Shown: positions 1 through 64,000 of the stretch, one piece after another
How positions within the stretch are numbered: position 1 is the first letter of the stretch
How the letters are laid out: each line of letters begins with the position of its first letter
NCBI GenBank assembly: GCA_947561585.1
Contig: CANNZV010001829.1
Location: forward strand, 62,001-126,000
Origin: Caprella mutica
Taxonomy: Eukaryota > Arthropoda > Malacostraca > Amphipoda > Caprellidae
Reading direction: 5' to 3'
DNA: 64,000 nt
Made by a program: the position numbers and the translations under genes
The notes under the pieces: generated by a model
Seen by the model: only the letters and a program-made list of their open reading frames with translations
Database searches by the model: none
Told to the model about the DNA's origin: nothing

Positions 1-1727
1 ATTATGATATAAAGTGTAAGTATGGTAGAGCTGATCTGAATCTTATAAAAATTAAATTCAAAAATTGTTAAAAGAAATTTGGGCAATATTTTGGTATGTC
101 AATATTTAAAAATCATTCTTATTCAATCAAATCTTTTTTAGTTTCCATAATTAGGTAAACTTCAAATCTTTAAATGATATACACTATTGCATATATGTCT
201 AACTGATAACGAAAACTGTAACTGTTATCCTGTTATAAAATACTCTCAGTCATTGAAGGTTGCATTGATATTTTATTCCGATCTTTGAATTTCTATCCTT
301 GAAGTTCACGCAAAGCAAACAGTTGTGTGAATGGAGGGAATCGTTGTGCACCCAACCTCATATTATAGTTGAGCCACTTTTTGGTTGATTGCCTGACATC
401 TGCAAGCATTACAAACACTATCTTATTTTATAATATAATATGATTTCTAGATAAGTGTATCCATGAGAGACTTATTGTGAGAGCGAAGAAGATTGAGGTC
501 TTTTTTAATCTTCAATCGCTGGATCGAAAATTTATTTTTTAGGGATCAAAGAAATCGGTATTGTTCTTAATTAGTTCTGCATTGAAGAATTATTTTGAAA
601 TATTTGTGCATAATAAAATTATTTTCAATTTTGAAAATAGTTGATACTAATGGTAAAATATGGAATGGAAATGAAATATTATTCATGTTTAATGACTCAA
701 ATTACGACGAAGTATAGGTGATGGAAAATAAAAGTACACCTTAAATATCGTGTTATATAACAAATATAAAACGCATACTGATTATTGAACGGAAGAAATT
801 CAAATTAATTTACAAAAAAAAAATATGAAACATATCTAATCAAATAATGATTTAATCTAAACTTATATTATACATTAATTTTAACGAATGCAATTTGCTC
901 ATTTGGTTTATTATAAACTGAAAAAATAAACCTGAGTATGTTTCATTCTGCATGATGTGAGTATTTGAGAATTTTTTTAATGTTCGTAATTAATAATTAT
1001 TCTTATCTTACAAAATAAATTATTCTGCGCATGACAACATTCAACAAAATATTACTAGGTACATTACGTAGTTGTTTATAAATATGGAAATCAGAACATA
1101 ATAATTAATATAAAATGCGAGGGAAAAATAAATGTATTACTGCATATAATAAATTATTGATGTCTTCTTACGTATTTTCTCTAAAAGTAAAGTATTCCTG
1201 ATAAAAAAAAACAGAATACCCAGCTTGGTAAATAGCGTGTGGGTACTTAATATATATTTTTCTTTACAATCATATTACTCATTTCTTCAATTTATAAAAT
1301 TGTTAACTTTAATTTTTATACCAATCTACATGAAGTTACATTCAAATCAATAAATGACAAAATTTAAACGATGTACAGGAAATGAAAAGAAATTATTGAA
1401 ATGATTTGAACACAACGGAATTTCTAAACTTTTACCGTTAAGATTTTCAAATCTCAATTTAAATATAAAAATAATATAAAATACATATTTTTATAACTCT
1501 TGATGAAACGCAAAAAGAAATAATATAGTAATATTTTATTATTTGTGAATCTCCCTCATTATGAAGTGAATACATTCAATGAATATGAAGTGAAAATATA
1601 CTATGAGTACAGTCCACTCCATTCAGATTCATGCTGTAGGCACACTACATAATATAGTAGTTTCCAACGTCATATAGAAGGTATATTTAACAACTATCTA
1701 GTTAGTAAATGACATTTATATTTATTT
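1..1727. other. AT-rich noncoding stretch
   Basis: Very AT-rich DNA with frequent stops in every frame. I see no gene, RNA gene or clear repeat family before the dispersed repeat that begins near 1728. Confidence 0.6.
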
Positions 1728-1978
1728 TAACCCTATCCTTCACGCTACTTACAGGTACGGTAGATCCAGAGTCGGGTATATGGATGCCCACTTCCATTGA
1801 TTTTCCTATATTTTTCAAAACATTCGATAAATTTGTTTAAAAATCGCTAGAGGCGTAGCTTAATACATGAAGACAATGTGTAAGAAAATTCAAGCAGATA
1901 CATCATGTCAATTTTCGATAATAGACGATTATGTCACATTTAAATGAGCCATTCACGAACACTCAGCCAGTTGGCAGA
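1728..1978 (+). repeat. Dispersed repeat family A, partial copy 1
   Basis: This segment matches 3570-3810 in the same orientation and 3125-3352 in reverse orientation. Shared landmarks are a 'ggtacggtagat' block, 'ggatgccca', 'aaaatcgctagaggc', 'gacaatgtgtaag' and 'cactcagccagttggcag'. The copy stops at about 1978, exactly where a fragment of the foldback MITE begins, so it is truncated by or fused to that fragment. No coding capacity is visible. The family is probably a nonautonomous transposon or a transposon end; its superfamily cannot be told. Confidence 0.7.
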
Positions 1979-1983
1979 GAGGA

Positions 1984-2065
1984 ATGCTGCTCCCTGACTG
2001 CCATGGTGACTACTTCCATCGGCTTAACCACTGCATCGAACCTGCTCCTATTTTCAATTGGGGAG
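1984..2065 (+). repeat. Partial arm of the foldback MITE
   Basis: The segment from 'ctgctccctgactgccat' to 'cctattttcaattggg' matches the right arm of the complete palindromic element at 11002-11470. Only this one arm is present, so it is a truncated copy abutting dispersed repeat A. Confidence 0.75.
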
Positions 2066-2204
2066 ACTTATAACCTTTGAAATATATTATAATATGGACA
2101 TGTGTCATAACTGGCATTGGTAATTATTTCCGACCATTAATCTTACTCTAAATAACGAGCAACTGAAAATTACTTAATCCATAACTTCTATTATTATATT
2201 AAAA

Positions 2205-2300
2205 TTCCTATATTCAAATTCTTATATTCAAATTTTTATATTCAAATTCTTATATTAAAATTCTTATATTGATAAATTTCTTTGATAAATTTCCTATATT
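2205..2300 (+). repeat. Short AT-rich tandem repeat
   Basis: About six imperfect copies of a 14-15 bp unit close to 'ttcttatattcaaa', followed by 'gataaatttc' doublets. This is simple low-complexity sequence. Confidence 0.7.
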
Positions 2301-2968
2301 AAATAACATTCTAAATGTATAAAATTACTATATTTATTAAAATGCTTTCTTCGAATTCTATGTTGGGTATATTGCTAATATTTAAATTATTATATATTTG
2401 TATATTTTCCTTAACCGATGTATCATATTCTAGTTATTAATTAAGTGCTTTTGCAGGTCTGTCGTGGCTACCGCTATTCGATTAGTTCACCTTGCTCAAG
2501 CTATTGTAGGTCTGTTAAGCATCTGTTAAGATAATTCAATACTTTGTACAATCAAATTAGTATATCTTTTCTTATGTCCTATATTATATCCTATTTATAA
2601 CCCTTTCATTATAATTACAGCTTGAACATCAAGCTGCATTAAGGCATAGGTGTTGACTAGTGCTTTTGATGGTGTGCCTTTTGTGCCCCACGTCCACTAT
2701 TTCACCTAAATACAATCTATCGGTTGCCTGTTCAATATCATTTCCATATCCAGTTGCCCCTGTGTTGAAGCTTACGTGGATCTCACGCTACGTCCACGGA
2801 AGAATATTCCTATGTACATACATATCCTATTACGTCTTACTAAATCATTTATATATATACTGTTTTCCTACCTTTGAATGAACAGTATAATATTCTAAAA
2901 ATAAACTTCTTTTTATCCTTTCTTAATTAGTACAATAATTTACCCTTAAATTCAATTCAACTTTATAT
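2301..2968. other. Noncoding stretch
   Basis: Holds one 73-codon open frame at 2660-2881 on the plus strand that resembles no family I know and has no supporting context. I see nothing else in it. Confidence 0.45.
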
Positions 2969-2970
2969 CA

Positions 2971-3352
2971 CTACACAATACTACACTTGCGTGCCTACAG
3001 TAGTTACGTTCACGATAGTACATATCTCTGCAGATTGTAACTGTGCGTGTGTGTGTGTGTTTCTTAGCTCGCTAACTGGGAGAGGGGGGAGGTGCCGCAG
3101 AAAACTGGCTGGGTGTTCGTGAATTGCTAATTTGAATGTAATATCAATACTCTATACACAATCATCTATTATCAAAAATTGACTTGATGTATCTGCCAGA
3201 ATTTTCTTAAACATTGTTTGAATGTATTAGGCTTTGCCTCTAGCGATTTTTAAACGAATTATCGAATATTTTCCAATATATAAGAGAATCAATGAGAGTG
3301 GGCATCCATCTGCCAAACCGTGAATCTACCTCTCCTGAAAGTTTCGTGATGG
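2971..3352 (-). repeat. Dispersed repeat family A, inverted copy (left arm)
   Basis: Its reverse complement aligns with 3570-3966 over nearly the whole length. Examples are 'ctacacaatactacac' here against 'gtgtagtattgtgta' there, and 'gggcatccatctg' here against 'cagatggatgccca' there. With the right arm it forms an imperfect inverted repeat with ~380-400 bp arms and a ~215 bp spacer. A (GT)n run lies at about 3045-3061 and a purine-rich G run near 3085. No ORF is present. It could be a foldback element or two inverted insertions of one family. Confidence 0.75.
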
Positions 3353-3569
3353 ATAATGTTAAATAATCAAATGGTTGTCAAAAAGGTTAAACATAAAGAT
3401 AGGAAATTTCTTATAAAATATTTCAGAATACAAAGAAAAGAACAAACACAAGCTATGCTGGTTTAAAGTTTTAGTGAGTGTGATTTTGCAACCTATTATT
3501 TATTAGTTGCGTTCATGCAACACTTGGAATATATAGGTTAATTATAATTTTGGTTTATTACTAGTTTAA

Positions 3570-3966
3570 CCCGATCCTTCAGGCCTTTTTCACGTACGGT
3601 AGATTCACGGCTTGACAGATGGATGCCCATATTCATTACTTCTCTTATGTTTTGAAAAATACTTGATACATTCGTTTAAAAATTGCTAGACGCATAGTCT
3701 AATTCTTTAAGACAATGTGTAAGGAATTATAGCAGATACATCAAGTCAATTTTTAATAATAGACGATTGTGCATAGAGTATTGCTATTACATTCTAATAA
3801 GCCATTCACGTACACTCAGCCAGTTGGCAGACGGCAAACCCCCCCCCCCCCCCCCATTTATCATGCTAAGAAACACACACGCACACTGTGAAACACTGCA
3901 GATATGTGTACTATCGTAAACGCAAGTACTGTAGGTATTGAAGTCATGCAGGTGTAGTATTGTGTA
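3570..3966 (+). repeat. Dispersed repeat family A, right arm with C17 run
   Basis: Inverted partner of 2971-3352 and direct partner of 1728-1978. It contains a 17-base C homopolymer at 3839-3855 where the other arm has a G-rich stretch. Its outer end is cut at about 3967 by the T-run that forms the 3' end of the minus-strand LINE, so the LINE probably inserted into this repeat. Confidence 0.75.
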
Positions 3967-4154
3967 CTTTTTTTTTTTTAAAGGATGTGTACCAGATGAA
4001 ACAAACCTTCTTTAAATAATAAAAAAATACAATTATCTTTATTTAGACATTGAACATTAAAAAATAAAATATAAGCTTCTCTGCTCTACGACCATGGCTC
4101 CGACCATCGCCTATGGTAATGGCCTCCAACCGACTGTGAGGTGCCTATAGCAGG

Positions 4155-5735
4155 TCACCGGGCAACACCCAAACTGCGGTCATCATACTTCTCCTTGACC
4201 AACGTCAGGATACTGTAAGAATTGCCCCTTTGAACTGCCAAACCTATTCTCTGCTCTAACCAAAAGGTCTCTCTCACATCATCAGTGACGTCGGTTATGC
4301 AACGGCCAATTTCAGGAAGGAGTGTGCCTGTCGTTTCACCATAGCTACCTGCGGTTTCCACAGCTATACGTTCCAACCGATATCGAATGCAAAGAGCCGC
4401 ATATTTGCGCTTCCTCTTCTCTGCCTCCTTGGCTGCGCTACCAAGTGACAAAGCCGAGTCGATCAAGTAAAACGCCGCGTGAGTGTGTACACATGTTGCA
4501 TCCCAACAAAGACACTTCCCATCTGTAAAAGGAGAGACTGATATACCATCAGGACGCTTACCATCACCCCTATCAATCCCCAGTGGCTCAATCACTGAAG
4601 GAATACCAGCCGAAATCAAAGCTCTCCTAATAACATCATTCGGGGCTGCATGTCTCGGATGGCGTCCAGCACTGTAGCGACATGATAGACCGTGATGTCC
4701 CATTGAATCCACTCTCTGGCCACATCGGCACACGTGTGGCTCACAGATGTCCGCACCAACACGCAGCGCGATCGCAACTCAAAAAGACTCTGCGTCAAGT
4801 AGCGCTCCAAGTGTGGGAACTGGAAGTGCATGTAGCCAAAGTCCGCTCTCTCTACATGCAGATGCCAGCAAACGTGTCCTAGACAACTGATCAGCCTCCT
4901 CGAGCAGTCTGGTTACAGTGGCTACCGACTTAGGTTCATCCCATGACCTCTGCCGACTCTCCATAGCTCCCTCAGCCAAGGCTAAACCCTCACTTTGCCA
5001 TTTCTCCACTGCTGCTCCAAGCTCTCGGTCATCCCCAATCTGTGTTCTCCACAGAATGGATCTAACCAAATCCTCGGTAGCTTGGTTGGAAGAAATGAAT
5101 GCGGGTAGTGCAATGTCCTTAGACATCCTGATTCCTAACTCCCCAAACCGTACCGTCAACGATGCCTGCACAAGTGAGTCTCTCTCAAACTTAACGTTGG
5201 TTACCATCGAAAGAGCTGATACAATGACCCTGTCGAACTGTGGAAGATCTTCACTATTCCTGTAAGCTGGTGAAGCACGGAAGATATATTGAAGCTTAGG
5301 CAAGGCAAAACAGTTCTTGAGCAAAGCAAAAGCTTGATGGTTCTCAATCAGTTTCAACCTTGATGAAACCCTCTCCAAATCCTCCCTCTTCTCAGCAACA
5401 GCTGCTGGTATGCCCCTCTCTATGAGTGGCGCTACCAGTAAGCCTAAATATGATACTGGGACGACTCTTAATCCTGGCATCAACCCCTCAAACAGATTCC
5501 TCGTAATTATTGATTCTTCCTCAAAATGATTCAGCAAGATCAGTTCAAACTTTTCTCGGTTAATATCCAGCTCCACTTCAGCAAGGTCATTGATTAGACG
5601 CTGCAAGCAAGTGAACACCTTTTCAGGTGAATCTCCGATTGTCCCGTCATCGATATACCAGACATTCAACTCAGTATCCACCCTTTGTGCTATCTCATCA
5701 ATTCCCAAAGAGAAAGAGCTGGACCGAAAGGGTCG
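4155..5735 (-). pseudogene. LINE reverse transcriptase (YIDDG) and RLE domain
   Basis: After a frameshift at about 5715 the RT continues with SLGIDEIAQ and motif C as VWYIDDG, then a thumb-like region. A TGA at 4779-4781 interrupts the frame; it could be a CGA to TGA CpG transition, because the downstream sequence continues in the same frame as VAIALRVGA. The C-terminal part has CRCGQ, GHHGLSC, a spaced RH, then KRPDG followed by CWDATC, the PD...D signature expected of the restriction-like endonuclease that nicks target DNA. The frame ends at 4155, leaving ~190 bp of 3' UTR before the poly(A). Confidence 0.8.
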
Positions 5736-5737
5736 CC

Positions 5738-6124
5738 CTACTGTATACCCGTTGCGGATACGAGGTTTGTTCCCCCATAGAAAAGTGTTGTTGGACCAGA
5801 ATAGGCCTGCCAAATCAGTCTATAAAGCCCCTGAGTCCTTTGTTTAGCCGCATTCAGAAACACATCTCGTAGCAGGCTATTCAAAGCATTGGCCATTTCA
5901 ATTTTGAAAATAACCTTTTTACCTTCCAACCCAAGATATCTGCGAGTGGCATGAGCTGCCGCTTCGCAAACACCTCGAGTTGAAACCCCTAACTGTATAG
6001 GGTGCAAGGATTCTCCAAGACTAGCTATAATGGGACGTGATCCTACTTTCACAGCCAAACGTCTCAAAGTGTTCCCTACAGCAATAGGAAGCACACCTCC
6101 GTCCTTTTTCACCAAAGCACTCAA
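5738..6124 (-). pseudogene. LINE reverse transcriptase, first part
   Basis: Contains the RT landmarks VKKDGG, RPIIA, the LGVSTRGVCEAA block and a degraded catalytic motif A (KIEMANALNS, where a D-x-x-NA-F pattern is expected). It ends at TGIQ followed by TAG at 5738-5740. The next residues in that frame are GDPFGPAL, the canonical QGDPxGPxL motif of non-LTR RTs, so the TAG has replaced the second Gln. The motif-A Asp also appears as Glu/Met-context sequence, so catalysis would be compromised even without the stop. Confidence 0.75.
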
Positions 6125-6384
6125 AGTGGCTCCATAGAATATCGGCAGTCATCCCCTGGCTCTGCAGGCAATGAGAGTTCCTCAGGAGCAGGAGGGTGTT
6201 TCCGTTGGAGAGCCGTCAAAGTTTCATCATTTTCAGGCGAAATCTCCGACGACGAAGCCAACAGACTTACTGCTCCGGTAATGTCTCCTTCAGACAACTT
6301 ATCAGACACACGCTTCCCAAGTTGAACGTCCTTATTCACTGTTCCCATACCTAAAACGCCCGCCTCCAGAATGAATAACAGGTA
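6121..6384 (-). pseudogene. LINE linker segment before the RT
   Basis: Direct in-frame continuation of the PHD segment after its TAG. It is acidic and proline-containing (for example LPAEPGDD) and ends with a frameshift at about 6121-6124, after which the RT frame opens. In related elements the residues before the RT palm motifs include a conserved fingers region. Here the linker runs almost straight into the VKKDGG motif, so the fingers region appears shortened, probably by an internal deletion. That inference rests on memory of the family, not on an alignment. Confidence 0.55.
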
Positions 6385-6867
6385 CTATTCCATGAAAGAC
6401 GCGACCTGTCTTTTCAATTCTGTAGTTAACGAAGCATTCCATTTTTTTTCCGAACTGCGTTGTCCGAGTCTCCTGAGAGCCCAATAGCAAAAGCTCAAGA
6501 GTCTACCCCATGCAATGGGGGTTCCCTCCTGAATTACTCTTTCAAGGAACTCTTGCAACGCATCCGCTACGCAAAACATGGCTCCTTTATTGACTATCCT
6601 CTGTACTTTCATGCTTCTACGGCACCGAGAGATGTAGGCCTCCAAATCAATCGTTGCATCTGTGGCGGGTTGTGTTGTTATCACCCCCCGTCCCAGACAC
6701 GACACACAAGACCATCGAGGGGTAGCATCTGCTTGGCGCCTAGACAGACCCACGCAAGAGAGGTGAATAACATCCCTGCAACAAGTGCACACAACAGTCC
6801 GCTTTCTGATGTTAATAAAAGAACATGACACACAACGGTCCCTTTCTGTCTTATGCTCACTAGTGGG
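6385..6867 (-). pseudogene. LINE N-terminal segment with PHD-type zinc finger
   Basis: The open frame runs from just after a TAA at 6868-6870 to a TAG at 6385-6387. Near its start is a Cys4-His-Cys3 pattern: CVSC, then CTCC, then HLSC, then WSCVSC, the arrangement of a PHD finger. Such N-terminal PHD fingers occur in some invertebrate LINEs and are thought to bind chromatin or nucleic acid. The ~90 residues after the finger are helical and basic. No ATG lies at the start of the frame, so the true start is lost or lies upstream across a frameshift. The terminating TAG is in frame with the next segment, which shows one nonsense mutation rather than a natural ORF end. Confidence 0.7.
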
Positions 6868-7140
6868 TTAAGAAAGTTTTCAGCTGACCTGATTGTAAAC
6901 ATCCTACCGACTAAACAAACTGATTGACTGCCTGTTACCCAAGCGTGCCGCGAAAAGCTAAAAAAGAGGAAGCTAGGTGTCACAGCAGGCAGAAGGTGAT
7001 AACTAGGACAGCATAATCAAAGCGCTGAGCAAGCGGAAATAGAAGTGAACAGGTACTTACAGCCCATCAGAAAATCAAGATTGCAATCAGAGCGCAGCAG
7101 TATACAACCTACTATGATGGCGGCTCTAGGCTAACTTGAT

Positions 7141-9060
7141 ATAGAGTCTGGGCACGATGTGATGTTGTATCGTGATGACATAGTTATTATTCACTGCCAT
7201 ATATTATTGGTAATTGTTTTATTGATGTATAAGTTGAATTAGATTATTTGCCTAACAGTGATCTACAGAAAAGAATTACGGACAATTGAATAGGAACAAG
7301 ATAAGTGGGGAATTGTGATGTAATGATTTGATATAGTTAATACGTCATTAGTGTGCCACTTTGAATGACACACATTTTCTTCTGATCACAGTCCCGCGGT
7401 TAACTCCTTGCATACAGACGTCATCTAAAGTTTCGTGAAGTATCAACGATAGTATTTGTGATAACACGAGACAATTGTTGACACGTTGAAAGAATGAAAA
7501 CTAATTGACAATTTTAGTGAGAAATTTAGGTATGAAAGAGATCACATTTGGTGGCCAGTATCATATTTGGTGGCCCGAGGGTCTGAACGAACTAGATTCA
7601 TAATCAATGTAAGGGATTAATAAAAAAACATTTATATTCAGTGACGTGATAAAAACTAAGTGAAAAGGTAACGTGATATTTAGGGAAGTTACTGAACTTT
7701 TTATTATGAAAGAAACGTTAAATTGATAACATGAATATTTATTCAGGCAACAGGTAACACAGATCAATCATTTAATAAGGCAGTATAAAAGCAATAAATA
7801 TCAACAGTTACACAAGTTTAATCAGTGAAATTTGAAGCGTTAAAGATTTTTATTTTATTTCTGTTTGAAAATAAGTATTTCGAAAACAAAAATTATTTTA
7901 TGATATAAAACAATAAATATATTATTGTGAACCTGAACTCAGAAGTGGAGGATGAAAACAGGGTAACGATAATTATTTTAATGAAGGATTTGAGGATAAC
8001 CGAATTCAAGACAAAAATATCTGATTCTGAATCATAATTAAGTTTTGTGAGAAAAGTGATAGAACAAAATTAACAGAACAAAGTTTAAGTCTGTGGACAG
8101 TGACTAAGTGAAGAACAGAATTGTTGTTGCCAGTGAAATTAAGTGTGAAAATAAATATATTGATTTATTAAAGTTTATAGAAAATATAGAGTAGAGATTT
8201 AATTTTTATCCATTTCTTTTTATATATTAAATGTTTAGACATTCACTTTGAAACAATTGTCATTTAAGTGTTTAAAAAACGGAAATCATAAAATAATGTT
8301 TTAAATGAATGGATGTTAATTATAATAAATGAATTAAGAAGAATCAATGTTAATTTTCAGAAGATTTTAGAGAGGTGAGTGAACCCATTTTGATAATTAT
8401 ATTGAGAAAACAAAATATTATAAAGGATCTATGAAATTATAAAAGTTTATTAAAATAAAACGACACAGAATATGAATAAAAAATTAGATTTTTAAATAAT
8501 TTCTATGATATAATAAGTTTGTGATTAATAATTGTTTGAACAAATTTATAAAAAGGTCACAATACGTTAAATTCAGTTTTGATGTGTATTCATAAATATA
8601 TTTTCTTGATGTTGAATGTAAGCACCATCACCCTATATACTAAATACACTGTGTGTATTTGCCTGTTGGTTGGTTGCAAGAAAAATGTCACGATTTAACA
8701 TTTAATATATAAAAAATATGTATGAATATTTTTTTCTATATATCTATAATTTTTTTGCATGAATTTTTTAAAATACACTTTAGTACGTACATATTTTGAA
8801 TTATTTTTCGTTTCATTATTTTCATTTTACATATATTCTTTTATATATATTTTTTTCTAAATATATTTTGTATATATAATATTAAATTTGGATTTTTGGT
8901 CATATGTTTTTTTAATATATATATTTTTAATACATTATTTTTTTCTTTCACTCTTGATACCCCACAAATTTTAATAGTCTTGTCGGAATAAATGTTATAA
9001 TTCATTTTGAATACTATTTCACTTCATATTTGCTTGTCAACTACTTCCAACATATTTCCA
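7141..9060. other. AT-rich noncoding stretch
   Basis: No gene seen. 8690-8960 is almost pure A/T with many 'atatat' and T-runs. Nothing coding or repeated was recognised. Confidence 0.6.
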
Positions 9061-9061
9061 G

Positions 9062-9297
9062 TGAAATTGATATTAGTAATACATGTCGCCTGAATATCCT
9101 GGAAGTGTCAGGTGGGGATGATATTCGTTAGGAATATCGCGGGAATATCCTGAAAATATCGGAAGGGAAATGTGTTGGTAATGCATGTCGCGAGAACATT
9201 CACTGGACATTGGACCGCGATATTGCAACACTGAAGTGAGGTTGTGATATCGAGGGGATGTTCCGGGAACATTGCAATTTTACCTGGGAAGTGCCTT
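9062..9297 (+). repeat. GATATC/GGATATTC-rich interspersed repeat, copy 1
   Basis: A GC-richer island of ~235 bp built from short words such as 'gaatatcc', 'gatatcgaggggatgttcc' and 'gcgagaacattc'. It shares these words with 54850-55005 in reverse orientation ('gacatcccctcgata', 'cgcaagaacgtc') and ends with 'tacctggg', similar to 'tacctagg' there. It is followed by a T16 run (9299-9315). Most likely a nonautonomous repeat; its class is unknown. Confidence 0.5.
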
Positions 9298-9315
9298 GTT
9301 TTTTTTTTTTTTTGT

Positions 9316-11001
9316 GCCTTCTTTGATATTTCCTACTCAAATTAATTCACTGATCCTACGCAAAAATATCGAGAATTATTCTGATGAAAAATGTCCTCTT
9401 TTATTAAGAAATCTTCAGGCATTCAATAGAATCTTTTGATAATTATACTCGAAATGTTTCGGATATTAGAATTTCCGTGTTTTGAATTTAAAGGAATTAA
9501 ATTATAGTGAAAAGATAGTATATACATATAAGAATTAAAAAGAAGAAGCACCGAAAATATTAAAAAATGATTTTGAAATCTGTATCATTCTGATTGAAAT
9601 TATACAATAGATATTACTTTCAAAGAATAATTAATTCATTAAAAATCAAATGAAAATGTATATCAGCATAAATGATGATTTACATTGTGTCTTATTAATA
9701 GCGAAATAATGTATATCAGATAATAATACAAGATTCTTTCACCCTTGCTGTTTCAGCTACATTTTGAATCCCTGCCCTCCATTTTCTATACTATACTATG
9801 AAATTCTAGTTAATGGGTATTGAATATAATGAATGTTTAGATTAAGTCTCATAATATTATATGAGGAAATATCTGAGAATTGCAAGGCCTTCGATAATAT
9901 ATTTACATTTAATATTGAAGATTATTTTCCTCTACCTTAACTAGAACTATTAATTTCACCATGTGAGATACGCTGAAAGGATTATTTTTTTAACAAAAAT
10001 GAACATTTTTTTTACCATGAACTACAAAAATCTTCTTCCTTACAGCTAAACTACAATAACGCTAAGGTAAGCTAGAACTAAGCTTCGTTGAGACAAGTCA
10101 CAACAATACAATCAACTACTTCCTATTAATAATATTTATGCTGATTGACGCCGATACGTAAATATTTTTAAACTTTTAATTACAAAAATATATTTGGTAT
10201 TTATGTAGGAACAAAGTAAAGAAAGGCTGGTAAATTTATAGGAATGACATGAAAATTATAAATTAATTTGAAATTTATGTGCTTAGAAAATACACGTCAA
10301 ACTCATTTGCATTTTATGTAATCATATGTTTGATGATCTTAATTTAAAATTTCTTAATTAGATTTGGGTAATTTGTGACATTTCTAGAGTATAAGATATG
10401 TTTTTTGCTTATTATATATAGGAAAAATATTGATAAAATCTTGAGTGAATTACTAAGATTTGATTGGACGATATCTTTATGGATATCTCTAAAGAAATTT
10501 AAATACTTCAATTTAGTTAATAATACTTTATTGAACTATGCCATAAAATTAATTAACTTCTAAAGTGTAGGAATTAACAATCGTGAAATACTTTCATAAT
10601 AAGTTACACTAATATAGTTATGCAATGAAATCAATTACATGTATTAAATTTTATTTAATATTGGTGATGCATTTTTTTATCTAATTAAATTTACAATTCT
10701 AGTTAACTATCATTTAGAATATTGATCAGCATGCAGTGAAAGGTTATTTATCACTTAAGGTTTAATCTACAATCACTGATTGATTCACAAGCAAATGAAT
10801 CGGACAGATAAAATTGATATATCTACCGCAATATCTGCATTGTAAGATCTTTATCACAATATCTCTCTTTTTAATATATCTTTGACTAATAACTTAGATT
10901 ATAAAATGATCAATAACATACTTCAAAATTCAAGAATATTAAACCCTTGGAGATCATGGCCACAGTGTGGTGTGAAACTAACTTGGAATTGTTTAAGTAA
11001 T
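9316..11001. other. AT-rich noncoding stretch
   Basis: No gene or repeat recognised. The 62-codon open frame at 10375-10563 has only AT-rich codons and no family resemblance. Confidence 0.6.
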
Positions 11002-11470
11002 TTACCCAATTGAAAATAGGAGCAGGTCCGGGCCAGCGATTAAGCCGATCGGTGGAGTCACCATGGCAGTCATGGTGGAGCAACGAGAACGCAGCGTGGG
11101 AGCCAAACTGATCGCTGTTAGGGCTAATTTTACTCCAGCGTAATTGCGCAAAACTACTCTGAGCACCTGCTCCTATTGGCCTAGCGCGCTGCCTAACTGC
11201 GGATACAAGGCCCATAGCCAAATCTGCTATAATAGTAATATAATATTATAGTCGTGGCTACGGGCCACTCATAAGCTGTTAGGGAGCGCGCTAGGCAAAT
11301 TGGAGCAGGTGTCCTGCGTATTTTTTTGCAGTTACGTCGAAGTAGAATTAGCCCCAAAGAGGTCAGTTTGGCACCAACGCTATCGCTCTCGCTGCTCCCT
11401 GACTGCCATAATGACTCCTCTGATCGGCTTAACCGCTTTCTCGAACTTGCTCCTATTTCCAATTTGGTAA
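11002..11470. mobile_element. Foldback MITE with long terminal inverted repeats
   Basis: A ~470-bp palindromic element. The left arm (from 'ttacccaattgaaaatagg' at 11002) and the reverse complement of the right arm (ending 'cctatttccaatttggtaa' at 11470) align over ~225 bp each. Shared blocks include 'aagccgatc', 'ggagtca', 'atggcagtca', 'gccaaactga' and 'cctagcgcgct'. The short loop lies near 11225-11250. Overlapping open frames at 10910-11462 are by-products of the palindrome. A TSD is not clear; TA or AT-rich flanks are possible. A partial arm occurs at 1984-2065, showing it is a family. No transposase is present, so it must be mobilised in trans. Confidence 0.85.
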
Positions 11471-14400
11471 TATAGATTTTAATTAAATTTATTTAAATCA
11501 TTGTTTTATAGACATTTATATAATTATATAGAGAAAACTCTTTATTTCAAATAAAAAAAAATCATTTAACAAAAGATTTACAGTATAACTCCTGAGTTAT
11601 GAAGTTGTGCGTTATGGAACACTGGAGTAATGAAGTACATGAGTTATGATGTATTTTCAATGTTTACAATAGAAAAAACCGATATACGTCAATGATTTCA
11701 TCCTAGTCATCCATCAAAAACTATATAGTTCTCTCCAAGATTTCAATGATCTATAAAGTGGCTCTGAGTAATGAAGTAACCAATATTTAAGTAACCAGTA
11801 ACCAATTGGATTTCACTGTATAATGCTATTTATATAACATAACTATAAATTATAACATAACTTGTATTTTTCTCTTAAACTGGTTTCGTTTTTGTTAAAA
11901 CGTTGGAATTATTGGTTTTGCGGCAACCACCATTCAAAAGAGCCATGGAGCATGCTACAATCAAAAAATGGTTGAATTGGATGGGTGACTGATATATTCC
12001 ACACAGATATATTCCACCCTGGTAAGTTCCCCCACAATTAATGGGTTAGATATGGTTAATTATTAACATTCATCTTCTATCAATATCTTTGAAATACTAA
12101 GTGTAATCGTGGAATGATATCCAGTCTCAGTTATAGCTGAGTTCATTTTAAGAACTTGTCTATTTTATTTTTTATTTTCGATTCTGTAAATAACGTTTAA
12201 TCCTTAGTACAGAATCTGAAATTTTTAAATAAGGTTCCTTATATTACATTGGAAAATTTATGGAAACTAGAAATAATGAACTAAATTATATCCAGCAATT
12301 AATGTTTAAAACAGAGAAAAGTATATTCACAATATAGATTATTGACTAATTTTATCACCACCACAAGGAATTGATGTTCAAATTAGATATGGTAGTTTGA
12401 ATAGTTCGAAATATAGTCCTAGGTTTTTTATCTACTTTAATTTTACATAATTAGAAATGCCAATTCAATTAACACAATATTAATGTTAACAATTAATCAA
12501 ATATGTACTTCATAAACCATCAATAGTCGATTGGACTGAAAACAGTTCAACTAGCAAATTTTCGGTTAATTAGAAATGTGACCTGCACCTGAGTTGTTTG
12601 AAAGGCCAATGAGGCAGCTTGAATTCATAAACTAGTGAAGTTAATTTTTTAGAGGAACTAGATACTATGGCGTATTAATTTGCAAGAATAACGAACAATT
12701 GATCTATGAATATGGTTACGTCTTTACACTAAGTAAACTGAATTTTCCTTTTAGAAAATTATATATCTTGTTAGCCAATCACAATCAGTTTATTTTTTAC
12801 TACACATGCGATAGGATTGCAGAATAAAGGTTGTGTGAACGCTCAATATCAGTTGAGGTATTTTGATTTTTAATCATGAGTCTAGTATCTTCACTATCGC
12901 CAGCATAACTGCGATATTAACTGTAAGATGATGTCTTCCAGTATTTCATATCAATTTTTTTTTTATTTTGACATTGATAGTTTGACTTGAAATAGAAAGT
13001 GGTGTGATACGGGTTTTGATTGTAGGCCTTTTTTGCACTGGGAGCATTTAACAGTTTTTTTTTACTAAGATATATAGCATTGTCTAAAGACTGGAGACTG
13101 GAGTGATTATTATTATTTTTTTTTAAACGGAGATTTTTGATCAAGGGAGTTTTTGCCCAAGAATCCAAGACAGCAACTTTTCAGCAAAAAAGGGGACACA
13201 ATGATTGATTTCTCCCTGCAGCCGAACACACCACACCTCTCCCAACCCATTGTTGTAAGTGTATATACTGCAATTCCATGTTAAAAATAATTTAGTATTA
13301 TAATTACTCAAAATCTAAATTTTATAATGAATATCATATTATGATTATTTGTATTTTTGTTTATAAGGATAAAATTTAAATTGACTTGAGCTAAATCTAA
13401 ATATTGTCCAAATGTTCCTAGATATCGTCTGAGTTAATTCTTCTTCGCAACCAGTTTTGCTGGAATCATTACGGAAAGTTTTCTTCGATATTCAGTTATG
13501 TTTTGAAAAATTGACCAAATGATTTAATAGTGGAATGTAAAGTAATGTAAATATCATTCATAAGAATAACGAAAAAGTAATTATCACAGAGATTCATTAT
13601 AACTGAGCTCAGTGATTATATTTGGTTATACTTAAAACTTAAAACTTTCATTGTTGTTTTTCTACATATTTTTATTACAGTAATATAAATTATTGAATGA
13701 TTTAATTAAAGTAAATTTGCATGTCTCAAAACGGTAATGAAAGAATTCTAATATTTTCAGGTATATATAATTATATAATCTCGGATATTAGTTATTTCGG
13801 TTATTCTTATGCAATTCTAATTATGCAAATGATTATATTTTAGAACGATTAGGATTAAATCAATAAATTAATCCTTATAGTTCATAATTTACATAGATTT
13901 AAAATTGTATAAATGCTCAGTTTCGAGGTAATAATTACAAGAAAACTATGTTTAAAATAATTGAAAATAGTCTTTTCTAAGTCTTAAATATCCTAAAACA
14001 AGAAATATACTCATAAAATCATAAAGTGGAATATCATTATAACATGAAATTTTCCATATTCTCTGGCAAATTATCTCTTCTACGACTTACGTTTTGTTTA
14101 CTTATATGTATAACAAATATTATAGGATATTGCAAAGGTACAATGTAAACATAATTGAGGTTCTATTTCAAATTCAAACAGATTAAAATAATAAAAGTTT
14201 ACATTATATCCAGTATAGCATTCAATTTGCAGGATAAAATATTGGAGAAATGTTTTAGTTTCCTTCACTTCCTTTGGCAAAATTAACTAATCAAATTTGG
14301 AAGATTTTTGTAGCACTGAAAGTTTCAAACAATTTTCTCACAGTGAAGTTAAATCCTAACACTAACTCATACAAGCCTCAATTCCTTGTGTGAAACAATT

Positions 14401-14650
14401 CTTCTCAGTAACTTTCTTAATCATTAGAGACAACTGGATTTCTTTGTTGTGATATGAGTAACTAGATAATTGAAATGAAGTACATAACTTTTAACTTATA
14501 TGTTGATTGAATTGTTATTGTACAACAAGTTTGGGATATGTTGAATAGTTAAATAAATTTAGCTTTTTAAAAGATTACAAGATTTAAGAATAGTTTTAAT
14601 ATTCTAAGAAGTTGTTCTATAATAAATCCAATAAAAAATTAAGGAGCAAG
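11471..14650. other. AT-rich noncoding stretch
   Basis: No convincing gene. A 'gagttatgaag/gtaatgaagta' phrase recurs a few times at 11595-11780. Open frames at 12917-13168 and 14098-14280 (minus) have low-complexity AT-driven composition. Confidence 0.55.
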
Positions 14651-14652
14651 AA

Positions 14653-14732
14653 TTTACTTGGTTAAATTCTGGTACGTTATCTTTACTAGCTTCATTTCTG
14701 GTCCGTTATCTTTACCTGGTTAAATTCTTAAT
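14653..14732 (+). repeat. Degenerate ~29-bp tandem repeat, block 1
   Basis: Two to three copies of a unit containing 'ggtccgttatctttac' followed by 'tagcttcattt'. The same unit returns at 15012-15152. Confidence 0.6.
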
Positions 14733-15011
14733 ATTGAACATTAACTGGGATTGAAATAATATTTTGGAATCATAGATACGTTATACAAGGATTTTAGAAA
14801 AATTTGTTTCAATTTTTTAATTAGTTGTTCTTCGTAACCTTAAAATGAATCATTCATATTACTGAGAAGAACTTCAGCCAATAGTTACATTAATAGTGTA
14901 TAATCATTAACATTATCAATTATAAGGTTGTACATTTAGAAAAGCTAAAGAAAATTTATATTAAAACTGAAGGAAGCTAGTTTGTTTTTCATCAATTCTT
15001 TGAATTACCAT

Positions 15012-15152
15012 ATTTCTGGCCCGTTTTCTTTACTAGCTTAATTTACCTAAATCTTTACTTTGTTAATTTGTGGTCCGTTAACTTTACTAGCTTAATTTAT
15101 GGTCTGTAATATCTACTTGGTTCATTTGTTGACCGTTATATTTACTTGCTCA
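15012..15152 (+). repeat. Degenerate ~29-bp tandem repeat, block 2
   Basis: About five imperfect copies of the unit seen at 14653-14732 ('ggtccgttaactttactag' and variants, with 'cttaattt'). The 280 bp between the blocks lacks the unit, so one old array was split or two arrays were seeded separately. Confidence 0.6.
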
Positions 15153-18100
15153 AAAATTAAAGTAAATAATCACTGAAAAAATATGCACATAATATTCCAT
15201 TGGAATAGTATAACAACTCTCCTAGAGCGAAGAAAAACATCTATAATGCGGAATGAGAGTAAACTAATATTCTTATATATAATATATTTACTTGAGTCAA
15301 TTGCTATATAAAGCCCACAGGAACGCACAGCCTAACAATATCCTTTTAATCTATAAAATTCAAAGACCTTTAAAATCTGCTTTGCATCAACAGCAAAGGG
15401 CTCTTGCAATACAGATAGGGTATCCTCTCACAGCGAAGGAGAGAATTTAAAGGACCGAGTCTCATCAGGGAATTCAACCTCTGAATTTTGCTTCTTGAAG
15501 GAATTTTCACTTCGGTGTGGATTGCATTTGTCTCGCTTATCACTGAAAAATGTATTGTCTATTCAAATTACAAAAAAAATATTGACTAATTCGTCAATCT
15601 ATAAACTACTAATTCGTATATCTATGAACTACTATATTTTTATCCCAATTAGGTGTATATCAAAATATAGTATATTGTTCCTGATTTTATAGATTATGAC
15701 TGAACAATTGTAATTGGCAGCATATGAGAGATTCAATTAAGGAACAAAAATTTTCAGGTTTATACAAGTATCGTTAATTATGAAAAAATACTGATTTCAG
15801 AGATAAGTGGATGTAGATATCAATATTTAGTGAAGTCATATAATAATTAATATGAGAACAGTGGCTGGATGTACATACAAGAATAGAAATGACATTTTTA
15901 ATCTTATATGTTATTTTATTTTCCCATTGTTAAATGTAAAAAAAATACAACAATTTTCTATTTCGATCGCGGTTGGTTTAAATTAATTCATTGTTGTAGG
16001 CTGTAGCATTAATTCATTTTATTTTATCTATGGACTGAGAATTGCATATGTCTTCTATTTTCCTCTTCTTAGTTGTCTTACATGCAAGGAAACATAAACA
16101 AGGATATAAAAAACGATTTAGAATCATTAGAATTTACAAGATAAAAGAAGAAATCGATAGTTAGTTGTAACTGGTCTCTCCTCCACACTGGAAAAATAAA
16201 AATAAGGCAATGTCAGAGTAAAATCAATTGTGTGAAGGAGTTGTGCTATATTCAGATCACAAAATCAGATTCCACATGAATAAAAGAATTAATATAATTT
16301 AAATGCCCGCCAGAGGAATCCTCATCTCTCTCACCCATTAAATTGAAATTGAATTTTCCTATTCAATTTTACGACTTATGGCACCCACCTTTCCGTATGA
16401 CAGTCCACTTACGAGAGTGCGTAGAATTTAAAAAAATAGTTAGTTGAAAATGAAATTAGAACTGTCATTGAATTTTTGGTGCATGAATTTAAATTCCTGA
16501 AAAATTACATTATTATTTCTCCTACCTGAATTATTCAAAATGCAGGAGACTAATTCGTTTCATCAAAATTTGTAGATAATTTTAATTGAAAGAATGGTTT
16601 CGAAAAAATTTCATGTACTTGTTTCGTGAACATTATATTTTTCAAAGAAACTATAGAATCTTATTTTATGTATCATGCATTGTCAATAATGTTCCTAAAA
16701 TATATTCAATCCATTTTGATAAGTTCCGAGCCTTTTTTCACATCTTATTAATGTTAACTTTTAATAGGTGGACGAATGGTACTAAATTATTCAAATTTGA
16801 ATTTATTTCTTTAATACTTTCCTTGACCAATATTTCACTGGGAACTACTAATGTTTTTTTAATTAGTTCAATTTAATATATCATTTTGTCACAATCGTAT
16901 TCTGTCATTGTATGAAATCTCTTTAATAAGATTTGGTCGTCATAACTAATAATTAATTGAAGTAATTTAAACTCAATCGAAAATTCATCAACATAATCTT
17001 TTAAAATAAAGAAGGTCGTTCTAACAAACCTTTTTCAAAATTTATAATCTTGAAAATTACTTAAATTTAAAGTAATCTTTTGGACATTGATTTTATGTTT
17101 GAAGACATACAATAATATTGTTTAGCTATTCAAAGACTCTGAGATACTGGAAATAGAAATGTAATCTATTTATGAACGTGCAATCATTTTACTAAAAACT
17201 ATGAAAGTCAAATATAAAACAATGTTCCACCTCTCAGATATACACATTACACAAGACATTTAAGTTGTGATTTAAAGTAAGCAGGTGCATAAAACAATAT
17301 ATCTGGTGAAGTATTTTCTAATAAATTTAATACGACTCTAGATTATATATAATTATACTTCACCCGAATAGCTATTGCATTGCGGAATAATTTAAATTTA
17401 ACAATCCTTGAATTTTTAGTGCTAAAAACAAGTGTTTAAAAAAACTTTCACTCAAGGAAAATTTGAAGAATGTAGAGTGGAAAGTTTTGAAAATGATTCT
17501 AACTCTAAATAAAAGCTGTACGAAAGTACTCTAAGAAGTTTGTCTGACCGATTGGTATGTTTAGACCGAGTTAAGGTTTTGAGATGGACTCCTTTATATA
17601 GATTTAAAGTTCAAATTGGAAGGTTGAAAACACTTCAAATGAGAAAAGTATGATCAATTTTCAACTTTGTATTGTACTTAGTTTATTTATTGCTGCTAAC
17701 TGACTGAGCCACTGACATGAACTCCTTCTGGTGGTTTTAAATTGATGAATTCCCTTGACATAATTAAATTATATCTATGAATAAATGAATAACTCGAAAG
17801 AATAATTAATTTAATATTATAGTAATAAAAAAATTCAACACTAAGCGAGAATACCTGCAATAATTAACTATTGTTTTGAATTATTGAATTGAACTATATC
17901 TATACATTTCGAGAATATTCTTAATGAACAGCTCAGTAATATTTTATATTCAATTAATGTGTTATTTACCTTATTAGATGTTCAAGACATGGGATTATCG
18001 ATAGATATAATTCAGTTACAATGACAACATTTACACTTTGTAATTCGATGGGGATATATACAAATTAGGACATTTTTACAATTTCATTATATATTTCCTG

Positions 18101-18240
18101 TATATCAAATCAGATCAAGAGTTTGAATTTTGATTTAACTATTCAAAGTTATCATGAGAGTATGTGATTAGAACATAGGACACACCGGTAAATATTGTCT
18201 TTGTTGCCAATGGCAAACAAGAAATGGGTTAAGGATCAAG
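15153..18240. other. AT-rich noncoding stretch
   Basis: No gene recognised. Open frames at 15495-15692 and 16586-16876 (plus) have no recognisable motifs and compositions expected of AT-rich noise. Confidence 0.55.
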
Positions 18241-18368
18241 TATATTAAAAAAAAGTGTCTGGTAACTTTTGTTCAAAATCTTAATGTATTAAGCTTCAAT
18301 ACGATACCTAGTCCAAGAGGTTCTATCCTGGAAACAATTCGCGATGGATAGGAAATAAATCAGGTTAA

Positions 18369-18856
18369 GTGCCTCGCCGATTTTGAGCCACCCTAATATA
18401 GCGTTATCCAGAGCTCATAGAAGATCCAAATTTTGACTGTATGTTCTAGAAGGCCTACTGAAATGATTTATGAACTTGAAATATAAAAAAATCAATTAAA
18501 TAATTTCCGGCTCAAAAGTGATTCGACTCACATGAATCAATTTTGAGCCCCTACTAAAATTTCATATATTCTATTCTTATTTTTTTATAAATTGTGTTTA
18601 ATTAGATGCTATGCCAGAGATGTTTAAGTAAAATCCACAAAACTTATGATTTGCATCTCTATGAATGGGTGGTTCTAAATTGAGAAAACGTAGGAATGGT
18701 CCTCAAGAATGAGCCATTAAAATCTTGTATATTAAATGTATGGGATATCTCATCAATGGATCAGAATCAACTTTGTTGCATTAGTATTATCAATATTGAG
18801 CCGCGTCAATTTTGAGCCATGCCAATTTGAGCCACAGCACTTTTGAGCCACGGTAT
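18369..18856 (+). repeat. Repeat family B, copy 1 ('ttttgagccac' repeat)
   Basis: A ~490-bp unit starting 'gtgcctcgccgattttgagc' and ending 'ttttgagccacggtat'. It is nearly collinear with 19077-19520. The word 'gagcc' recurs through the unit in several contexts. Both copies run directly into GATTA-type microsatellite, so the microsatellite tail is part of the duplicated unit. Confidence 0.8.
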
Positions 18857-19030
18857 GATTGATTGATTATGATTGATTATTATTGATTGATTAATTGATT
18901 ATGATTGACTATGAATGATTATTATTGATTACGTTTAATTATGATTAATTGTGAATAATAATTACTAATGAGGACTAATGAAGGTTTTTGATTATGATTG
19001 ATAGTGATTATTTTTCATTATCAATTTTTT
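18857..19030 (+). repeat. GATTATGATT microsatellite tail, copy 1
   Basis: Imperfect repeats of 'gattgattatgattgatta' immediately after repeat B copy 1. Confidence 0.8.
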
Positions 19031-19076
19031 TTTTCTGCTAAGTGTTACCAGTATTTCTGCAGGTTTTACTCGGCTT

Positions 19077-19520
19077 GTGCCTCGTCGATTTTGAGCCACC
19101 CTAATATAGCGTAATCCAGAGCTCATAGAAAATCCAAGTTTTGACTGTATGTTCTAGAAGGCCTATTGAAATGATTTATGGACTTGAAAAAAAAATTCTT
19201 TGTGGCTCAAAACTGATTTGACTCACCTGACTTAATTTTGAGCCCCTACTAAAAATTTTAAATATACTATTTTTATTTTTTTTATAAATTGTGTTTAATT
19301 AGATGCTTCGCCAGAGATGTTTAAGTAGTAATCCACAAAACTTATGATTTGCATCTCTATGATTGGGTGGTTCTAAATTGAGAAAACGTAGAAATGGTCC
19401 TCAAGAATGAGACATTAAATCTTGTATATTAAATGTTTGGGATATCTCATCAATGGATCAGAATCAACTCTGATGTATTAGTAATATCAATATTGAGCCA
19501 CAGCAATTTTGCCACGGTAT
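19077..19520 (+). repeat. Repeat family B, copy 2
   Basis: Direct duplicate of 18369-18856, offset by 708 bp, with small deletions (for example ~40 bp lost near the end) and scattered substitutions. It is followed by a much longer microsatellite than copy 1. Confidence 0.8.
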
Positions 19521-20602
19521 TGTTGATTCATTAAGACTGATTATGACTGATTATGATTGATTCATTATGACTGATTATGATTGATTCATTATGACTATTA
19601 TGATTGATTCATTATGACTAATTATAACTTATTATGACTGTTAATTATGATAGATTCATTAAGACTGATTATGACAGATTATAAAAGATTATGACTGATT
19701 ATGATTGATTCATTATGACTGATTACTGCTGATTACGACTGATTATGGCTGATTATGATTGATTATGAATAATAATTATTGATGAGGATTAATGGAGATT
19801 AATAAATATTGAAGTAGAATGATAATGATTAATAGTGATTAATAGTGCTTATTTTTGATTATTAATGGTTATTAATGATTATTATCGATTATTAATGATT
19901 ATTAGCGATTATCAGCGATTAATATTAATTTTTAACGATTAATAATGATTATTAATTATTATTATGGATTAATAAGGATTATTATGGATTATTAATGATT
20001 AATAATGATTATTAATGATTAATAATGATTATTATTGATTATTATTAATAATTATTGGTTGATAATGGTTATTAATGACTGATAATGAATGATAATGATT
20101 AATAATTGATAATGATTATATAGTAATGATTAGCAATGATTAGTTATGATTCATTATGATTAAAAATGATTAAAAGTGATTTAAGATAATTAATAATGAT
20201 TAATAATGATTATTATTGATTAAAAATGATTATAAATGATTAAAAATGATTAAAAATGATTAATAATGATTAGTAATGATTAGTAATAATTAGTAATGAT
20301 TAGTAATGATTAGTAATGATTAGTAACGATTAGTAATGATTAGTAATGATTATTAATGATTATTAATGATTATTAATGATTATTAATGATTATTAATGAT
20401 TAATAATGATTTTAAGGATTAATAGTGATTATTTATGATTAATAATGATTATTTAGGATTAATAATGATTAATAATGATTATTAAGGATTAATAATGATT
20501 ATTAAGGATTAATAATGATTATTAAGGATTAATAATGATTATTAAGGATTAATAATGATTATTAAGGATTAATAATGATTATTACGGATTAATAATGATT
20601 GA
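19512..20602 (+). repeat. Long ATGATTA-type microsatellite/minisatellite
   Basis: About 1.1 kb of imperfect repeats. It starts as 'tgattatgactgattcat' variants and shifts to 'gattaataatgattatt' and 'gattagtaatgattagtaat'. It ends in a cleaner 20-bp unit, 'aataatgattattaaggatt', at 20458-20602. The unit type changes along the array. Confidence 0.9.
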
Positions 20603-21055
20603 AGATAGCCACTATGGCTCAGTCTCCTGCTAAAATACAAGTAAAATACGAATATAAACGCAAGAATTTTAGCTGGATTTGAATATCTATTGTTTCGTTC
20701 ACATTATCGTATTTTTCTGCTAGGATAGCATACATACAGAGTATTTTTGACTAAAATATGACGAAAAACAATTGTCTAAAATGGTTATCAATTTTTACCC
20801 ACGTAACAATGGTCCAAGGCAATTCAGGGCATGATCACAAGTGTTAGAGCTGTAATAGGTAGGTAAGTTCGGAATGATCGTAATGTGGAACTGTTCGATA
20901 ATTCCGAACATACCCTAGAATGCCAATTTACTTTTCTTTATTAATTCTTAGTTCTCTGTGTGCGTGTCCGTTTGAATGTTTGTGCCGGAGTTGATATGTA
21001 GGTAGTGCCGTAGGTAAATTAGTCATCCTTGATTTTTTTATAACTGTTATACTTA
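20603..21055. other. Noncoding stretch
   Basis: Between two tandem arrays. No gene seen. Confidence 0.5.
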
Positions 21056-21612
21056 ATGCGAGAAGAAAGATCGAGAAGGATGTACTAAATGAGAGCAGGA
21101 AGATTTGTGAGAGTAGAAAGATTGAGAAGAATGTACTAAATGAGAGCAGGAAGATTTTTGAGAGAAGAAAGATTGAGAAGAATGTACTAAATAAGAGCAG
21201 GAAGATTTGTGAGAGAAGAAAGATTGAGAAGAATGTACTAAATGGGAGCAGGAAGATTTGTGAGAGTAGAAAGATTGAGAAGAATGTACTAAATGAGAGC
21301 AGGAAGATTTTTGAGAGAAGAAAGATTGAGAAGAATGTACTAAATGAGAGCAGGAAGATTTGTGAGAGAAGAAAGATTGAGAAGAATGTACTAAATGAGA
21401 GCAGGAAGATTTGTGAGAGTAGAAAGATTGAGAAGAATGTACTAAATGAGAGCAGGAAGATTTGTGAGAGTAGAAAGATTGAGAAGAATGTACTAAATGA
21501 GAGCAGGAAGATTTTTGAGAGAAGAAAGATTGAGAAGAATGTACTAAATAAGAGCAAGAAGATTTTTGAGAGAAGAAACATCGAGAAGAATGTACTAAAT
21601 GGGAGAAGAAAG
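21056..21612 (-). repeat. 51-bp minisatellite, ~11 units
   Basis: Tandem copies of a 51-bp purine-rich unit containing 'gagaagaatgtactaaatga' and 'gagcaggaagatttgtgaga'. Because 51 is divisible by 3, every frame repeats as a 17-codon block. This keeps two overlapping minus-strand frames open (20928-21581 and 21053-21661), with units such as FLLSQIFLLSFSTFFSI and SHKSSCSHLVHSSQSF. Two frames open at once over the same DNA, with no domain, argues that these are by-products of the period and not proteins. Confidence 0.9.
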
Positions 21613-21881
21613 TTTGTTTGAATTTTCTTTCACCGTTAAAAATACGCAAGTGTGAACACATGTCAATATGTGTTTTTTTTCCAGCGGTGTTTGAAAACGC
21701 AGTTGCGAAGGGAATGCATGTGCCCTAAAATGCAAATGCCCAGAATGTATGTGCTCTAAAATTTGCTCGAAATTGAAATTAAAAGAAATAAATATATTTT
21801 CAAAATATTAATATGATTAGTTATACAGCTAGTAGGAAATAATAAAAAATACTAAACTAAAGTTACTGAATATGTAGACCA

Positions 21882-21960
21882 GGGGTTCTCAACTTTTCCC
21901 GGCTCGTGGACCCCTAATATGCCTTTTAGAATTTTTGGTGGACCCACGTAGAATCGGGAT
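21882..21960 (+). mobile_element. hAT-like transposon terminus
   Basis: The sequence 'caggggttctcaactttt' followed by 'ggctcgtggacccct' is the characteristic end of Charlie/SPIN-like hAT elements. The opposite inverted terminus was not found, so this is a truncated fragment or one end of a decayed element. Confidence 0.6.
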
Positions 21961-21979
21961 CAATCGCCGGAATCTTGCC

Positions 21980-22690
21980 TTGTGATCTGCACCGTTTTCT
22001 TTCATTCCCGTTATTGTCAACTCTTCCTCCTCCATCGCCTCGCCTTCTACATCCACTTAGTCTTCAACGTTAACTCTTCTATCTTCTCACTTCCACGAAT
22101 CCACATCCCTAACTGTCTACCACCAACACCCATCATCAAACCCTCAGCTTATAACAACACTTGCACTCTCACACTTGCATTTCTATATTCTAATTCACTT
22201 CTCAATAATCATTCCAATTACCATCTCAAACAACTGTGGGAACTCTAGCCACACCCTGCTAAATAACACTTCTAACCTCAAACTCTCCCATATTTGTTGC
22301 CTTCCCCTCCATATTTCACTCCAATCACCCTCAAACATCCTCACTATCACTTCAATCATCCTCAGATTACACTTATGGTGTTTTAATTTCTCAATCTAAG
22401 TCGGTCTATTTACACTATTAATCTCCTTTCAATCTACATAATTCCTCCACAAAATAAGTCAAAAACCTAAAATTACATTTTCTTCCCGTCCTTTAACTTC
22501 GCTTGCAAACAACCCATTCTCACATAATGCAATATCTTCCATCCATTCATCACCAATCGCACCAGTATATATGATCTCATTATTTATTGTCACCATTCAC
22601 TCCACACACATCACCCTTCGCTAAAGCATAATAAATTTCTCTCTTCATTTCATCTTGCCATGACTAACCTCTCCCTCTCTTTTCTTTCTG
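21980..22690 (+). other. ~700-bp strand-asymmetric tract (C-rich, G-poor)
   Basis: From 'ctgcaccgttttctttcatt' onward the plus strand is C/T/A with very few G. Sampled 60-base lines hold 2-6 G against about 15-25 C. The sequence is not a simple tandem repeat. Short open frames (21982-22399, plus) follow from the absence of TGA/TAG words. It lies next to a hAT-like end and may be the interior of a nonautonomous element. Confidence 0.65.
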
Positions 22691-23084
22691 AAACACACCA
22701 CGAAATGAGGTTGACATCTACTGAGCTAACTAGATTAGCATGACTGGTTTGTGCATGTCCTGAATAAAACCTTTTCTTAAATAAATTTTTTGTTTCATGT
22801 CCAAATTGAAATCTTTTTTATTATTTGAAAGATCTCATCAATCCACATCTTTTTGTTGTCTGACATTTTTTCGAATCCCTCGATTAGTTTTCGGACACCG
22901 GGTCGATGCGAGTTTGACCTCATTACTCCTTCATTAACTAATTTTTTGGAAATCTGATTTCAAAATAATGTTTAAAAACCTTATCAAAATTTATTTAATT
23001 CGTGATTTTTTTTTTTCAATTTCTCTTGATTCGAAATATAAGAGGTTTTCAATTAGTCGAACGTCTCTAAATTTCGTATTATGC

Positions 23085-23188
23085 GATGATATACTATCAG
23101 AGGAAAGAGTAAATGTGATGATGTACTATCAGAGAAACGAGTCACTGTGATGTACTATCAGAGAAAAGAGTAAATGTGATGATGTGAT
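23085..23188 (+). repeat. 32-bp minisatellite, short left block
   Basis: About three units of the same 32-bp repeat found at 24956-26868 ('gatgtactatcagagaaa' plus 'gagtcactgtgat'). It sits on the other side of the CR1-like LINE fragment, so the LINE separates two parts of one array. Confidence 0.85.
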
Positions 23189-23189
23189 G

Positions 23190-24955
23190 AAGATTGCTAT
23201 CAGACAAGATAGCTAAGACTCTCATCTCAACTCCGAGGTCAAGTCAGGGAGGCGCTTGACAGTTCAGTAAGCCAGCTCACTGAGTATCCAGTCAAGTCGC
23301 CTTTTGTATGTGCCAACAGTTAGCCTGCTGACAACATTTTCTGGTAATCTGTTCCAAACATTACAAATCTTTACCAGCATGGAGTTCTCCAGCTGAGCAG
23401 TGGTGAACCGAGGCAGAACCACCTTCTACCCGTGGTTGCAGGTGGGGTTCACACACAGCGAAACGTAGTCTTCAGGATCAACTCGACTTATCCCTCAAAG
23501 GATCTTAAAAGTCTCAATGAGTTGACCCCTCATACGTCGCTGCTCAAGCGTGAAGAGGCCTGGGTCATCTAACCGACGTGCGTATCCCATGGATCGGATT
23601 TCAGGTACAAGTTTAGTCGCCCTCGCTTGCACCCGTTCCAACAGCTGTACATCAGTTCGCAATGTCGGTGACCAGAACTGGACCGCAAACTCCAAAATAG
23701 GTCTTACCAGAGAGTTACAACGTGAGGACTGTCTCTCTGTTTCTGTATCTGAAATGCCTCTTCATGTACCCTAAGATCTTGCTTACTCTTTTCTCAGCTT
23801 CCAGGCACTGTTGAGAGAACTTTAGATCCCTGGTGATCATAACTCCAAGATCCTCCTATACATCAGTGGGTCCTATTGGGGCTCCAAGTAGCGTGTAGGC
23901 AGCTTCAGCGTTCCTATGAACAGCATGAAGTACTCTACACTTGTTCACATTGAAGGGCATCTGCCACTTTTCCGACCATTCTCCGATCTTGAAAAGATCA
24001 CGTTGGAGTTGTCCGATGGCCTTTGAACTTGCAGCGTTGATGCCAATCTTTGTATCATCAGCAAACTTTGATACCCTACTGACGAGTCCTACGTCAAGGT
24101 CATTTATCTAAATAACAAAGAGCAGAGGACTAAGGACTGAAACCTGGGGAATTCCGCTGGTTACGGAGCTCCACACAGAGGCCACAATATTGACCACAAC
24201 TCTTTGTCGTATGTTATTTAGCCATAACCTTATCCATTGTAGGACTCGACCACTCACACCAATAGCTGCTATTTTCGCCATTAACCTCTTGTGAGGTACC
24301 TTGTCAAATGCCTTCTTGAAATCAAGGTAGACGATGTCAGCAGCTTTGGATTTGTCATGCTCCTGAAGAACCTAGTAGAAGAACTCTACTAAGTTTGTCA
24401 GGCATGACTTCTCGCGAAGAAAGCCATGCTGACTCTTTCCTATGAGCTGGTGTTCTTCCAGGTGATCCACAATTCTATCCTTGATGATGGATGCAAGCAA
24501 TTTTCCAGGAACCGGTGTCAAACTAATTGGCCTGTAGTTACTACTGTCTGTGGTCTCACCTGTCATGAAAATTGGGGTTACATCCGCGATCCTCATGTTG
24601 TCGGCGACCTCGCCCGACTCCAAAGAGACATTGAATATCTGTTGGAGATGTGCCGCCAAACCATCCTTCACGTTCTTCATCACTGTCGGTAAGAATACAT
24701 CAGGACCAACTGCCTTGTTAGGGTGCAGCTGGCCAAGTTTGTAAACTACTTCCTAAACAGTACCAACAATCTCAGTCAGGGGCATTCGTCCCTCGTAGTA
24801 AACTACGGGGTCATGGGTGCCAAGCGCATCCTCCCTGGTGAAGACACTGACGAAATAACTGTTGAGTTAGGTGACGATGTCGGCATCCGAAGTTGCTAAC
24901 ACACCTTGGGTTGTCCTGATTGGTCCGATGGAGCTTCTGGAAGGCTTTCTGCAGA
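23190..24955 (-). pseudogene. CR1-like LINE reverse transcriptase pseudogene
   Basis: Minus-strand remnant of an APE-type non-LTR element of the CR1/L2/jockey superfamily. In order it shows LNSYFVSVFT (pre-RT), NYRPISLTPVPGKLL (RT motif 0-1), SQHGFLREKSCLTNLVEF, a motif B/C region SVLSPLLFVI then TAG then INDL, KFADDTKIG (motif C, about 24045-24070), and a C-terminal block beginning LLERVQARATKLVPEI and ending RRMRGQLIETFKIL. The 5' end is truncated at 24955. Stops, including a TAG in place of the Tyr before INDL, make it nonfunctional. Both ends abut units of the 32-bp minisatellite. Confidence 0.85.
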
Positions 24956-26868
24956 AAAAAAGTCACTGTGCTGATGTACTATCAGAGAAAAGAGTCACTT
25001 TGATGATGTACTATCATAAAAAAGAGTCACTATGATGATGTACTATCAGAGAAAAAAGTCACTGTGATGATGTACTATCAGAGAAAAGAGTCACTGTGCT
25101 GATGTACTATCAGAGAAAAGCGTCACTGTGATGATGTACTATCCAAGAAAAGAGTAACTGTAATGATGTACTATCAGAGAAAAGAATCACTGTGATGATG
25201 TACTATCAGAGAAAAAAGTCACTGTGATGATGTATTATCAGAGAAAAGAGTCACTGTGCTGATGTACTATCAGAGAAAAGAGTCACTGTGATGATGTACT
25301 ATCCAAGAAAAGAGTAAAACTGTAATGATGTACTATCAGAGAAAAGAATCACTGTGATGATGTACTATCAGAGAAAGGAGTCACTGTGATAATGTACTAT
25401 CAGAGAAAAGGTCACTGTGATGATGTACTATCAGAGAAAAGAGTCACTGTGATGATGTTGTATCAGATAAAAGAGTCACTTTGATGATGTACTATCATAA
25501 AAAAGAGTCACTGTGATGATTTACTATCACAGAAAAGAGTCACTGTGATGATGTACTATCAGAGAAAAAAGTCACTGTGATGATGTACTATCAGAGAAAA
25601 GAGTCACTGTGATGATGTATTGTCAAAGAAAAGAGTCACTGTGACGATGTACTATCAGAGAAAAGAGTCACTGTAATGATGTACTATCAGAGAAAAGAGT
25701 CACTGTGATGATTTACTATCACAGAAAAGAGTCACTGTGATGATGTACTATCAGAGAAAAGAGTCACTGTGATGATGTACTATCAGAAAAAAGAGTCACT
25801 GTGATCATGTATTGTCAGAGAATAGAGTCACTGTGTGTGATGATGTACTATCAGAGAAAAGAGTCACTGTGATGATGTATTATCAGAGAAAAGAGTCACT
25901 GTAATGACATGCTATCAGAGAAAAAAGTCACTGTGATGATGTATTATCAGAGAAAAGAGTCACTGTGTTGATGTACTATCAGAGAAAAGAGTCACTGAGA
26001 TGACGTTCTATCAGAGAAAAAAGTCACTGTGATGATGTACTATCAGAGAAAAGAGTCACTGTGATGATGCTGTATCAGATGAAAGAGTCACTTTGATGAT
26101 GTACTATCAGAAAAAAGAGTCACTGTGATAATGTACTATCAGAGAAAAGAGTCACTGTGATGGTGTACTATCAGAGAAAAGAGTAACTGGGATGATGTAC
26201 TATCAGAGAAAAGAGTCACTGTGATGATGTACTATCAGAGAAAAGAGTCACTGTGATGATGTACTATCAGAGAAAAGAGTAACTGTGATGATGTACTATC
26301 AGAGAAAAGAGTCACTGTGATGATGCACTATAAGAGAAAAGAGTCACTGTGATGATGTACTATCAGAGAATAGAGTCACTGTGATGATGTACTATCAGAG
26401 AAAAGAGTCACTGTGATGATGTACTATCAGAGAAAAGAGTCACTGTGATGATGTACTATCAGAGAAAAGAGTCACTGTGATGATGTTGTATCAGATGAAA
26501 GAGTCACTTTGATGATGTACTATCAGAAAAAAGAGTCACTGTGATGATGTACTATCAGAGAAAAGAGTCACTGTGATGATGTACTATCAGAGAAAAAAGT
26601 CACTGTGATGATGTACTATCAGAGAAAAGAGTCACTGTGATGATGTACTATCAGAGAAAAGAGTCACTGGGATGATGTACTATCAGAGAAAAGAGTCACT
26701 GTGATGATGTACTATCATAGAAAAGAGTAACTGTGATGATGTACTATCAGAGAAAAGAGTCACTGTGATGATGTATTGTCAGGGAAAAGAGTCACTGTGA
26801 TGATGTACTATCAGAGAAAAGAGTCACTGTGATGATGTACTATCAGAGAAAATAGTCGATGTGATGAT
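24956..26868 (+). repeat. 32-bp minisatellite, ~60 units, with higher-order structure
   Basis: A 1.9-kb tandem array of a 32-bp unit ('gatgatgtactatcagagaa' followed by 'aagagtcactgt'). Marked variant units recur. 'atccaagaaa' occurs at 25141 and 25301, exactly 160 bp (5 units) apart. The 'ttgtatcag' or 'ctgtatcag' plus 'cactttgatgatg' pair begins at 25451, 26063 and 26479; the last two are 416 bp (13 units) apart. This shows block-wise duplication inside the array. Purely repetitive: there are no spacers and no coding role. Confidence 0.95.
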
Positions 26869-26989
26869 CAAGGAAATTTTTATTTTCTAATCAAATTAAA
26901 CAATTTTGTTAATTCCCGTGAAAAACGGAGACTCCATCATATGGTCCATATATGACTTATTAGTTTATAAACTATATAGTAAATATACT

Positions 26990-27166
26990 TTGTATTTGAA
27001 AGTACTTTGAAAAGTACTTGGTACTTGTGCTTTGAAAGTACTTTTTTATATGAGTACTTGGGCAATTACTTCAAGTACATTGATTCACGAGTACTTTTGC
27101 TTAGTATGTACTCAAGTACTTTTGATGTAGGTACTTTTCTCCCATCTCTGCCTATAGGCCTATTAG
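26990..27166 (-). mobile_element. hAT-like nonautonomous element end (AAGTACTT-rich)
   Basis: The segment is dense in the self-complementary word 'aagtactt' and its variants. It ends on the plus strand in 'ctcccatctctg', whose reverse complement 'cagagatgggag' resembles a hAT terminus. It is followed by 'cctatagg'. Only one end was found. Confidence 0.5.
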
Positions 27167-27558
27167 ATAAGTCTACGGTTATATGTCCCTTAGTAATAGC
27201 TACGATAAGAAACATATCTCAAGTGTGAGTCAACTGAGTGATTTTTGAGATATCTAAAAAATAAATGGGGTCAAGATAAAATAAATAGGGTCAAGATGAG
27301 CGCTATTGAAAAAAAAGTTTTCTGCAAATAACTTTTTTCCTATACTGTATTTAAAAAATCTGATTTAATGTTCATAAAGAAGAAAAAAATCTACATCTAT
27401 TTAATATATGAATGATTATTTCAATGGTCGAAATCTACTCGAAATAGGCTTCAAAACATTTGTTTGAGTTTTTTGCTAATAACTTTTATCACATAAAAAA
27501 ATTCTTAAAATCTTATTAAAGATTAAAGAAGAGATTATTAGAGATTATTAAAGAAGAG
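27167..27558. other. Noncoding stretch
   Basis: AT-rich, with repeated 'taaataggggtcaagat'-like phrases near 27265-27300. No gene seen. Confidence 0.5.
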
Positions 27559-27559
27559 A

Positions 27560-27908
27560 GCAAGCAAGATCTTAGAGACAGTCTTCACGCTGTAACTCTC
27601 TGGTAAGACTTCTTTTGGAGTTTGCGGTCCAGTTCTGGTCACCGACATTGCGAACTGATGTACAGCTGTTGGAACGGGTGCAATCGATGGCGACTAAACT
27701 TGTACCTGAAATCCAATCCAAGGGATACGCACGTCGGTTAGATGACCCAGGCCTCTTCACGCTTGAGCAACGACGTTTGAGGGGTCAACTCATTGAGACT
27801 TTTAAATTCCTTTGAGGGATAAGTCGAGTTGATCCCGAAGACTACTTTTCGCTGTGTGTGAACCCTACCCGCAACCACGGGTGGAAGGTGGTTCTGCCTC
27901 GGTTCGGA
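27560..27908 (+). pseudogene. CR1-like LINE 3' fragment, plus strand
   Basis: Homologous to the reverse complement of about 23400-23760 in the larger LINE remnant. It encodes EFAVQFWSP, LLERVQSMATKLVPEI and LEQRRLRGQLIETFKFL, the RT C-terminal region, then 3' sequence 'gataagtcgagttgatcc'. It is 5'-truncated, as expected for LINE insertions, and lies in opposite orientation to the first copy ~4 kb away. The two copies differ at scattered positions, so this is an independent insertion or an old inverted duplicate. Confidence 0.85.
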
Positions 27909-29370
27909 AAGCTGAGTAATAAATACATAAAGTTCATATAATTCTCAAAAGTTTGGGAGTTATTCATAAACTTTAATATTGGTTTTAAATTATAGAATTC
28001 AAGTTTTTAGATAAACTTCGATTTGAAAAAATATTGAATTATTCTTTCTCAATTAACTTTTGACTGAATTATTTAATTTGAAATCGGATGATTGCATCTG
28101 AAAGATGAAGCAAAAATGTTTGAGAATAAGTCACACATCATTTCTAAAATGTTTTATTTCCTATATATTTTGGCATGTTTTTTTTTTAAATTAATTGTAT
28201 TACCTGTTAGATTTTAGTCTTTTCCATGGCAAATATTTTATATCGTCTCTTTTTCAAATTTGAAAAGAATATTACGAGAATAAAAAATAATCCTTTCTTT
28301 CTTATATCAACACAACAATCCGATAAAAGTCAATATATCACTGTGAATTGGGTTTATATGTTTCTCAAATCATCAGAGACGCAACAATATAAACTTCATT
28401 TTCATAATTTATGAGATCATTTCTATTGGTATTCTAAATTGTTATATGGGTTATAAAGGAGTATATTGAAGGTAGTGATTTCATTTTTTGTCAATTAAAT
28501 GAGCAATTAATCATGGATTAATTTATTATCTAGGGATTTTAATAAATCCCTAATATATTTGATTGAATTATTCCTACGAAAGATTTTTGAATTTTAGGGT
28601 AATCTAATTATTCTTTTCAGGTAAATATCAGTTTGTTTACAATATCACGCGCCATCATTATGTCATTTCTTTCAGACTAGAGTGTTGCAATCGCAATAAG
28701 GTTTTATATCGAATACTATAACTTATTAAATGTTTTAGGTATTTTATATAGCTCATGCCCTTAAGGAAGCTATTCCTAAGCTTACAATATTAGTAGACTG
28801 GCTCTTGATTTTAATTCAAAGTATGTTTGTGGCTCTTTCCCCTCTGGGCACCTGAGTTTGTTAGTTGAAGACAATGATTCACTACTTACCTACCTACTTT
28901 ATATAGAGGATTACAGTATTCTAGCAACCTAGAGCTTAATTACCACTGTACCATAAACACTCAAAAGATGATCTTCACATTCATAGGTACCTAGGTAGAA
29001 ATAGTTAGTAGCTAGTTACTTCATTTACCTTCACAGGCTTCACTCAAAGAATTTAATATCCTCAACTTTACCAGACTGCAGGAACTGGTAAACTGTTCTC
29101 CAAGAAATCCTCTATTTTGGCTTCTGTTTTCAGTAAAATACATTAATAATTGTTCACACTGCGCACTCAAAGTGAAAAAATCCAGTCTGTAGAATATGGG
29201 ATATTTAACATTTTCTGTAATCTGTGCAAACAATCCTTATTTTCTTCCTATATTCATATGTATTCTTAACTTTTTACTGAAAACAAAAGCTAAAATAGAA
29301 GATCTCTTTGAGACAGTTTACCAAATTACCAGTTGAGTCCAGTTCCTGCAGACTAAACTTGAGACTGTTG
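27909..29370. other. AT-rich noncoding stretch
   Basis: No gene or clear repeat recognised. Open frames at 28226-28414 and 29021-29233 lack recognisable motifs. Confidence 0.5.
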
Positions 29371-29372
29371 CA

Positions 29373-29665
29373 GTCCTAGTCTGCAGAATGTGTCTCTTCT
29401 CCCGTAGAGATTTTAATTTGAGAGACAGTTACTCTCTTACTCTCAGTAGGCTAGTAGCAGATTCAGAATCTACCGCAGGTAAATTAATGGTAACATAAGA
29501 ATTAATTCAAAATCTCCTGCAGCTAAATTAGTGGTAACATAAGAATTAATTCAAGATCTCCCGCAGAGATCTCAAATTTCTAAAATTCAATCAAAAACTC
29601 CCGCAGATAGTCTTGGAAAAATGTTCCATATTCTGCAGACTGGTTTAAATGCAGTCTGGTTTAAA
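29373..29665 (+). repeat. Repeat family C, copy 1 (CTGCAG/CCCGCAG-rich)
   Basis: Starts 'gtctgcagaatgtgtctctt' and ends 'catattctgcagactgg'. Internally it repeats 'ctcccgcag' and 'taaattaatggtaacataag'. It aligns along its length with 30215-30512, and its second half with 44430-44580. Confidence 0.8.
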
Positions 29666-30214
29666 ATATCCCATGTTCTGCAGACTAAGACTTCCAGGTA
29701 ATATTGCATGTCCATACTTGCCATTTTAATGGCGAGTTTGTGACAGTCATTTTGAGTCCTTCAATTGCAAATGGGGAGCTTCATCTATTTTTCTCCTATG
29801 CTAAAATGTTATTTAGGAGAGAATTAATGATAATTTGATCATTTTAGAGAGAATATGTTGAATTTTGGAGAGAGCTAGCTGGAGAGACAAATGGTGAGTT
29901 TATGAGACATACTATTTTATTTGGGTGCCAGACTTTAGAATTTAGACAAGTTAAAAAAACTTTAAGGCTAAAGCAGGCTAGTGGCCTAGTGCCCACTCTG
30001 GAAAATACCAATTAGGCTATACCATAGGCTAACAGATAAATTTTGAGACTAAATGCTGCAGATTATACAGTTCCCATCCATTACCTAATTTATTATTGTA
30101 TTTTAAGGTTTGTTAAACTCCAACAGTAATTAGCTAATATATCAAAAAAGACTACTTTTTCCAGAGTGAGACCTTGGTGCCTAGTCTAGAAGTTTGAAAC
30201 AGTCTACAAGTGAC

Positions 30215-30512
30215 CAGTCTGCAGAATGTGTTTCTTCTCCCGAGTCCCGCAGAGATTATAAATTGAGAGACGCTGAGACAGTTACTCTCTGACTCTCACT
30301 CTCAGTAGCAGATTCTGAGATTCAGAATCTCCCACAGCTAAATTAATGGTAACAAAGGAATCAATTCAAAATCTCCCGCAGCTAAATTAATGGTAACATA
30401 GGAATTAATTCGAGATCTCCCGCAGAGATCTCAAATTTCTAAAAATTTAATCAAAAACTCCCGCAGAGAGTCTTGGGGAAAATGTTCCATATTCTAATTT
30501 CTGCAGACTGGG
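30215..30512 (+). repeat. Repeat family C, copy 2
   Basis: Direct duplicate of 29373-29665 (offset ~842 bp), with small insertions such as 'gagtcccgcag'. Same internal order of motifs. Confidence 0.8.
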
Positions 30513-30534
30513 CAACTGATGGCCGATGGCTGAA

Positions 30535-30810
30535 TTCAAATTTCACACCAGTCTGTATTTCATAAATTCATTGTAAATTCCACTGACATGTTGGTGGAAT
30601 TTTTTCCTCTTTAAAATAATATTCTAGCAAAGTCAGTGGTCTGAGTGGATTTTATCATTTTTAGCTATTTATTCCTATGTTACCATTAACTTTTGGAGGG
30701 AAAATGGGTAAAATGTTAGTGGATCAGCCAAACTACTGAAAATGTATGGTGGATTTTTTAAGCTTTTTCTAAGTCAGTGGAATTTTCTGCACCAAATACA
30801 GACTGGAAAT
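30535..30810 (+). repeat. Repeat family D, copy 1
   Basis: A segment running from 'gtctgtatttcataaattca' to 'accaaatacagactgg'. It contains 'attcctatgttaccattaac' and 'gtggatcagccaaactact', both of which recur in a shorter form at 31845-31980. Degenerate; noncoding. Confidence 0.6.
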
Positions 30811-30880
30811 TTATTGTTGTAGACTTGTAGTCCTAACTCCTAAGACTTGTAGAGCTAAGAGTAATATAATAAGAGTATCT

Positions 30881-30900
30881 TGCCAGTTTGCAAACTGGCA
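30881..30900. repeat. Perfect 20-bp palindrome
   Basis: TGCCAGTTTGCAAACTGGCA reads identically on both strands and is followed by another 'gtttgcaaaag'. It could form a cruciform or bind a dimeric protein; no function can be assigned. Confidence 0.8.
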
Positions 30901-31844
30901 GTTTGCAAAAGATGCATGAAGCTGTGAAGTTTATCTGGTGACTATTGAGGCTCCAGATTATAAAGCATGTCCAGACTTGCTATATTTAAGAGGCTGGAAA
31001 ATTGTGAGCCAATTTATGGGCCAAAATTTCACAAAATTTTTGAGCTAAGCCAATTTGGCTCATTTTTTGAAGATTTCAAGCCAAAATTAACAAGGGAACA
31101 TTGTAATTAATTCAAAATTTAAAACCAATTAGACATATCTGAGATTTGAGTTTTTAAAATAAAAAATCTAATCCAATTAATTGGCCTTAACTGACATACT
31201 GTTATACATGATCCTTCACACCTCCACTAATTATTTTTCTAGATTAATAGTTAGTTACTAGTTACAGGCTTACAGCTAAACTTAGTATGTCTAAATATAC
31301 AGTACTTTTCACAAAATATAATATTTACTATAAGGCTACATGTGCAAGATGGAGGGAAACGCTAGATGGTTGGGAAGCTAGATTCTCCGAAGGACACTGG
31401 CAATCATAATATCACCAGCATCGCCATCTTGTAAGTATGATGTTTTTTTGAAATGTTTGTGTGTTTATCATAGTATTTATGTCAAAGATAGGTAATTCCT
31501 CTTTTAGTTATTCAATTAGTATTTGTATTAAACTCCAGTTACAATGGGTTGATGTTCTTTGAATATTTATAGATTGGCGAGAATATCCAGTTCTGGCCTG
31601 CCGAATATGGGACATTTTTAACATTTAATCCTCATTTTTGACTTTTTTGTTTGATTATTATTCTACCTACTAGTGCAATTATGTACAGTGCCCTTTTAGT
31701 TGAAGTGTACTTAGTAAAGTGCACTGTACTTATTTAATAGTATAAGTATATAAGTAATGTAATTGCCAGGGTAAAAAAAATAGTCACTTCTAATGAACTA
31801 GTAACTTTTTTTTAGAAAATCTTATTTAACTCGACAGGGACCCA

Positions 31845-31980
31845 GACCGTATTTCATGGTAAATTCCACCGACTTGATGTCAGAAGTCAGCGAATCTTTA
31901 GCTTTTTATTCCTATGTTAACATTAATTTTTGGTGGTAAATTAAGAAAATATTGGTCGATCAGCCATATTATTATAACTG
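31845..31980 (+). repeat. Repeat family D, copy 2
   Basis: Shares 'gtatttcat', 'aaattccac', 'attcctatgtta' and 'gatcagcca' in the same order as 30535-30810. Confidence 0.55.
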
Positions 31981-31984
31981 GATG

Positions 31985-32090
31985 TAGAGTAAAGTACAGA
32001 GTTGGGAAGGTAGGTTTCCCCCAAAATGGGGAAACATGGGGGAAACTGAAAAAAAAAAAATTTGGGGGAAACTGGGGGAAACGTAAATTA
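31985..32090 (+). repeat. Short GGGGGAAAC-rich repeat
   Basis: Four imperfect 'tggggaaac' or 'tgggggaaact' words flank an A12 run. Confidence 0.6.
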
Positions 32091-32119
32091 GCTATACTTA
32101 TTACTTATTCAAGGGCTTT

Positions 32120-32562
32120 ACGATGTCAGTATGCTAGTTTACAATGTCTGTGTGCCCCTTTATAATGACTGTGTGCCCCTTTACAATGTCTGTGTGCCCC
32201 TTTACAATGTCTGTGTGCCCCTTTACAATGTCTGTGTGCCCCTTTACAATGTCTGTGTGCTCCTTTACAATGTCTGTGTGCTCCTTTACAATGTCTGTGT
32301 GCTCCTTTACAATGTCTGTGTGCCCCTTTACAATGTCATTGTGCTCCTTCACAATGTCTGTGTGCTCCTTTATAATGTCTGTGTGTTCCTTTATAATGTC
32401 TGTGTGCCCCTTTACAATGTCAGTGTGCCCCTTTACAATGTCAGTGTGCTCCTTTACAATGTCTGTGTGCGCCTTTACAATGTCTGTGTGTGCCTTTACA
32501 ATGTCTGTGTGCCACTTTACAATGTCTGTGTGCCACTTTACAATGTCTGTGTGCCCCTTTGA
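32120..32562 (+). repeat. 21-bp minisatellite, ~21 units
   Basis: Tandem unit 'acaatgtctgtgtgcccctt' plus one t. The period is divisible by 3, so open frames appear in two plus frames (YNVCVPL and TMSVCPF repeats) and one minus frame over the same DNA. This is a period artefact and not evidence of proteins. Variants (cccc/ctcc/cgcc/cact) cluster, indicating local duplication. Confidence 0.95.
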
Positions 32563-32668
32563 ACATTGAACTGGATATAGGGTAAAGTATCAATTTAACA
32601 TTTATAAAGATGGGGGGGGGGGGGGTATTAGAACATAGAACTGGGTATAGGGTGAAGTATCAATTTAA
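32563..32668 (+). repeat. Doubled ~70-bp linker with G14 run
   Basis: 'tagggtaaagtatcaattta' (about 32578) and 'agggtgaagtatcaattta' (about 32649) are direct copies about 71 bp apart, separated by a 14-base G homopolymer at 32612-32625. They sit between two minisatellites. Confidence 0.7.
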
Positions 32669-32670
32669 CA

Positions 32671-34842
32671 CTTTTTGTCGAGTCCTTTGCTCTTTTTGTC
32701 GAGTCCTTTGCTCTTTTTTATTTGTTCCCTTTCTCTCTTTTTTATTTGTTCCCTTTCTCTCTTTTTCATTTGTTCCCTTTCTCTCTTTTTTATTTGTTCC
32801 CTTTCTCTCTTTTTTTATTTGTTCCCTTTCTCTCTTTTTTTATTTGTTCCCTTTCTCTCTTTTTTTATTTGTTCCCTTTCTCTCTTTTTTTATTTGATCC
32901 CTTTCTCTCTTTTTTTATTTGATAACTTTCTCTCTTTTTTTATTTGATCCTTTTCTCTCTTTTTTTATTTGATCCTTTTCTCTCTTTTTTGTTTGATCCT
33001 TTTCTCTTCTTTTGTTTGATCCTTTTCTTTCTTTTGTTTGATCCTTTTCTTTCTTTTGTTTGATCCTTTTCTCTTCTTTTGTTTGATCCTTTTCTCTTCT
33101 TTTGTTTGATCCTTTTCTCTTCTTTTGTTTGATCCTTTTCTCTTCTTTTGTTTGATCCTTTTCTCTTCTTTTGTTTGATCCTTTTCTCTTCTTTTGTTTG
33201 ATCCTTTTCTCTTCTTTTGTTTGATCCTTTTCTCTTCTTTTGTTTGATCCTTTTCTCTTCTTTTGTTTGATCCTTTTCTCTTCTTTTGTTTGATCCTTTT
33301 CTCTTCTTTTGTTTGATCCTTTTCTCTTCTTTTGTTTGATCCTTTTCTCTTCTTTTGTTTGATCCTTTTCGCTTCTTTTGTTTGATCCTTTTCTCTTCTT
33401 TTGTTTGATCCTTTGTTTGATCCTTTTCTCTTTTTTTGTTTGATCCTTTTCTCTTTTTTTGTTTGATCCTTTTCTCTTTTTTTGTTTGATCCTTTTCTCT
33501 TTTTTTGTTTGATCCTTTTCTCTTTTTTTGTTTGATCCTTTTCTCTTTTTTTGTTTGATCCTTTTCTCTTTTTTTGTTTGATCCTTTTCTCTTTTTTTGT
33601 TTGATCCTTCTCTTTTTTTGTTTGATCCTTTTCTCTTTTTTTGTTTGATCCTTTTCTCTTCTTTTGTTTGATCCTTTTCTCTTCTTTTGTTTGATCTTTT
33701 TCTCTTCTTTTGTTTGATCTTTTTCTTTCTTTTGTTTGATCCTTTTCTCTTCTTTTGTTTGATCCTTTTCTCTTATTTTGTTTGATTCTCTTCTCTTCTT
33801 TTGTTTGATCCTTTTCTCTTCTTTTGTTTGATCCCTTTTTTTCTTTTGTTTGATCCCTTTCTTTTGTTTGACCCCTCTTTTTTCTTTTGTTTGACCCCTC
33901 TTTTTTCTTTTGTTTGACCCCTTTTCTTTCTTTTGTTTGACCCTTTTCTTTCTTTTGTTTGACCCTTTTCTTTCTTTTGTGTGACCCTTTTCTTTCTTTT
34001 GATCCCTTTTTTTCTTTCTTTTGATCCCTTTCTTTTGTTTGATCCCTTTCTTTTGTTTGATCCCTTTCTTTTTTTCGATCCCTTTCTTTTTCTCGTTCCC
34101 TTTCTTTTTTTCGATCCCTTTCTTTTTTTCGATCCCTCTTTTTTCTTTTGTTTGATCCCTTTTTTTCTTTTGTTTGATCCTTTTCTCTTCTTTTGTTTGA
34201 TCCTTTTCTTTCTTTTGTTTGATCCTTTTCTTTCTTTTGTTTGATCCTTTTCTTTCTTTTGTTTGACCCTCTTCTTTCTTTTGTTTGACCCTTTTCTTTC
34301 TTTTGTTTGATCCCTTTTCTTTCTTTTGTTTGATCCCTTTTTTCTTTTGTTTGATCCTTTTTTTTCTTTTGTTTGATCCCTTTCTTTTGTTTGATCCCTT
34401 TCTTTTTTCGATCCCTCTTTTTTCTTTTTTTCGATCCCTCTTTTTTCTTTTGTTTGATCCTTTTCTTTCTTTTGTTTGATCCTTTTCTTTCTTTTTGTTT
34501 GATCCTTTTCTTTCTTTTGTTTGACCCTTTTCTTCCTTTTGTTTGACCCTTTTCTTTCTTTTGTTTGATCCCTTTTTTTCTTTTGTTTGATCCCTTTTTT
34601 TCTTTTGTTTGATCCCTTTCTTTTGTTTGATCCCTTTCTTTTTATCGATCCCTCTTTTTTATTTTTTTCGATCCCTCTTTTTTCTTTTGTTTGATCCCTT
34701 TTTTTCTTTTGTTTGATCCCTTTTTTTCTTTTGTTTGATCCCTTTTTTTTCTTTTGTTTGATTCCTTTTTTTTCTTTTGTTTGATCCCTTTTTTTTCTTT
34801 TGTTTGATCCCTTTTTTTTCTTTTGTTTGATCCCTTTTTTTT
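32671..34842 (+). repeat. 2.2-kb homopyrimidine minisatellite
   Basis: About 100 copies of a 20-23 bp pyrimidine-dominated unit around 'gatccttttctcttctttt' plus 'gttt'. Purines are nearly limited to the 'gttga' or 'tga' core. Unit variants change in order along the array: 'gtcgagtcc', then 'atttgttccc', 'atttgatccc', 'gtttgatcc', 'gtttgaccc', and finally 'gtttgatccc' with longer T-runs. All open frames here (Phe/Leu/Pro on plus; Lys/Gln/Arg/Asn on minus) are composition artefacts. Such tracts can adopt triplex (H-DNA) structure. Confidence 0.95.
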
Positions 34843-35430
34843 GAGCCTCTTCTGTCGAATTTGGTCTTCATTTCTCTTTAATGTTTTCTGTTCTTGCTGT
34901 TAATCGTGTAACTGATAAATAATTTCAATTCGTGCTTTATACATGTAGCTATTCATTTTTCTAATAATTTATCATATTCTACTTGGTTTCATGAAATATT
35001 TGTATATTTACAGATATTTTCTTTTCAGAATCTTGTCATCTACTTCTGCTTCACCATCAACCTGAGCTGCTGTCTCCTGTCGTATATTCTACTATTGTTA
35101 TAGCTTTATAGCTAAGGAAATGCAGGAGAGAATAAATAAGAACAATAGAAAATACAAAGAAAAAAAGCAAATACATCAAAGGAAGAATAAGAAACAAAAA
35201 ACAGAAGATCTATGAACAATCAAAGTTACGAGGCCTCCAGTAGAATAAATTTATGTAGACTTACAATTGATAGCTATAGCTACTTATTTTCAATCTGTAT
35301 TTCTAAATATTCGCTTAATTTATCATTAAATAATGTTCACTTTTGAATATTATAATATCTTTGTTTTTGTTAAATAGAAAATGTGTTAGCTTCGAATTTA
35401 TTTTGCCATTGTGTTACTAAATGGAGGTGG
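34843..35430. other. Noncoding stretch
   Basis: Between the homopyrimidine array and the duplicated exon-like segment. No gene recognised. Confidence 0.45.
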
Positions 35431-35432
35431 GG

Positions 35433-35921
35433 CTCTATCCTGAAGCTGTCTGTGGTGAATGGAAGAGAAGGGGTGTGGCGTCCTTTGTGTACCAAACTGT
35501 TGTAATTTGGATTATGAATCATCTTATTTTATTTTTAATATCTTTATCATTTTCTAATGCTACTTACAGTTTTAGAGGATAGCGCTAGTGTTATGCTCTT
35601 CAACTACGAGGTTCTAGATAATTGTGATAGGTAGGGTCAAAGATTTCATTTACTATCACCTCTTCATTTTCCTCTTCCATCTTTGAGTGCAGCCACCGGT
35701 GTTTGTGTCCCTTTTCATCACATTCATTGGTAAGTGACTGCATTCACGAAGTAGCTTCTCTGCATCCATAAGCATGGTCACCAACGGTGGTAAGTGACTT
35801 TCTTCATGGTGCCACTTTCCTTTCTGACTGTTTCTTCCAGCCCCTTGTAAGTAATTTCCTTTTGACGTCAGCGATATGGCCTTTGGTTCCGAAGCAGATG
35901 CTAAACCCCTACTAAATTAAT
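35433..35921 (-). pseudogene. Duplicated exon-like segment, copy 1 (unknown protein)
   Basis: One of two direct ~480-bp copies (partner 37086-37553). On the minus strand a frame without stops runs for about 85-88 codons from about 35915 to 35656. It includes LTSKGNYLQG, ESHLPPLV, MDAEKLLREC and NVMKR. After NVMKR the likely ancestral frame shifts by one base and continues HRWLHSKMEEENEE to a stop near 35595. The same peptides occur in the partner copy, aligned codon by codon. I do not recognise the family. The basic-then-acidic C-terminus (KR, WLHSKM, EEENEE) could belong to a transposase or a nuclear protein. There is no ATG at the start of the open frame, so an upstream exon or frameshift is implied. 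It may be a live exon, but the frameshift suggests decay. Confidence 0.4.
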
Positions 35922-37085
35922 TATGTTCCATCGTTGCAGTTGTAAGTTAGTTTGTATGTGAAAGTAAGTGATTAACGAGTCTGTCTTTAATGTACGTTGA
36001 AGCATTGAGATTGTGTTTACTTTTCCACTGGTTCCGGTTCCCTTAATGGACCTCATCCTGTAAAGAAGGGTCACCTGTCCTAATATTATTCAGATACATA
36101 ACGGTTGCATATTTAAAATGTTATTTTCTGCTGCATGTCTCCGTACAATGTGTGTGATTCAATCATAATTTCAATATATTCTTCTAATTGGGATTATTGA
36201 GAGTAAATTGAAATATTTCAGTTTAATAAAGATAATTTCTGAACTGTTAATAGCTAATCTTAATTTATCAATTTAGTCACTGATTTTCATGTTAGCATGC
36301 TCCGGTAAAATCTGTAGTGATAAAATAATTAGTTTATTCGAATTTTTCAAGTAGTTTGAATTTATTGAATGTAAAATTAACTGCTAGCTAAATAAAATTA
36401 GGTATTGCAATTTTTTTAAGTGTTGATATTGTATCTGTTTGGGACGATTCTATTTTATTTTCATCTTTCACTAGTTTGCTAAAAAAAACTTCATTTGATA
36501 TAAAATATGTGAATTATGTCAAATTGTTAAATGTAGTTTTCAAAACACTGCATTATTAAACTGAAAAAATACAAAGTTTCATTCAACTGTTAGCTACTGA
36601 ACAAAAACAGAGTAGGAATATATCGATGATGTCATCTATCTATCTATAGGTAGTGGAGTAACGAAACAGTGTGTTTGTACTGCATTTTTCAAAAGTCAAG
36701 ATATTCCGATTTTTTAGTCTCAAATGAATCGGAGGCCTTGTATATTGGTTTTGTACCATCTTTATTATACGTGAATGACAGAATTGACGGCTAAATAGTA
36801 TGGAAAAAGAAAATTAAGTCAATGACGAGAAGTACATATTTTGTATGTTTTTCTGTAATACAACTCATTGGCAGTGTACAAGGGCCAAAACGCAATATTC
36901 TGTATATACATAACTATTCATTCTCAAACATAAATATCTTCCTTACTCTAGTTTGAGCTTGATTTCAAGAGCACGTTAGTTCATGAAACCTTAAAATTAG
37001 TTCCCGTTCTCATTCTGAATGGCTTTCAAACGTGTACTATTATTTTAAAAGTTGATAAATTTGGCATAGTAGTACCAGCTACAGT

Positions 37086-37553
37086 TCTATCCTGAAGCTG
37101 TCTGGTGAATGGAAGAGAAGGGGGTGGAGCCTCTTAATTGGATCTGTTGTAATTTGAATTTTTAATTGTCTTTTATCATTTTCTAAACGCTAGTTTCAAT
37201 TTCGGAGGATAGCCCTAGAGGATAATGACTACGAGGTCTTAGATTTCGTGTTAGGTAGGCTCTTCAGCTACATTAATTGTCAATTCTTCATTCTCCTCTT
37301 CCATCCGCGAATGAAGCCACATGGCGCTTTTCTTCCGTTTTTTCACATTCCTTGCTAATTGACAACTTTTACGGAGTAGCTTTTCTGCATCCATAAGCTT
37401 GGTCATCAACAGTGGTAGGTGACTTTGTTCATTTAGCTACTTTTCTATTTGGCTTCTTCTTTTAGTCCCTTGCATTTAAATTCCTTTTGACGTCGATATG
37501 ACTATTAGTTCTGAACGCTGACGATACACCTCTACATAATAAATTAATTTAGC
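37086..37553 (-). pseudogene. Duplicated exon-like segment, copy 2
   Basis: Partner of 35433-35921, in direct orientation at an offset of about 1.65 kb. Its minus-strand frame aligns without gaps over the central region: TSKG, stop, MQG, RRSQ, stop, SHLPLLM, MDAEKLLRKSCQLARNVKKR, then WLHSRMEEENEE and a stop at about 37251. A 47-codon ATG-initiated frame (37251-37394) is intact. Two in-frame stops upstream make this copy a pseudogene relative to copy 1, while copy 1 carries a frameshift that this copy lacks. Together they imply that the ancestral segment was coding. Confidence 0.45.
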
Positions 37554-37769
37554 AGCCATTATATTAGTATAAACTACCAATATACCATGAATAACTCGTA
37601 CATCAAAACAAATAATTATTCATCAGCCTTACAAAAGAAGAAATAGAGGAGGGATGGATATTCTAAAAATGCTAACTTTTTCTCCATCTTCTGGTCAAAT
37701 ATTGAATAAAAACAAGCCCTTATGTCTATTATGAATCATCGAATACCGTAATAGTATATCACGAGCGTT

Positions 37770-38470
37770 TTGATATTGATTGTCTCAAAGTTGAGTGGCT
37801 CACAGTTGCGTGGTTCATAGTTGAGGGGCTCATAGTTGCGTGGTCAGAAATCGACTTAAGGATTTTCTTGTGATCTCGGTTTCATCGCTCAAAGTTGATT
37901 CATGAGTGCTAAATCAAATTTGATCCAGTCCTTGAAGTCGGTAACTAAAGTCAATTTTGATGTTAAAATTGCGTTCATCCAGTCAAATAGATGTTATAAT
38001 GTGGAATAAATTATTTTTTTTAAATCAACTTTTTATTATATTTGAAAAAACAGAAAACAGTCTCAAAGTTGAGTTAAAGCCTTATGTAAAGTAGAAAATG
38101 AGCCAATGCAGGAAATGCAAAATTTGTATGATTTCCTGCATAAAGACCCCTTGGCAGTGTTTAAGGAATAAAAATTAATTTTCTGAAATCACATATATGT
38201 TCATTTTCATAGTAAAATTACTCTCTAACTCAATTTTGAACCTCAATTTCCAAAGTGAATAAATCTCGTAAATTTGATTAAACGGATAATCTGTTAGTAA
38301 ATATGTACGTTAATATGTATTAGAATGACACCAAACAAAGGAAATAAAAATCAGTGTTTTTTTCAGCTAAATAGATGAAAAATAGTAGGTGGCTCTAAAT
38401 TGACTAAAAATTCTATATAGGATTAGTTCCCATTGACTTTGAGCTTTTGATCACAGATTGTCCTATATTT
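37770..38470. repeat. Degenerate repeat with 'caaagttgag/gtggctc' words
   Basis: Contains repeated phrases such as 'ctcaaagttgagtggctcac', 'gttgcgtgg' and, later, 'aggtggctctaaattgac'. These resemble phrases in repeat family B (18369-19520: 'gggtggttctaaattgag', 'gagccac'). Possibly a diverged relative; the match is short. Confidence 0.35.
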
Positions 38471-40340
38471 CTTTTATATGACACTTTGTAAACATACCAC
38501 ACCATTTGCATTTATAAAAAGTATCAATACATACATAATATTATACGTTATTTAGCATTTAAGCTGTTGAAACTTTGATTCAATCAATATGAATACTTTT
38601 CCATGGAATCAAATAACATCAATACATATATTATACACGATAAAATTTGTTAGGATTATTTGAAAGTAATAGGGTTATAGTTTCATATTTTTATTTCAAT
38701 TAAATATTATAACCGGCTTGCGGCAAAAAGTAGTGCTTAACATAATGTGCCAGATAAAGTCTCAGTTTATTCACACACAAAAAAAATCAAATTTAGTACT
38801 GTAATTATTAACGAGGATGACTGGATGACAATTCCGTAAAAGGTTCCAAAGTTTGAATCGACCTGTACTTGACCTTTCAATAGAAACTAAGTTAATTTGG
38901 CAGTAAAACTTTTAATCGTTGCAAAAAAATAATTGATTCCTGCCGATCAGGTAATTCATTCTGAAACGAAGATACCTATATACGTTTATTAGTTTTTGTT
39001 TGAATTAGCGATACTGGATCTCTCTAACTAAACTTTATGAACAAACTTCCTGTTTGCAAATGTATTATATAATATAAACTAATGCGTATGAGCAGCGAGT
39101 TACTAAAATATGTTGTTTATTGTTATAATTAATAGTAGGACAAAATATGGTATTGTAGATTAAAGAAGAAGAAGAATAATTAGTTCGATCATTAATAGAT
39201 ACCACGTACAATATCTAATAATCATTGACAGTTACACGAGTCTGAAATGGACTGTGACATGATATTCAGAGGAACATATAATAGTACTCGGACACACACA
39301 ATATTTGGGTGTTTTATGATGTCAAGATAGGTCAATCAGAATTTTTTAGGGTGAGCCGTTAACAATGACTTAGGTTAACATTCACTTTCTGAGTACTTTA
39401 GTGCTTAAGAAATGCGTTTTTTTTTCGTATATGAATATAGTTTAAATTTTTGAAAAGAAGTAAAGCTGTATAAGGGCTTAATTCCAATAAAGTCTCACAT
39501 TCATTAAATATTCATATAAAAAAATGGTACTATAATATTATAATATTTCTAAACTCCAATCAATAGTTTTGGAAATATATTGAACTGGGTTTATCTTAAG
39601 GTAAATAATTATGAAAATACTATATTCAACCAAAACGTCAATCACTAACTTCATAGATAAATATAAATTCCAATTTGACACGGTTCTGAACAAACACACC
39701 ATAAGTAAATAATATCTTCTAAAATGGTTACAAGAAAGGATACCGGTTTTCTATGAAATACTTGTGATAGACAATTTTATACGGATACCTTAAATTAATT
39801 ATCATTCTTGTCCTTCCTTCTATGCTAATTTCAAGGAAGAGAAGAACTAAAATAACATTAACCGTCCTAAAATGAACCAACAGAAGATAAACTGAATACA
39901 AAGATGTCCTTCGAGAGAAGTAACTTGATGTCATTCGTTTAGTTTTAGTTTCATGTTGGGATAGAATACTATTGTTACTATGATAACTGTTCTCTGTTCA
40001 TTTTTTTCTTCGGAATACTATATGTCTGCCTGGAATGAAATAATCGCTTTCTATATATTTAATTTGGACATGTGTATAATATATCATTGTTAAATAGAAT
40101 ATATGGTTTAAACTTTGTTTGAGTTAATTTCATTCTAACGATACCCAAAAATACTCTCTCTTTCATTTCTAAATCCCAGTGAATAACAGGATAATACATT
40201 GTGTTTCGAATTTTTTGATATTTTTCAGTGGCTTTTATTCCTAGTTATACTGACGAAAAAAAAGACAGAAAAACAATACACCAAAATTTTCAGGAAGGAT
40301 GGATTTTTAATGATTAATAACTAGAAATACGTATTGTAGA
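38471..40340. other. AT-rich noncoding stretch
   Basis: No gene or clear repeat recognised. The 68-codon minus frame at 39728-39934 has no recognisable motif. Confidence 0.5.
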
Positions 40341-40357
40341 AGGTGCTGTAAGTTGCC

Positions 40358-41409
40358 TCAATTTTGCTGCACACTGAGATTAGCCCACTTCAAAACATTA
40401 AGTGCTACACTCTGAAGGACATTCTCGCAATGTTCTTCTGAAAATATCTTCACAAAATTAATAAGTTCGTTCACTGTAGTTGGTTTTGCAGAATGCACTT
40501 CATTTTGAACTAAGGCCCAATAATAAAAATCCAAAGTATTCAAATCTGGAGAATGCGCTGGCCACGCAATCTGTGTCCTACGGCTGGAGACTCTGCCTCC
40601 AATCTTGTTCAACAGAAATTATTTGGCAGCAGTGGTGCAATGGGCAGGAGCACCGTTCTGCATCCACCATAAACCTTGTCTTGTAGCACATGAGCGAAAG
40701 GTGGGTAAAATATTTTCTTGCAGTAACTTATGGTAGCAGTCTCCATTCACTATCTTGCGTCTTCCATTTTCATCCATTAAGGCATGAACGACTGGCACTT
40801 TACCATTAACAATAGAAACAAAAAGTTTAACTTTCTCATCATTTCTATTGTTAGATATGACAATCTCATTGGGAATAGTAGAAGACCATGTACCATCATT
40901 CTTCCAGTAGGGGACTTGATTCAAACAAAAAAAATCCATCGGTCCAGATAACTTTCGACACAAATGTTCCGAGATCTGGCTGATCCAAGAGCCACCGGCA
41001 GAATTTGAGTCACTGTTCCTAATGGGCTTCCGTTATTGGATGCATAGCCATATCAAGATATAACCGCCTATGAAGGTGTTTCTTAAGGATTCTCCAATTA
41101 GTTGTTGAAGAAATGTCGAAAAGAGGCGCTGATTTCCTGACTGAGCTTCTTGATTTTACATCCAAAAATGTTATGACTTCTTTGACTTTTTCTGGCGTTC
41201 TCTTTGTGGGACCTCCTGATTTCTTCTTCCGAAAAATTGTTTCATTCCTGTCGAAATCCCGATTTATTCTTGTAAGATAAAATAATTTGAACTGTTCTCT
41301 TGCTCTTCCAAATATCTTGTACTCTTGTAGACACAGACGTCTGATCATTGCTGGCGAAGATGTTGTCCCGAATGCTCTTATTATAAACTTTTTCTGTTCA
41401 TCGGAGAAT
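40358..41409 (-). pseudogene. DD41D mariner-like transposase pseudogene
   Basis: Tc1/mariner superfamily transposase on the minus strand. The N-terminal part (41019-41409) includes FSDEQKKFIIRAFG and a helix-turn-helix-like region ending SSTTNWRILKKHL. The first catalytic Asp lies in KVIWTDG, read in a different frame because of a slip in an A8 tract near 40926-40933. The second catalytic site reads WWMQNGAPAH (Asp changed to Asn). A TAA at 40619-40621 interrupts the frame, which then continues in phase to WPAHSPDLNTLDFYYW with the third Asp. Between the second and third catalytic positions are 41 residues, matching the DD41D (rosa-like) group. Frameshift, stop and Asp loss make it inactive. 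Terminal inverted repeats were not found, and the 5' end abuts the TTAA-flanked MITE. Confidence 0.85.
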
Positions 41410-41498
41410 TCACTATTTCTTTTAACCGTCTGTTATTTCTTCTATGTAAGTCAAGTTTTCACGATATTTTTGGTTCAACGTCGAAGATCCAATCTTAA

Positions 41499-42052
41499 AG
41501 AGGCAGTTCATTTAATTTTTGTTTTTCATAATATTTATGTTGAACGATCACTTAGTAAGAATAAAGCATTCTTGTAGAATTAAACGGTTGAAAAAATATA
41601 ATAAGCGATATATATCATATTTTATAAATTTGATTTAGGGCCTGCGTCCTCCTACATATGGCGCCACCACTCTGTACTATCTGTTTACATTTTATAGCTG
41701 ATAACATGTAAACAATTTTTCTATCAACAGTATTGAAGAGATCGTTTTCTTTTCAAAACTAAATCTAATTTTCTCGAAGGACAGTTTTCAATTTCACAAA
41801 TTCTTTTCTTCACCATTTCCAAACATATAATGATAGATTCAAGTGTGGGACTGGTTATCATTTTGTTCATGTGCTACAATGATTAATTAGTATGTCGGTC
41901 CACCACAGTCCACAGATGGCGCCACTAATTTACAATATACTTTTTATATAAACATTTCTAAAATCAACGAATATTCTAATGTTACAAAAATAAATATACT
42001 AAATCGATTTAGGACCAATTTGGCGATAGTTTGATTTGACTGAACTGCCCCT
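41499..42052. mobile_element. 554-bp MITE flanked by TTAA
   Basis: Terminal inverted repeats AGAGGCAGTTCA (41499-41510) and TGAACTGCCCCT (42041-42052) match at 11 of 12 positions. They are bordered by TTAA on each side (41495-41498 and 42053-42056), consistent with a 4-bp TTAA target duplication as made by piggyBac-type transposases. Inside, 'atggcgccac' occurs twice (near 41659 and 41928). It has no ORF of note and is nonautonomous. The TIR does not begin with CCY as classical piggyBac ends do, so the superfamily call is tentative. Confidence 0.7.
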
Positions 42053-42599
42053 TTAAGTAACTAATTGGTGTTTCTTGTATACCGCATTACGATATTTAAT
42101 TGTTTATGTATGGCTATTGAAAAACATCAAAAATGTTGAAACACACTGAATACAGTTTTTCATTCATTTTCATGCACGTAAAGCGCTTGATTAAAAAGGT
42201 TTGCAATACTTTTGATTCCAGAATTGTCAAAGAGTTATTTCATACAGTTCCATTTCTAATCTAGGTAAGTGTTTAAAATTAAAAATATAAAAGTGATAGA
42301 ACTTCAACACAAGCAAAATATTATTTTTATTGCTGAATATCTCAAAAACATTTAGTTTTGCATTAAAGAAGTAATATTCTTGTTTATTTGAACATATAGA
42401 TTGTTAAAAAATTCAGTGGTTTCTATCAAATTCCAAAAGTTTTATCACATTCTTTAAATTTTTATTAATTCTAATAATTTAGTTGAATTTTAATCAGTTT
42501 GTATAATACGATTATTTTAATTGAATTTATGTATATCATTATATTTATATATTTTTCACCCTATTCATACTAACAATATTTAGGTGTCTATTAGACTGA

Positions 42600-43110
42600 G
42601 TGCGTACACACAGAAAATTTTTTCTTTCTCCCAAAGAAAAAAGTCACTTTATATATGCATTAATTAATTATTTTCTTTCTGGTAAAGAAATGTTCTAGTT
42701 TTGGGACAAATAAAATTTTTATTCGCATATAAGATTTCTTTTCTTTGAGTCAAATAAAAAATACGATTTAAATTTTAGAATTTTCTTTGTAACAAATAAA
42801 ATTAGTTATTTATTTCAAATCTAGGAGTGGTTTAGGAGAAATATATTATTTCTTCTCCATAAAGAAAACTTTTCATTGAATAGAATAAATGTTTTCTTTG
42901 CAATAAATGTATCTTTCTTTAGTATAAATGCATCAAAGATTTAATATAAAGTAATATTTATTTAAACCAATGAATTAGTATCTTTATTCAAAATATAAAT
43001 ATTCTTTACATATAATAGAGCTTTCTTTCACTCTAATATAATGTATATTTATTAAAAAGTAATAATTTCTTTTATACTAACAAACTGGTTCTTCTTTCTA
43101 AAGACTTACA
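42600..43110 (+). repeat. TTTCTTT/AATAAAT low-complexity region
   Basis: Many short 'tttcttt' runs alternate with 'aaataaaat' or 'ataaatg' words without a fixed period. Similar words appear again at 45300-45380 in opposite orientation. No coding sequence. Confidence 0.4.
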
Positions 43111-43283
43111 TGCTTTACAATAAATATTTCTTTGAAGATAGTTTTGTAGATAGATTGGGGAAGAAATAACATAAATGAAGTTTTATATGCAATATATTGA
43201 AATAATATAGCAATGAAATTACACTCATCAGAAGCATAAGAACTTCTTCCCATTCAGAAGATGTATGTCTCCACACATTCACC

Positions 43284-43351
43284 CTATTCTTGATCTCCTG
43301 CAGGTATAGGTGAAGCATACCTCCAGAATATATGAACTTGATATTCATCAT
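43284..43351 (-). CDS. Candidate terminal exon, unknown protein
   Basis: After an acceptor ('attttttttctacag') at 43352, the frame left by the donor at 43458 continues as DEYQVHIFWRYASPIPAG to a TAG at 43284-43286. The peptide has unusually protein-like composition for this region. The exon pair is a prediction from splice-site words and phase only; there is no homology support. Confidence 0.25.
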
Positions 43352-43457
43352 CTGTAGAAAAAAAATCACTTTAAATTAACTGTTTCATATATCATATACA
43401 ATAATAGATCCTAATGTATTGAATAAGTTGGCTTAGGTATAGGTAGCTATAACACAC

Positions 43458-43600
43458 CTGAACAGTTGATCAGAAATTTTTGTGTCCTCTTAGAAACTTT
43501 TATCCTTTTCAAGACTTTAGAATAAAGTTCAGTGCACTTTCTCCCACTTGTGTGAATATGGTCAGTCTTTTTCTGTAGATATAATGCAGTGAAGTTCCAC
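43458..43600 (-). CDS. Candidate internal exon, unknown protein
   Basis: On the minus strand this 143-bp segment is bounded by a good acceptor ('ttttattttcag') at 43601 and a donor ('cag' then 'gtgtgttat') at 43458. One frame is open throughout (47 codons), including TALYLQKKTDHIHTSGRKCT and TQKFLINCS. It joins in phase to the candidate exon at 43284-43351. No family is recognised and no convincing upstream exon or start was found. A spurious open frame in AT-rich DNA remains a strong alternative. Confidence 0.25.
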
Positions 43601-44424
43601 CTGAAAATAAAAATTAAAGGTTTAAACAAAGTTAACTTCATTTCATATAATTTAAAGACATTTACTGCATCAAACATTAAATTTCAGGACTCAGGCAACT
43701 TAATTAATTTAAAAGAAATTGAAAACAAATGAATTATTTCACTATTTGTTAAAGAGGTTTTTAAAATATCTCATATTCTGCAGAGGACTAAGAGGAAATA
43801 TAAGTTATATAACTATCTCAATTGTGACAATTTCCCCAACTAATAGAGTATGAGAATCCTAGCCAAGTAATTGCCAATAATTTGGTTAGGATAAATAAAT
43901 CTGGAGAGCTACTCTGCATCAGCATCAGTGTGATATTTAACTATTATCATTGATTTTTGATTTTGGGAGCTGATGATTCTAATATTAATAATATAAACAC
44001 AAAAAAAGTAATCTCTGTTATTGTGAACACTTTACCAGTTTCAACAGATTGGCTTAGAAATTCCTAAGAATTAGGTATTTTCAAATATAAATAAGATCTT
44101 ATCAAATCATTAATAGCCTTATAAGTAGCTATTAGGTAGAAGTTTAGGAGCAATAGGTAATTTGATTTATATTGATTCAATAGTAAATACTTTTTTTTCC
44201 TTTCTACACATATCCACCCATTTTTAATTCAAAATTTTATTTTTTATAGGTAACTTGGGAGCTAAAAAAATGAAATTTCAGATTTTTTAAATTATCACTA
44301 AGTTTAAAAATATATTACCCTGCTCTGAATAATGTGACCATATGACTTTTGGTGATTTAAATTTGTGATTGTTACTCTCAGATGAAAATTCAAAAATTAT
44401 CACTGATTATCTCTGAAATTTTGA

Positions 44425-44582
44425 GTATATAAAAATTCCTTCAGCTAAATTAATGGTAACATAGGATTCAATTTAAGATATTCTTCAATGGTTCTAAAAT
44501 ATCCCTAAGATATTGTTTAGGTTCACCTCAGAAACTCTTTGAGAAATGTTCCATATTTTGCAGACTGGCACTTTGAAACACT
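44425..44582 (+). repeat. Repeat family C, diverged copy 3
   Basis: Matches the second half of 30215-30512: 'cagctaaattaatggtaaca', then 'gttccatattttgcagactgg'. It lies ~14 kb from the other copies, so family C is dispersed and not only locally duplicated. Confidence 0.65.
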
Positions 44583-45328
44583 GGAGCCACAATCTTAACT
44601 GAACTCTAGTTAGCCTAAGTTAGGTAGTTAACAAACTTTAAGTCATTACATACAATATAATGAATAATTGATAGTACTACTAGTTAAGGTAAACATTACA
44701 ATAAGAACAAATAGCGATTAGGTATAGGTAGCTTAGGTTAGGTAAATAAACAATAAGAGTAGGTAGGGCTGGGATATAAAACTACCTACCTAACTTATTT
44801 CAGGCGCAGTGAGATAGATTTTCAGTTAAGTTGTAACTTACGTTAGCCTAGTTCATTACTAAAGGGTAATGAAAGGAAGAAGTCACCTATGAAATAGCAT
44901 TTAAATTTCTCAAGTAAATAGGTAGCAGGACACTGTGAACCTATGAATACCTAGTTACCAGTATTAACATTTATAATTAAAGCAAAAATGCTGACCAAGT
45001 TCTAAAAACTATGCTTTGCCAACTAATAATTCAGTATAATTATATAAATAAATGAAAATATCTAATTTATATACGAAAGGATTCATAACTGAGCGACTAA
45101 CTGAGAACCTACCTTGATCACTTCAAAGAACTTAATGATATGACGCTCACTTCAGAAAATCACGCGAAAATTTCAAAGCAATATTTCGATTTGAGACAAT
45201 AACAGAACAGATTTGTAACAAATAAATATTCGACTCATCAGTGAAAAAGCTTCAAGAGAAATAAATAAAAGGTTAATAGGAATGAAATATGCATCAAAAT
45301 GCATCCAAAGAAAGCTACTTTCTTTAAT
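44583..45328. other. Noncoding stretch with AGGTA-rich words
   Basis: Recurring 'aggtagctta' or 'taggtaggt' words at 44640-44950. No gene recognised. On the minus strand 'gatcaag' followed by 'gtaggttctc' near 45113 is a donor-like word, without other support. Confidence 0.35.
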
Positions 45329-45688
45329 CTAAAGCTCTAGTAACACTTTAAACCAAAGAAAATAAATTAAAGAAGATAGTTTTTCTTTAAGATATGCTTC
45401 GATTTCTCTGTGTGTAGGATTCGCTACACATTTGATATAAAGGCAACCAGTGACTTGAATTATCTGATTATTTTTTGTCAGCTCGTAGATTTTATCATAT
45501 GAATGTACTGTGCAAAATTGTATGTATCCACGATTGATAGGAACAAAGTTATTACATTGGATGTATTTTGTATGAACTGTGTATGTTACACTGGCTGTCG
45601 GGGTGAAATTGGGGATGCCATATCTAGAGGTAGTGTTTACGTGAGCTGTCTGCCAAGTCACTGTTAAACCGAAGACAATTAATTGCAA
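45329..45688 (-). CDS. 119-codon open frame, unknown
   Basis: The longest non-repetitive, non-transposon minus frame in the middle of the window. Its composition is balanced (Cys, Tyr, Thr, Asn) and unlike the Phe/Ile/Lys-rich noise frames. It includes TASVTYTVHTKYIQCNNFVP and a Cys-containing stretch TGCLYIKCVANPTHREIEAY. An acceptor-like word ('cttcggtttaacag') lies just inside the 5' end, so it could be an exon starting near 45660. I recognise no family. The low-complexity 'aaagaaaa' sequence at its 3' end also occurs in the noncoding region at 42.6-43.1 kb, which weakens the case. Confidence 0.25.
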   Translation of the reverse strand: MQLIVFGLTVTWQTAHVNTTSRYGIPNFTPTASVTYTVHTKYIQCNNFVPINRGYIQFCTVHSYDKIYELTKNNQIIQVTGCLYIKCVANPTHREIEAYLKEKLSSLIYFLWFKVLLEL

Positions 45689-46136
45689 ATAATAACTATA
45701 AAATGGTGAATATAAATATATTCTGTTAATTGTGATAAACGAAAAACTTCGAAATACTAATTATTCATTTATTTCTTCTTCTAATTGATTCCTTTGTGCG
45801 TAGCGACATCTAGCAACTAGATGTATGTATGTGCGTTAGTGTCTTGCGAGAGTACTGCGGGGGAAGCCACACGCACATATCCTCAGTGAATTAAAAAAAT
45901 ATGTTCGCCTCCATGCTTGGCATAATGTTCTAGTTTGAATATGAGAGAAAAATTAGAGTATGAACATTTACAAATATATCTAATGAAAAGAGACATAAAA
46001 TTTTAGTTGATTCAAATCATGTACAAATATTTAATCACTATTATAAAGTCTTGTCGAGCTCAAACTCCTCAGTCAGTCTTTTAAGGGTTACAAAAAAATG
46101 GGGTAGGTACCTGCAACGGGGAAAAACAATTATTCG

Positions 46137-46300
46137 TGAAATATCATCATGAAATAACTCTTTCATCTAAAAGTACATCATCAAAGTGACTCTTTTCACT
46201 CATAGTACATATGCAGTAACTATTTTCTGTAATAGTATATCATTCATAATTAATTGTGTCTCTTAGTAAATCATCAAGAGAATCATCTCTTTCTTTGACT
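46137..46300 (-). repeat. Stray inverted fragment of the 32-bp minisatellite
   Basis: Words such as 'agtacatcatcaaagtgact' and 'cttttcactcatagtacat' are the reverse complement of the unit at 24956-26868. About four to five diverged units are present, ~19 kb from the main array and in inverted orientation. Confidence 0.7.
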
Positions 46301-46523
46301 GATCTAATTTTTCTTTCATATATTCTGCCAAAGTAACTTGCTCATGGTGGATTCAATTTCCAAATCGAACCTCTCGCTTTGGATTCTAATTGATAAAACT
46401 ATTAATAATTATAATTGTTAATACTATCAAACCGAAAATATTAAAGGCCATCAATAATAATTAATTTGATTAAACGATTGTTCGTTATATGTAGATATTA
46501 TATTTAGTCACATGAAGTAAGTA

Positions 46524-47593
46524 CAGTTTTTTTTGCAAGACTTTGAGCCCCCACTAAGAATATTTGGAATAAGAATTCAGTGGAAACAAATATATTTTCT
46601 CAAAGATAAGGCTTGGTACTTACATTTCATTCAATACAATCTTATGTGAAATTCATTTAAAATACTTTAAAAGGCTATCTACAAAATGTGTCAAAAATGG
46701 TCGCCAGAATCCTGTAGACAAAGTCTTGCGCGCACCAATTAAGACGCTCTTCGTCACCCTCTCTATTATTGCTGCGTCATCATTTGCAGATGAGAATCTA
46801 CATGATATTGTCGAATGAAACTATAAAAATGACAAAAAAGTAATGGTATTCGTTGCGATTGTGGACGGAAAATCCTATTGTCCAAGCATTCATCGATGAC
46901 AACGGCCCTTGTGACTCTGTTAATGGTTCCTATAACATGGCTTTGCTGAAAGACAAAGTGTGCAAACTTTTTTGAGCCACTGCAACATTATGCAGACTCT
47001 GGTGGATGCAAGATGGTGCTCCATTTCATTGTACAAGAGTGGCTAAGCAGTTCATGAATAAAAATTTCAAGGAATGGTTATCAGAAGAGACAATGAGATC
47101 TTCTGGCCGGCACTCAGTTAGAACTCAATCCTCTTGATTTCCATCTCTGGGCTATAATACAATATATTTTGTATTCGCAAAAACCTCAATTCATTTATGA
47201 TATGATAGAATTTAGTGTGTGAAGCTGTTTGGTGAAAATTAGGTCGCAGTAACAATTGAGAAGGTGACGAAGACTCGAAGAGCGTCTTGAAATGCGAAAG
47301 ACTTTGACTACAGGATTCTGGCAGCCATTTTCAACACCTTCTGTAGATTTAGCCTTTAGAAGTATTTTGAATGAATTTCAAATAAGTTTGTTTGTTCCCG
47401 CCCCAAAAGTGAAGTCATAATCGCATTCCTTTTCGAATACTTTCACTGAATTTACTTCCACAGCAGATCATTAATTGAGATGCCAACTGTTTTTTTTTTA
47501 TTGGATATCAACGAAAATAATAAATATTAACATTTTTGCTTGTTAATCAATTCGTAACATAACAAAGTCTTGCAAAAAGAAAATAATACACTG
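46524..47593 (+). mobile_element. Foldback-type mariner derivative with TA target sites
   Basis: A 1070-bp element flanked by TA (46522-46523 and 47594-47595). The outer ends 'cagttttttttgcaagactt' and 'aagtcttgcaaaaagaaaat...cactg' are inverted copies. The inversion continues inside: 46630-46765 matches the reverse complement of 47268-47402, including 'gccagaatcctgtag' and 'aagacgctcttcg'. The right copy encodes the transposase C-terminus (FDYRILAAIFNTF). The left arm is therefore an inverted duplicate of the 3' end that replaced the original 5' end and the transposase N-terminus. Confidence 0.75.
46838..47360 (+). pseudogene. DD41D mariner-like transposase fragment
   Basis: Plus-strand remnant beginning in the middle of the catalytic domain (KVMVFVAIVDGK). 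It includes the second catalytic Asp as WWMQDGAPFH and, after frameshifts, ELNPLDFHLWA with the third Asp, then the C-terminus. It is homologous in order and wording to the pseudogene at 40358-41409 (VKLFVSIVNGK, WWMQNGAPAH, LNTLDFYYWA) but keeps the Asp that copy has lost. Multiple frameshifts and stops make it inactive. It lies inside the inverted-repeat element described separately. Confidence 0.75.
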
Positions 47594-47595
47594 TA

Positions 47596-50500
47596 TGAAA
47601 CCCGGATTCTGAACGATAATGCTAAGTACATACAAGGAACTTAACAGTATATCATCCCGTAACACACATTAAAAACTGGCTGATTTAGAGCTAACTCGAG
47701 CAATTTTATGTGTCAAAAAGAGTTTTGAGAGCGAACATTCTTTTGCGGCTGATGCTGCAACTTTCAGTAGCAATCTGACAGCTTAATGAGTTTTACCAAG
47801 ATTTTCCTTGTCTGTGGCTAATAAAAATGGTCTATGCAATAAAAACAGGGAGAAGAAGGCTCACAAAAATATTGAAATAAATTATTAATGATTTCAAATA
47901 ATGCAAATACGGAGGTAATAAATAACGAAATTATTTTTTTTCTGAATCAGTTAAGAAAACAAGATAGGATCCTTCAAATTAGGTAGCTAACAACTTATGT
48001 TAACGTATTTGATATTATTTATAACTTCCTCTGTTTTTCACTTTTTAACTAATTTTTTGTTTTGTTTCGTAAACCATTTTTAAAGTTAAAGGTGCAGCAT
48101 CTCTTCATACCTAGCGTGCACAAATCGGATACTTTTTAATTCCCATTCATGTGATTATGTGCCGCATCAAGTAATTTTTAGTGCCTAGTTTGTACCAGGC
48201 TTAAAGGGTTAAATAATATTTTTCTGAATATTTTTTTTATAGAATATAATTGATGTTTGAGTGAAATAACACATGGTGAAATTCATTCCAGGTATTAGTT
48301 AGTTCCTGAGCGCATTTAAACAACAAAATTAGCTTTTTTCTAAATCCTAAGATGTACAGATAGTTTGTCGATATAAATTAACAAAACCATCATCAATGTA
48401 CAAAAAGTAGGCAAATTATTTGTATATGTATTATTTGTCTTGAAAGAGGTTATTCAACTTCTTGGGCCTTGAAGATTTGCATTATCTACTGTATTTTGTC
48501 TCGGAAAAACTTTGTTACATTGTATTCATGAATCAAATATATCATTATCTCTTTACTGAATGAAATAACTATTTTCATTATTATTACATATTAATATTTT
48601 TCCCTTATACTTTTCCAATCGTGTTAGTGGCTGCTGGTGACTAATATCTCATTGGTAGCAATCATCTAGATTGATATTGCTCCTCAGTGATTTCAAAACA
48701 ATATATCCCTCATTGTTTGCCATCATTCATCATCAGCGAAATTTATCATCAGAGGAAACTTAGACAGTTCCACTAAAGCTATTAATTTTATTTTTGAAAC
48801 ATTGACCTTAAGTTTCACTTATATGAAATGCATGGTGGTGTTTCTGAACGCTCTTAGATATTGTGCATTGTGCAACATGTCACGTATATTTGGATGCATC
48901 TAAATAAATAATTTTATATTTTTAACGTATCAAAGCATTTATTCATATGTTTATATACAAGTTCTATCTAGTTTTAAAGGAATTTAGCGGACTAAATCTA
49001 TTAGTTCAGCTACGAAATAATGTTTCTATTATTATGAGAACATTATTATTTGATAGAATATTAATACAGAGAATTTTAGTAAATACTGCTAAAAAATGAT
49101 TATCACTGAATGGAGAGATACAATACTATTCTGTATGTTTATACATTGATATTATATATGAAGCTACAATATCGCCATATAATATTCATTTCCATTTTTA
49201 TAATTGGAACACTATGTATATAATACAGTATTTTCAAATTTTCAAATTTGAAATAAATGAGAGTTAGTTACAAATCTCTTGCATTAAAATATTGAAAGTA
49301 AATTAGAAATTAATATTAAATTTCAAATAAACTGGAAATCATTTTCAGAAAAATCGAAAACCTATCACTGCATCACTTCACCAATTATTCAATAGACATT
49401 TATTTCAGATGATATCTAAAAGAAAAGCATTATTTGGTCATATTTCACTGCATATAGTGTTCATAATTAAGATTTTACCTTGAAATGTATTGCTATATTT
49501 TACTGAGTTCTCAGATCGTTTCTTGTATATTTAATAACTTTCAATTATTTTAATACAAGTTTTATCTCCCATTCTCAAAGAGCTAGTGCTTCAATTATAT
49601 GCTAAAACTTTCAAAGAAGAGTAAAAAAAAATAGGTTATAAATTATCTATTTAGAATTAATTGATATTATCCTTGGCGATTATGTATCAGATGTATTCAG
49701 AATATAAAAACAGTTCAAGATGTATGTTCTTGATTTATTTTGATTCACATCTAATTTTGTTAAATCCCTTTTCAATAACAATTGCTATTTAAGTTAATTG
49801 GATTTCAAATAATTCGGGTTACATCGATAAATATTCAAATATATTTGGTTAACATCGATGGAAAAATTAGAAACTTGATTCGGCTGTTTGTTCGCGAATA
49901 ATGTATTCACACACATATAGGTAATGACAGGTAATAAGTTATAAAAATATTAACAGTCAGGTTAATAGTGACCTATGTCAACTCCCACGTTCCGAGTACT
50001 ATAAGTGTCAAAAATTTAGTTGGAACCTGACATACATTTATAAGAGCTCTCTGGAAATGAATCATGTGGGTTTTTCATCATATTCCCAAAAGAAAAGGAA
50101 GAGCTCTGTATTAAAATACTAAATATAGAAGTAAAGAAATTATTATGCTATTACCACATCGAGAATCAAATTCTGGCACTTGTGCACATTGAACAAAAAT
50201 ATATCAACGTCAAAGCGGGTTTCCACAAAAGCAATTGGAAGGCAAATATACCAAGTGACCTAACATACAAATTTGTGAATTTTATGGCTTTGATAGGCAA
50301 AGTAGGAAAATCGACAGTACTTCGCATGAATATTGAAAAAGGAGTACTCAATTAGTTATGGGCTTTTAACCCTTACTGCTGGTGATGAGTAAATAATTTT
50401 ATTTTATCTATCATGAAATTGAATAACGAAAGTAATAAACATTTGTTAATGGTCATTTTTGTTGAGTTCATTTATATAAAAATGAGGTTTATTTCATAAT

Positions 50501-51335
50501 GTAGTTTGTATTACTGCACACTTCTAGAGTGTTTATTGACCTGGCTGAGGGATTCGAGAGGCGGCACGCCCTCCTTACTCTTATATTAGCATTCGATTTC
50601 ATAAAAAATAAAATGAAGTTATTACCGCACGCTTGGCAATGGGGTGCTAAAAACGCGTATCGTATTCAAAAGATTGTGCAAATCGGCAAATGACGAGGAA
50701 CATGTGCATTGTGCACTGTGCAGTGAGCACTATTGATTTATTCACTCTGAGTCGAAGACATCTATTCTGCTATGAAGTGGAATAATCAGTTAAACCACTA
50801 TGCCTTAGTTTGATTAAAAGTTCTCACATATTTTCGTATTTTCTAGCACTATAAGGAAAAGCCCAGGTACAAATTCTGATGGGGGAATTTAGTTCTTTCC
50901 TTTGATATGTGTTATTTTTTTGATATTCACGACTTAAATTACTATTCCTACTCTGAAGAGTCGTCAAAATTCTTTTGACTGCGTAATTACTGTGCTAAAT
51001 ATTTAATTCAATAAAGAATCTTCATTTAATTATTAAACATTATACTAGGGATGGACACAAGAAAAACAGAATTAAGCTAAATACTATTTTGGAATTTCTT
51101 GAAGTAATTTTAACTTTGACGAGAGAAATTATTGTCCTCTAAAAAAAATGAACTGAGATGAAAATGAAATTGTGATAATTAAGAACTGTTAAAGCAAAAA
51201 TTATATGCTGTAATTGCAGCTACTAAAAGCAGGAACGAAAAAAAAAATTATATATGTTCTTATTTGCACTTCGCAAAGCAGGAAAATTAGTTGGTGCTCA
51301 AGAAATATGATCTACCAATGTCAGCGAGATTGCCA
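47596..51335. other. AT-rich noncoding stretch
   Basis: No gene recognised. A GC-richer unique island at 50540-50770 ('ggcggcacgccctcc', 'gtgcattgtgcactgtgcag') has no open frame of note. Confidence 0.5.
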
Positions 51336-51339
51336 ATTA

Positions 51340-51625
51340 TTATGTTTATGTTGATAATTGTTATTAAATGATATAATAATTGTAGTTAAAGGTGGTAATT
51401 GTTCTGAACAGTGATGATTGTTATTAAAAGTTTTAATCATCATTAAAGATGATAATTGTTCTTAGTAAAGGTGAAAAAAGTTACTACGTATAGTAAATGT
51501 AAATATTTGTTATAAAAGGTGATAATTGTTATTAATGGTGAATATTGTTATTATTGGTGAATATTCTTTTTAATTGTGACAATTTTTCTGAAAGTTGATA
51601 ATTGTTATGAAGGGGATAATTGTTA
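51340..51625 (+). repeat. Degenerate GATAATTGTTATTAAAGGT repeat
   Basis: About twelve imperfect copies of an 18-25 bp unit built on 'gataattgttattaa' plus 'ggt', with irregular spacing. Confidence 0.7.
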
Positions 51626-53230
51626 ATAATTCTTTAACCCTATTAACCTAGTCATTAAAAGTTCACTTAGTAACCTAGCGATGGGCGTTATCATTTGTTA
51701 TTTACACATCCAATGGTAAACTCCAAAGAATAGTTATCTAATTAAAATTAAAATTACAAGCAAAGATTAGAAACAAATATTTCTGAAGCCATTTCCCCCA
51801 CCCATCAATAAAATCATTCTCACATTAACAAAAATGAATAAAACTTGAAGAAAATTAAACTATGGATGGAGAACGCTCTAACTGTGAACAATATATCAGA
51901 ATAAAACATGTACTTCTTATAGTTTTCGAAATATATTAACTTAAAGCTATGTTACAGTATTTTTGAAACACCCTGTTTAGTGTTTATTCGAATAAAGGCT
52001 CATAATATAAGTATTTCTATTCATTGATAATCGAATGTAATTATGTATAGAAGTCAAAGTCATAAAAAGACAGCTTCAAAATCAGTTTAACAATTTATTT
52101 ATTGATACTTCTTCATGAGATCTGGCCCTCCTGGACCAATCGCTAGTTCACTAGGTTTAAAGTTTATAATAATAAATATTCTCTTAATGACTATGAAACA
52201 ATTAATTCAACATTTTTGGATAGATCACAAACTAAAGTAGAAACATGTATGTAAAGCACCTTCAATACTGGTAACAATTGGTTTCTATAAAAATAAACTT
52301 CAATGTTATATGTAAAAATTTATGTTCAAGATGAAAATAAGTTAATTTATCTTATACTATACGGTATGGGCCACAAAAATGTTTCCGCTTTTTCAAATAT
52401 TTGTAAATCGTTCACCAATGGACAAAAAACTGTATCAGGGCCTTTTTTTCTCCGCCTTTCATTGTACTATTAACAGGTGAAAACAATTTTGAACTGATGG
52501 ACATAATGTAAGAACAGGTAAGCAAATAGTGAGGGGGATTATTTTTGTCATTGTGCGAAAGTTATTCTTAGAGCTAACTCTGATTTTACTTACTAAAAGG
52601 CATGTTATGGGTACTATTATTTTCACGAAAAAATATAAAATCATCTTTGATTTCAGTTTGAATTTTAAAATGAAATAAAATTGGCCTGCCGTCAGAAACA
52701 TTATATTGTACAACTGTAGAATTGATATGGTTATGAATTGTTTATTATTATTGTTTATTAAGCATATAGCACCCTTACAAAGGAAACAGGGCCGGGGCCT
52801 CCCTGGTCCGATCAGTTTATTATACAAGAAAAGATAAGGAAATACAGTTGGGGCTATATGGCCCGACTAAGCCTATGGCTTCTGGGGCAACCTATATAAA
52901 AAAAAGATTAAAAAGGAGAATATATAATAATTATTAGAATAAAATTTTGAAACATACTATTACAGACATTAAGGTAACAGAGAAACAATGGATGAACTAA
53001 TGTTACATATAGGGCATAGAACATTAATTATTATGAATAAGGAAGGTTTTGAATTTGATTTTGAATGAAGCAAGAGACAAAGAATTTTTGATTTGTGGGC
53101 AAATATCATTCCAGACTCTACAACCAAAATAGAAAAAAAGTAAAATTGAAAATGAAATTTAGCCAGAGTTGATTTATAAGAGAAAAATGGTTAGAGTTAT
53201 CATAAAGAGAATAACCTTAGCAATAGACGA
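51626..53230. other. Noncoding stretch before LINE fragment
   Basis: Includes 'tttttgaaacaccctgt' near 51960, a word common at insect transposon ends. Related GC-rich phrases 'ggccctcctggaccaatc' (52123) and 'ggcctccctggtccgatca' (52796) recur. The segment from about 52780 could be 5' sequence of the downstream LINE. No gene. Confidence 0.4.
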
Positions 53231-53239
53231 CAACGTGTA

Positions 53240-54425
53240 CATTAAAAAAATTTTATATCTGATTTTAAACCACTAGTTACTGGTCTTTTTCAAGGTTCAA
53301 ATTTGAGCCCATTGTTTTTTAATATTTTAATAAATAATCTCTGTAGCCGTGCTGAAAGTTTTAATTTTAATTGTACTATGTTTGCAGATGATTTAGTTAT
53401 TTTATTCGGGACACAATTTTTTAAAATATTTTAGTTGAATGTAATTTTTATTGACAGACTTTCAGAATGGCTGAATTTTAACAAAGTAACCCCCAATGTT
53501 TTTAAATCAAAAGCTATGATTTTTAATGCACGAACGATTAAAGTATTCCCTCCCACCTATTTTAATAATGTTCAACTAGAATATGTAAATGATTTTAAAT
53601 ACCTAGGACTTTTAATCGACAATAAACTATCTTTTAAACCGCATATTGACACAATAACTAGGAAACTCAGCCAAGTAAAAGGTGTTATTTATTCAACCAA
53701 ACCCTATTTAAATAAAAAGTCACTAATTTTAATCTACTATTCATTAGCTTATTCTATTTTTATTCAGTCTATCATTTTTTATTGCAAAACTTTTAACGTC
53801 CATTTAAGTCGCATCGGAATTTTATTAAATGATATTTTAAGAATTATTTTAAATGTAAAGAGAAATGAAAATTTACTCCTTTAATGCCAACCAACACAAT
53901 GTATTTTAAACTTAGGATTCTTAAATTTGATGATGTATGTGATTATTTTTTATCATCGTTTCTAAGGAGAGCAATTTTTTATGAACCAGATCTTTTAGAA
54001 CAATATTTTAATAACTTTATCCCTTCCCATAACCATCATACAAGGGGCACAAATTTGAACCTTCCTCCTATTAGATTAGAAAGTCAAAGAAATTTTACTA
54101 TTTTCAGATCAATAGAAGCTTTTAATAAACTTCCAGAATTTTTAAGACAACAAATGTCAAACTATGTTTTTAAAAAGAAATATAAAGATTTCTGTTTTAA
54201 CCAATATAGAGTAATTTTAATACCGGTAACTTAGGTAGGTTTTTATTATTTCTTGTGTATTATTTTTTAATTTATAGATTCTATAAGCTTTTAGACTTTT
54301 TTAGAATCCACAGTATATACATATATTATTTACAATTATTTTTGATGTCACAAAAGGTTTTTTTATATAAAGATTTTTAACTATGTATATGTATGTAACA
54401 GTTTCTCAATAAACAATAAACAACA
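53240..54425 (+). pseudogene. 5'-truncated LINE: RT palm to 3' end
   Basis: Plus-strand non-LTR RT remnant. Before a stop near 53430 it shows GLFQGSNLSPLFFNILINNL (motif B) and CTMFADDLVIL (motif C). The next frame (53435-53884) has RLSEWLNFNKVTPN, KSKAMIFNA and FKYLGLLID, the usual order after motif C. A second frame (53884-54234), one base out of phase with the first, has HTRGTNLNLPP and FRSIEAFNKLPEFLRQ, typical of LINE ORF2 C-termini. The 3' UTR ends in 'caataaacaataaacaacaa' near 54425. It is AT-richer than the other LINEs, suggesting age. Clade uncertain (jockey/RTE-like). The DNA is inactive: a stop, a frameshift and no 5' half. Confidence 0.8.
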
Positions 54426-54540
54426 ACGTATCTATTAATAGATGAAAAGAATGTTCTGACATAACAGTTATAAAATGGTTTATGGTACATATAATTGCTA
54501 ATAAGGTTATACGGATTCCCAGCTAACAGAAAGCTGTTTG

Positions 54541-54597
54541 TCCCACGTCTTAAGACGTCTAACACCCCTCGCTATAGAGGGAATTAAGACGTGGGGC
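54541..54597. repeat. Short inverted repeat CCCACGTCTTA...TAAGACGTGGG
   Basis: 'cccacgtcttaagacgtc' and 'ttaagacgtggg' form a hairpin-capable pair. The word 'cacgtctt' or 'aagacgt' recurs at 54650, 54778 and 54830, so a small family of end sequences borders the nested foldback. Confidence 0.65.
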
Positions 54598-54667
54598 AAA
54601 ACGTGGGGCGGGGGAAATCCTCTTCATTTGCACAGGGATTTCCTTCTGCAAGACGTCTGATCCCACC

Positions 54668-54776
54668 CTAGGCAGCAAGTATTTATTCCTGGGATATTAA
54701 GGGAGTATCCCAGGAATATATCCTTCTTCCCAGGGTTGTTCCCTTAATATCCCAGGAATAATGCTTGCTACCTGGG
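54668..54776. mobile_element. 109-bp foldback element
   Basis: Left arm 'ctaggcagcaagtatttatt' through 'gatattaaggga' (54668-54704) and right arm 'cccttaatatcccaggaata' through 'gcttgctacctggg' (54740-54776) are inverted copies over ~37 bp with few mismatches. The centre 'tcccaggaatatatccttct' continues the theme. No coding capacity; a MITE-like or hairpin repeat. Confidence 0.75.
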
Positions 54777-54849
54777 GTACGTCTTGTCCCTCTCTGACAT
54801 AGATGGACATCCACATTCCACATGTCCCACGTCTTACCCAACTCCGTTT

Positions 54850-55005
54850 TCAAGATTTAAACCCATTATTATTCACTCGATATCATTTGGGGATATCTCC
54901 ATATCGCAAGAACGTCAAAATAGGACATCCCCTCGATAACGTTGGGGATATCGAACCATAGGGAATTTCCACGGAATATCCCGTGAATAATTTTTTGTTA
55001 CCTAG
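54850..55005 (-). repeat. GATATC/GGATATTC-rich interspersed repeat, copy 2
   Basis: Shares words in reverse orientation with 9062-9297, notably 'gacatcccctcgata' and 'cgcaagaacgtc', and ends in 'tacctagg'. Probably the same repeat family. Confidence 0.5.
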
Positions 55006-55029
55006 GCAAAATTCTCCAAAGGTTGTTTC

Positions 55030-55525
55030 ACCAGTACCCTCGCTTTTCACCAATCCCCCATCATTTTTTCTACATACCCCAATATTTTTTAAAAATTACA
55101 CATCACTTCTCCTCATCCCCTATTACTTTCTCTTCATCCTCCATCAGGTTCTCTTCAATTCCCCATCACGATTTCCCCAGTCCCCATCAATTTTCCTCAT
55201 TCCCCATCATATTTTCCCCACCCCATCAAATTCAAAAATTATTTCTATTCTCACTCTAAGGATGATAACTGCCTGTCTTTAATGGGTAGGAGGAAAAACA
55301 ATACCCTCTACCCCGACAACTCTTTCTACTGTCGTTTAAATCCCCCTTTTGTAAAAAAAATGTTCGATTTTGGAAAAAAGATCAATGATATTCAAAATGA
55401 AGGGGATGGGGGAAATTGATGAGGAATGGGGAAACAGTGATGGGGAATGATGAAAATGTGATGGGGAATTTAAAAATAATATGTTCACTTTTGAGAAAAT
55501 CATGGGGCATTTGGAGAAAGTGAGG
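55030..55525. repeat. Inverted pair of CCCCATCA / TGATGGGG tandem repeats
   Basis: 55030-55250 repeats 'ttccccatca' and 'cctcattccccatca' on the plus strand. 55390-55520 repeats the reverse complement 'tgatggggaat' and 'gaggaatggggaaa'. Together they can fold into a long imperfect hairpin. Open frames in the left arm are composition-driven. Confidence 0.7.
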
Positions 55526-55954
55526 GTAATATTGAAACGTGTTAGAATTAGGTTAAATTACAGTGGGTTAACAACGTTAAGACCTAGAGTTTATTTAAAG
55601 AGTAATATGTTATACAGATAGAAGTCTATTGGAGAGATGAGTGGAACACATCTCTCACTGAGTAATTTAAAGAACCGACTAGCTATAGAATTGACCTGCG
55701 GTGATATTTAACACTCACCGGAACTTGTAATGGACTTTAAACCTTAAATCCGTTTCTCATAAAAGTAATACATTGTTTGTTAAACAATAGGTAATTAATA
55801 TAGCTGAGCTAGTCTCACAGGAAGTTAACATTAAACATATAAAGAGTGTGTAATACATTTAAACTAAAATTTAAACTAAACGGCATACAATTCGGTTCAG
55901 TATACATTTCTTTATTTGTTATTAGAGTTTTTTATACCCTGTGGGCAACATTTG

Positions 55955-58078
55955 AGGGAATGGCTTTCCTGACGCTGATGAAGAAGATAGGAGCCCTCCT
56001 ACCATTGACTCAGACCTCTCTGGGACACTTCAAGCTTTCCCCTTACCAAAACCCGTCGAGGGCCTCCCCGTTCTCTCCGAAAACGATGTGGAGGCGGCTC
56101 TTCAGGAATGGCTTATTAGTTCTTCCCCTCCACTCAGAGAAGAGGAGGCACATCCTAGGACCAACCAAATCATCCTCCCGGAGATCCCAGGGCAAGACTC
56201 TCTTGGTGACCTGCATCAGGAACTTAACATCGAGGAGGTCCCCTTGGAGGACGTCACAGTCGACAACGACCTATAATGACACGGGAAACTTCACCCGCAG
56301 AATCAATGGCTTCATAACTAGGCGCCGAGTATCCTCTACAATCCCCTATCCACTTCCAAGTGGATGAGAGGACACGAGTTGTCTCCCCTCCACCTCTTGT
56401 AAGGTGGTTCATCTCACACACGGATTCTGACGGCCTTCCCATCAATGATCAAGACAATCCTGACCGTAACAACGGAGAAATCGACCAGGATGATGACACC
56501 TCACAGGACTCTCGCGATGACCCCGAGGATCCTCCTGAAGATAAAGAAGAGAAGATCAATCTCTCGGGACCAGCAAGAAATGGCGGCAACTCTCCTGGTG
56601 AGCATAACCCTAGAAATAAATTACCATTTATTAAACGCTCATCTTCTGTTAGCCAAAATCTTACTCTTACTACGGCCCTTAATTACTTACTACGGCACTT
56701 TATTTGTGAATATTGTTTTCTGAATGATAACCTTCAACATAACCATTCTCGTAAACCTAATTATGAATCTTATGTATTATCAAATTCATATGTACCTATC
56801 ATAACAGGGGATTTACCCAGCATAAAAACGGGCGATCCAGCGGTTAACTCAATCATAGAAAAACGCACTAATATCTTCATGCCAAAAGGCTTCAATTGCA
56901 ATCATTACACACCTTTAAAACAAATGGTTCATGTCGAGAGATTGGTGGAAGCGGGGGTCCTCAAGGAGGTTCCTCCTAATGGAAGACCGCACTCCACTTT
57001 TTCTCTCTTCACCGTTCCTAAGAGTGACCCTGCAAATCCCAGAGTCTTGCTGGATATGTCCCTCCTGACGGGTAGGAGTCTTTCCACTTGCCTTCAGTAA
57101 ATTCAGCATTCCCCGATACAAAAAATAAAGACAATAAAATGATCAAACTTGACCTAACTAATGGATTTTTCCATATAAAATTTTCTGATAAAGCTTCAAA
57201 ATTATTCGGGGTTCGCTGCGGAAAGAGATTCTTTAATTTTACTCGTCACCCTCAGGGCCTCACCACTTCTTCTCTTGTGTCATGCAAAGGGTCATGATTG
57301 CTGTGGTGGGGTCTCTGTTGAAAAATCTTTCCGTTAAATTTCTTATCTACTTAGACGATATTCTTTTGGTAGGAAAGGAGGAAGCTTTGGAAGAGGCTAA
57401 GTTAAGACTTTTTGATTCCTCTCTTGCATTCAATCTTAGCAAATGTTCACTAAAACCAACTAGAAGACTTAACTACCTTGGTATTACCATTGATTTCGAC
57501 AACTTAACTATGGCCTTAAGCCTAAAATTCGTGGAATGCATCCACCAAGAATTTGACTCAGTTAAAAAGAAAAACTGATCGCTAAGATACAAACAACGCT
57601 TGGTGGGCCTCATAAATTTTGCCAACTTCGTCCTAAAGCTTCCTCTTTCATTAGTTAAATTATATTACAGCTATCTTCATAAGCTTTATAGGTTCAAACC
57701 TCTTTTACACTGCAATCCCGTTCTATTCTATGCAACCCTTAATCGGGAAGTAGTCTTTGTTGACGCCACTTCGGGCTTCATCGGGATGTGGGCTCAAGGG
57801 CGGTGGCGGGCTCTTACCTTACGATGTCGCTTGCCGATATTGGAAGCGAAGTTTGCTGCTGCCTGGCTGGCTCACATCCTTTTCCCAGAAGCGGTTATCC
57901 TGTCGAATAACAAAGCAGTTATCTTCTTGTTTTCTAAAGGGAGAATGCCGCCGGGTTGGAAATTCAGCTACAAAAAGAATGTTCTCATGTGTAGGACATT
58001 TTTCTGTTCCACCCTTGTATATATTAACACACGTTCCAACCCGGCGGATAGGTTCTCTCGCCCTATCTTGTATTAATT
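55955..58078 (+). pseudogene. Hepadnavirus/DIRS-like retroelement polymerase, copy 1 (RT and RNase H)
   Basis: Polymerase remnant of a reverse-transcribing element; 5' truncated. The N-terminal acidic region (about 55970-56275) aligns with copy 2. A 28-bp deletion near 56270 breaks its frame. The next frame (56360-57100) is a Pro/Asp/Glu-rich spacer followed by RT fingers (VERLVEAGVLKEV, FSLFTVPKSDP). A frameshift near 57080 leads to KLDLTNGFFHI (motif A) and TRHPQGLTTS (motif B); another near 57280 leads to FLIYLDDILLVG (motif C, YLDD at 57348-57359) and LNYLGITID. One TGA at 57576-57578 precedes the RNase H: VFVDATSGF, LPILEAKFAAAW, VILSNNKAV (usual Asp now Asn) and SNPADRFSR. The protein stops 5 codons later, with no integrase or tyrosine recombinase. 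Confidence 0.75.
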
Positions 58079-58392
58079 AGTTAATCTTAAGGATTAAAGG
58101 CTGTTATAAAATAACTAGTACTTTTGCCATTATCTTTATTATTTAATTTTATTTTGTATAGGATTATAAGCATTACATATTTTTCTGTAAAATTGTTGTA
58201 TTATTATTATATGTATTTTTGATATATTTCCCCTTTGATATGCATTGTGTAAACTATAAGGAATTTTCGCAAAAATGTTAGTCCTAAGTATTGAGATATT
58301 AATAAAGGTTTGCGAACCCAAAGCGGGGCCCCAATCCCAAGTTGACATAGGTGTCTGGCAGTTGGAACACTTCAGGTTCCAACAGGTTTCTT
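58079..58392 (+). other. 3' untranslated region of retroelement copy 1
   Basis: AT-rich then GC-richer sequence between the RNase H stop and the shared terminal sequence. It includes 'attaataaaggtttgcg', an AATAAA-type polyadenylation word, at about 58300-58316, and a short inverted 'ggaac...gttcc' near 58365. It has no counterpart upstream of copy 2, so it is internal to copy 1. Confidence 0.5.
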
Positions 58393-58486
58393 TTCCCCTC
58401 CTCCTTTCTTCAGAAAGGGGCTCGGGTTCCTTATAGCTATATAAGGAACCGAGCCTTGGAGGCAGAGAAATAACCTTGTCAGCTTC
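58393..58486 (+). repeat. 94-bp terminal sequence of retroelement, copy 1
   Basis: About 96% identical to the reverse complement of 60320-60412; the first ~70 bp are identical. It contains a 37-bp near-palindrome from 'ggctcgggttccttatagct' to 'atataaggaaccgagcc', whose centre supplies a TATATAAGG TATA-like word on the plus strand. It follows the 3' UTR of copy 1, while its partner precedes the capsid-like ORF of copy 2. This is the expected placement of a short terminal redundancy (LTR-like) carrying a core promoter. Seen alone, the pair also forms terminal inverted repeats around 58.4-60.4 kb, so a DIRS-like inverted-terminal-repeat reading is possible. Confidence 0.6.
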
Positions 58487-58509
58487 GGATTTGGACCCTT
58501 GAGATTTGG

Positions 58510-59224
58510 GACCCTTGAGGACAACCTGTGTCCTCTCATCCACTTGGAAGTGGATAGGGGATTGTAGAGGAGAAGTGGAGCCTGGTGATGAAGCCAAGGA
58601 TTCTGCGGGTGAAGTTTCCGGTGTCATTATAGGTGTTCTCTCCGGGAGGTGGATGTTTAAGTCGTTGTCGACTGAGACGACCTCCCAGGGGACCTCCTCG
58701 ATGTTAAGTTCCTGAAGCAGGTCACCAAGAGGGTCTTGTCCCGGGATCTCAGAGAGGATGATTTGTTTGGTCCTAGAATGTGTCTCCTCTTCTCTGGGTG
58801 GACGGGAAAAATTAATAAGCCATTCCTGAAGAGCCGCCTCCACATCGTTTTCAGAGAGAACGGGGAGGCCCTCGACTGGTTTTGGTAAGGGGAAAGCTTG
58901 AAGAGTCCCAGAGAGGTCTGAGTCAATGGTAGGAGGGCTCCTCCCTATTTCTTCAACAGCGTCGCCATAGATGAGAAGATGTAGTTCCTCTCCATCCTGG
59001 CTAATACGACGAATCTGAAACTTTGGTAGGTTGAAGTTGTCCTCGAAAGAGGAAGAAGAGAAGAGCCAGCCTCCCCTGACCCCTCCTATCCTCAAGTGGC
59101 ATGGGGGTGTGGTGTCGGAGATTGAAGGGTGGAGGAAGATGTAGCTTGAAGTTAGAAGAGGTAGAAGAAGACTCTGATCGCCTTTGCCCGTTAACCCGTG
59201 GGTCTTCTCCGAGGAGAGCGACAT
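58510..59224 (-). pseudogene. Retroelement polymerase N-terminal region, copy 2
   Basis: Minus-strand open frame homologous to the N-terminal polymerase region of copy 1. Shared blocks are PPTIDSDLSGTLQAFPLPKP, ENDVEAALQEWL, EIPGQD and QELNIEEVP. It keeps the 28 bp that copy 1 has lost (encoding LNIHLPERT), so its frame stays open through SPGSTSPLQSPIHFQVDERT. Homology to copy 1 stops just after VDERT at about 58520; the sequence then runs into the terminal repeat of copy 1 at 58486. The RT and RNase H are missing from this copy. The ORF continues to 58139 only by reading through copy 1 DNA. Confidence 0.7.
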
Positions 59225-59410
59225 CGTCGGTGATCAGAAGGCTCCCCCCTTCAAAAACTCGAACCGCTGCAGGGCCTCTGAAGATTCCTGTCGATAAGTA
59301 CTACTTGAGCATGTCCAGAACTGCCTGTTCCAGGTAGTCAAAGGAAGGACCCTCCCCCCCCCCCACGATCATCACGAGCCGACTCAGACATGGAGGTATC
59401 CTATGGGGTT

Positions 59411-60247
59411 CTACTTCTTCTTAGCAGCCGAAGAGTAGGTGGTTTTCGAGGAACCAGCCTTGTTGTACGTTCTCTTCTTAGTGTACTTCGACCTTGCTTT
59501 AAGTCCTGCGACACGCTCTGACAAGTCGATGCCTACCTCTACTCTCATATATGTTACGAGGTAGAACAAACGGATGCGTTCGAGATGGATCGTTTTCGCA
59601 TTGTCGTTAAGACTGTCGAAGCATTCGTCAATGCTGAAAAGGTGCTTTAATTCCTCTTTTTGGCCTTTATTCAATTTCTTGTTTAATTTATCTTCGACGC
59701 ACTCTTTCGATGATAACTGTTCTATTGAATTCTAGGTGGGCCGTGTTGTTCTGAGGTCTTTCAGTGAGAGGGGTAATAGAGCGTCTTCGCCTTCTTCTTC
59801 TTCGTGGACGGATACTGCAGGCTCACTAGGTGGATTACCCTCCCTCTGGGTGTTTGTGGTAAGGGCATCAATGTTTGTTGAAATAAGATCAATTTGGCTT
59901 TCGAGGGCCTCAAATCGGATTGCTTCTTGTTGGTCAATTTGGGAATCAATTCTAGTTAAAATTATTTTTGGTATTTTAGGATTAAGATGTGGGCGTTTGG
60001 ATTTTGGAGATTTACGTTTTCTTTGTTTTACAGATTTGGAGCTCCCCCTGGATGAATAGCCTGCACCGCTGTGGCCACTCAAACTGGATTCACTACAACT
60101 GCGTACCCTCAAATTATATCTGGCTTCAACAGGTGGTAAAACTAGTGTATCTCTAACAAGGTTACTCACTCCGGGATCCAAAACCTCCTCTGAGATAGCC
60201 TCAGGCTGAGATGGGGGCGTCAGACGATGGTCTTCCCCCGACATCAA
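59411..60247 (-). pseudogene. Capsid-like (gag) ORF of retroelement copy 2
   Basis: Minus-strand ORF of ~278 codons starting with MMSGEDHRL at 60247, just downstream of the terminal repeat. It has one in-frame TAG (59732-59734). The N-terminal half has a basic patch (KQRKRKSPKSKRPH) and a likely coiled coil (about residues 95-135, QIDQQEAIRFEALESQIDLI), then an acidic EEEEGED stretch. After the TAG, a helical domain (FSIDECFDSLNDNAKTIHLE, RIRLFYLVTYM) is followed by a basic, Ser/Thr/Lys-rich tail ending SSAAKKK. A basic C-terminal tail is usual for nucleic-acid-packaging capsid proteins. No zinc knuckle is present. Function is inferred from position and composition, not homology. Confidence 0.6.
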
Positions 60248-60319
60248 CAGGCGAACGAGGCAGGAGGCGGAGATCTGAAGTGGAACAAGGAGCGAAGTCT
60301 TGGTGATGTTCGCAGTAGA

Positions 60320-60412
60320 GAAGCTGACAAGGTAATATCTGTGCTTCCAAGGCTCGGTTCCTTATATAGCTATAAGGAACCCGAGCCCCTTTCTGAAGAA
60401 AGGAGGAGGGGA
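60320..60412 (-). repeat. 93-bp terminal sequence of retroelement, copy 2
   Basis: Reverse-complement partner of 58393-58486, lying ~70 bp upstream of the capsid-like ORF of copy 2. On the minus strand it carries CTATATAAGG, a plausible TATA box directing transcription toward the ORF. Upstream of 60412 the AT-rich flank shows no homology to copy 1, which places the element's 5' boundary here. Confidence 0.65.
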
Positions 60413-62655
60413 ATTTCAATATTAAATTTTAAAAGCAATAAATTCATTTTTGGCCTTCGTTTAAGATATTAATTGTTTCCTAATTCATATAAACGTTTCT
60501 ATAATAAGTTTATCTAATTTTATACTTTTACATGAAAATTAAATGGATTTATTAAACCTGTTATTAGTTGGCAATCAAAAAAAATGGTGTACATTCTTCA
60601 TCTTCAGACTGAAAATTAGCAAAATCTTTAAACAACATTTAAAATCAAAAATATCCATTCAAATTTGATGGGGTGAATTGAAGGGGACGATTAAGGCCGA
60701 CTCCAACTAGACCAAAAAATATTGACAAACTGCACAGTGTAGGCGAGCTTCAGATATGTTTTTGAATATTGAATATTTGATTGGCATGATATCAAAATCT
60801 CTAAACCTGCATATAAACTGTCAAGGTGAGTAGAAATATATGTTATGTGAAAACAAAAATATTTTTAAGACTTCAAACATTGACGACTGTATAGCCATCT
60901 GCAGATCTCTTTCGAAATAATTCATATAAACTAATAATAAGAATAAAAAACGTTAAACCTTTTGATAAAAGTTTTAAATTAGATATAATGATCTGGTGGA
61001 CTTTACGTTTAAATACTTGTTATGAGAAAGAAGTTATATAAAATTCATATATATAGTAATTTTGGTCGCAGATGAAAACTATTAATATCATCCCAATTAG
61101 TAAAGTGAATATTACAAAACTGAACGATGTATCAAACTCCTACCTGAATAAATATTTTCATTGAATGTTATCACAGATAAAACATGATATTTACAGTTTC
61201 AATGCAGATAACAATTTATTAAGGAAAAAAAAGTTAAGTAACGTTTAGCTAATAGTAAGTTTATTGTGAAGATAATATTTATAGAAGACAAACGTAGCTT
61301 CATATTCCAATATAATATATGTATATACAAACAATAATTATTTTTGAATCACTTTTTGACGTACCACAGGTTTAATCAAATCTCAAAATATTTTTTTATT
61401 GTTTATTGATTAATTAGAGTAATATTGTCTTCTAGAATACTAGTAGTTCCTGATTTATCAGTTTCAACGAAATTACATACAAAACTATTAATAGAGTCTA
61501 ACATATATGAGAATATCATTCGATAATAATATATTTGAACAAATGAATGAAAAGGTGAATACCGTTATATAAAAATAGAGTTTCCTCTTGATGTAAATTT
61601 CTCAAGTCTTAGTTAATAAAGTCAATATTTCGATACGTGAAATTAGTAAACTGTGAATAAATAGTCAGGGATACATTTTTCATCTCGTATTCCACTCTAA
61701 TAAATGGAACCATGAAATGCCTCTAGATTTATTTCTCTTTGATGAAGGATTGACTCTTGAAGATGATGTGAATTCCAAAGCAACTGGAGTAGCTTTAGTA
61801 TATACATATGTTTATATAGTATATCAGTGTGAGCTCGTCTCAGATTCTGGAACTGATCAATATAAATGAGACGAGATCTGTGTATTCACAATAGAGTTAT
61901 TGTTTGATTGATGTAATATATATTTATATTGATAAATAAATATAAAGATATCCGAGGATTTTAGATCTTTTATGAGATATATGTTTTTAATTTGTATATA
62001 CTTTTCGCAACCATTGAAAATGTAGATATTATTGATAGAAATATTAACTGTATCGATGACCTAATTCATAAACGTTATGCAATCCAAACTTTACATATTA
62101 ACTAATTAAGTTTAATGATAATTAATTTCATTTACATAAACTAATATTGAATTATAATTGTTTGCAAAAAGGATCATGCAAATTTTATCTAAAACTTCTT
62201 TATGTCTACAATCAGCTGCTAATCATCTTCTATCAACTTCTAGTAACTGTTATGTAATTTGCAATGAACAGTGTTTTATATTTTCACCGATAGATATTAA
62301 TTAATCTTTCTTACTAGTGTACAGTTTGATAAACTTCGTTCACCTTGATGTATGGCTTTTGTCTATAATTTTTCTTATTTGATTATTTAGCAGGGTGACA
62401 ATAAAAAGTAGATGTTCCCATCTTTATATGGCCATTAGTCCAATAATGTATACCCATGAAAAAATAACAGATGTGGCATAATGGGTCATTTGGACAATAT
62501 TTAGAGGTGACTCAAGTCAATTGAAATTTTACCATTATTGACAAAAAATATGAATACCCACAATATTTTAGTTTATCCTAAAATTTACATATTATGCAAG
62601 TTTTTTTGTACACCATACAAATAAATGATTCATTTCTTTTTTAAATAAAACTGCA
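60413..62655. other. AT-rich noncoding stretch
   Basis: No gene, RNA gene or repeat recognised. GC content drops abruptly relative to the retroelement. Confidence 0.55.
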
Positions 62656-63060
62656 GTGTACACTCAATACTCCTACAATCATGGATGGAAGAAGTGGGAG
62701 GGAAAAATCCCCATTGCTAAAAAAAAGAGAGGGACGACTGGGGGAAATATCTCATTCATAGCGTTTATTTACAAGGTACTGTTTAAGATAACAGGGCAAA
62801 AATCCTCGTGGAAAAGAACATACAATAACTCCCCCCCCCCCCCACGGTCTCGAAATCCCCCAGGGCAAAAAAAGAACGATTTAATCCCGTCTCAAACCAA
62901 AACAAAATTGAATGTCCATATTGCGATTGCGAACAGACTATGGTCAATTAGTGAGGGTGAATCTTCTCAAGTGATAAAATCCTTTCAGGAATTTCGCGAA
63001 AGGAAATTTAGTGCTGGAAACCCTCTTCTGAAGAATCGCAAATATCATTTTTTTTAATTA
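62656..63060 (+). other. Purine/C-run region with 133-codon frame
   Basis: An open frame (62656-63057) without domain similarity contains the translated 13-C homopolymer at 62831-62843 (PPPPP). Composition changes along it, and 'gggggaaa' words resemble those near 32.0 kb. It is more likely a decayed repeat than a gene. Confidence 0.35.
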
Positions 63061-63164
63061 GACTGTGCAAAGTTCTAGAAGAATATCACGAATATAGTTC
63101 TATTATAGATTACAAGCTTTTAGTTTTGTATAGCGCATTTACAACATTCATATTTCATGTGATG

Positions 63165-63318
63165 TTAAGGTCGACTTCCAATGCAGCAATTGTACCCACG
63201 CGACTGAAGCCGTGCGGCTCTCCTCTCAAGGTTGAATTCCAATGCGGTAACAGAAGAGGCAAGAGTCGCTCGGCTCTCCTTTTGGACTGCTGTCCGATGT
63301 GGTCGTACAAGTGAGTAC
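63165..63318 (+). other. GC-richer island with an internal ~60-bp near-duplicate
   Basis: 'aaggtcgacttccaatgcag' (63168) and 'aaggttgaattccaatgcgg' (63228) begin two ~60-bp units, each ending near 'cggctctcc'. Short frames give VDFQCSNCTHATEAV and VEFQCGN, with a donor-like 'caagtgagtac' at 63308. Could be an old exon fragment; too short to assign. Confidence 0.3.
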
Positions 63319-64000
63319 ATTACTATAGATTAAATGATGACAGTGTTGTCGTGTCAGAAATCGGAATACAAGAGATGCAAGGCCGATACTTGAAAATATT
63401 GCTAGTGACTGCATTGAGTTGATTGAAATACAAGTTTAAAGTAAATTATATTGAGTAAATACAAGTATAAATAAAAAGATTCCTCGTGTTCTCTACTTTT
63501 ATCCAATATAAAATAATAGACCAAATATATAAACCTAACTGATAATAGAAAAACACGGTATTTTTCTTTGTATTTTCAGGAAAGTTAACAGAGGGTACAG
63601 TTGGAGGGCAAATATACAGAGTGTGCTAAACCAAAAAGCTGGGGCCTAAACTGGCAGAGTAGCTTAACTGTTTGTTTCACATCATAGCGGCATAGATGTC
63701 TTCCAGGCAGAATGGCCTAATCAGTAGTGCACACACATAATATTGCTTCACAGTGCGATGCATTCAAAGACAGAGTGACTTAAACAGCAGATTAATGGTT
63801 TTTGTTATATTCCTTGACTGTATTGATGAAAGTCTTAAGCCTCTGTTACCCACTATTAGATACTTGAAGATTGGAATAACCTAATCTGCATTCAGATTTA
63901 AAATAATGCATAACAGATCCACTGTTTGAAACGATATAGAGTGATAGTATCTCTGGTAACATTTAATATCAAGTGAAAATATAGGTTTGGTACTCCTGTA
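63319..64000. other. Noncoding stretch to window end
   Basis: No gene recognised. 'acagagtgtgctaaaccaaa' near 63616 resembles insect transposon-end words but has no partner in the window. Confidence 0.45.

What the first reader, a model, noticed from the sequence alone, without database searches (positions are those of the whole stretch)
55955..60412. Hepadnavirus/DIRS-like retroelement in two complementary halves
Two convergent partial copies together show a whole element: terminal repeat, capsid-like ORF, a long acidic polymerase N-terminal region and spacer, a YLDD reverse transcriptase, and an RNase H that ends the protein with NPAD-x-x-SR. There is no integrase, aspartic protease or tyrosine recombinase in what can be read. 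The combination of a capsid ORF with a basic tail, a long polymerase spacer, RT then RNase H as the last domain, and a NPAD..SR ending is the layout of hepadnaviruses. I recall a report of insect retroelements related to hepadnaviruses (called HEART elements); whether this is one of them needs checking. DIRS-type elements share some RNase H wording and are the main alternative.
Basis: partly seen in the sequence, partly recalled or inferred. Interest (0 to 1): 0.8.

Follow-up and report, generated by a model that had tools for sequence, protein, structure and literature searches.

The report
Hepadnavirus-like retroelement without an integrase
Two decayed, inverted pieces of a jumping element lie here, and the same genome holds complete copies whose copying enzyme ends in a hepatitis-B-type RNase H domain and in which no known enzyme for inserting themselves was recognised, which bears on where hepatitis B-like viruses came from.

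Summary
A 5'-truncated forward copy (55971-58519) abuts an inverted, 3'-truncated copy (60413-58520) of one retroelement. The host assembly (903 Mb, abundant TTAGG repeats) holds relatives at about 31 places. Three complete natural copies read: ~90-nt terminal repeat, ORF1 (~300 aa, Lys-rich tail), ORF2 (834-851 aa: long N-part and spacer, RT with YLDD, RNase H ending NPAD-x-x-SR), 3'UTR, repeat, short tail. No integrase, protease or tyrosine recombinase was recognised. Isolated RNase H domains match only Pfam DNA_pol_viral_C (5 of 5); isolated RNase H of two DIRS elements here prefers RT_RNaseH, although whole DIRS proteins also score on DNA_pol_viral_C. Both ORFs evolve under purifying selection (dN/dS ~0.06). 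The 3' end is a covarying RNA hairpin. Copies are often 5'-truncated, sometimes in head-to-tail or inverted arrays, without clear target-site duplications. The window pair differs neutrally (dN/dS 0.84), so both were probably near-identical when inserted. Membership in DIRS or LTR retrotransposons fails the tests run. HEART (published hepadnavirus-related insect retroelements) is the best name, but no hepadnavirus or HEART sequence was reachable, so the decisive RT tree was not run, and ORF1 shows no detectable homology to viral cores.

The parts
55971..58519 (+). forward copy, 5'-truncated inside ORF2, 3' end complete
   Evidence: 3' end by comparison with other copies
55971..56273 (+). ORF2 N-part fragment
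   Evidence: inverted match 91-92%
56318..57097 (+). ORF2 spacer and start of RT (frame 2)
   Evidence: DNA match to natural copies
57076..57294 (+). RT palm with LDLTNGFFHI (frame 1, after a frameshift)
   Evidence: RVT_1 1.6e-5
57237..57575 (+). RT with YLDDILL (frame 0)
   Evidence: RVT_1 6.5e-6
57579..58073 (+). connection and RNase H, ends NPADRFSRPILY then stop; a TGA separates it from the previous piece
   Evidence: DNA_pol_viral_C 0.0019, the only family listed up to E 10
58077..58392 (+). 3'UTR with AATAAA at 58301-58306 and a covarying hairpin
58325..58498 (+). long 3'-terminal RNA hairpin enclosing the terminal repeat (limits approximate)
   Evidence: z -5.8 for 58290-58486; covariation over 9 copies
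58393..58486 (+). 3' terminal repeat of the forward copy
58487..58519 (+). 3' tail of the forward copy, with a 14-nt near-duplication
   Evidence: tail compared with other copies
58520..60413 (-). inverted copy, 5' end complete, 3'-truncated inside ORF2
60320..60413 (-). 5' terminal repeat, starts at CCCCTCC
59411..60244 (-). ORF1 (gag/core-like), one in-frame stop at 59734-59732, basic C-terminal tail
   Evidence: homologous to natural 299-300-aa ORF1
58520..59372 (-). ORF2 N-part, one stop and one frameshift

Best explanation
This is a hepadnavirus-type (HEART-like) retroelement. A terminally redundant RNA encodes ORF1, a probable nucleic-acid-binding capsid-like protein, and ORF2, a polymerase of N-part, spacer, RT and RNase H. 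I infer that ORF2 copies the RNA inside ORF1 particles, that the repeat-to-repeat match lets the growing strand move between RNA ends as the terminal redundancy of pregenomic RNA does, and that the linear or circular DNA so made (one or two repeats per junction) enters chromosomes without a recognisable integrase of its own, through host end-joining or another element's machinery. Shown: gene layout, no recognisable integrase/recombinase/protease, purifying selection on both ORFs, fixed ends, conserved 3' RNA hairpin, 5' truncations, head-to-tail and inverted arrays in the assembly. Inferred: particle formation, priming, strand transfer, circular intermediate, host-dependent insertion. The window holds an inverted pair that probably entered together, or soon after one another, and then decayed.
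For: RNase H: DNA_pol_viral_C is the only Pfam family (E up to 1) for 5 of 5 isolated RNase H domains, best 3.7e-7; 7 element places are over its cut-off genome-wide; isolated RNase H of 2 of 2 DIRS elements prefers RT_RNaseH. RT: RVT_1 1.2e-18 to 5.5e-20 in 5 of 5 ORF2. No integrase, recombinase or protease in 9 ORFs of natural copies nor in 10 alternative-frame ORFs of the window. Selection: dN/dS 0.061 for ORF1 and 0.064 for ORF2, C3073 against C498. Ends: repeat at 24 places; 5' ends at the same C-rich start; related 3' tails. RNA hairpin over 9 copies: 97.6% of 620 cells paired, 14 double-change cells against 4.7 in shuffles, 0 of 500 as high. Arrays: C3073 units of 3912 bp, 99.8% identical, one-repeat junctions and a repeat-tail-repeat junction. 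Inverted pairs in the window, C2197 (97%) and C648 (91%). No clear target-site duplication in 6 of 6 copies examined. Window pair neutral: dN/dS 0.84; 11 of 34 substitutions at third positions against a share of 0.70 between C3073 and C498, P = 5e-6.
Against: No RT tree with hepadnavirus, nackednavirus or HEART rows. DNA_pol_viral_C also matches DIRS RT-RH proteins here, and better than the element: 28.6-32.7 bits at 5 places against 24.5-27.9 at 7 element places, and it is the best family of both DIRS proteins scanned whole. RT profile scores against DIRS (48.9 bits) and Ty3 (35-49 bits) of this genome are about equal. No terminal-protein or core homology. In one search further pair types (19) lay below shuffles (22.2), and that structure came from the same alignment. 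Arrays can also arise by unequal crossing-over, later duplication or assembly error.
Confidence: 0.75

Rival explanations
1. A DIRS-group (YR) retrotransposon or VIPER-like relative that lost its tyrosine recombinase and relies on one in trans. VIPER RNase H was reported to group with hepadnaviruses, so a hepadnavirus-type RNase H alone does not prove hepadnavirus kinship.
For: PMC6681497 (abstract and passages) reports VIPER RNase H with hepadnaviruses. DIRS elements with a tyrosine recombinase exist in this genome and their whole RT-RH scores higher on DNA_pol_viral_C than the element. In a 10-row RT tree the one DIRS row falls beside the element, on a branch of 2.5.
Against: No recombinase in natural copies; terminal repeats are direct, not inverted, with no split direct repeats seen; isolated DIRS RNase H prefers other families, and the C1117 one lacks NPAD-x-x-SR.
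Confidence: 0.13
2. A degenerate LTR (Ty3-type) retrotransposon with very short LTRs that lost integrase and protease.
For: Direct terminal repeats; RT profile reaches 3 Ty3 RTs of the same genome at 35-49 bits.
Against: Open, selected copies encode no recognisable integrase or protease; no TG...CA repeat ends, no primer site starting TGG after the 5' repeat and no polypurine tract before the 3' repeat, by eye; Ty3 rows separate in the RT tree (97/96); isolated RNase H matches no Ty3-type family.
Confidence: 0.05
3. An endogenised non-enveloped hepadnavirus relative (nackedna-like virus) rather than a retroelement that lives in the genome.
For: Core-plus-polymerase layout, terminal redundancy, array-like insertions and low dN/dS fit repeated endogenisation of an extrachromosomal replicator (inference).
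Against: Many copies in two deep subfamilies in one genome; no recognisable core or terminal protein; YLDD rather than YMDD; no related virus contig found in IMG/VR.
Confidence: 0.07

Closest known systems
HEART retroelements of insects (Gong and Han 2018; cited in PMC12691608, PMC11551314, PMC12440569, passages read; the 2018 paper itself not held)
   Same: Multi-copy retroelement with a hepadnavirus-type RNase H, probably in an arthropod; HEART is described in these passages as related to Hepadnaviridae and nackednaviruses
   Different: No HEART sequence could be compared. The passages I read say nothing on ORF1, terminal redundancy, a 3' hairpin or arrays of HEART
Hepadnaviruses, nackednaviruses and proto-nackednaviruses (Blubervirales)
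   Same: Core-like ORF plus polymerase of N-part, spacer, RT and RNase H; terminally redundant RNA is the natural reading of the repeats
   Different: YLDD not YMDD; no detected terminal protein or core homology; many chromosomal copies; repeat of about 90 nt against ~33 nt reported for RTPV (PMC12691608, passage)
DIRS/PAT/Ngaro/VIPER tyrosine-recombinase retrotransposons
   Same: RT of the same broad branch; an ORF1 upstream; whole RT-RH of DIRS also matches DNA_pol_viral_C
   Different: No recombinase; direct, not inverted or split, repeats; isolated RNase H of another type
Ty3/Gypsy LTR retrotransposons
   Same: Direct terminal repeats; RT of the same broad branch
   Different: No recognisable integrase or protease; no primer site or polypurine tract by eye; repeats only about 90 nt

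Membership tests
HEART retroelements | RT groups with Hepadnaviridae/nackednaviruses in a tree | not testable with these tools
   no hepadnavirus, nackednavirus or HEART sequence reached
HEART retroelements | hepadnavirus-type RNase H | tested here: met
   DNA_pol_viral_C is the only Pfam family for 5 of 5 isolated RNase H domains; 7 element places over cut-off. Not specific on whole proteins: DIRS also score
HEART retroelements | multi-copy chromosomal retroelement | tested here: met
   38 RNase H match rows at about 31 places, window included (my count)
HEART retroelements | host is an insect or other invertebrate | tested here: inconclusive
   six-unit TTAGG pattern 3536 forward and 1715 reverse against 0 and 3 in the control; that this marks arthropods is recalled; species unnamed
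Blubervirales | YMDD motif in RT | tested here: not met
   YLDD in 6 of 6 copies; YMDD reported fully conserved among viruses compared in PMC11551314
Blubervirales | terminal protein domain | tested here: inconclusive
   no DNA_pol_viral_N match; 2 tyrosines invariant in the N-part of 4 copies
Blubervirales | core protein homologue | tested here: inconclusive
   ORF1 profile: best PDB match E 0.21, not a core; Pfam matches only below cut-off and unrelated
Blubervirales | epsilon and DR1/DR2 | not tested
   hairpins exist in the repeat but no comparison with epsilon or DR was made
DIRS (YR) retrotransposons | tyrosine recombinase ORF | tested here: not met
   none in 9 ORFs of natural copies; found in both DIRS controls
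DIRS (YR) retrotransposons | inverted or split direct repeats | tested here: not met
   simple direct repeats; no B1-A2-B2 pattern seen
LTR retrotransposons (Ty3) | integrase and aspartic protease | tested here: not met
LTR retrotransposons (Ty3) | RT inside the Ty3 clade | tested here: not met
   10-row tree, 3 Ty3 rows separate at 97/96; few rows, no hepadnavirus

The most novel reading that the evidence does not exclude
A living relative of the pre-viral ancestor of hepadnaviruses: a chromosomal retroelement that replicates through a terminally redundant, hairpin-ended RNA packaged by ORF1 and primed by a protein tyrosine in the ORF2 N-part (one of two invariant tyrosines there), makes circular or concatemeric DNA, and returns to chromosomes with no integrase of its own, often as head-to-tail or inverted multimers.
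Probability: 0.3. Interest if true: 0.85.

Novelty: new member of a known kind. Interest (0 to 1): 0.66.

Why it matters
[quoted passage not shown] This genome offers many copies, some with open and selected ORFs, defined ends, a covarying terminal RNA structure and array or inverted junctions. That makes the mobilization question testable, and with it the proposal (PMC12691608, passages) that hepadnavirus relatives came from an escaped invertebrate retroelement.

Tried and rejected
ITR (DIRS1-like) reading of the two inverted repeats: rejected, because the repeat at 58393 is closed by the forward copy's own 3'UTR arm and tail. Split direct repeats: not seen. An overlapping frame in the spacer (surface-protein-like): long alternative frames exist, but 0.08-0.46 of synonymous-order shuffles reach them in the N-part and spacer; the one over RNase H is rarer, 0.016. 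Structure prediction from single sequences failed: pLDDT 38.9 for RNase H, 53.9 for the ORF1 tail piece; the fold search of the former gave nothing usable. The palindrome at L049 4591-4900 is another repeat that also lies within the C54 copy. Rfam matches at 54682-55473 are miRNA families far below cut-off, on inverted repeats; none in the window reach cut-off. PDB phmmer with three window pieces: none. Protein database: 18, 3 and 373 candidates, none accepted. tblastn in phages: none. Motif scan of IMG/VR: 47 contigs, none hit by the RT-RNase H profile. Of the 5 non-element DNA_pol_viral_C places 2 (C1117, C401) were opened; the other 3 are inferred to be DIRS from the same profile span. Of 150 Ty3-type places scored (2502 candidates) 3 were opened.
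Full report
What is in the window. Positions 55971-60413 hold two pieces of one retroelement. The forward piece starts inside ORF2 and keeps its 3' end; the inverted piece keeps its 5' end and stops inside ORF2. They overlap in ORF2 at 88-92% identity and each carries a 94-bp terminal repeat (96% identical) that is direct in the sense of the element. Pieces were searched apart: two RT pieces match RVT_1 and the RNase H piece matches DNA_pol_viral_C only, all below curated cut-offs. Ten alternative-frame ORFs match no integrase, recombinase or protease.

The family in the host genome. After eight busy replies the window's assembly answered: 903 Mb in 7200 contigs. A pattern of six TTAGG units occurs 3536 times forward and 1715 reverse, against 0 and 3 for the control; that this points to an arthropod is recalled knowledge. 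The RNase H piece has 38 match rows, by my count at about 31 places with the window. Group A rows are 69-79% identical to it, five group B rows 48-49%, and the remaining rows, mostly fragments or with stops, 36-72%. The 94-bp repeat has 24 places.

Anatomy of natural copies. Copies at C3073 (two units) and C498 read repeat, ORF1 (300 and 299 aa from the first Met), ORF2 (851 and 834 aa), 3'UTR, repeat, tail. Group B loci hold ORF2 frames of 801 (C2590), 744 (C428) and 536 aa (C2963, frame broken), stop to stop, and an ORF1 frame of 312 aa in C428. RT-RNase H identity between groups is 56-57%. ORF1 is 32% identical between groups, with a conserved block followed by a Lys-rich tail, and has only sub-cut-off Pfam matches and no PDB match of weight. 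Its conserved block reminds me of the helix-5 region of hepadnaviral cores; that is recalled and untested. ORF2 N-parts are acidic in stretches, 40-43% identical between groups, with two invariant tyrosines. dN/dS between C3073 and C498 is 0.061 (ORF1), 0.064 (ORF2), 0.031 (RT-RNase H); between two pairs of B copies 0.049 and 0.079 over RT-RNase H.

RNase H type and the DIRS control. DNA_pol_viral_C is matched by 5 of 5 ORF2 proteins (3 of 5 over cut-off) and by 5 of 5 isolated RNase H domains, as the only family. Genome-wide it has 12 places over cut-off: 7 are this element (24.5-27.9 bits), 5 are not (28.6-32.7 bits). I opened two of the five (C1117, C401): both are DIRS elements with tyrosine-recombinase matches, and DNA_pol_viral_C is the best family of both RT-RH proteins scanned whole. 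So the family name alone does not separate the two kinds. Isolated RNase H domains do: the two DIRS ones match RT_RNaseH first (4.3e-9, 1.4e-7) and DNA_pol_viral_C last or last but one (0.031, 0.0069); the C1117 one ends NSWADSLSR rather than NPAD-x-x-SR. PMC6681497 reports that VIPER RNase H groups with hepadnaviruses (passages), so RNase H kinship is not proof by itself.

RT. The RT profile gives 48.9 bits against a DIRS RT piece and 35-49 bits against three Ty3 RTs of this genome, 40.5 against the best solved RT (HIV-2): no clear nearest group. A 10-row tree separates the 3 Ty3 rows (97/96) and keeps the 6 element rows together (83/88), with one DIRS row on a branch of 2.5. No hepadnavirus or HEART row was available.

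Ends and RNA structure. 5' ends start at the same C-rich position (CCCCTCC or a near variant) in the window, C498 and five of six further places opened (C1135 and C1057, which share a flank, C4023, a second C498 place, C54); the sixth, C974, is a 3' end. 3' ends carry GGGAT(T/C)GGGACC or a variant of it, followed by YCTA in 7 of 11 loci by my count. In C54 the 5' repeat is followed by the 3' tail before the leader. The 3' end folds with z -5.8. Over 9 copies the structure is 97.6% paired (shuffles 96.2), with 14 cells of double change against 4.7 (0 of 500) and 6 pairs with a double change against 3.1 (11 of 500), far above slid versions; further pair types are below shuffles (19 against 22.2), and the structure was derived from the same alignment. 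Five group B loci have the same order, AATAAAGGTT then a strong predicted hairpin; the outer arm with TTGGGACC is kept in 2 of 5 and partly in a third.

Insertion pattern. Six copies whose two ends were in hand were compared: five (C1257, C2146, C5320, C2679, C2197 right copy) are 5'-truncated at different points with the 3' end kept; C498 is full-length. No clear target-site duplication was seen in these six; the longest shared words were 11 nt with one mismatch in C2146 and 9 nt with one mismatch in C2679, both off the junctions, and C498 shares only TCT. C3073 is a head-to-tail array starting in the 3'UTR (contig base 51447), with two full units, one-repeat junctions inside and a repeat-tail-partial-repeat junction at its end. 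Inverted pairs occur in the window, C2197 and C648. The window pair differs neutrally (dN/dS 0.84; 8, 15, 11 changes by codon position) while C3073 and C498 differ mostly at third positions in the N-part (27, 30, 136). So the two window copies were probably nearly identical when they inserted, as expected if one multimeric DNA entered, if one copy was duplicated soon after, or if two copies of one source arrived. Assembly error is not excluded for the arrays.

Reading. This fits a hepadnavirus-type retroelement, best named HEART-like, with no recognisable integrase and a terminally redundant, structured RNA. Papers: PMC12691608, PMC11551314, PMC12440569, PMC6681497 and PMC7955980 were read as passages only; Gong and Han 2018 is not held and is known to me through those citations and recall. 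I saw no description of HEART ends or arrays in these passages; the paper searches were made, and their hits beyond the five papers were seen as listings only.

Noticed in passing
L059 (C1117:118000-125000) and L060 (C401:229500-234500): DIRS-type elements; in C1117 long open RT-RH (726 aa) and overlapping tyrosine-recombinase (753 aa) frames. Their connection plus RNase H scores above cut-off for DNA_pol_viral_C.
   Followed up: yes
L112 (C54:590450-590950): 5' repeat of the C54 copy is followed by the 3' tail sequence before the leader, so its terminal redundancy is longer than in other copies.
   Followed up: partly
L046 8127-8164 (C3073): Repeat, 12-nt tail, then the first 28 nt of the repeat again: a two-repeat head-to-tail junction cut short.
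   Followed up: yes
L049 4591-4900 and L056 1976-2277: A palindromic repeat of about 310 nt, apparently unrelated to the element, near the C428 copy and within the C54 copy.
   Followed up: partly
L047 1-260 (C498) and L052 1963-2487 (C2146): Different 25-bp tandem arrays lie near the 3' flank of one copy and directly at the 5' truncation point of another.
   Followed up: no
window 24952-26868, 21057-21621, 32116-32560: Tandem arrays with repeat offsets near 32, 51 and 21 bp.
   Followed up: no
window 4155-6831 (-): Pieces of another retroelement: an RT fragment (RVT_1 0.0013, below cut-off) and a PHD-finger ORF.
   Followed up: no
window 58487-58519: Tail of the forward copy carries a 14-nt near-duplication just before the inverted copy begins.
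   Followed up: partly
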